A stretch of DNA of 64,000 nucleotides from Pelecanus crispus. Lineage: Eukaryota; Chordata; Aves; Pelecaniformes; Pelecanidae. The position numbers were made by a program, and so were the translations under genes. Positions 1 to 64,000 of this stretch are shown in pieces. Location of the stretch: contig NC_134651.1 in assembly GCF_030463565.1 (NCBI RefSeq), positions 11,482,734 through 11,546,733 of the forward strand, read 5' to 3'. Below the pieces are notes generated by a model. It saw nothing but the letters and a program-made list of their open reading frames with translations, searched no databases and had not been told where the DNA came from. The first letter of the stretch is position 1; every line of letters starts with the position of its first letter.

Positions 1-1154
1 CTGTGAAAACCCCAGCCCCCCCGTGAAGGGTGCCAGCCAGAAGGGGGGTGCCAGCCACGGCGGGACCCCCATGGAGGGACCAGCAAAGCAGCAAGTGGGT
101 GGGAAGGCCCCACGAATCCCCCCAGGGACAAGGACAGTGGGGACCAGCTTCAGTCAGAGGCTGGTGCCCAGTGATGCTGGGGGAGGGCAGGGATTGAGTG
201 GGGGATTAAAAAGGGAAAAAAAAAAGGGGGAAAAAAAAGAGCTAAATCCTTGCTGTTTGGCCAAATGACAAGGACAGGCAGCAGTGCTGGCAGGGCAGGG
301 CCCGGGTAGCGAGGACAGCCCCGCTGCCCACAGCGCCGGGGGTCCCGCTCCCTCCTGGGCTCGGGGGGGACAGGAAAGGATGGGGGGGCAGTAGCCATCA
401 GCACCCTCCCAGCACCCCGTGCCCGCACCCAAGGGTGGCGGGCAGGCACAGCAATTAATTATCCTTGCAGTTATTCCCCCGGGGCGGGGGAGGCTGCCAG
501 GACCCACACCCCAGTGCCCGGGCAGGTTCAATCGGGTCCCTGCCTCCGCTGCCAATTAATCCGGCCCGGAGGCATCGCCCATCCCCGTGGCAACGCCAGG
601 GCCCTGTCGATGCTGACGGGGGTTGCCATGGCAACCCCAGACCGATGGGGACTCCGGCTAATGAGACCGAAACCGGGGTGGGGGGGCGAGAGCCTACCAC
701 AGCCCTGTGATCATCACCTTGCCCTAGGTGGGCAGGGCCACCTCTGTGTGTCCCCCCCCAGGTCCCCCTCAGGCATCCTTGGGTGCCCTTACAGCCACCC
801 ATGCCAGGATGGGGCCCATTTTTACTGCCACCTCTTCACATTTAGGGTGCAAATAAAGAGGGGGGACACCCAGCTGGGGGACTGGGTCCCCAGGGACACT
901 CTCTGCTCCATCTACCTCCCTGGGGAGAAGGTGATGGGGGAGCAAGGAGGGGTTTCCCACCCCGAAGGGTGCCAGGACCCCCTGGATGTCCCTTTGCAGG
1001 GTAGCAGAGGGGACAGAGGCACCATCCAGGGGGGCAGAGGCACCGTCCGGGGCATCCCCAGGGAAGCAGGGTGGCGAGGGGATGTTCTGCACCTTCACCC
1101 AGCCCAAATGGGGATGGGGTCCACCCTCTGCCCCCAGCTCCCCCCACCCCATAC
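1..1154. other. EEF1AKMT4 intron or flank, no exon found
   Basis: This GC-rich stretch lies downstream of the second EEF1AKMT4 exon on the minus strand. I looked for the next expected exon, which should continue the methyltransferase core after the sequence VLTE (a glycine-rich PGGRF-type strand and a histidine-rich tail), and did not find it on either strand. The stretch is best read as intron 2 of that gene, with the rest of the gene beyond the left edge. No other coding signal was recognised. Confidence 0.55.
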
Positions 1155-2587
1155 CTCCGTCAGCACCCGCTGCATCGCGGCGGCCGCCTGGGGCGAGACG
1201 TCCCACGGGTCGGTCTCCTCCACCAGCAGCACGTCGAGGGTGCCCTTCTCCAGCACCACGTCGAAAGAGGCGTCGGGGAAGGCGAGGGCGCGGATGTCCA
1301 TGACGGCCCAGCGCAGGCCGGGGCAGCGGGCGTAGCGGGCGCGCATGGCCGCGATGCAGGCGGGGGAGAAGTCGATGCTGGTGACGTCGGTGTAGCCCAG
1401 CTCGTGCAGGTCGTGGCTCAGGGCGCTGTTGCCGCAGCCTGCGCGGGGGCACGGCTCAGCCGGGGCTCGGGGTGCCCGTGGGGGGGCTGCCTGCACCCCA
1501 ACCCTGCTCCCTCGGACCCAGGGAAGGGTGCGGACGGGCTGGGGCAGCTAGAGAGGGAGCAGGTCATCGCCTCGCCCCTAATTAGTGGGCGCTGCGCTCG
1601 TTCTTAATTACCCCCTTCCTGCAAGGTGGCGGCTTTGGGCTCCCGGCCCTGCAGGACCGCGGGGCGAGAGCAGCCCCTGCCCCGGCGCAGCCCCCGCGCA
1701 CCGGGTCCCCCCACCCCGGGGCGGGACGTGGGGGTGCTGGGGGCAGGGGGGTCCCCAGTCCTGCCCCGGCAGCGCCGCGGGGCAGGAGCCGGCCGTGCCC
1801 CCCAGGAGCCTGCTGTGGGGCAGGGGCCGGTGGCAAATTAGGGGAGCGCGCAGCATTTGGGGGGACTGAGCCGGGAGGGACGGACGGAGGGACAGACGGA
1901 GGGACGGCTGTCCCGGGCCAGCACCCCGCCCGTCCGGGGCCGGGGTGGCCCCAGCAGGACCCGGGCCCCGGGGTGCGGCGGGCACGGGGGAGGCCCCCTC
2001 CGCTCGCCGGGGGAGCCGCTCGCCGGGGGGGCCGGGGAGATCCCGGGGGGCGGATTTGGGGGCTATTAAGCGCAGCTGGCGGCGGCTGATCCGCTAACAG
2101 GATCGGTGATTACACCCGCCTAATCCCGCCTGCCCGGCGCGGCCGGGGGGGGGGGGGGCCGCGGGCGAACCTGCCGGGCCGGCGCGGAGCAGCGCGCAGG
2201 TGGGGCCGGGGGCCGCTTGTACCGGGCCCGGGGCCGCTTGTACCGGGCCCCGCCGCCCGCCCGCACCCCGGCAGCGGGGCCGCCCCTCCGGGCCGGGCGC
2301 TGCCCCCGGTACCGGCCGGGCGCCGCAGCGCCCCCTCGCGCCCGGTGCCGGCGCACCCACCGGCGGGACCCCGAGCCCCGCCCGCGCTCCCGCGCTCCAC
2401 CCGGGCACGTACCGAGGACGAGGATGCGATCACCGGGGCGCAGCTCGGCCTCCAGCTGCGGGAGGAACCGGGAGAGCCCCCCCAGCCACTCCCGGGGCTC
2501 GGCGCCCTCCCGCCGGTACAGCGCGTCCCAGAAGCGGCGCTGCCGGTAGCGGCGGTTGGCGGCGGGCGCGCGCCGCTGCTGCTCCAT
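1155..2587 (-). CDS. EEF1AKMT4: eEF1A lysine methyltransferase 4, first two exons (partial)
   Basis: Class I SAM-dependent methyltransferase expected to methylate a lysine of elongation factor eEF1A in the cytosol. Two exons are visible, 2587-2413 and 1438-1155 (153 codons), joined in phase at a donor GTACGT and an acceptor CGCGCAG. The splice rebuilds the SAM-binding motif [13 protein letters not shown], followed by the acidic loop TSIDFS, the motif VMDIRAL and the family-typical [12 protein letters not shown]. These match the human protein closely. The start ATGGAGCAGCAG has a good context and precedes the conserved [10 protein letters not shown] segment. Human EEF1AKMT4 has about 255 residues, so roughly the last 100 lie beyond the left edge. 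In mammals this gene is followed by, and can be spliced into, ECE2. The start is head-to-head with ALG3, only 159 bp away. Confidence 0.9.
2207..2252. repeat. Short tandem duplication in EEF1AKMT4 intron 1
   Basis: Two adjacent copies of a roughly 22-base unit containing GGGCCGCTTGTACCGGGCCC lie inside the GC-rich first intron. I see no function. It is simply a local duplication in the CpG island. Confidence 0.6.
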
Positions 2588-2746
2588 GCCGGGCGGGGCG
2601 GGGCGGGGGAGCACCGGGCGCCACGTGCCGCCCGCGCCCCCACGTGCGGCTTCCGGTCTCGGCGGTTGCACCGGCCTAAGCGCTCCGGCCGGCAACGCGG
2701 AACGGAGCGGAACGGAGCGAGAGGGGAGCGGCGCGGCGGGGCGGCC
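2588..2746. promoter_or_regulatory. Bidirectional EEF1AKMT4/ALG3 CpG-island promoter
   Basis: Only 159 bp separate the two divergent start codons. The interval is almost pure GC and contains stacked GC boxes (GGGCGGGGCGGGG near 2590-2609). It has two CACGTG E-boxes at 2622-2627 and 2641-2646, and an ETS-type CTTCCGGT at 2650-2657. There is no TATA box, as expected for a housekeeping bidirectional promoter. The E-box pair suggests a basic helix-loop-helix zipper factor such as USF or MYC, which is inference. Confidence 0.75.
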
Positions 2747-5669
2747 ATGGCGGCGGGGCGGGGGGGCGGCGGCGCTGCGGCGGGTCTGGCGGGAGCGGCG
2801 GGCGGCGTTGCTGGAGCCCAGCTACACCCCGCTGGTGGCCGCCTGCCTCTGCCTGGCCGAGGGCGGCGTCAACCTCTGGGTCATCCGCAGGGTCCCCTGT
2901 GAGTGCCGGGGGGGGCCTGCCCGGGGGCGCGGCGGGGGCCTCCGGGCAGTGACAGCTCGTCCCCGGGCTGGGCGGCGCTGGGCTGCTCCCCCGGGGGCCA
3001 GGCCCCGCTGGCAGGGTGACAGGGCTGCCCCGGCCCCTGTGGGTGACAGCATCCCCCGGCCAGGGCGGCGGGGGGGGGACGGGGGCGGGCTGGGGGGGCC
3101 TGGATGGGGCCGCGGGGGGCTGGTGGGGGGGGTGCGGGGCAGGGCCGTGGGCTCTGGAGGTGGGGGAGCCCCTGCCCGCGGTGCCCCCCAGCCCCCCTCG
3201 CCCCGCCTGACCCCCGCCCGTCCCCGCAGACACCGAGATCGACTGGAAGGCCTACATGGAGGAGGTGGAGGGGTTTGCCAACGGGACCCTCGACTACACC
3301 CAGCTGAAGGGCGACACGGGGCCGCTGGTGTGAGTGATGGGACAGCCGAGCTCCCCGCCACGGGGGGCTCCCGGGGGGTCCCCAAGGTCTGGCCCCTCAC
3401 CACCGTCTCTCCACAGCTACCCCGCCGGCTTCGTCTACATCTTCCTGGGCCTGTACTATGCCACGGGCCGCGGTGCGGACATCCGCCTGGCGCAGTACCT
3501 GTTCGCTGGCCTCTACCTCCTCAACCTTCTCCTCGTCTTCCGCATCTACTGCCGAACCAACAAGGTAGCCTGGAGCCAGGAGACCTCGGGGCCGCCTCAG
3601 GGCCTCTCCTGCTCTGCTGAGTCCTCACCCAGGCAAAATGGACTGGGCAGGAGGTCAGGGTTGGGGGTCTGAGGTTTGGAGGGGCTCGGTGGCAGCGGGG
3701 GGTCCAGGACAGGCTGCTGATTGCCCTTGTGTCTCTCTGTCCCCTGCAAGGTCCCCCCATATGTTTTCTTCTTCATGTGCTGCGCTTCCTACCGCATCCA
3801 CTCCATCTTTGTCCTGCGGCTCTTTAACGACCCCGTCGCCATGGCCATCCTCTTCCTCGCTATCAACCTCTTCCTGGAGGAGCACTGGTCCTGGGGCTGC
3901 CTCCTCTTCAGGTGAGGGTCCGGGGGCAGGGCGGGGGCTGCTCTTCATGGCGTGCTGTGTGCATGAGCGAGCTCGGCCCCAGGGAGGAGGCCGCGCTCAG
4001 CCCGGGGGCTGCCTGGGCACCCGTGTGGGGGGGCCGCAGTGGTAATGCAGCTTCCCACTCAGCCTGGCTGTGTCTGTGAAGATGAACATTCTGCTCTTCG
4101 CGCCTGGACTTCTATTCCTCCTCCTCCAGCGGTTCGGTCTCCTGGGCTGTATCCCCAAGCTCTGCATATGTGCTCTGCTCCAGGTGGGTCCTTGGTCAAA
4201 TTGGCTACAGGGGCAGGCTGGCAGCCCCATCGGCAGGGGGGAGAGGGCTGACCTGCCTGCATCGCAGCATCCTGCCTGGCTGTCCTAGGGGCTGGAGACC
4301 TCTGGGTGGATGTACAGTGGCACCAGCATCTGGGTTGGCCCCACACAGCAAGCTGGAGGTTGATAAATAATCTTTTTCACGGGGCTCCCACCTTTGGCTG
4401 ACTGGCCCTGCCATTCCACGCGGTACTGGGGTTCTCAGGAGGTGGCAAGGGTGATGGAGACCTGGCTTACCGCTGCTGCGAGGGTGCTGGTCTGTCTCTG
4501 GCAGGTGATTCTGGGGCTGCCCTTCCTGCTGGTGAACCCTGTGGGGTACCTGACTCGCTCCTTCGACCTGGGCCGCCAGTTCCAGTTCAAATGGACGGTG
4601 AACTGGCGCTTCCTCCCAGAAGAGGTTTTCCAGAATCGGGCTTTCCATGCTGCGCTGCTCCTGGCTCACCTGGCTGGCCTGGGGCTCTTTGCACTGCACC
4701 GGTGGCACAGGTGAGACCTGGGGTTCCCTGTGGGTGCTGGTCCCTGTCAGCTGATCCCCATCAGCCCCAGGGTGCAGGATATGGGTCCGCAGGGCTGCAG
4801 TTCTGGGGTTGCAGGCAGGAGGGGGGAGGAGTTACTGTTCCATTTCGGGGAGTGCACTGCCTAGGCATCATGGCTCGCAGGGGAAGGTCGGGGTGGGAGA
4901 GACTTCCAGCAGCTGAGATCGATGTTTGTGCTTCCCCCGCAGGTCCAAAGAGAGCATCCTGGCTCTGCTGAAGGATCCTACCGAAAGGAAACACCCGTCC
5001 CCTCCCTTGACTGTCAACAATATCCTTTGGCAGGGTGGGCAGCAAGGACAGGGGAGAAGGCAGGGCAGGGCAGGGCGGACCTCGGGCTCGACATTCGCAG
5101 GCTGCTGGTCCTGCCGCGCTGTCGGGACCTGCCTGGCCTGGGGGATGGAGCTGTGCTGTACGGCTGGGGAACTGCTGCGGGATCCCACCTTCAGCGCCCT
5201 GCATTTGTCCCCTTAACGCCAGCGCACAGATCGTCTTCGTCCTCTTCTCCTCCAACTTCCTGGGCGTCTGCTGCAGCCGCTCCCTGCACTACCAGTTCTA
5301 CGTCTGGTATTTCCACACCCTGCCCTACTTACTTTGGTGCACCCCTACCGCCAAGCTCGCCCACATGCCCAAGTGCGTGTTGCCAGGGAGGGGGACCACC
5401 CAGCTGCCGGGGGGGGCTGGGAGTGAGGGGGGTTGGCGTGTCCCCCTCCCATGCTGACCCCCAGCTTTCTCCCCTGCAGGGTGCTGCTGCTGGGCGTGAT
5501 CGAGCTCTGCTGGAACACCTACCCCTCCACGGTCTGCAGCTCCCTCTCCCTCCACATCTGCCACGGACTCGTCCTGCTCCAGCTCTGGTACGGCACAGCC
5601 TCCCCCCCGGTGCTGCACACCCCACCGCTGAGCAGGAGGCCCGCAGCCATCTCCAAGAAAGCCCAGTGA
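2747..5669 (+). CDS. ALG3: Dol-P-Man:Man5GlcNAc2-PP-dolichol alpha-1,3-mannosyltransferase
   Basis: Multi-pass ER enzyme that adds the first luminal alpha-1,3-mannose from dolichol-phosphate-mannose to the lipid-linked N-glycan precursor. Nine exons: 2747-2898, 3230-3329, 3417-3564, 3751-3911, 4063-4183, 4505-4710, 4943-5019, 5228-5372, 5480-5669. The total is about 432 codons against 438 residues in human. Conserved blocks are [69 protein letters not shown] and [20 protein letters not shown]. Hydrophobic membrane segments recur throughout. Intron 7 is of the AT-AC type; all others are GT-AG. One oddity: the well-placed ATG at 2747 is one base out of frame with the conserved sequence that begins LRRVWRERR, across a G-rich run. 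The conserved frame is open upstream to other ATGs at 2556 and 2586. The gene converges on VWA5B2. Confidence 0.95.
5020..5227 (+). other. ALG3: U12-type AT-AC intron 7 of ALG3
   Basis: The intron starts ATATCCTTT, the minor-spliceosome 5' consensus. It ends in AC, with a U12 branch-site match CCTTAAC at 5211-5217, about 11 bases before the acceptor. Using these borders joins AAC A to AG ATC GTC and gives N-K-I-V-F-V-L-F, aligning with human N-Q-I-V-S-T-L-F. No GT-AG alternative keeps the conserved frame. Confidence 0.88.
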
Positions 5670-5835
5670 GAGCATGGCTGGCCGGACGATGGGAACTGGC
5701 CTCTGGGACTGCCCCTTCTGCCTGCTCTTTCCCCACCCGGCTCCCAGGCTGCCCCCGGCCATCCCAGGAGGGCCGTGAGCCCTGGAACTGTGCAAAGGGG
5801 GCAGCATGGGGACCCCTGACAGGCAGGACTTCCCC

Positions 5836-5841
5836 AATAAA
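5836..5841 (+). promoter_or_regulatory. ALG3: ALG3 poly(A) signal
   Basis: Canonical AATAAA 166 bases after the ALG3 stop codon, giving a short 3' untranslated region. Confidence 0.75.
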
Positions 5842-6275
5842 GAGGGCTTTGTGTGCCCTTCCCTGGCCACAGCATCCTTGTGCCATGACGGTGTCGGGAT
5901 GGCTGTGCCTCAGCCTGCCCCACCTGCGGAGAGGCAGAGCAGCCGCCGGAGCCATGAGAGCTCCCTTCCCAGCCCTGGGAGAGTGCTGCCCGGGGCAGGG
6001 GAGCAGCCTCTGGAGTGAGGTTGCTAAGACAGAGGATCTGCAAAAACGCTTTGCCTCAAGGTTTGAATCGCCTTGATGCAGCCCAGGGATCCCTCCAGCA
6101 CGGCTTTTCCTAGTCCTCTGTCTGCTCCCTCCCACAGGAGATGGCTGGGAAGGGGGTGACCCCCCCCCCCCCCCCCCGCCCAGGGCTCTGGTGAGCCCCA
6201 GCGTGGCCTGAACGGGGCTGATGGCTCCCTGCCCATAACAGAGACGCCTGTGCAGGCAGCGTGGAGCCAGGCGCC
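5842..6275. other. Gap between convergent ALG3 and VWA5B2 3' ends
   Basis: GC-rich intergenic stretch between two opposing poly(A) signals. It contains an 18-base C run at 6160-6177. No gene is recognised in it. Confidence 0.6.
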
Positions 6276-6281
6276 TTTATT
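6276..6281 (-). promoter_or_regulatory. VWA5B2: VWA5B2 poly(A) signal
   Basis: AATAAA on the minus strand only 17 bases beyond the VWA5B2 stop codon (6299-6301). No other hexamer was seen before ALG3's own 3' end. It implies an unusually short 3' untranslated region. Confidence 0.65.
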
Positions 6282-6298
6282 GGCCCCTCCGGCAGCCG

Positions 6299-9200
6299 TC
6301 AGACATTGTTGGGGTTGTAGCACAGCATGTTCAGCTTGATGTTCTCGTCCCAGTGACGCAGCAGCAGGAACAAGTGCCTGGCTGCCCCTTTGAGGCAGCT
6401 CACGTCCACCCCCTCGGGCAGCCGCTGCACCTGCAGCCACGCATCCGCCTTGGCCGCCACCAGCTCCCACTCCTCAAAGAAGCCGGCGCAGCGATGCTCC
6501 AGCCAGGCCAAGGCCACTGCCGTGGCCCAGCTTGCGCTCTCCAGGTCCTCCGGCCCCACGTCCTGCCAGCTCGCGCTGGCCTCGGAGGGAGCAGCTGAGT
6601 GGGGGCCGGTGTCGGACTCGGAGCCGTGCCCGCTGTCCGCCTGTGCCCACACAGCTGCACTGGGCACCTCAGAGCAGGTGCTGCGGGACGGGGGCGAGCC
6701 AGGCTGCGGGGCTGTGGCGGGCTCCTCGCCCTCCTCGCCACCAGTCCCTGCCTCAGGGCTGCTTCTGGCCCCTGGGGACGCGGGGCTGAGGCTGGCTCGG
6801 TGGGAGGCATACGGGGAGGCCCGGCGAAGGCGGTCCAGGGGGATCTGCACCACTTCGGAGAAGCTCTCGGTGAGCTGGAACGGCCCCTGGGCTTGCTGCA
6901 GCTGCACCTGCAATGTGGGGGGCAGGCAGGGGCGCAGACCCACCGTGGCCCCCAGCACTCGGTGGTGGGGGCTGCAGGAGTGTCCCCAGGGCACAGGGAC
7001 TGTCCAAAGCCCCCCCCCCCCCCTCCCAGCCAAAAGCCAGCAAAGGCCCCCAGGACCATTCAAGGTGCCTGCTTGCCCCCCCGGGTGGGATGGGGACAGG
7101 GTCCTTACCAGTGGGAGGTAGTCGTGGCTGGCGTGGTTGCTGGAGCTCTCACTTTCTGGGCTGAGGCACTGTGGGCGCAGCGCCAGGCTGGGCCCCCTGC
7201 GCCTGCTCAGGCTAAACCTGGGGGGCAAATGGGCGAGTTAACGGGGTGGGGGGCAATTCCCGAGGGGCAGCTGAACCCCCAGCCTGCTGCAGGGAAGGGG
7301 CTGGAGCAGCAAAGCCCCCCCCCCCCCCCAACACCCCCCCCCGTTACGCTGCAGGAGCTGGCAGGGGACTTTGGACCTGCAGCATCCAAGAAGAGGCACT
7401 GTTCCCCTCTCCCCCCAACATGTCCTTTCTGTTTTGTGGGGTGTTTTTGGGCCCTCACATCCCCCCACCCTGGAGCCTCACCTGGAGCCAGCGGTGCTGT
7501 CTGTGGATTTCTGGGAGCCCAGGGAGGTGGTGGAGGGGCTGGCTGGAGGCCCTGCAAGGAAGGGGGAGCTGAGCATGGGGGGGCCATGATGCACCCAGAG
7601 GTGCGTCCCGCTCCCCAGCACCCGTGAGGGCGATGCAGCCCACGTGTCTGGGCAGCGAGGGCAGGCACGGGCACAGCAGATGCTTCAGCTCTCAGCTGCC
7701 AGCAACAGGGTGCCGGGGGCACCCCCGTCCCCCACCACCCCCGTGGCCCCCTCCACGCACCGTTTGAGCAGTTCTGGTTTTCCCAGCCGTAGGTAGGGGA
7801 GGAGATGCTGGCCGGAGACCCCGGGGTCTCATCTCGCTCTGCAAAAGAGCAAAGCCCTGAGGGCCCCTGGGCTCCCAGGACCCTCATGGCCCGGAGCTGC
7901 TGTCAGGGGCTGCTACACTGCCCTCCCCCCATACCCCCTCCCCGCATTGTGGGGCAGAGACCGATGCCTCTTCCCGGGCATCCTCAGTGCTCCAGCTGGG
8001 CCCAGCCCCACGCAGCCGCGAGCTGAGGGTCCTCAGGGACCCCGGTGCTCAGGCAGGTCCCTGGGGAGCATGAGCCAACGTAAGGGCCTGGATCGGTACC
8101 TGCAGCGACGGGGGCCTCATCCCGCTCCTCCGCATCCCACTGCTGGCCCAGACCCGCCGAGGAGCTCCTGCGGTGCCAGCTCCCTGCCGCGGCGGCTCGT
8201 GGCTGGCTGGCTGAGCCGGCTGCAAGGGACGGTGCCGCCTCAGCCCTCCGTCCCCTCACTGCCCCCTCCCCAGCATGCTGGACCCCCCCCGCCGTACCTG
8301 TGCCCCACACCTCGGGGGCTGTGGGCAGAGCTGCCTGCGTGGCACCGTCCACGGGCACCAGGCGGGTGTAGAGAGAAGGCACGTTGCAGGCTTTGCTGGT
8401 TTGCACAGCTTTCAGGCGAAACCGGCGGGCAAAACCTGCCCAGAGCGAGGCGGTCAGAGGTGGGGTGATGCCAGGGCTGTGCCGGGGTTGGGGGACACAC
8501 ACATAGGCACCAGCACCCACCCTGCTCCAGCTCGGCTTCCCGCTGCGCCGCGTTCTCGTTGTCCCGGATGACGGAGCGTGCTGCCAAGCGGTGCAGCGGC
8601 TTGTCCCGGGCCTTGCCCGCCCGCCGCGGGGGGTCCTCCCTGCCCAGCCCCTCCCGGGGCTGCAGCAGCGACTCCAGCGAGGCCGTCACTTCCCAGGACA
8701 CCGGCTTGCCGGCTCGCAGCGCGTGGATCACCACCTGGCAGCGCAGGGGCAGGCCGCCATCGCCCAGGCTGGGCTCCCCCGGCTCAGGTGCCGGCGAGGC
8801 GCTGAAGAGGTAGGAGGGCTCCACCAGCATGTCCCAATCCAGGTGCGTGGGCGAGAGGAGGTTATCTGGGCAACAGCAAGACGTGGGCTCAGCGAGGCGG
8901 GGGGCACCCGGCTCTGTCCCCCCCACCCTCATGCCCCGGAGCCAGCACACACTTGACTCCACCATGCTGGGCTGCAGCCGCCGTGCCCGGGGTCCCAGCT
9001 CATCCAGCCGCCCCTCCAGGGACTGGTTCCGCTTCTGCGACACCTTCTCCAGTGCCCGGCACAGCCGGTGGGCGTCCAGCTCCCCGTGCGGCGAGGAAAA
9101 GCTGCGGCCGGCCAGGGCGGCACGTGCCAGCGCCTTCTTCCGCCGTGCCAGCTCCTCCGTGCTCAGGGCCACCATCACCTGCGGAGGCGGGAGGCTGACG

Positions 9201-12200
9201 GCGGGCCCAGCAAAGGCACCGGCACAGAGCCCAGACTGCGCCAAGCCATGATGATGGGGCACCTGCGGTCCCGGCCAGCTGTTGGCCGGAGCTGCTGGCT
9301 GACGCCCAGCCCCGCTGCTCTGCAGGCTGGCACCCGGCAGCCTCCCAGGGCGGCAGGCAATGCTCACCAGCCTCCTCATACGTGTGGGAAGGACCGACGG
9401 CACCAAGACAGGAGTTTGCAAACATCCCTGGGGGCTGACTCAGCCTGATGCTGAGGCAGAAGGAGTTGGCGGGGATTTTTGTGTGTGCGGGGTGGGGGGG
9501 GAGCCTTAGCTCAGTTGCTCAGGCTGGATGATGCTACGGTGGGATGCCATCCCCAGCACAGAGTGATGTCCCTGCACTGAGATGCTTCGCCTAAAAGCTA
9601 CGGCAGGGCAGCAGCACCCATGCTGCCTCTCGCCCTGACAGAGGGGAGCCCAGGGAGGATCATTTACGCTGCAGGGAAATCACTTACGCTTGACATTTCA
9701 GCAGCAAAGGTCACCAGCTGTACTGTTGTGCGGCAGGAGCAGGTTACCTAACCCGTGCCACCGGGAAGGAGCATGTCCCAGAGGCAGGTGACAGCTGGCC
9801 TCCCCCGGCCTTGGGGCCATCATCACTGTGGGAGCCGCATCTTCCCATCCCAGCGACCCGGCTGGGTTTTAAACCCAGGTATGAAGCCGCGGGGATGTGG
9901 CCCATCGCTAATGAAGCATCAGGCAGCGGTGGCCGAGGGCTGAAGGAGCTGGGCAGGCGGTCAGCCAGCCCACCCCCTCCTCTCCAGCTTGGCAGGTTGG
10001 TTATCTGATGCCGGCCCAGCTCGTTTCACTTAGTTTCTGTAGCACCAACAAGGATCTGAGCAGGCTAGGGGGGTTTGGTAGCCACCCAGCTGACTACTGG
10101 CCCAGGGAGCTGGGGGGCCAGCTTCTTGGTCCCCAGCTGTCCCATTCCAGTAGAACAAAACCACCCAAGGACCCTCCTCATGGCACCCACGGCTGATCCT
10201 TCCTTAAAATCCAGGCTATAATGCTCTGGTTTCCAGCCCGGCAGCCACGTGTCCAGGCACAACGGGGGGCAGCCAGACCCCAGCTAAGCCAGGAGCAACC
10301 TGCCATGTGTGGGCCCTTGCACCCCGTTGGCATCCTTACCTTGGTGCCAGCCGGGGCAGAGGGCAGCGGGGCAGATTTGGTGGAGGAGTCACAGAGGGAT
10401 AGGCTCTTCTGGCCCTGCTGGGAGGCGGCATCGGTGCCAGGGGCTGAGGAGCCACCCTCGGGGGCCACGTCGCGGGAGCCGGTGGACTCGCTGCTGGTGG
10501 AGCTGCGGGAGAGCAGCCCCTGGCTGCGGTCGGTGCTGACGGAGCAGTGCGTCAGGACGTACTGCTCCTGGATGTAGGAGGGCTGGTAAATCCGCTTCCA
10601 GATGTCTCCCCCCGAAACGGGATCCGCACCTGCGGGCAAGCACACAGCCCATCAGCCCACGGCTCCCACGCCTGCCCCAAATCCCGGCCCTTGGCCCCAC
10701 TCACTCCGCTCTGACACCTCCGTGCTCCCGGCAGAGAGCTCCAGGGAGGCATCCCCAGGTCCCGGGGTGCTCTGGGGCGGCTGGCGGCTCTCCCCAGGAC
10801 TGGGGACCTCCTCCTGGGAGGGGAAGGCTGAGCCCCGGGAGCCCCGGCGAGCCCCTTCCCGGCCCTGGCAGAGAGAAGGCATCACCGTCAGCCCCCCGGC
10901 ACAGGGAGAAGCCAGCGGCACCGTGAACGTGCCGTCCTCCCCATGCCCGGCTGACGCCGGTCGTACTGGTGGGCGCCTGTCGCGGAAGCGAGCGATGCTG
11001 TAGAGGACGCAGTAGCTGACGAGGCGGTCACCGGGATAGAGGGCCGGCAGTTCAGTGGGCGAGAGCAGAGCCTCCATGCTGTCGGGGACGTACCAGTCGA
11101 TGGTGATGTCGCTGATGGCCGGCTCGATCGCCTTCTTCAGGGACTTGATCAGCTGGGGCAGGGAGAGGAGCCGGTGTCAGCCACCACGGCGGCCCCTGTG
11201 CCCCCAGTCCCCGCCCGGGCATTACCTTGGGCTGCAGCCGCTCGGCCGGGCTCAGGAACTCGGCGCGGCCCCGGCTCACCTTGGCCATGCCCTTCAGCAG
11301 CCGCCGGCATGCCCGCGGGCCCATGCCGAAGCTGAAGCACCTGCAGGAGAGAGCCAGGTGATGAAAGGCCATGGCCAGGCCGGTGCCGGGGCCTGGCTAG
11401 CCCCGCGGCGAGCCCCGCAGGAGGGATGGGCAGGGGCATTTGACAGCCAGAGATGCCGCCCCGGCTGCGTGCCGGGTTGGGGCACCCTGGGGGAAGCCAA
11501 GCCGGTGGGATTGGGGATGTGATGGGTGAAGGACACCCTCGGGGCTGGCAGAGGTGAGACTTGGGGCTGCAGAAGGAGAGATCGGTGGGAACAGCCCAGG
11601 GGACATGGAGAGCACTGTGACCCCGCCGCGGTGCCAGTGCCGTACCTGACGGTGCTGGCCTGCCTGCGCACCAGCCGAAGGATCCTGCTCACGTTGCCTG
11701 CCGCCGCGTTGGTGAAGAGGAAGAGCTGGCGGGGGTAGCCGTGGTGGAGGGGCTGCGCCAGTGCCCAGCCCAGGGCTGCCAGCAGGTTGGTGCTGCCCGC
11801 GTCTGCCCGCAGCCCGCCGAGGTGCTCGCAGGCACGCCGCAGCGTCTCCTGCCCGCATGGAGAGCCGGCCTCGCAGCGGTCCCTGGCTCGCCAGCCCCGA
11901 CCCCACACCAGGGAGGCGGGAGGAGGGACGGAGAGGGGCTGGTGGGGGGCTTTGCCCAGCAGCACTCACGTTGCTGCAGAGACGGCTGGATGGGAAGAGT
12001 GGCTTGACATCGGCGCCGAAGCCAGCGATGTTGAGCAGCGTCCCCGATGGGAGGCTCTTCAGGGCCACCAGCAAAGCCTCCTGGGGTGACAGCAGGGACC
12101 AGGGAGGGCCGCTAAGGACCAGCCACCCGTGGAGCATCCCTGGCCCCGCGGCACCCTGCAGCCGTGCCTCACCTTGACCTTGTCGAGGTCGGGGCTGCTC

Positions 12201-14795
12201 ATGGCGCTGCTGCGGTCGACGAGGAAGAGGACCTCGCGGGTGACGCTCTGCAGGTCCCCAGGGATGCCCTCCGCCGCCGGGCAGAAGTTCAGCATCAGCA
12301 CGGGGTTGGGGAAGATGTCTTTGTGGAAACGCTTCTGCACGAAAACCACCTGCGAGCCAGGTGGGCCAGGGGCTTTCTCGCACCCCCTGGCCCACGCTGA
12401 GGTCTTCCTTGCCCCCCTCCCACCGCCTCCCCGCTTCCTCCTCCTCCTCCTCCTCCCTGCTGGGCTGGTGATGGCTGTGCCCCGTCACCTGTCTCTCGCC
12501 GCTGCCATCCTTCCTGGCGATCCGCACGTAATCCCGGCGGCTCCGGATGTGGGCCTCGTACTCGGGGTACGTCATGGTGCCGTCCTCCATCACCAGGTGG
12601 GGGTGGTGGGGCTCTGGGGGGCACAGGGGGGTTCAGAGCCACCCTGTGCCGCAGGGGGGTGGGGGATGCTCCAAATGCTTTTGGGGTGATGCCCCATCTC
12701 CCCCAAACCCGCCAAGGGCGCCGTTCCCCCTCACCGCAGGGGTAGAGGATGATCTCCAGGTCCCTGTCGTAGCGGTGGGGCTCGGCCAGCGTGACGCAGG
12801 TGGTGGTGGCAGAGCTGGCCCAGGGGTCGGCGTCAGCTCGCAGCGCGTGGGACGGGCTCTCCAGACCTGCCGGGGAGAGCAGGCGGTGGGGCAGCCCCTC
12901 GTGCCCCCCGCGCCTCGGCCCCCCACCCGCTGGGCTCCGCGCCTGTGCCGGACACGGCGCCATGGCGGTGGCTGCTCCCTGCCAGCTCTAATGGGATTAA
13001 CTGGGCTGGCAGCCAGGAGCGCGTCCCCACCGCCTCGCATCCCCTCCTCACCCGTCCATTGCGTCTCCCCGGGGAAGGAAGATGCTGATGCAGAGCTGCC
13101 CAAAGCCACGTGTGGGGTGACTTTGGGGGGTCCCAGCCCCCAGCCCCGCAGGTGCATGGGCAAAGGGGTTCTTCATGGGTAGGGAGTACAAGAGGCTGCC
13201 CAGGAAGGGGGCTTGTGTCCCCGTAGAAGCACAGAGGGACCAGGGGGATGCCATCCCAGGGGTTATCACCCATATTTCGGGAGGTTTTACCCAACCAACC
13301 AACACTGCCCAAGCTGCCTCCCTACCTGCCAGCAAGCAGGGGCCCTTCACCAGCAGCTCAAAGGCAAACTCATAAGGAAAAGGGTTGCAGGGTCGTCCCC
13401 GAAAGACATCGATGCTCTCTGCAGGCACCGTGGGGGGTGGCTGGCTCCGGGTACCCGGCCCCCCGAAACAGCTGGTGGGGCTGCAAGGGGAGAGGCAGTG
13501 ATGGCTCCTGCCCCCCTCCCCGCTCGCCCAGTGTCGGCATTCCCCCCCCCGGGATGGCGGAGACTGAGGAAGCCATGAAAATCACCATAGGGCCAACCTG
13601 TCGTCACACAAGCTTGCCGGCTCGCTCTCGGGGACGGCAGGGATGCGGGGCGTGAGGATGGGGGGGAGGAGGAGGCGCAGGGCCCCGTCCGGCAGCGTGG
13701 CCAGCTCCTGCGCCGTGCTCAGGGTGACGGCCAGGCTCTCCGCCGGGCACAGCGTGCCCGTGGTGATGACAAAGGTGGAGCGCTCTGTGTCTTCGTCCAG
13801 GACGAGGTGGCCTGGGGAGGGGAGGGATGCAGGGGGGTCAGTGAGGTTGGGGAAGGGGGGGGTTGTGTTAATTGCACTAATTACTCTCAAAGGGGGCAAC
13901 AGAGGCCATGCAAAGGGTAAAGACCCAGGAGAGGAGGACAGAGGGGAAAGGGGATGGGGCTGCCCTGGCACAGGGAGCAGCAGCAGTCCTCATGGAAAAG
14001 CAGCAGTGAGGATGAGGAGCCCTCCCTGGGCTCTGAGCCTCCCAGCCAGGAGGATCCAACAGGATCACCCGTGCCATGGCACTTACCACCGGCACAGCGG
14101 CACAGCCGGCCGGGGCTGGGGCCGCACTGGAGGCAGCAGTCCTGCGCCTGGTGCCGGTTCTGGACCTGGAATGTCACCCGCCGGCTGCCCACCACCGCCT
14201 CGAAGCCAGCCACCACCTCCGACTCCTCCAGTGGGTAGATGAAGACGCCTGCGGGCAGGAGAGACCCGAGGCAGATCCTGGCACGGACACCGTCGCGGTG
14301 CTGCCCACGGCAGCACCACTAAGAGCAAGGCGATTTAAATGCACGAGAGTGGGACAACATGCAGGAAGGACCCAGAGCCTCCCTAGCCCGGAGGAGGGCA
14401 GGGAGGATGAAATCCCCCTCTTCCTCAGCATTGGGAATGTTTTTGCCTGGTCTCACTCTTCTCTTACCCACAGGGCGATGCTGGGTGTTGGCAGTGCCCC
14501 CACCACCGCTGACCTCTGCCTTCGCTCCCCAAACTGAGCAAGGTTTGGGGGCCAGGACACAAGTGAGCTGGAGACGGCATGCTCTCAAGCATGGGTGTTT
14601 TTTGGGGGCCATGCAGGCAGCCTGGGTCCCTGCCAGTCCTGATAGCTCCCCCTTACCTTCCACGGGCTCCTCGTGGGGGTTGGTGTACACGAGGTGAGCG
14701 GTGATGCTCAGGGAGTACCCGTTGGCACAAGCCTTCACCCTGGAGCTCTTCAGGGGCAGAGCCTCCCAGGAGGAGAGGGCGTACAGGCCCGGCAT
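6299..14795 (-). CDS. VWA5B2: von Willebrand factor A domain-containing protein 5B2
   Basis: Twenty coding exons, 1309 residues (human about 1242): 14795-14657, 14248-14087, 13811-13598, 13480-13326, 12866-12735, 12613-12489, 12349-12173, 12080-11970, 11848-11646, 11340-11226, 11152-10705, 10629-10340, 9178-8953, 8865-8521, 8435-8298, 8183-8100, 7838-7761, 7551-7482, 7217-7109, 6907-6299. All phases close. The start MPGLYALSSW matches human MPGLYCPSSW. A VIT domain occupies about residues 1-150 and a VWA domain starts near 348 (FLVDRSSAMS). Conserved downstream blocks are IWKRIYQPSYIQEQYVLTHCS, NLLSPTHLDWDMLVEP and the tail WATAVALAWLEHRCAGFFEEWEL. The metal-site motif reads D354-x-S356-x-A358, so the last serine of DxSxS is absent, as in human DSSSV. 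Long serine/proline-rich linkers lie between. No signal peptide is evident. The function is not established. Confidence 0.93.
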
Positions 14796-15310
14796 GGTCC
14801 CTCGGCGGGCAGCTGCAGGCAGAGGGGAGGCAGGCACTGGGTACTTGGGGACGGGGTCTGCCAGGAAGGGGTTTGTGCGTGCAAGCTGCTTCCATTTGCC
14901 CAGCCTGCAAGGTGGGAGCAGGTCCCCAGCCCTCCCCATCCTCGGGATGCTGCTCTGCAGCATCCACAAAACACACAGACCTGGACCCCGATCTCTGCTC
15001 AGACCCCAGCCCACCTGGAAAATGGGTCTGGAGCCACGGAAGCCCAGAGAGCTCTTCCACCCCATGGGTAAATATACCTGGCTATTGGGCAGCAAAATGA
15101 CTTCTTGTGGGCAGCAGCAGTTACATGCAAGCCCCGAGTCCCAGCAGACAAGCAGGGACTCCTAGACACGGTGGATAACAGCCAGCCACATGCAGCCTAT
15201 CTCTCGGTGGTTCCAGAGCCTCCCCAGACCATCTCCTGCACTGGCTGGGAGAGGAGCATCTGCTGCTCCCATCTCCATCCACCCACAGAGGTTACCAGGG
15301 CAATTTGTTT

Positions 15311-15342
15311 AAAAAAAAAAAAAAAAAAAAAAAAGAAAAAAA
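15311..15342 (+). repeat. Poly(A) tract
   Basis: Twenty-four consecutive A residues followed by a G and eight more. The sequence upstream shows no retrogene or SINE body that I recognise, so it is recorded as a simple repeat. Confidence 0.85.
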
Positions 15343-17742
15343 AGAAGAACGGCTAGAAGCCCACGGCGTAACTAGGACAAAACAGCGAGCAGTGTTTGCT
15401 GGGGGTTTAATAATTAACAACAAGGTCAGCACTGCACTGAAGCGTGGCACAGAGGGGAAGGCACTGCAGGGGGGAGTCCGGCTCGGGGGACGATGCTCTC
15501 TGCCTCCAGGCAAGTGATGCTCTGCCCAGAGGTGGGCATGTGCAGCATCCCACCCTTTGGCAGCGGTCGTGGGAAGAGAGGTGGCTGGGGATGCCTTGCA
15601 GCCAGAGCACCAACCCATTCCACCCCTCTCTTCCCCTTGGAAAAACCACCCGGGAGCAGGATCCCAAACAATTGCCCAGAGCCAAGGCATCTCTTTAACA
15701 TTGTCTTACCCTGTACTATCGCATATTTGCGTAAAATATTCAGGTCAGCCTTAGCCCTGCCTCTCTGTGGACAGTGTGCATGGGTCCCACTCCAGGCACG
15801 GGTCTGCACCTCCACACCGTATCCTGCGCCTGCTAGCCCACAGCAGCGAGGTCCCCGCATCACGCCGTGTGCCAGCACATCAGCGTGCAACGCGCCTGGG
15901 GTGAGGACAAGGCCAGGTACGAGTGAACCATCTGGTCCCCCGACTCCGGTGGCCTTTGTCCTGGGAACAGCTCGTACGAGCATCGGTAACTGGAGGCACG
16001 GGGTGTCCTTGGCACATGGTCACAGGGTGCCTCTCTCAGAGCATCCCTGAAAGCGGAGAAGGGCTACATCCTCAGAGGCAGCATCAGGACTGAGCCCCTG
16101 GCTGGCACAAGACAGGGAGCCCCCGGGAAGCACAGAAGTGCATTAGCAACGTGGCTGCGTCCCAGGAAAATAAGTCCATTACGCCAGAGGGGAGCTGTTT
16201 ATCTGCTCAATTGGCATCGCAGGGTTGTGCTGGCAGGTCCACCCAACCACCCCCTGCCACCTCCAGTTCTTCACCCCATGTGCAGGATGCTGCACACCCT
16301 GCTGAGACCCCCAGGTTGCTATCCCAGCGCACAAGGCAGTGCAGGGGCAATGCACGGGCCAGTTTTCCTCCATGTCGGCTGTGCCACCACCAGGAATATC
16401 ATCAGCTGGGTGCTGCCCTGACCACAGAACCCAGCTGGGCTCCGGGGACTGGGACTCCCCCAGCCCAGCCACATCAAGCCATTAAAGACGGATTTCACCC
16501 CAAAGCCCTTCCATTTGTTCCCAAGACACCCAGCTTAACGCTCAGCAACGCGCCTGCTATTTGCCATGCCGCCCATTGGCCGGGGCACCACTGGCTTGTT
16601 TACCAGAGACTTACCAGAAAAGCCATCCCGGCTGCTTTTTATCACTTCTCTTTACATTTACCCTCACAGAGTAAACAGGGCCCATCTGGCCCTGCCGCAC
16701 TTCGTGCTGGCTGCTCTAAGCCCCGTGGTAATGAATAAAACCAGACCTGATGGTACTCGCCCCAGCCTCTTCATCCTCTTCCCCTGGGGCAGCAAACTGT
16801 CCCCAGGTACCAGTGCATCATCAGCAACAGGTCCTCGGCCTCCTCCCCATCCCCAGCATGGTCGCCAGTGCCTTCGCAGCCCCCTCCTCTTCCTTCCTCC
16901 CCACCTGCTGCCCACAGGAGCTGGTTTAACCAGCAGCATCCCTGATATGGAGGGGGCTGCAGCAGGAGCGGGGCTGGGGGCGGCTCGCCATGCCGGCAGC
17001 AGAAAGCCCTTGGCGAAGGCAAGAAGGAGCTAACTCTTCTCTAGGTCAGAAAAACTTAACATTTCTCTTCTCGCCCGTGGGCAGGTTGAGTTTTTCCAGC
17101 AAGGCAGCTGCTGCAAGCTAGGCGCCTGAGCCCAGCAGACCCTCCCTAGCTGCCTGCGAAGTTGTCAGAGTTTCACCTGCTGCAGCGACAGCCGCCCGCG
17201 CCGGAGTGCAGCGTGGTCCCGGGGAAGGGTGAGGCCAGCCCCGGCAAAGGCAAACCCAGCGGAAATTTCCACTGGTGACAGAGGCACAGGCCGTACAAAA
17301 GAAGGATGGAAAGACAGGAGCCCAAGCCTCTGCAGCAGTGCCTGGAGCAAGGCATCACTGTCCCTGCTGCTCGCCTGCGCTACCCCCTGCTTCCCTTGCC
17401 TCCCCTTCCTGCGGGACATCCCCGCATCGCTCTGCTGGGATGGGGCACAAGGGCAGGAGAGCAGGATCTGTCCCAACTTCTGGAGCAGGGAGGAGGCCAC
17501 AGATTCAGGAGGTTATGGTGCTGGCTGCCCAGTGCCCATGGGGCACGCTGCTTTGAAGAGAGGAGGAGTGGAGGGGAAAGATTTCCCTGGTGGCTGCAGG
17601 TGAAGGGGACGGGGCGAAGGGCTGCCTGGCACCGCACTCGGCTGGGCTGTCCCCGGCCTGAGCTGCCAGCCTGCGGTGCTGTCCCCTGGCTGGCACTGCT
17701 GCTTGGTCTGCTGGGAAGTCGAAACAGAGAGCAGAGCCCACC

Positions 17743-17790
17743 GCACACAGACACACACATACACACGCGTGCATGCACGCACACACGCCC
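17743..17790 (+). repeat. Imperfect CA-rich microsatellite
   Basis: A run of alternating purine-pyrimidine sequence, CACA interrupted by GCGTGCATGCACGC, able to adopt Z-form. It is intergenic and not associated with a gene I can identify. Confidence 0.75.
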
Positions 17791-20700
17791 TGGCCCATGC
17801 ACCACAGCCAGAACCACCATGTCCAGGACCTGTGCTGCTGCTCTCGCCTCCCCAGAGCTGCTAAAACCCCTGGAAAACCCCAGCCCCATGCCAGGGAACA
17901 GGAGTTACTTGCTCTCAATGCACCCTAACACAGGCACACCCCAAAAAAATGTCCCAGCCCCCCCAAATTCCCCCTGACACAGGAACATCCTGGCAGGGCA
18001 ACCCTGCAAAAGGGTTCCACTGCTCCTCCGGCCACGGGACATTTGTGGCATGGACCAGGGACCGGCTGCTGATACCCTGGGGCATGTTCCCAGCAGTTAT
18101 TAAAGCCAGCCCTGTCGGGTCCATGCTGGAGGGTGATTTCAGCACTTTTGTGGCCCTGCTGCCTCATCTCCCACCTCTTGCCCCTCCTGCAATCCAGGGC
18201 TGCCCCAAAAGCAGGTGTGCAACCCTGAGGCACCCAGGAATTGCAGAATACCCGCAGGGTCCCAGGCCACCGTGGTCCCAGACTCCCTCTCTCCCCGGCC
18301 CTTACCTGGAGGAGGAGGATGATGACACAGGGGCTGCAGGCTTGGCTCAGCACCCACTGGGTCCTTGCCCTCCGCAAAGCCCTCTGCCCTGGGGGTGGGT
18401 TTCCCTGCCCCTCTGGCTTAGGGGGCTGCAGTACCCAGAGGGGATGAGCGGTCCTTCCCCACCTCTCCCTGCTGCAGGCTCCCTCTCTGGCACTGGCTCC
18501 TTCACCGCCCTCGCTCCATCCCTCGCTCCCTGTGCCAGCAGCAGAGCTGCTCCAAGCCCAGCCTCATTAAAGAGACACACTCCCTGGTACCGCCGCCCCG
18601 GGGAGGGCTGGGGCATGCTCTCATGGGTGGTGCCGGGGGTCTCAGGGGACAGCCAGCACCCCAGGAAGGTGACAGGCACCAACCAAGAGCAGGGCCCACC
18701 CCCGTGGGCTGCTCTGCGCAGACAGCATGGAGATGTCCAGCCAAACTCGGGTGCTGGTGAGACCCCAGGGTGATGCTGCGGCACCCACAAACATGGGGTT
18801 TGGCTGCCGGTGACACACAGCCACCCCCTGCACCCCCCACCCCCCCTGAACAAAGCACAGGGCAAAACACAATCCCCCATCAGCCGGCTGAACTCTCCAG
18901 TACAAATACTGTGGGCCACAAGTGTCACAAACAGCTTCGCTAGGACAGGTCTCAACTGCCCTGAGACTGCCACAAGAGAGCTGGGCACAGGCGGGTGCCG
19001 AGCATCCACCCCAAACGCAGACACCCTGGAGTCCCACCGGGACCATCCCTGTCAGCCTCCGTGTCCCGCAGTGAAATCCCAGCCCCGAAGAGCAGGAAAG
19101 GGGGGGAATTTGGGGACAGCCCAGCCTTTGGGTGACGAGCGGGACAAGCAGCCTCTATGGGGAGGGTGCAGACGGTCAGGAAATCCCAATCCCGGCAAAG
19201 TCAGGACACGTCTGCTGGCAGGGAGATCTTACTGGTGAGCCCAGCCCGGGATGCACTGGGAATCCCTCAGCTGCCACTGCTGGTCCCATGTTCCCAGGTG
19301 GGACCAGAGAAAACCATCAGATTTGGGGCTAATCCTTGCCCTGCCTTGTGCAGGCAGCTCCCTCGCTGTGCTATAGATAGGGCTGTGCTGCCGCGGCTCT
19401 TTTTATAGAGCACGCGGAGGGGAGCTCCCACCCTCCCATGCACCACAAAACGCACCGTCGCAGCCACGCCGAACCTGGAGCCAGCCCAGCCACCCGGGCA
19501 CGAACCAGGGGCAGAAAGAGCAGGCAGTGCCGGCGGGGGGAGCGGTCCCCGGTCCTCAGCAGGTGATTTTGGAGCAGTGCCGGAGCGAGGAGGCCTGGCA
19601 GAGCAGCATCTCCCCGCTGGATCTCACCTCTAAGCTGGCCCACGCACCGCTGTGGCTTTGGCTCTTCGGCACAGGTTTCACAGGTGACGGCAGGAGCTAA
19701 GGAGGAAAAATCTTGACGGAAGACGCCCTTTGCTGCACTCAGTAGCATGGGGCACGCTCCCTCCTCCCAACCCCTTACCCTGCACTTCAGCCAACACAAT
19801 TATCTGGCAGAGAGGCACTCTGCGTGTCCCCGGGGTGCTTGCAAGAGCATGCTGAGCCATTCCCTCTCCCCGTGTGAGATGCCCCACGGCATGCCTCTTC
19901 CCCTCCTTGTGCTGCATGGGGAGAGAGAAGAGCTGAAGCATGCAGCCGCTCTCCTTCCCTGTCATTTATGACCACAGGAGAAGGATGTTTATACATTACC
20001 ATACATTACACCCCTACATGACAGACGCCGTCTCTGCGAGCTGCTGGAGGCACAGCGTGCACCGCAGCACATCCACCCAGCCTGCAGCCTGCACGGGGCT
20101 CCTGCTCCCACCATCACGGCGAGCGCCGTGGCTGCTCCAGCCCCAGAAAAAAACCCGCAAGCTTTGATGTTTCTCTGAGATATTGTTTCTAGGCCAAGCT
20201 GAGGCGAAGAAAAGCATCCAAATGAGAGCGCTGGGTCGGTGCCACCAGCCGGGATGATGGGGCTCAGCCAGCCCATGGCGTCAGACGCTGTCAGTGGCCC
20301 CGGCGTTACGGCAGGTGAATAACCACAGCGTGTGCAGGGCCAGGGACGCAGCCGAGCCTGCCCAGCCCGCCAGCAATGTGTGGCAGCCCCGGTGAGATGC
20401 AGATGGGCTCCATCCCGCTCCATACAGCGCTCACACCAGTGTCAGACAACAGGCATGCGTGTCCCTGCTCTGCACCGTCGCAGCTGCGCTACAGCAGCTC
20501 ATCGCAGCCACAGATAAACCCGCAGAGAGCTCAGCATTGCTTTTTGACAGAGCGCCGAGCTAAGGCAGGCGTTAAACCCCGCAAACGCAGGCCTGGCTCA
20601 GCCCAGTGGCTCCATTAAGTGCCCTTACACCCCAACAACCCCATGCAGCCCTCGGCAGAGGCTGTTGTACCACCCAAGGGACTGTTCACTATCTGGGTAT

Positions 20701-21949
20701 TTATCCCCAAATCACACGTACCTTGTCCTGGGTTTATTGAGCTGAATTACCACCCAGATAGGGCTGGAGGGAGCACAGACCACAAAGCTCTCACATGTTC
20801 TCAGCTCCTAAGTCACTGATAAGCCCTACGAATTGAGTGCTGTGGGAGGAAATAACCCAAAGCCCAAGGAGATACCGGCTGGTGTCAGGCTGGGAGTGAC
20901 TGCACTCAATGCAGCTGTGGCTCCTCAGACCCAGCTGAGGGTTGCACGGGCAAAGGCTGCAGGGAGACGGGCAGGGGCATCCTGTTCAGCTGTCTGCTGC
21001 TCATTAATCAGCACAAATTAAAGGTGATCCTGAGGAGGGGTAGCCATGGAGGAGGAGGGGAACGCCTGGTCAAAATTGGGTGCACCTCAGTTTAACCTGT
21101 GCAATATTGGCCTGCCCAGCTGCAGGGAGTTACAGAGGGGCTGGAGGGAGGAAGCAGTAGAAAATGAAACATCAGCAGAGATGGAGATGGCTCATGGATA
21201 TATCAGGGACCCCTGGGGAAAGGAGCTGGGAAAGCTGCCAGCGCTCCTCCTGCCCAGACTTAACCGAAACCCTCCCAAGATGCCGGCGCAGGCAGACCTG
21301 GGATGCGCGCTGGTGGCTGCTGGGTTTCCTTTCTACAGCTGAAAATAGCGGGGGCTTGCAGCCCCCACGGACCTCGCAGCAGCCGGCCTGGGGCAGCCAG
21401 GCTTACTCGGGGCGGCTGGCTCCCTGCCGTGCCAGGCTCGCTGCTGGAAACGAAACTCCGTGGGTTTTGTGAACCCGAAACTCGCACGCCCCCGCCGCCT
21501 GCCTGGCTGCACAGAGGCTGTCGGTGCCGTTTGGGATCAGCTTGGGCCAGCGCGGCGGCAGCAGCAACCGGGGCTCAGCGGCACGGTGGGGCCCTGTCCC
21601 TTCCCACGGGAGACCGAGGGGAAAGCTGGGGGTGCTGGGTGCCAGGCAGGACCGGGCTGGCCCGCTTCCCTGCCGGGCTCGGACCCCTGCCCGCGGCCAG
21701 GGATGGGGCACACGGGGCTGGGGCCCCCTCCCAGGAGCAGCGGCTGAGGGCTCGGCCGGGAGAGATGGAGACGGGAGGGGGCCGGGAGAACCGGACCTGG
21801 AAGGGAAACCATCCCAAAGGCCGGGGGTGGGCAGAGCACGGAGAGAGCTGCCGGGGCTCGTCCCCAGCTCAGAGCAAAACGTTCGCGGGGCGGGGGGGGG
21901 GGCAGAGGACAGACCTGGGAAGAAAACGGAGGGAAACGGGGAGGGGGTG

Positions 21950-22200
21950 GCGGAAGGGGCCCGGGCAGCTCCCCGGCGGGCGGGGATGGCCGGGCGGCTG
22001 CTTCCCTCTAGCGGGGACCGGCGGCCAGGGCGGGGGGCCCGGCCCCGCCGCCCCCGCGGGCACGTGGTGCGGGCGGGCCGCGCTTCCGGAGCGGCGGCGG
22101 CGGAGCGGTGAGAGCGGGCGGCACCGGGCAGGGCCCCGGGCAGCTCCGGGCCCCGCAACCCGGCCCCACGGCACGCGTGGGGTGCCCCCCGGGGCGGTGC
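21950..22200 (+). promoter_or_regulatory. CpG-island promoter and non-coding first exon of the nuclease gene
   Basis: Dense CpG sequence with a CACGTG E-box near 22060 and an ETS-like CTTCCGGA near 22083. A consensus donor GTGAGA starts at 22108 directly after GCGGCGGAGCG. A matching acceptor CCGCAG ends at 22640, 24 bases before the start codon of the nuclease frame. The simplest reading is a non-coding exon 1 ending at 22107 and a single coding exon starting at 22641. This is inferred from splice signals only. Confidence 0.6.
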
Positions 22201-22212
22201 TGGGCGGTCAGA

Positions 22213-22227
22213 CCCCCCCCCCCCCCC
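22213..22227 (+). repeat. C15 homopolymer
   Basis: Run of 15 C in the presumed 5' intron of the nuclease gene. It is a likely sequencing trouble spot. Confidence 0.9.
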
Positions 22228-22450
22228 ACCCCCGGGGTCCCAGGCTGGCCGGTGGCGGCCCCTCGGGGAGCCCGCCCGGCCCCCGTGCAGCCGCGGCACC
22301 CACGGGCGCCACTTCCCCGTCCCTGGGGAGGTGGCCCCGGGGGCGACCCCGCTGTGCCCCCACCCTGTGCTCTGGGCTGGCTGGGCCGCCACCGGGCAGG
22401 AGCCCAGGCTGCTGCTGGCAGGCCCGGCCCCACGCGGGGCTGGGTTTGGC

Positions 22451-22470
22451 GGGGGGGGGGGGGGGGGGGG
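22451..22470 (+). repeat. G20 homopolymer
   Basis: Run of 20 G in the same presumed intron, followed by TGTGTACACC. It has strong G-quadruplex potential. Confidence 0.9.
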
Positions 22471-22664
22471 TGTGTACACCCCAGCACCATTGAACCAGCC
22501 AGCATGCCACCACGGTGCACCAACTGGTGTCACCAGAGAAAAGGCACGGGGACGGAGTCGCCCCGGCAGCCTGCGCAGGGAGGACCAAAGGGGAAGTTGT
22601 GTTTTGGGTAAGTGCATTCAATTTTGTTCAATACCCGCAGCGTGAGACCCTCTGACACGCAGCG

Positions 22665-23798
22665 ATGGGGAGACCCAGGAAGCAGCCCACCGGCACATCA
22701 TCCCCTCCTCCGGCCGCAGCCGCCTCCAAAACCGCCCCCACCGCGCCACCACCTTCTGCCTCGGCCACCCGGGCCAAGGCCGCGGCTGCGGGCGGCCGAT
22801 CCAGGAGCGCTCCGGCTGCCGGGGCTGCCGGCCCCAGCCGAGGGCAGGGTGCGAAGCCAAACTCCTCTCAGCCAAGACCCGCAGCATCCCGCAGAGCCCT
22901 AGGAGATGGGGGTGACCGGCACGGAGCACCCCCCAGGAGCTGCTCTGCAGCCCAGAAGAAGCCACCTGATGCCAAAGGAGCCGCTGGTCTGGCCAGACCT
23001 GACCCACGTCCACAGAAGCAGCAGCCTGGGGCTGACCCGAGCGGGGCCTGGGGCCGGTTCCTGCCCCCACTGGAGAGCCAGGACATCCCATGGGTGGAGA
23101 AGGAGACCCGGGGCCAGCGGAACAATCCCAAATGGTACGAGTGGCGGGAGAACCGCATCACCGCCTCTGTGGCCCCCAAGATTGCCAACAGCAAGTTCGC
23201 CAATGGCAAGACGGACGAGGTGCCCCAGTCCTACCTGAAAGCGGTGGTGAGCTCCAGCCCCGGGGTGCAGACGCCGGCCATGTCCTGGGGTGTGCGCAAG
23301 GAGAAGGCGGCCGTGCGGGCCTACGAGCAGCTGAAGTCGCAGGCGGCGGGCGAGCCGGTGCGGGTGGACGACTGCGGCCTCTTCATCCACCGGGACAAGG
23401 AGTGGATCGCCGCCAGCCCGGACGGCGTCGTCAAGGAGGTGGCCACGGGGAAGGCCCTAGGGCTGCTGGAGGTGAAGTGTCCCTACAAGCACAGGAACAG
23501 GACGGTGCGCGAGGCCTGCAAGGACAAGGACTTCTGCCTGGAGGTGGACGGGGACTCCTATGCCCTGAAGAAGGATCATGCCTACTTCACCCAGGTCCAG
23601 TGCCAGATGGCGGCCGCTGGCTTCCAGCGGGCCGACTTTGTGGTGCACACCACCAAGGAGACGGCCGTGGTCCCTGTGGAGTTTGATGCCAAGTTCTGGG
23701 AGCAGACGGTGCCCAAGCTGGAGAAGTTTTACACTGAGGCGGTGATTCCCCACCTGGAGGAGAAGGCAGGCAGCTCTGTCTGGGCCAAGGAGGAGTAG
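22665..23798 (+). CDS. YqaJ/lambda-exonuclease-type PD-(D/E)XK nuclease, intronless coding exon
   Basis: 377 residues in one uninterrupted exon. Residues 1-130 are Pro/Ala/Lys/Arg-rich and probably disordered, opening with the AT-hook-like GRPRK at 2-6. Residues about 140-365 form a YqaJ-type nuclease fold: R164-I-T-A-S helix, G209-x-x-x-E213 helix, S251-P-D253-G strand, the catalytic L268-E269-V-K271-C-P strand, and Y307-x-x-Q310-x-Q312-x-Q314. Every position expected to bind metal or catalyse is present, so a double-strand DNA exonuclease or endonuclease activity is likely. Relatives occur in phages and in eukaryotic DNA transposons such as ISL2EU types. I know of no human counterpart. Codon use is GC-rich like its neighbours and there is a CpG-island promoter, which suggests a resident host gene rather than a recent arrival. 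No terminal repeats or transposase were seen nearby. The frame looks whole. Confidence 0.88.
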   Translation: MGRPRKQPTGTSSPPPAAAASKTAPTAPPPSASATRAKAAAAGGRSRSAPAAGAAGPSRGQGAKPNSSQPRPAASRRALGDGGDRHGAPPRSCSAAQKKPPDAKGAAGLARPDPRPQKQQPGADPSGAWGRFLPPLESQDIPWVEKETRGQRNNPKWYEWRENRITASVAPKIANSKFANGKTDEVPQSYLKAVVSSSPGVQTPAMSWGVRKEKAAVRAYEQLKSQAAGEPVRVDDCGLFIHRDKEWIAASPDGVVKEVATGKALGLLEVKCPYKHRNRTVREACKDKDFCLEVDGDSYALKKDHAYFTQVQCQMAAAGFQRADFVVHTTKETAVVPVEFDAKFWEQTVPKLEKFYTEAVIPHLEEKAGSSVWAKEE

Positions 23799-24478
23799 AC
23801 CCCCCCGCCTCGCTCACCAGGATGCTCACTTGGCCGCTAGCATAGAAATTACGCCTAGTTTTACTGCTGTTCTTGGACCATTTGCTGCCTCTCCCCCAAA
23901 ACAACTGCCTCAGGAATGAAATGTCGCACCAGCAGGACCCTGCTTTGGTAAGGGTCCCCTCAAACAGTGACTTCTTCCTGCCCCAGCCGGGTCCGTGCTC
24001 AGCCCCCAGTGCCTTCTTGTCCTGTCCCCCTCGCTACATTCCCCATTTGTCCCAGCTGCGCTGCCTGACAGACGCTGGCATACCTCCGGATTGGCAAGGG
24101 AAGCCAGTGATGCCTCTGTGCTGGAATAAGAGACTTATTTTGTGGAGAAAACTGGATCCTTCGGCACCTTAACTGCTGTCAGGACTAAATCATAATTCCA
24201 CTCTGGAGTGGAGACAGAGCCCAAGAACAAAACACAGCTTTTGAGCTAAATCGTGATGTACCTTAAGAGTTGCAGCAAGGGTGTGCAGACACCCTCCCTG
24301 AGCCATCGGACCTGCTGCTGCTTTGGAGTAACTTGTGATGAGTTGGCTGCAGCCTCAGGAAGACGGTGCCCCTCGAAGAGGTTGTCCCCAAGCCCACGCA
24401 GCTCCAGAGGATGTTCTTGTGGAGCAGCCCCACGTGTTGCCACGGTGTGGGGGGGGGGGCAGGCATTGCTCTATTAAA
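23799..24478 (+). other. 3' untranslated region of the nuclease gene
   Basis: Non-coding sequence after the nuclease stop, ending at an ATTAAA poly(A) signal (24473-24478) followed by a GT-rich downstream element near 24500. It is less GC-rich than the coding exon. Confidence 0.6.
24473..24478 (+). promoter_or_regulatory. Poly(A) signal of the nuclease gene
   Basis: ATTAAA variant, with GTGTTCCCTGTTGTTTGTG downstream as a plausible GT-rich element. It sits about 200 bp from the opposing poly(A) signal of the PHD gene. Confidence 0.6.
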
Positions 24479-24674
24479 TACAATGCGCACTGGCCCGTGT
24501 TCCCTGTTGTTTGTGCAGCTCAGGGTTTACGGGGTGGGGCAGGGCCGGGTGGGATCTGCACACCAAATCCCCTCCTGCCCATAGCAGAAGGGGAGCACTC
24601 AAGGCCCAAAGGGATGTGAGACCTGAAGCCACTGAACTACACCAAAGCCACCACCATTATGGCAAAAAAGTACT

Positions 24675-24680
24675 TTTATT
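24675..24680 (-). promoter_or_regulatory. Poly(A) signal of the PHF13/23-like gene
   Basis: AATAAA on the minus strand within an A/T-rich patch. It is the first canonical hexamer noticed after the PHD-gene stop, implying a 3' untranslated region of about 1.8 kb. Confidence 0.6.
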
Positions 24681-26476
24681 ATATACATAAGACTCCAGCC
24701 ACACTCCACAGGGCAAGGACCAGAATTTGCTATTTTACATATCAATACAAAGTAACTATAAAAACATAAAGCACTTTTGGGGCCCAGGCTTTCCACAGGA
24801 GGAGAGAGGCACAGGGATGAGCCTGGGGGCTGCTGAGTGACAGGGGGCTGCCCCACACCCTCCCCCAGCTGTGGTCCCACAGTAACCAGATGTGCAAGTA
24901 GGAAAGAACCCAGTTAAGAAATACAGTCATGGGGACTGGCACGTGGGGGCTGTCCCACTCCCCGCGGCAGGCAGTGGCATGCCAGGGGCCGAACCGAGTG
25001 TCACCAGGACAGGAGCAGGGTCTGCATCCCCCAGGGAAAGTGCAGAAGGCACATAGGCCAGGCTCTTTGGAGGGGCTGTGAGGAGGAGGTGGGATCCAAC
25101 AGTTAGTGCACGTGGGGCCCCGGGAGATCGCACACACACACTGCACACGGGGGACACGGAGGTGGGGGGGAAAGCCTTCCACTACCAGACTTAACTGGGG
25201 GCCTGGAGAGGGCATGCCCCATGTCTCCAGAGCAGCAGTTGCATAGCAGAAGGGGCTCAGGGCCCACTCTTGACAAGTCATTAGGTTTCGCTCTGTATGT
25301 CCAGGAAAAAAACCAAACCAAAACAAACAAAAAAAAAAACCCCAAAACCCAAACCCAAAACAGCTTCTTTGATGGAGGGAGTGCTGGGAAGGCAGGCCTT
25401 CCCAGCTCCAGGCTCCATCCGAGCTCAGGTCTCAGCATCCAGCTGGTGTTGAAGCAGATGCTCCAGACAGCCCTGCAGGCAGGAGATGGCCACAGGGTAC
25501 AAGCTTCAGTTGTTTTAAACTGGAAGTGAAAAACATGGAAAGCTAACCAGAGCACTCTCCTGCTCCCCTTCCATAGGGCTCCCAGCCTTGCCACAGCCAG
25601 CTCCGACGATAACTGCTCAGTCTCCTAGCAGGAATCCCACCCCCCCTTTCACACAGGAGACTTCAGTGCAACTGGAGAAGGTGAACCAAGGAGGGCTGCT
25701 CAGCAAGAACAGCCTTTGTAATCGTCTACCAGAGGATGCCTTTGCCGCTCCTAACCCAACAGGACTATCCTGGGGCATGCAGGCACAGCAAACAAAACCA
25801 GGAGCACCACAGGCCAGGGGAAGGACCTCCCCTGTGCAGCCTACAAGGCTGATGAGCCAGAGATGGATGAGTCCACCAATACCCACAAGACGCAGAGCCC
25901 CAGTCTGCTTCAGGCATCAGCAAGGATGGATGTCCCTTCCCCTCCCGCCCTGGAGGGCAGCACACTACATGGAAGGAGCTCGCCTGGGCTGCACCTACTT
26001 GCTGGAAGAGAACTTGGTTCACCGGGGCTTTGCCATCGCAGCCCACCCAAAGGTCTGAGGCAAGGAAAGGAAAACAGTGAGGAAAAAGGAGGAAGGGGAG
26101 TCACATCTTGGGATAAGTGTAAGCTTCCACCACACCACAGAAAAACTACTTGGACTAGGTTCTCCTTGGCTGCCCTGGGGGAAAGGCACTGAGCCAGCTT
26201 TGTGCGAGGACAGAGATGTTTCTGAGTGACCTAGTGCGTGGCTGGACCACCCTCCTCTCCCCCCCACACCTCTGGGGTAACTGAGCTCCGTGGCCAACGC
26301 GATCCTCAGGGAGGACGCGCGTGGCAGCTTCCAGGAGTCAGAAGTGCAAGGGGGACAGTCCAGCCCCGTGGCCCAGCCCCTCCCCTGCCATTACTGTGCA
26401 TTGATTGTCTAGCCAAACCGGGCTACAGTCTTCAGTTTAAAAAGGGGACCCCCGGCCTCCCTGCTCTGGAGGAACT
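24681..26476 (-). other. 3' untranslated region of the PHF13/23-like gene
   Basis: No coding signal on either strand. It contains an A-rich low-complexity patch at 25305-25361. Its assignment to the PHD gene rests on the absence of another gene and on the poly(A) signal at 24675-24680. Confidence 0.5.
25305..25361 (+). repeat. A-rich low-complexity tract
   Basis: Runs of A broken by C in the pattern AAACCAAAACAAACAAAA and CCCAAAACCC. No target-site duplication or body of a SINE or LINE was recognised beside it. Confidence 0.7.
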
Positions 26477-28046
26477 TCAGTCACAGAAGCGCTTGCGGGG
26501 CACCGTCCGAGCTCGGTTCGAGCGGCGAATCTCCTGCTTGGCATCGCGGCATCGCTGGCAGATGAAAACCTCAGGCACGTTGGATTTGCGGATCTTGGCA
26601 CAAGAGAGGTGGATCCAGGTAGCGCATTCGTTACATTCGATCATGGGCCTCCCTGCGAAGGGCTTCAGGCAGAAGCAGGTGATCAGATCCCAGGCATCAT
26701 CATCTGATCAGGGAGAGAGAGACACTGGTCAGAAACCACCTTACCAGCTGCAGGTCCAGCTGCACCCAGACTAGCCAGTTCCACTGGTGTTAAATGGGAC
26801 AGCCCCCCCACTCACCTTCTGCTTTGGTGTTCGGAGCTGCTGCGAATTCGACTGCTAAAGTTGCAAAGTGGGGGAAAAAAAGAGAGAAAAAAAATAAAGA
26901 CCGGATGAGCGAGGCACCCCTACGCCTCACTTCAGACACATTTCAGGTCTGTACCGCTCGCTCTGCAGAACAGAGCTGCCAAAGGGCAGGCCAGCTCCCT
27001 GCCCTCTGCTCTTCGGTCCTCCCAGGTCCCAAAGGTACTCCCCTTGCTGGGAGAGGCTTGGGCCATCGACAAGCCCTCCCTGCAGCCAGCATGGGTGGCT
27101 CCAGCTGAGGGAGGGACAGTATCTGGCACTGGCTGCAGCACAACAGGGCCCTCTACGCTCCCTCAGACACTCACCACTAAGCTGGGAGCTCCCTCTGCTT
27201 GCATCTTCCCCTTCACTTTGGTCCAAGGTACTACAGGAACTGGGGCTTTTCCTCCCTCCAGAGCAGGGGTCATGCTCCTTTAGCTGAGGATCATCTCCTG
27301 CTGGCTTCTCAGTCCCCTGCGCTCCGTGCATCCAGTCCTTCTCCTCCTTCATCAGCTCCTCCAGGAGGGAGTTGGGCTGGGGGTCCCCAGCTGGGTTGAG
27401 GGAAGGCTCCAAGAGCTGCTCTTTCACGGGAGGCACTTGTCCCTCCAGCGCAGCCAACTCCTTCACCCCGTCCTGCTCTGCCCCAAAGCTCTTCCCGGTG
27501 CTCGGCGGCACCCTCTTTTCTACCTCCTGCTCCATAATGAGTTTCTTTGCTGGTGGCTTCTTCCGTTTGGTTTGCTGGGGCCGGACATCGTAGAAGCCGG
27601 TGGGGAAGGCAGGGCAGCTCATGAGCAGGCTGCTGTCCACAGCCCCCCGGGCCACGGCGTTCCTGCTCCTCCTGTCATCCGTCAGGACATGGCAGTCGGA
27701 GGAGTGGGACGAGGCCCAGCTATCGCTGTCCTGAGTGCTCCCCGTGCTGTTCTGGGGACTCATGCTGCCTCCATGCATCCAGAGCTCATTCTGCAAGAGG
27801 GGAAAACACAGGACTAGCATATGAGACCGCAGCGCAGACATTCAGGGTGAGGAGGAAGGGGCTGGGGATGGAGAACAACTCTCCAGGAAAAGAATTAGGA
27901 GCTGGGTCTGCAACCGGTCTTTTTGCAGAGGAACATCCCGTAAGCCCGCTTACCTCCTCAGGGTAGGGGATGTAGCCTGCGTAGGCCAAAACGAAGGTGC
28001 AGAACTGATTGAAGTCCTCCACGGTTCTCTGTCGCTTCTGCAACGG
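26477..28046 (-). CDS. PHD-finger protein of the PHF13/PHF23 family (5' exon unresolved)
   Basis: Four coding exons: 28046-27954, 27790-27175, 26854-26816 and 26703-26477, giving 324 residues in continuous phase. The first carries the family hallmark [20 protein letters not shown] followed by GYIPYPEE, nearly identical to PHF13. The last encodes a C4HC3 PHD finger: TCFC, IECNEC, WIHLSC and ICQRC, with the tryptophan expected to help cage trimethyl-lysine. It ends [15 protein letters not shown]. The middle is serine-rich with a basic nuclear-localisation-like [12 protein letters not shown]13 and PHF23 read H3K4me3 through this finger, so a nuclear chromatin-reader role is likely. The middle differs from what I recall of either, so this looks like a third paralog. 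The starting exon is not settled: an in-phase donor (GAGGAG|GTGAGC, about 30012) lies in the CpG island, but its frame has no ATG. Confidence 0.87.
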
Positions 28047-30147
28047 CTGCAACAAATGCCACGTGTCGATTAAACTCCCCGGATACCCCTACCCGAGCCG
28101 AGCATCACAACCGACCCCGGCAGGCAGCCCTGGACCGCCAAGCAATTACACAAGCACGTAATATTTAGGTCACCCGAACACCCAGCCTTCCCATAACCCA
28201 TCCGCATCATCTGGCTTTACAGATGCAGCCCTTCCCTTTAAAACCCAGATCACAGAGGGGGGACACACAACGCTGACGCGACGGGACACCCCGAAAGCGG
28301 CGTCCCACAGCAGCCGCCCGGCAGAGCGTGAGTCAGAGGCTCGGGACCCCGGTGCCGGGGATGGCCGGCCCCCCCCGCCCACAGCCGGCTGACTCAAGGC
28401 CAGAGGGAGAAGGCATCGAGGGCGCCCGGAGTTTTGGGCTTCCCTGGCTGCTCCCGGGTCAGCCGGAAGAGCTCGGCGCCGCTCGGGACGAGGTCCCGGG
28501 GACGGAGCGCCGGGGCGCGGCGGTGCGGGAGCGCCGGGAGCCCGCGGCAGAGCCGGCCCCGCGTCCGCGCCCCCCGAGCCAGGGGCGGAGGAGCAGGCAC
28601 CCCCCCCCCCCCCCCGCCGGCTCCGGGGACGGAGGGGAGCCCCCGGGGCCGCCTGCAGGGCTCCCCCCCGCGGGAAGGCGGCCGCGGCCCGCCGGGGAGG
28701 AGAGGGGAGGGCAGGGGAGGGGGCGGCCCCCCCGCCGCCGCCGCCCGTCCCCGCGCCGGGCACCTGATGGCTCCCAAGATGGCGCCGCGCTCCCGGTCCT
28801 GCCCCGACCGGCCGCCGGGGGGGGGGGGGGGGGGGGGCGACCCCACCCCCGCTCACGGACACGGACACCCCCCGCACAAGCGGCACCCACCCCGGCACCG
28901 CCACGGCCCCCCCCCCCCCCCCCCGCCCCCGGAACCGGCACACAGCAGCCCCCCCCCCCCTTCACACGCACCCCCGCAGCCCCCCGCCCCGGGCCCGCCC
29001 GGGCACGCACACGGCGCGGCACAGCCCGGCCACGCAGGTCCCCCGGTCGCGCCGCCGCCGCCCCCCCCCCCCCCCCCCGACCCCGCGTGCCGCCGCCCCC
29101 CCACCCGCGCACACACACGCGCGCCCGGGGCACCACCCCCCCGCCCGCGCCCACCGCCGCCCCCCGAGGGCTCCCGCACACACACGCGCACAGAACCCCC
29201 CACGCACGCACCCCCAGCCGCCCCCCCACGCACACAGCGGCCCCCCCGGCCCTCCCAAGCTCCCCTTAGGCACAGCCCCCCCCCCCAGCACCCTCCCGCA
29301 AAGCCCTCCTCGACACACGGCCCCCCCCCGTGCACGCACACACGCGACCCCCCCCATGCACACACACACACGAACACCCCCCCCCCCCCCCCGGGCACAC
29401 ACACACACGAACACCACCACCCCCCCGGGCACACACACACACACACGAACAACCCCCCCCCCATGCACACACACACACGAACACCCCCCCCCCCCCGTGC
29501 ACACACACACGAATACCCCCCCCGCACACACACACACTAACACCCCCCCCCCGGCACACACACACACTAACACCCCCCCCCGGCACACACACACACTAAC
29601 ACCCCCCCCCCGGCACACACACACACTAACACCCCCCCCCCGGCACACACACACACACGAACACCCCCCCCCCCCGTGCACACACACACACCACGAACAC
29701 CCCCCCCCCCCCCGGCACACACACACACACACACGAACACCCCCCCCCCGTGCACACACACACACGCGCCCCCCGGGGCCCCCCCGCCCCGCGCACACAC
29801 ACGAACTCCCCCGGCGTAAGAAACCGCGCCCCCCCCCCGCACACACACACACACACACACGCACAGAGACACACACGCCCCCCCCCGCACACACTCACAG
29901 ACATACTCACACGCCCCCCCCGTCCCCCCCCGCAGGCACCCCCGGGCACGGCGCGCCCCCCGGGGCCCCCCGGCACCCGCACCACAGCTTCCCCCCCCCC
30001 CCCCCGCTCACCTCCTCGGGCACCGGGGATCCGGGGCTGGGCACGGGGCTGCTCCCCGCCGAGCGCGGCCCGCCGCGGGGGAAGGGTCCTCCGGGGGCGG
30101 CGGCGGCCCCGCGCCCCCTCACCTGCCGCCTCCCCGCCGGCGCTCAT
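28047..30147 (-). promoter_or_regulatory. CpG island and candidate first exon of the PHF13/23-like gene
   Basis: Extremely GC-rich stretch upstream of the first recognised coding exon. On the minus strand an ATG at 30147 opens MSAGGEAAG, and a consensus donor after GAGGAG lies near 30012. That ATG frame and the phase-0 frame needed to join the conserved exon differ by one base. A second transcription-start candidate is the YY1-type AAGATGGCGCC near 28780, followed on the minus strand by CATCAG|GTGCCC. Which of these is used cannot be decided from sequence alone. Confidence 0.5.
29285..29930 (+). repeat. CA/C minisatellite with roughly 30-bp units
   Basis: Tandem units alternate a CA run with a C run, in variants such as CACACACACTAACACCCCCC and GTGCACACACACGAACACCC. 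On the minus strand, the presumed sense strand of the PHD gene, this reads GT repeats plus G runs of 8-14. That means strong G-quadruplex, Z-DNA and R-loop potential. The array lies between the candidate first exon and the first recognised exon of that gene. Confidence 0.9.
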
Positions 30148-30802
30148 GCCGCCCGCCCTGCCCGGCCCGGCCCTGCCCGGTGCGGTGGGTGCCGCCGGTC
30201 GGAGCGAGGCTGGAGCGCCGCCCCGGCCGCAGGGGCGGGACCACCTGGTGGCGGGGAAGGCGGGGGCGGGGCCTCGCGCCGGCCGTCCCGGTGGGAGGGG
30301 TGGGGGGGCCGCCTCTACCGGCGGGCGGGGGGGGGGGGGGGGGGCGGCCTCCGCACCGGCCCGCGTCCTGCCCCGCAGCGCCAGCGCCCACCCGGGGCCC
30401 CGCGGGGTCCCCACGCCCCCCCCACCTCGCTCTTCCCCGGGCTGCCAGGGCCCCCCCTGCTCCGCGCCCTCCTCCCGCCCACCCTCAGCTCAGCCCCGGT
30501 TTCTCGCACTCCCCAAACCGCAACCGGATCCGGGCGCCCGCCGGAGCCGACACCCAACGCCGGCCTCGTCCCTGCTCCGTGCCCCCCGAGGCGGCCCCCG
30601 GGAGCCCAGTGGGACGCAGGCACAGCCCCCCACAAACCACCCCGGGCGCCAGCCCCCCCAACACCGCAGGGGAGCCATTTAATTTGGCGAGACTCGTCCG
30701 GAAAGCATCTCTCCCCCGAGCAGCCTTCTGCTCCGTGCCCCCCAAATTCAAGCCCCGCTGTCCCCAAAGGAAAGGAGAGCACTGCACCCGCTGCGTCCCG
30801 GG
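30148..30802. other. Intergenic region between the PHF13/23-like 5' end and the ABCF3 3' end
   Basis: The CpG-rich left part, including an 18-20 base G run near 30328-30345, belongs to the promoter of the PHD gene. The right part shows no gene. Confidence 0.5.
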
Positions 30803-30808
30803 TTTATT
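30803..30808 (-). promoter_or_regulatory. ABCF3: ABCF3 poly(A) signal
   Basis: AATAAA on the minus strand, about 800 bases after the ABCF3 stop. It is the first canonical hexamer noticed in the 3' flank. The intervening stretch (30809-31603), read as 3' untranslated region, contains an A-rich tract at 31149-31195 and no other gene. Confidence 0.6.
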
Positions 30809-31603
30809 TACACCGCAACCTCTGTGCCGGCAGGCAGGGAGGGGTGCCGGGCAGCCCACCCCAGGGCCAGAGGAAAGGAAAGGCAGGCAGCAGGGCGAGG
30901 TGGTACCGGCGGCACAAGGAAAGGAGCGGGGAGCCGGGCGCAGGCAGAGCCGGGCTCTGGCTCCCTCAGCACTACAAACGCAAGCCCCCGGGGAGGACAG
31001 ACCAAGCGAGCCCCGGTTTCCAGGGGCTGGGGGAAGAGGCAGGGGTCACTTTTAGCAGCAAAGGCCTCGTTTCCCTCCAGGGCGACAGAGGGGATGGTGC
31101 CATGAGATGGTGGCATGTGACAGAGCCTGACTGGTGTTTGGCCACTTAAACAAAAAAAAAAAATCCCAAAAAACAAAACAAAAAAAAAAGAAAAAGCCAG
31201 AGGGGGAAGCAAAGAAACATGAAGAACAGCTCCTCTCCTGTCCTCCAGAGCACGGAGTTAAACGGGGGGCGGTGGGGACGCAAACACCTCCTTCCCTCCT
31301 CTCGGCAGAGCAGCAGCTCCAGGCACAGCCTTCCCAGCGCGCCCAGCACCAGGCGCAGCCCCGGCCAGCGGCACAGCTCCCGGCGTGCCCCCGGCCACGC
31401 GCAGCACCAGGCTCCTGCTCCCTTGCTGTCCTTCCACCCGGCCCCGGGAGAGGAGAGCAGTTCAGGTAGCAGTTTGATGGCATGGCTGACGGTCCATGCG
31501 GGGAGCAGCGTCCTTGGTGCTCTGCCAGGCACAGTTGGGATGGATGCTGAGGTGGCTGAGCATCGCGCTCCAGCCCCCCGGCGCAGTCCGGCTCCCGCCT
31601 CCC

Positions 31604-34600
31604 TTATAGGAAACCCTCCTTCCGGAACTGCTCCTGCAGGATGTCTCTGTACTGGTCAAAGCCACCCTCGATGCGGGTCACAGTGGCGTTCTCGCACACC
31701 CACAGCTCCTGGCACACCAGGCGGATAAAGCGCTCGTCGTGGGACACCAGAATTACACCACCCTGCCAAAACACAAGGGGGGAAAACAGGGAACTCAGTG
31801 GAGCACAACGCGGGGGCAGCGCCAGTGGCACTGAGATCCTGTGCCCCTGTCCAGCCTATGCCCAGGACTTCAGGTTTCCACCCGCTCCAGGGAAAATTCA
31901 ATGGTACTTCACTGGCAGGGACCTAATCCCAGCCTTTCCTTCCTCCAAGGGGACAGACAGAGGACGTATGGAGGGGGCACGTGCAGCAGTAACGTATTTA
32001 GTCTCCCCCCTCAGAAGGCAAGTGCAGGGTTTGTTACTGACTCTCCAGGTCTCTGACAACTGCAAGGATGGAGATTCCAGGTGGAGTCAATGACAGTCAA
32101 AAGGTGGCTGGACCAGGCCCTGAGCAACCTCAGTTAAGCTTTTCTTTCACAGAAAAACTGCCCCAACCCGAGCAACTGTAAGACAGTGAGAACCAGGTTG
32201 ACAGTGGCATCTGGAGGCCGAGTCTTTGGAGATCAGCCATAAATTGTGCCTAAGGAAGAGCAGAGAGGCCCCAAGGCAGGGCTGAGCGCCGCATGCAGCA
32301 CATGAGAAGTCAGAGCGCAGGTGGCTGGCCAAGATGGGGGACAAGGTGCTCTCTGGTCTGCTGTTGCCTTTCTCAGCCACCCCTAGCCAAAGCCAGCAAG
32401 CAAAACAAACCACCAGCATGGACGGCTAAGACAGAAATGTGACTGACCCGTCCCAACATCTGTCCCGAACTTGAAGCCATCACTGGTATTCGACTGTCTG
32501 CCTCTGGCTGAGATACCAAGTAACCCGAGCTGGAGGCTGCAGGGAGCGTTAGAAAAACAGGAGATCTCACCGAGGGAGCCTTACCCGGAACTTATTCAGC
32601 GCCTTTGCCAGCGCCTCGATGGTCTCCATGTCCAGGTGATTTGTCGGCTCATCCAGGATGTAGAAGTTTGGACTGGAAGAGAAGACGGCTCTGAGCATGC
32701 ACTGGAAGAGGCCCAGGCTGGGTCCGCACCCCTTCACACTGCAGGGACCTCCACCACGCTGCTGCGTTAGCCATGAAAAGCCACAGCCACCGGCATTTGC
32801 GTGGCCCCAAGATTGGCGTTGCCCAGCTCCAGGGACACCTCTTATCCCTGTGAGCCCAAAGCAGCAAGAGAAAGCCACCTGCCTCCTTTCACACAGTCCC
32901 CCCAGGGTGACAACCTCCCTCCCCACAAAAATCCCAAGGACGAGGCCTCCGTGGGGCAGCAACAAAGTCCCTGGATTCCCACCTTCCCCCCGGTGGAGCA
33001 GGCTCCAGGGATGGAGCTGTGCGAAAATTAACAGCATCTGGGAGAAAATTACCAGGACATAGTCATCTGGGCAAAGGCCACGCGACTCTTCTGACCTCCA
33101 GACAGGCTGGCCACGGGACGCACAGCCAGCTCCCCCGAGACGCCGTAGCTCCCCAGCTGATGCCGGTACTCTTCCTCCGTCTTCCCTGCAGGAGCGTGTC
33201 AAAACACAGCTATGGCACACCTGGCGTGACACAGGGCCCTCGGCGCCGTGAGCTCGGTGGGCGCCATGGCCGGGCAGCCTGTGCCAGACCAGCACAGCAG
33301 GGGAGGAATTCAGCAGCTGCTTCTAGGCAATTCCCTCCCAAGCAGGGGGTTTGCAGGGGAAAAACCTGATTGACACAATCAGGACAGGGGCTGCAGGGCT
33401 GGTGACTGACGGCCAAGTGACGCTGCCCCCAACTCCCTGTCACCACATCACATAATGTTAAGTGGAGAAGGGAGTGGGAGGTTTTGGAAACTGGGAAAGG
33501 GGGAGCCGATGCTCGTTCTGTGCCCAGCAGGAAAACGGGTCATCTGCCCCCAAAACCTGGCCACGGTGGAGCAGCAGCCTGAGCTCTGCAGACTGCCAGC
33601 TACCCCTGCACAACCAGCTCCTCAAGGCTGCTGTCCTGAGCTTGTGCTGGACGTGGGAGGTTAACCCAGAGCAGGCGGTGTCCCTTAAGCATTGACGTGA
33701 CAGTCTTCTGCCCAGGGCCACACAACAAATCAATGCTGCTCCATGTGCAGCAAGGGAGACCTCAATGGCCCAGATCTCCTGGAATCTCCAAAACTCACCT
33801 GGGAACCTTCTTGCCAGCAACGCTACAGCACTGATGTTCAAGTCCAGTTGATCCACATGGTGCTGGCTGAAATAACCAATCTTTAGGTTTCTGCAGAATG
33901 AGAAGAGAGAATGGGAGCTGGTACCAGGCCCTGAACCACAGCGCTCGCAGCTGCAGCTACAGGAAGGGAGGCATATGCGTGGCTGTGCATCCCCGTTGCT
34001 CGGGCAGCCACCACTCCAAAGCACAGCCCACCAGAAGCCCTCCAACTGCACCATTCCTCCCAGTCCCCCAGCCCTTCCTACCAGGTACCTGTGAGCATGT
34101 CTGATCCCTCTGACTGGTGCCAGCTCCCCCATTAAGATCTTTAGCATGGTCGACTTGCCAGCTCCGTTCTCCCCAACCTAGAGAAGCAGCAGCAGCATTG
34201 GAGAACGTGAAACCCATGAAGGTACTTCGGGGAGGGGGGCAGCGATCAGGGAATTTCAGCTCTCTTGGATGATCACGCAGCGGAGGGGGGCAGGATGAGA
34301 GTCTAACCAGTGACTCCAGCTACCTAGAAGCTGCATTTCTACCACTGAGGAGCAGCACAGGCAGCAGCGTCTCTCTGCTGCCCCATCCAACGTAGCAGGA
34401 GTCCCCACTACATGCTGCTGTTGTCAGCTAACAGAGAGTTAGGGAGAAGATGGACCCAGTCTCTTCTCAGAGGCACCCAGTGAAAGGATGAAGGGCAACA
34501 GGCACAAGTCACAAATTCTAACTGGTATTAGGAAAAATGTTCCAATGTTCCTCAAAATGAGGATGATCAAATGCTGCAATGGGACCTAGAGGAATGGGAG

Positions 34601-37600
34601 AAATAGTCCTCCCTGGAGATACCCAGAATTCAACTGGGCTAGGACCTGAGCAACCTGACCTAACACCAAAGCTGGTCCTGCCTTGAGCAGGGACCTCCCA
34701 AGGTCCCTCGTAGCCACCGTTATTCTGCAGTCCCACATACCACACAGATGCGGGACTCCAGGTCAGCAGAGACGGAGAGGGAACGAAAGATGTAGTGATT
34801 CGGGCTGTAATAGAAGTCTACTTCATCTAGCTGCAGGATTGGAGGGGAGAACTTCTCAAAGCCATCGGGGAACCTGGGAAGGCAGGAAGAGGTGAGAGAT
34901 GGCCAGGAACTTCAGAGACACAGCTCCCAGCCCCCTGGGACAACCTCTGCAACCCCCCAGGTGGCAAGGGGGGCTCCCTACCATGCAGGGCCTCTGGGAA
35001 GGATGGTCACAAGAAGGGGACACAGATCTGCAGCCTTGGCCCCAAGAGGGAACCCAGCCTGAACGCGGGGGCCTGTCTGGGCTCCCTGTCAGAGTAGGGC
35101 TGGCCCGCAGGATGGGGTCATTGTCCCAGCCAGGACAGGACCCAGGAGGAGCTCACATCAGAAGGGGAGTCAGGCACCCTCCAAGCAAGGGCTCAGGGGA
35201 CACTTACTTCATGATCACCTCAGACTCCTTGTCCACAGGTTTCAGTTCTGGCCTGCAAGAAGAGGCGACACATAACCAAGGTGCCTTGCACTGGGGGTCT
35301 GTTCTCACACCAGAAGGCATCAGCTCTGCAACGCCTCATCCTAGCCAAAGCCTCTGGACCAGAGACAGAGCAACCAAACCCCAAAACCACCCCCGTATCT
35401 CCCAGGTGCCCCGGGAACCTCTGTTTCTTCCCATGAGCACTGCCCCCTCCCCACCTCCAGAGAGGAGCAGGACAGGCACTCACAGCTTCTCCAACAGCTT
35501 GAGCTTGCTCTGCACTTGGGATGCTCGGTTGGCATTGTAGCGAAAGCGGTCAATGAAAACCTACAAGAGAGAAAAGCATCAGAGAGCCCCAGGTCCTCTT
35601 CAACCCCAGCCACACCACTCTGCTGCCAAACCCCCTGCAACAACAGAGCCACATCCACAGGTCTAGAAGCATGGAGAAAGGGACGAGGCTGGGAAAAGAG
35701 TGCCCCAGCACTACTGGCTTCTTCCAGTACCTGGATGTGCTCACGGTACTGCTGCTGGGCTTCGTACTCTCGCTGCTGGTTCTTCAGCCGCTCCTCCTTG
35801 ATCTTCATGAAGTTTTCAAAGTCACCGCGGTATGTGTCCAGCCTCTGCGAGTGCAGGTGAATGATGTCCGTGGCCACCGCGTTCAGGAAGTTCCTGTCGT
35901 GGGACACCACAAGGATGGTCGACTGCCAGGTCTGGAGGAGACAGCAAGAGGGAGGCCTGAGCATCATCAAGCCAGAGCGCAGGGCTTGGTCCCACCACCC
36001 AGCAAGGCGAGACACCAGCCTGGAGGACGTCTCCATCCCTCACCCCCACTCTGCCCCGCAGCCTCCCACCACCCCCTACCTGCAGGTAGGTCTCGAGCCA
36101 CAAAATGGCCCTCACGTCCAGCATGTTCGTTGGCTCTGAGGGAAGGGAAAGAGGCACTGAGGTCAGGAGAAATGAGGACAAATGGTTTATGCTTTTTTAT
36201 GTGGGAAAGACTAGTGATCAGCGTTGTGGAGAAAGTGACCCTGTGTGGGGACCTGCCCCCGCAGCTCAGGGGACTCACACGAGTGGGATGTGCTGAGGGG
36301 GTGGGCACGGGGGCTGAGGCTCAGCCAGGGGTGCTCCCCCCACTCCATACCAGCACCCGGACCCTGGTGCCCAGCAGCAGCCCCTTGCCCAGACCCCCCA
36401 CCCAAGCTGGGCACCTCCCCAGGGAACCAGCCCAGCACCGGGGTCACACCTGCGGCGAAGGGGCTCCCCCAGGGTGTGCTGACAGCCAGGGCCCACTACA
36501 GGGACAGGTGAAGGAAAGGGACTGCGTGGGGCACAACGACACACAGACCACCCGGCTGGGACACGGGGCAGAGCTCTGCTGAGCGCAGTGAAAGTGGCTG
36601 CCCAAGCAGACTTCCCTGCACCACCGCCAGCTCTGCCCGCCGTGCCAGGGGAGCGCCGACAGCCCTGCCAGCACCGGCTCTGTCACACAGGGCTATTTTG
36701 AGCAGGCAGCTAAAGGCCAGGATGTGTTCCCAACCCCAGGAAGGGCACAGGCAGGCCCAGCAGCGATGTCGGAGGGGATTCACAGTATCAACTTACCATC
36801 CAGCAGAAGGAGATCTGGCCTAGGAAAAACAAGGCATGGGTATCAGAAGCAAAAAGAGCACAGGGTCAGTGCAGAGTGCGTTTCTCCACATGCACAGAGC
36901 TGCAATGCCTTCAATGCTCCCCAGCCCGAGAGCCTGAGTTGAGAGAACCCCCAGGCAGCACCCCTGCACCTTGCGGCATGGACGGCAAGGAGGGTTAACC
37001 CCATGGCATGAAGGCCTGGACACCAACCTGGCAAACAGGGCTCTGGCTAAGGCCAGCCTCATCCTCCAGCCTCCGGAAAACTCTCTGAGGAGAGAAGAGG
37101 TTGCAGAGAGGGGTTACCGTTTAATGCAGAACAACTCTGTGTTTGCCTGCCTGCCAAGCTCCCTGCTCCCCCTCAGCCCTTTTGGCTCTGCTGTCACCCA
37201 GAGATGGTGTGTCCCTGCAGAGATCTTGAGCACGGCACAAGATGGCCCAGCAGGCAAGTGGCTTGGCACCCCCAGGGTAGGAGACCACGTCGGATGGGTG
37301 GGAATACACCCTCACTCTCCCATAGGGCTCCTCTCCCTTCCAGCCACACCAGGGCCTGGGGGCTCGCTAGCAGCATCATCTCCCCAGGCCCATTTCTGTC
37401 TCGATGCCCAGAATCTGGAGACTTACTTGGTTGCCTGTTGTTGCATCTTCGCATTAAAGCCAAGCCCAGCGAGAATGACGGACGCCCTGGGGAGAAGGGG
37501 AGAGAATTGGAACGCAGCTACAGCATCCAGTGGCAGAGCACAGTCTGAGGTCTCAGACCACAGTCACCGTGGGGACTCTGCTGCATGGTTTGAGGCCGTT

Positions 37601-40600
37601 CTGGCACAGGAAAACTTCCCTGCATGCCCAAGAGCAGCGCTTAGCTGGGAAATGCAGCCCAGCAGGGCGCAGCATCCACATGAAGTCCCAGGAGATTCAC
37701 AAGAAGCTTTCAGCTCTTTGGCCAGAAGAAAGTCACTACCACCAACATCCCAGAAATGTTCCCCAGACACCAGGAACCTGGGGAGGTCTGAGGGGAGCAG
37801 CAGCAACAATGCAAGCCATTTGGGGCGGGGAGGGGGAAACCCCTCCAGCTTCAGGGGAAAGCTCAACTACTCCTAACCCAGCAGAGCTGTGACAGAAGAA
37901 AAGACAAGAAGAGCAGTAGGGAGAGCCCCCGTCCCCACATGCTGGATCCCAGGACCACAGCACCGCCCTTCCATACCCCATGCCCCAACTCATTGCCCAT
38001 GCCAACAGACAGCGGTGCCCACAGGGCTGTCTCACCTCGCTGGGGCCTTGTCTGCCTCAATCTCCTCCAGCTTCGCGTAGACCTCCGACAGCCTGGCACC
38101 TTCTGTCCCTTCTCCCCTGGGGCAGGACAAAGAGGACCGTGTGGGCTGACAGGGGTCAGGGTTTGAGTGCTGGGGGACTTGGTCCAAGCAGCACTAAGGT
38201 GGGCAAGATGCAGCCCGACCCTGCTGGAGCCCTCCATTTGAAGGGAGAGACCTCGGAACAAGACCTTGCAGTCAAGAAGCCACAGAAGGGCTGGAAACCC
38301 AGCAGCAACATCTCACCTGCCGGCATTAATCTTAGCCGTCAGATCCCTCTCCTCCCGCAGCAGACTCTCACGAGTGGTGTCACACTCCAGCACACTCTGC
38401 AGTGCTGGCGTCTCATCCCCCGCCACCTCCTGCTCCACGTGGAGGATGCTGATGTGCGAGGGGATGCGCAGGCTCCGGCTGGCGATCATCTTCAGCAGCG
38501 TGGTCTTCCCCAACCCGTTCCTGCCCACCAGCCCGTAGCGCCGTCCAAACGCCAGGTTCAGGTCTGCTCCCGCCAGTAGGACGCTAAAGCAAGAGAACAG
38601 GCAGGTACCTGGTCAGACTGCCCCACGGAGTGGGAGATAACCGGCAGCCACCTGCCCCCAGTGTATTTCAGGCTGTACTGGGGCCAAGCAACCATCACAG
38701 ACTTCTCCCCCAAATCCAACAGGGTCAGGTGCCCACCTTGCTTTCTGGTCCTTCCTACACCCTCTGTCATCTCCCAACCACTCTCCGATCCAGTCTCAAT
38801 GACCCATGGTCCAAAACCCCAGCCAGGATCTGTCCCACCTCCCCACCTGCACTCACCGCTCGCCGAAGGACACATCAAAGTTCTCGATGCGCACGTCATA
38901 TGACTTGTTCTTGCCCGATGACTCCATGCGAGTCTCCTTCTTGCTGGCAGCTTGGCTGGCAGATGCCTCCTCGAGGACCCTGCGGGCAGACAGAAGACAG
39001 AGAAGGGGGCTCAGCAGGAAAGCCCTGGTACAGCCAGATCCCAGCCACACTCAGCAGAGTGGGATGGGGATGCGTGAGGCGCCCTCCATTCTCACAGAGG
39101 ACCAGATGACTTCAGGGAATCCCGCTCCATCCTCTTGTCCTGCTTGGCTTTCAGCCTGGCTTCCGCCTTCTCCAGTTTCTTCGCGTTCACCATCTGGGGC
39201 ACAAAGCAGAGAGTTTAAAGAAGAGAGAGCATCTTCAGCAAAAGCCACAAAAGCCCCACTCCATGAGAAAAGAGATCAATCAACCCCTCACGCCCGGAAG
39301 GAAGGGAGGGAGGGCAGTAGGACAGGGCAACTGGAATGGATTCAAGTGCATTTTGAGGAAGCTAATCAGGCCAGGAAGTCACTTCAGGAATGAAGCCCTA
39401 AATCAACTCATACATAACGGTTCTGCCTCAGCAAGGCAAAGGGTTTGGCTGACCCTAATGTACGGCCAGTTTCTCTAGTTCCAGGGACCTGGTCAGCCAA
39501 GTGACTTCAACAGCAGCAACCTGCTATCCCTGTGCCTCCTCTGCTACGCCCACCCTCGTCCTAGACCACGAGGCAAGTTAAACTTTGGCCAGTTTGGAAC
39601 AAAGTCAGCTTACATGGTGGATCAATCAAGACAGAGACAAAAAGCATTTAATTAAACCTGAAGGCAAGAAGGAGCCAAGTGTTTTAACCTGGCCTCTGGT
39701 CTTGGCCAGGCTCTTAGCCCACTCCAGCTTATTCCTGCATCAAGTCAAATATTTGTGGCTGACCAAGAACACTCCTAGATATTTCTAGGCAACTCTGCAG
39801 CCACCAGAGCAGATTATAGACCTGCATGCTAGACTGAAGAGCATCTTGTTACTGGAGCTGTGACCCTGTACCTACAGACAGACTGAGTCACTCTGTAAAC
39901 TATACTGAGCTGCCTGAATCTCCTACTAAGACATGTCCTCCAGAACTTGAGAGGCCTCCAGAGACCTTCTCTGAATCGTCTCCAATTTTTCTGAAGATCC
40001 TTTTTGAGTTGCAGACACGAGAGCCAGAGAGCAAACCCAGCAGCAACAACTCCAGTGCCAAAACCAGCAACAGCCGCCAGCTTTCACTTAAGACTCCCAT
40101 TCAGACATGGGGGGATCATGTTAGGTCTCAGCCTCCAAGCAAGGGTTTCTCGTCCTCAACGCGTTACCCCAGGAAGGGAGAGCTCTACAGGAGACCAGCC
40201 TGGTAGAGAGACTGCCCACCCTGCACAGCTACAGCTGTCTTTGCTTTGCAGATGCACAGCCACACCGTAGCCGTACTCAAACTTTGGCACATCCAACACA
40301 GAGGCCAAGCTGGGTCACTCCTGAGCAGCCACATGTTTCATGGGCAAAGATGTTCCGATTTCCTCCAGGTCATGGAACGTAACTGCTTTCAAACTTCTCT
40401 GCTCCTGACCTTATTTCTCAAACCACGACAACCCACAGCCATTTCTAAAGCTGGGCTTACAACCTCCCCGCAGCAGCTCTCCGGAAAAGAGCTGCTCCCT
40501 GCTAGCTCCTCATCTGTAACATCCAACATCCAGCCATTAGCCAGGATTTTATCTCTCATTGAGTATGGCAAGACATCATTCTATCTTCTCCATCAAATGC

Positions 40601-42049
40601 CTTGCTGTAGAAGCCAAAGGCCCTCATGAAAGTCAGAGGAGCTGCGCTCCACACTGAGCACCACCACTGCATCAGCCACGCTTTGAAGCTCATTAGGAAG
40701 TTATAACAAAATAGATCTTATCAAATTAATAAGCCGTTAAGTCCTGTTGAGCCTCTTTACCAGACCAAGGCCAAGAGTTTCCCAAATTACAGTGAACCTG
40801 ATGAGGAGGAGCAGTACCCCCTGCAGCTGTGCCCCTAACCGGGACAACTGCCTGCCCCGGCTGCTCTCCGAGGGCGAGGTGACTGGAGCGGAGCAGCGCA
40901 GGGCCGGGCACCCCGCTAGTTAGTTGCTCCCACCGGGCCTGCTGGCTCACGAACGAGGGCACGGCCCCCACTTACCGAGGTCTGGCCTCTCTTCAGCAGC
41001 AGCCCCGGCAGCAGGTCCACGCTGGCATCTGCTGCAACAAGACGGTTGGGTTGGTGAGCGCGTGCTCCAGGGAGGCTCCGCCAAGCGCTGCCTTAGCGGC
41101 TGCCCACAACCAGGCAGGACCGTCCCCTCTCCAAAGGGCGGACCAAAGGGTGACTCCTCTCCTTGCCCCCCAACTTGCCCTGCGGGCAGCCAGGTGCTGC
41201 TGGCGACAGCTCAGCAGCAGGAAGAGAAGGAGGGGTGCACCTGTGAGGGGGAGCCCCAGACAGGTGGGGGCCAGGGGGAACCACTCCCCCACAGCCAGGT
41301 GAGTGTGCGCTCGACGCCCTGAGCCCGCCCCGGCCACCGGCACCCCGACAGCGGGCTGGGGGCTGCGGGGGTACGATGACAACGCGTGGCTGGGGCTCTC
41401 CTGGGGGTGCCACTCACCATATCCATCGGTGATCTGGGAGAGCTGGATGGGGGCGTCCAGCAGCACCTGGCTGCAGTGCTGGGCCCGGCCCTCGTCCCTG
41501 GAGGGAGGAGGAGGAAGGTGAGGAAGGTGAGGAAGGTGAGGAAGGTGAGGAAGGCGGAGGGCGGGCGGGGGCCGGGGCGGGGGCGACCCTTACAGCTGCA
41601 GGGTGTTGAAGAGGCGCTGGCAGATCTCCCGGATGGCGTCGTCGTCCTTGGCGTCCTGCGACACCTCCCGCAGCAGCTCCCCCACCGCCTCCACCAGCTC
41701 GTCCACCGACTCGAAGTCCGCCCCGCTGCCGTGCAGGATCCCTGCGGGCACACGGCGCCGGCGCTGCACTCCCCTCCGCTCGCCCGCGCGCTGTCGCGAC
41801 GGACGGCCGCGTGTCGCGATACGGCCGACAGGTGGCACCCGCCCGCTCCCGCTACCCCCGCCCCTCCCCGGCTGCCCGTCGCGACTCGGGCGCCGCCGCC
41901 TGTCGCGACAGCGGGGAGGTGTCGCGACACGCGGCAGGGCGGGAGGCCGAGCCGCGGGGAGGCGGGCACCGCTCACCCGTCACGTAAGCGAAGACCTCGC
42001 TGTCCAGGTCGGGGAACTCGCTGCGGAGGATGTCGGCGCACGACGCCAT
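31604..42049 (-). CDS. ABCF3: ATP-binding cassette protein F3
   Basis: Cytosolic ABC-F ATPase, with two nucleotide-binding domains and no membrane part. The family is linked to translation; mammalian ABCF3 is also linked to antiviral signalling. Twenty-one exons, 712 residues (human 709): 42049-41977, 41741-41594, 41497-41418, 41031-40976, 39193-39096, 38979-38857, 38583-38317, 38116-38036, 37486-37427, 37084-37028, 36819-36797, 36135-36080, 35931-35731, 35560-35484, 35252-35208, 34873-34741, 34177-34089, 33890-33799, 33185-33053, 32672-32585, 31762-31604. NBD1: Walker A G213RNGLGKTT, signature S332GGWR, Walker B LLLLDEPTN at 351-359. An ABC-F linker rich in Q/R/E follows. NBD2: Walker A GENGAGKST from 528, signature L614SGGQ, Walker B ILDEPTNH from 636, H-switch SHDE near 668. 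The start MASCADILRSEFPDLD matches human MATCAEILRSEFPEID. The Walker B1 exon has only 23 nt. Confidence 0.97.
41512..41556 (+). repeat. ABCF3: 9-bp tandem repeat in ABCF3 intron 2
   Basis: Five units of AGGAAGGTG, the last reading AGGAAGGCG, inside a 96-base intron. On the coding strand it is a C/T-rich run just before the acceptor of exon 3, so it doubles as the polypyrimidine tract. Confidence 0.85.
41794..41927. promoter_or_regulatory. ABCF3: Cluster of five TCGCGA palindromes in ABCF3 intron 1
   Basis: TCGCGA occurs at 41794, 41814, 41879, 41903 and 41922. Two of them extend to perfect 12-base palindromes, CTGTCGCGACAG (41900-41911) and GTGTCGCGACAC (41919-41930). The motif resembles the CGCG element TCTCGCGAGA of housekeeping promoters, bound by BANP and reported for ZBTB33, but the flanks differ. 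It lies 120-260 bases inside the start codon, within the promoter CpG island. Confidence 0.6.
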
Positions 42050-42440
42050 GGCGGAGCGGGGCCCGGCCGCGGCGCGGCCCGGTGCCGCCGCCGCACAGAG
42101 CCCGGCGCGGCGGCAGAGGCGGAAGGGACGGGGCGGGCGCGGGGGCTGCCGGGAAGGAGGCGGGCGGCCGCCATGCGCGCGGGGGCCGCTGGGAAGCGGA
42201 GTCCGGGGCGGGGCGGGGGGGCGCGTGCGCGGGGCGGGGCGAGGCGGGAGCCCGCTGCCACGTGCAGCCGCCCCGCGCGGGGCCGGGGCCGGTGTCGGTA
42301 CCGGAGGAGCGGGAGCGGCCCCTCGGCACCCAGCGGGCGGGGGCCGGGCACAGCGGCGACCCAGCGCGGCCTTCCCTGCCGCGTGGGTTTGCTCTCAGAG
42401 CGCGGGGCCGGCGGAGGCTTCATGAGGGTGGGTTGGTCGG
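42050..42440 (-). promoter_or_regulatory. ABCF3: ABCF3 CpG-island promoter
   Basis: GC-rich 5' flank directly upstream of the ABCF3 start, with several GC boxes (GGGCGGGG) and a GCCGCCATG-type YY1 match near 42168. It is TATA-less. The GC content drops abruptly at the T run beginning at 42441. Confidence 0.65.
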
Positions 42441-42461
42441 TTTTTTTTTTTTTTTTTTTTT
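42441..42461 (+). repeat. T21 homopolymer
   Basis: Run of 21 T at the edge of the ABCF3 CpG island, followed by a further T/G-rich stretch to about 42580. Confidence 0.9.
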
Positions 42462-42596
42462 CCTCTTTTGAAAAAGTAAAATAAAAGTTTCATCCCTCAA
42501 ACTTGTTCCTCAAGACACACAGCCACTACACGGTGATTTTGTTTTTGGGTTTTTTTTTTGTTTGGTGTTTTTGTTTTTTAAAGGTGCTCCCTTAAT

Positions 42597-42690
42597 TGGT
42601 CTAGTGGTGGACAGGGTAGTGTTAGGTTAATGGTTGGACTTTATGATCTTAAAGGTCTTTTCCAACCTCAACAGTTCTAGGATGCTATGA
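42597..42690 (+). mobile_element. CR1 LINE 3' end fragment
   Basis: Contains the characteristic CR1 3' sequence: GTTAATGGTTGGACTTTATG then ATCTTAAAGGTCTTTTCCAA then CCTCAACAGTTCTA, ending in a degenerate copy of the terminal ATTCTATGA repeat (GGATGCTATGAA). Only about 95 bases of a severely 5'-truncated copy remain, which is usual for this LINE. It has diverged from the consensus and is old. It supports a sauropsid source. Confidence 0.85.
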
Positions 42691-43305
42691 ATAGGCGGAG
42701 GGGCAGGTCCCTCAGCTGTCAGAGCAGCCACCCCACGGCAGGGGCTGTGTCCGTGCCCAGCACGCCCGCCTGCTCAGGGACAGGGGTTAACAGCAGCCGG
42801 TCTCCAGCCAAGGGACAGCTACAGCTGCTGCAGCAGTTGCTTGCGCCCTCACCCACCGGGCACAGCACCCTCCTCACCCCCAGCCTCCAAAAGCCAAGGG
42901 GGAAAAAACTCCTGTGATTTTTTTTTTTCCAGCTCCTCACAAGGAAAAGCCACCAAGGTTCACTTAGGCCAGGCTTGGGCAGAGAAGGCAGCTGGACACA
43001 CCTTACCAAGAGGGCAGAAGGGTCAGTTCAGCCCAGCTGCAAGGTTTTAGTGATCCAGCCCTAGGGGGAAAACCCAGAGCACCCTCCTTTCCCCAGGGAG
43101 CTGCAGCAGCTGGAATGGAGCAGTGGCACCACTTGTGGAAACAAAAGCATCGGTTGTTCTTTCCACCTACTAGCTCCAAGGCAGCCCAGGGCTGGGGAAG
43201 CAAGTAAAGCCCTGAGACACCCTGGCACAGGCCCAGAGCACAGCCCAGGCTCTTGCACCCCAAGTCCCAAACAGCAGCACAGGTAGCCTTCTCCGTTCTA
43301 CATAC
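42691..43305. other. Intergenic stretch between the CR1 fragment and the AP2M1 3' end
   Basis: No gene recognised. Moderate GC, with short T runs only. Confidence 0.5.
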
Positions 43306-43311
43306 TTTATT
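43306..43311 (-). promoter_or_regulatory. AP2M1: AP2M1 poly(A) signal
   Basis: AATAAA on the minus strand about 960 bases after the stop codon. The sequence between (43312-44272) has no coding signal and is read as the 3' untranslated region. Confidence 0.65.
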
Positions 43312-44272
43312 AGATTTGGAGCTGGACAAATCACAAAGTGTACAAAATGGAGACCACACTACCAGAAGCAGGATTGTGGGTAGCAGCAGCATTCCTATGG
43401 CCCAGAAGCGTTTGGTAGAAGTGTGGAGAGGGCAGGCTGGGGCAGGGGGCTCTTACCACCAAGGGCATTTTAGATTCCCCGAGGACAGACCCTGTTCACA
43501 TCCTGACAGAGCTCAGCTGACCTGCACTCCCTGGGACAGAGGGGACACATTTCCAACTTGTTTGGAAAGGACAGACTGGCTCGAGCCAGCAGTGGGTGGG
43601 GGTAAGTGCTCTAAGGACCTGAAATGCTGTGCCACCCACATACACACCAGCAAGAGTCTAAACCCTCATCCTTTTTGGTCACAAACCTTCCCACAGCAGG
43701 ACTCTATACTGACGACTTTGCAAGAAATATAAGGTGGTGGTGAGATCTGGTGAGCCCACCATCTCCTCTGGTGGAGGCCCGACAAACTCACCACCCCAGG
43801 CATCTCAGACCGGCCAGCAACATCTACCACAACAGCAAGAGCTAGTACAGAAGCCAGGGTAACTTCAACTCAGATTTGTCCAGTCTATGTTTAGGTCTAA
43901 TCTACGAGTACATATGCACAAGAACTTCAAAAATACTAGGATATGATGCAAGTAGTGAGACACCAACAGAAGAGTTTAATGGTGGACGTTCCCTAGAAAG
44001 ATCACGAGAGGATGGGAGTTAGACTAGCCCTTCCCCACCCTGGGACAGGGAGCGGGAGGCTGACTGCACCCCTGCGCACAACTGGGTTCTGAACTTCAGC
44101 TGCAGCGTGGGTGATAACCAAGCACAGGCAGGCGAGCCCACTCCCAAGGTAAGCCACAGGGGCTTTCAATCTGCGTAGAGGGGGCAGGCAGATGTTTTCT
44201 CTGAATGTACTTGAAGACTGAGGAGAGGCGGAGGATGGCTTGGAGAAGAGGGAGCCCGCCAGCCTGCTGGGG

Positions 44273-60918
<16,646 letters not shown>

Positions 60919-60957
60919 GATGGAACTTTAGTCTTTTCTTCCCATGTTGCTTAAGAC
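60919..60957 (-). other. AP2M1: AP2M1 5' untranslated segment of the start exon
   Basis: A CTTCAG acceptor (boundary at 60957/60958) precedes the start codon by 39 bases. The segment therefore belongs to the exon carrying the ATG, and transcription begins further upstream. Confidence 0.7.
60928..60945 (-). CDS. Upstream open reading frame of five codons (MGRKD) before AP2M1
   Basis: ATGGGAAGAAAAGACTAA lies in the 5' untranslated segment and ends 9 bases before the AP2M1 start. Its ATG has G at +4 and an A at -3 (AACATGG), so it could be recognised. Such a short frame would mainly tune initiation downstream. It was found by reading only; there is no evidence of translation. Confidence 0.4.
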   Translation of the reverse strand: MGRKD

Positions 60958-63900
60958 CTGAAGCAAGAGAGGGCATATATCAGTTGGTTGCATGGCAACA
61001 AGCAGTACAGTAGGCACAGACTTTGACACCTGCTGGCTACTAGCCAGGGCACAGACACCTTTTGTCACACACATCCTCAACCAGAAGACAATTCTTACAA
61101 TACCTGTGGTGGTGAGGACCTGATAGCACACATCTTGATGCCACAGGAGTAATGAACTCCAGCAGATTGCAGGGACGGACAAGGCATGCTCTGAGATATT
61201 CCTGAAAGCCTGATGGTGCGGGCTACCTCACCTAATTTACCTTGTTACATCTGGCCAGGCTAGCACATGGCTGAGGCCCAGTAGGGCAGGTAGCGACTCA
61301 GGAGCAGCTTGGATGCTGGAAGCAACTGCCTGCCCCTTGCTTACCTCCTGGAGAGGAGAGTACAGAGCTCCTTACTTATAAAGGACTATTAGAAACAGCA
61401 TTTTATTCTGGAGAGGAGGGAAGTAGCCTTATTGCTGCAGTTACAGATCATACTTTTTGATCTGCTGGGATTTTATATGGAAAAGCGTGTGTTCCCAATG
61501 CACAGTACGGACTGTATGTATGACGACAGACCTATGCCCCTAACTACACACCAGTCTCTCCAGATCAGCATTCCCTCATGTCTGCTGCAGAACTGCCCCT
61601 CTGGGGTACATGATAACAAGGATTCAATGAGGAAGCCCACTGGGAGCCAACAGCCTTGCTCCAGACCTAAGGAACCACTGCAGGAATCTTGACAGAGGCC
61701 CAGCTGAGTGACTTCCTGAGCTTGTCTGAACCAACTCAGGAGCTTAGGTCTAGGTGAGTACATACAGCTACCATGCATCCTATAACACATGAGGCTCTGA
61801 ATGTGAACTGCAATTTGTAGCCAGGACTGAAGATTAAAATTAGCACTGAAATAGATGCAGGCTTACTTCTCATTCCATTCATCAGCACGAATGGGTCAAG
61901 CCTCAAGTATTAGTAGCATCTGGCCTATCCCCTGAATGTGAGGAAAAAACACAGGCCTGGAACTACAAGCAAATCAAAGACCCTTTATTTCTACTATAAA
62001 GTGTCTATCTCCCCAATGACCAAGATGCAAATCAGATTCAATTCTTAGTTAGGCTTTTTGCACACAGTTCACGCAAGTGTTTGAGATGCGACCAAGCCTA
62101 TCACTATACAGCAGGGGGTTCTTAGCAGCAAGTACACCTTGGTTTATGACCACTTTTACAAAAGCCGAGGAAGACTGCTGAGCTTAAAGAGACAATGGTT
62201 ACACAGTAGCAACTATTGATTTAGTCGGTGCAGTAATTCAACTTTTCTAACCACTATGTTTGCGGATAAGGATTATTTAAGCAGCATCTTGACAAAACAC
62301 AACACAGATCTGCTTAGGATCATAGCTGCTTAGTAGTACAGGCTGCATTAATAACTAGATACAGAGAGCCAGCAGTTGTCATTAGCCAGGTAAGCTTGAG
62401 ACAACAGCTCATTCAGAGTATCTGTTATCCACATACCAGCAACAGTGCAGCTGTGAGACCAAAAGCAGCTCACTGGTTTAATACAGCAAAGGGTGATGGG
62501 CAACTGCTACAATACACACGGACTCTATATATAGTTATGTTTTAACTGCTTTCACAGCTTGGAATGAATGTCTTCAGCAAGAGTCCTCGCACCTAATTTC
62601 TAGCATCTTGCATTCAAGATGTATGGATACTGCATAAAAGGTGATCAGAGGAATGGGGTCATTGTAGTTACTTAAGCTAAGCTACTTGATCTTTGGCATC
62701 TGGAGTGCTTGTTCAAAAAAATAACTTTTATGTAGCAACGTTACAGCCTTTGCTGATCCCTAGCAGAAGGACTGAGTAACACTTCAGAGTCCAAACTGGG
62801 AGCAGCCTGGCCACAAGGTGCCATTGGAATGGGAGATCTCAACCATAAGCCAGTTTAATTGGGGGCTAGTGCCTCAGAAGTTACCCTCTTAAACTGCTAA
62901 TCTTATCTTTCTTTAAAGGAAGATTGTTTTGAAGAGAACTACAAAGTGGGTAGATGTTACCAAGGCAGAAGACAGTTTGATTTTATTTTGTTTTTTCTTT
63001 TTTTTTTTAAACATACAGCTACTTTACCAGATCCCATTCCTGTAGTCATGTACATTCCTATTCACTTCGGTTTAAGTCATAATACCCACTCTAGCAACTG
63101 CTTGGTTGGCTTCACCCAGAGAACAGCACTACAAATACAATAGGGTATTTCTTCATGACTAGGTCTTGGGATGATCACATAGGTATTTCTCAGCTTTGGC
63201 ACTGCAGAGCATTAGATAACCAACCATTTCCACACTGCAGTTAGGGTGGGTTAGCCTACACCCACTTGTCTGGGGTGGGTGGAAAGGATAGGGAGAAGCT
63301 AGCCTAGAGACAGCTGCTGACAGTGAACTGATATGTCAGGAACACAGCAAAAATTAAGTTAAGATGACCTAGTCTCAGATCATCAAAGGTCAGGAAAAAA
63401 AAAAAGAATACAAAAGCAATATACACAAGAGGAACAAAAGGACCTCCAGGGTAGAAGAAGCCTGGAGTGTTAGGAGTAACATATCCTCTAGAATTTATGT
63501 TCAAGAAACTAAAGCAGCTGCCTATTTGAAGGAGCTACCTGCAGACATGAGTTCTGTGCTAAAACAAGATTTATAGTGCAGCCACTACTTTTAATTTCAG
63601 AAAGACAAAAAAAAACCACTTAAAAATATTGGTGTAAAGGCTTATGAAATTTAAGCCACACCTAATGAGTCCTCTGAGACTAACATTACACATACTTCTT
63701 TGCTATGGGTCTTCAGCTACCGGATGCCTGCTTCTGCTCATTAAAAGGAAAAAGAATCAAAATGTCAGTTGTTAAGTCAAAACAGTGAGAAACAGACAGA
63801 CAAGCAGTTTCCCCAAAGCTCAGTAGTGAGTTTCCTGGCTTTTACTCCCACATTCTGCTGGTTGAGTGTCTCTTGCTATTAACAGGCTGCCTCCTGCCAC

Positions 63901-64000
63901 TTGTCAGTGGCTTCACGTGGCACTGTCATCAACATTTTTTTGATGTCTGAGACTCCATCTAGCACAGAAAAGGTTTTCAAATATGTTTTTCCTCCATTTC
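60958..64000 (-). other. AP2M1: Probable AP2M1 5' intron
   Basis: AT-rich sequence with no coding signal and no CpG island, extending to the right edge. It is read as the intron between a non-coding first exon outside the window and the start exon. It contains short A and T runs (62991-63008, 63391-63405) and no recognisable transposon. Confidence 0.55.

Follow-up and report, generated by a model that had tools for sequence, protein, structure and literature searches.

The window, by which we mean the whole 64,000-nucleotide stretch of Pelecanus crispus DNA that was analyzed, contains what is probably (roughly two chances in three) a single-copy host gene for a lambda-exonuclease/YqaJ-type nuclease that is competent for catalysis. 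Enzymes of this type are otherwise found chiefly in viruses and mobile elements. DNA end resection usually proceeds through MRE11, EXO1 and DNA2. If the pelican protein is active, birds would possess a lambda-exonuclease-like enzyme alongside these three, a matter relevant to the processing of DNA ends and to protection from the DNA of viruses or transposons. The gene is easily tested, as it has one coding exon, is present in one copy, encodes a small protein, and inactivating point mutants of lambda exonuclease are known.

The nuclease frame and its family

The frame occupies positions 22665-23798 of the forward strand and encodes 377 residues in a single exon without internal stop, exactly as the preliminary description had reported. 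An in-frame TGA starts 12 bases 5' of its ATG, and the only later methionines are M206 and M315, so that M1 is the sole ATG start spanning the whole domain (Table 1). Two frames longer than that of the nuclease (396 and 404 residues) lie within the GC-rich DNA at 21303-22617; open frames are thus cheap in this stretch and length by itself is no evidence. Judged from the sequence, the case for a gene is one of homology and not of frame length. GC contents at codon positions 1, 2 and 3 of the nuclease domain are 0.62, 0.42 and 0.90, with the 3' flank (23801-24400) at 0.53-0.56, and constitute a coding signature. Third-position GC in five neighboring exon stretches ranges from 0.62 to 0.91, which places the nuclease gene at their high end.

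Table 1. Features of the nuclease locus and its surroundings (positions in the window).
Feature	Position	Strand	Remarks
Methyltransferase-domain frame	1098-1547	-	left of the nuclease
ALG3	4367-4711	+	left of the nuclease; Pfam E 8e-29
VIT_2 domain	13890-14318	-	left of the nuclease
CpG-rich region, probable promoter	21401-22800		peak at 22001-22200
Possible 5' UTR intron	22108-22640	+	GT at 22108, AG ends at 22640
N-terminal tail, residues 1-127	22665-23045	+	Ala/Pro/Gly/Ser-rich, starts MGRPRK
Nuclease domain, residues 128-377	23046-23795	+	PF09588 match at residues 156-320
R161 (lambda exonuclease R28)	23145-23147	+	with S168, S251 and R277 matches the lambda 5'-phosphate pocket
E213 (lambda exonuclease E85)	23301-23303	+	from alignment
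D253 (lambda exonuclease D119)	23421-23423	+	from alignment
E269-V-K271 (lambda exonuclease E129, K131)	23469-23477	+	catalytic ExK, from alignment
Q310 (lambda exonuclease Q157)	23592-23594	+	from alignment
Candidate poly-A signal ATTAAA, then GT-rich sequence	24473-24478	+	implied 3' UTR of about 0.7 kb
PHF13/PHF23-like gene, PHD finger	26480-28088	-	PDB matches PHF13 (E 7.5e-32) and PHF23 (E 2.3e-26)
ABC_tran frames	to about 42.3 kb		right of the PHF-like gene

The protein is a nuclease of the lambda-exonuclease/YqaJ class. Its match to PF09588 (YqaJ) scores 66.8 bits where the cut-off is 22 (E 3.4e-18) and covers profile positions 1-149 of 150, and the predicted fold of the nuclease domain agrees with that of lambda exonuclease; the YqaJ-type assignment made earlier is thereby borne out, with the fold class resting on prediction. 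In PHROGs, a RecE-like recombination exonuclease was matched (E 4e-16), and the match to the NCBIfam model TIGR03033 (lambda-exonuclease family protein) fell short of the cut-off of 68.05 with 54.7 bits. A match to the viral alkaline exonuclease profile PF01771 (27.3 bits, cut-off 20) was weaker than that to YqaJ and confined to positions 98-229 of 461. A herpesvirus UL12 fragment was rejected because both its profile and its fold match less well, and a chance open frame because of the Pfam match together with the fold evidence.

Related sequences are distant. By tblastn (E limit 1), 107 phage records were found, the best at E 1e-15 and every one below 60% identity. With peptide words, no close relative was confirmed in IMG/VR (10 stretches matched) or in GTDB genomes (4 matched), and no stretch in IMG/VR matched a degenerate pattern of the residues that precede Q310; distant relatives were reached only with the alignment query A1. 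The best 80 of at least 506 relatives, counted among 600 stretches, and 10 from a second search gave 90 loci, of which 73 were used after 17 had been dropped by hand as near-duplicates or lower-ranked. Two of the 73 were removed for a stop within the match, and the remaining 71 were reduced to 55 at 85% similarity. Alignment A2 (59 rows) combines these 55 with three phage records and the window protein, A3 (56 rows) omits the three records, and A4 consists of 15 hand-picked sequences. Between the window protein and the 58 aligned relatives, which are phage or bacterial and drawn from the best of a longer list, identity is 22-34%.

Direct acquisition from a DNA virus (a giant virus, a baculovirus-like virus or a herpesvirus alkaline nuclease), and not from a transposon, would fit several of the matches: the PF01771 match at E 1.8e-6, structure matches in BFVD that include Pandoravirus, medusavirus and baculovirus nucleases, and mimivirus R354 as top PDB match by single sequence (E 0.006). 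R354 (5yet, 5yeu) is larger, with chains of 391-399 residues and numbering to at least 477, and farther in fold than lambda exonuclease. We regard a viral source as unlikely.

Active site and proposed mechanism

Lambda exonuclease is a 5'-to-3' exonuclease that forms a trimeric ring. It (1avq, 3slp, 3sm4, 6m9k) and LHK-Exo (3syy, 3sz4) share 22-25% identity with the window protein over aligned residues, the latter differing from both in being the product of an animal host gene, in its additional basic tail of 127 residues and in the greater length of the loop that separates the ExK motif from Q310. In the comparison with lambda exonuclease, 47 of 207 aligned residues agree. Among these are 11 identical residues (lambda/window): W24/W157, R28/R161, S35/S168, E85/E213, S117/S251, D119/D253, E129/E269, K131/K271, R137/R277, Y154/Y307 and Q157/Q310. 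The PD-(D/E)XK set described earlier (E213, D253, E269-V-K271 and Q310) is therefore complete. D253 is presumably a metal ligand, and R28, S35, S117 and R137 of lambda exonuclease are taken to form its 5'-phosphate pocket. In A2, 23 columns are at least 90% conserved among the 58 relatives, and the window protein agrees at 21 of them. The two mismatches are R152, where the relatives have Gln and the window protein carries Gln one residue earlier, and T203, where they have Asn. In lambda exonuclease, R28A and K131A each abolished activity, according to PMC5758106, which cites Zhang et al. 2011.

Residues 1-127 contain 21 Lys and Arg against 5 Asp and Glu (pI 11.95), and their MGRPRK start is AT-hook-like. 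No helix or strand was assigned to this region in a single-sequence AlphaFold model, which is poor (pLDDT 38.4) and was kept out of the fold comparison. The region probably forms a disordered nuclear or DNA-binding tail. Several domesticated transposon proteins serve mainly in DNA binding or transcription regulation, and the basic tail with its AT-hook-like start would suit a host gene whose fold is kept mainly for such a role, with catalysis secondary. However, all mapped catalytic and phosphate-pocket residues are kept, which binding alone does not need, and we consider this alternative very unlikely. Retention of the active site suggests, as far as sequence can tell, that the host itself uses the nuclease.

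For a catalytically competent host nuclease, the following mechanism can be proposed. The basic tail would take the protein to the nucleus, where R161, S168, S251 and R277 would bind DNA ends bearing a 5'-phosphate. E213, D253, E269 and K271, together with divalent metal ions in a two-metal arrangement, would then remove nucleotides 5' to 3' and leave 3' single strands. Polarity and substrate are carried over from lambda exonuclease, and activity is presumed from the conserved residues. The product could serve end processing and annealing repair, or the activity could dispose of foreign linear DNA. In PADLOC, no family matched the nuclease protein at E up to 0.1, and on this weak evidence we lean slightly towards end processing over disposal of foreign DNA.

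Copy number, transposon traces and age

The genome (1.314 Gb, 310 contigs) contains at least 150 beta-keratin matches, the mark of a sauropsid. It was searched with the nuclease protein and with PF09588, and either search found one locus only. The 2501-base locus has six short partial DNA matches at other places in the genome. They fall within its first 471 bases (four in the first 173), and the coding frame has none in this search, which passes over simple repeats and highly frequent words. The Harbinger-type domain PF13359 (DDE_Tnp_4) was matched 11 times at E up to 0.01, six times without internal stop; none of the 11 lies on the contig of the nuclease, and no DDE transposase frame stands beside the gene. 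Frames were examined at the two best of these loci, C157:16317-16778 (L096) and C20:1556473-1556964 (L097), where they are intact (367 and 405 residues), and both are possibly host genes of transposase origin. Inverted repeats around the nuclease gene (19500-26400) gave 62 pairs, the longest being mostly C/G homopolymer tracts, and among the 25 pairs listed five have one arm on either side of the gene, with arms of 19-23 bases that are 78-84% complementary. The straddling repeats are no better than chance, with a best score of 13.5 against a shuffle mean of 13.3, and 23 of 60 dinucleotide shuffles reach that score; very short repeats would escape this search. Thus the nuclease stands without a recognizable transposon, in keeping with the preliminary description, and Harbinger-type domains, relatives of the PHIS transposase, are present elsewhere in the genome.

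Whether the gene could be a young, unselected relic, i.e. the nuclease frame of a recently inserted transposon that has not yet decayed, depends largely on its age. Neutral evolution of the whole frame was simulated from the present sequence in 2000 runs per point, with kappa set to 4, an elevated rate at CpG sites and indels left out (parameters chosen by the author). At 0.02, 0.05, 0.1, 0.15, 0.2 and 0.3 substitutions per site, 51%, 18%, 4%, 0.95%, 0.25% and 0% of the runs remained free of stops, and 33%, 6.7%, 0.5%, 0, 0 and 0 in addition kept the 11 residues. By this simulation, which hinges on the age of the gene, the gene is either young or selected. The sizeable survival at the two smallest divergences and the five straddling repeat pairs would both be compatible with a relic. 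Against it stand the lack of a sister copy of the coding part, the chance level of the straddling pairs and the absence of DDE_Tnp_4 from the contig. Furthermore, PHIS transposons are reported as absent from birds and mammals (PMC4482050) and ISL2EU as absent from tetrapods (PMC9179366), which disfavors a young age. An unselected relic is accordingly the least likely of the alternatives considered, although a single recent horizontal gain could also be reconciled with the intact frame.

The probable ancestor of the selected host gene favored here is the exonuclease gene carried by a transposon of ISL2EU type, of which the genome retains no further YqaJ copy. With the YqaJ exonuclease of ISL2EU (PHIS) elements it has the domain name and animal hosts in common (PMC4482050, PMC9179366). 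It differs in standing alone, in one copy, with no transposase domain on the contig and straddling inverted repeats at chance. According to PMC4482050, terminal inverted repeats of ISL2EU/PHIS elements measure 6-259 bp, and the function of the extra frames is stated as unknown.

Domestication is well documented for transposases. For amniotes, neither a YqaJ host gene nor a transposon's accessory nuclease turned host gene was found in the open-licence literature searched (titles, starts of abstracts and some passages); the gene may already carry a name from automatic annotation elsewhere. Human MGME1 and EXO5 are much farther from the window nuclease, and nothing marks either as its mammalian counterpart; to our knowledge, neither is of the YqaJ/lambda class. 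A wider reading, tentative and rated somewhat below even odds, is that a phage/transposon-type 5'-to-3' exonuclease has become a gene of the sauropsids' own, conserved, expressed and with a nuclear product, that would act in resection or degradation of foreign DNA, is lacking in mammals, and became fixed beside VWA5B2 after the parent transposon had vanished from the lineage.

Probable promoter and neighboring genes

A CpG-island promoter with a spliceable non-coding exon had been proposed upstream of the nuclease gene. The CpG-rich 5' region was confirmed (at 22001-22200, GC is 0.86 and CpG o/e 0.87, falling to 0.42 at 22401-22600), and the putative splice is consistent with consensus. Its donor (22107/22641) ranks fourth of 121 GTs in 21500-24500 by a rough matrix of consensus frequencies. 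The top-scoring donor in this interval has its last exon base at 22607, inside the proposed intron and 34 bases upstream of 22641, and may close another 5' exon. Within the possible intron, C/G homopolymer tracts at 22196-22488 make up an inverted repeat whose arms, 39 bases each, are 79% complementary.

The gene had further been placed between VWA5B2 and ABCF3. The VWA5B2 side holds: the VIT_2 frame is, from gene order, presumably VWA5B2, and the nuclease gene is divergent from it. ABCF3, to which we assign the ABC_tran frames, is not adjacent, as the PHF13/PHF23-like gene intervenes, convergent with the nuclease gene. Six of ten neighbor frames have a Pfam family and four have none; the frames at 26930-28088 had no Pfam match and were assigned to the PHF-like gene by reading alone. 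We know of no PHF13/PHF23-like gene at this place in mammals, and the gene is possibly an additional duplicate that sauropsids have retained. Past its frames, a long strand-asymmetric GC-rich tract extends over 28900-30000 (GC skew -0.60 and AT skew 0.76 in 29001-30000), in which minus-strand frames read as Cys-Val-Cys repeats.
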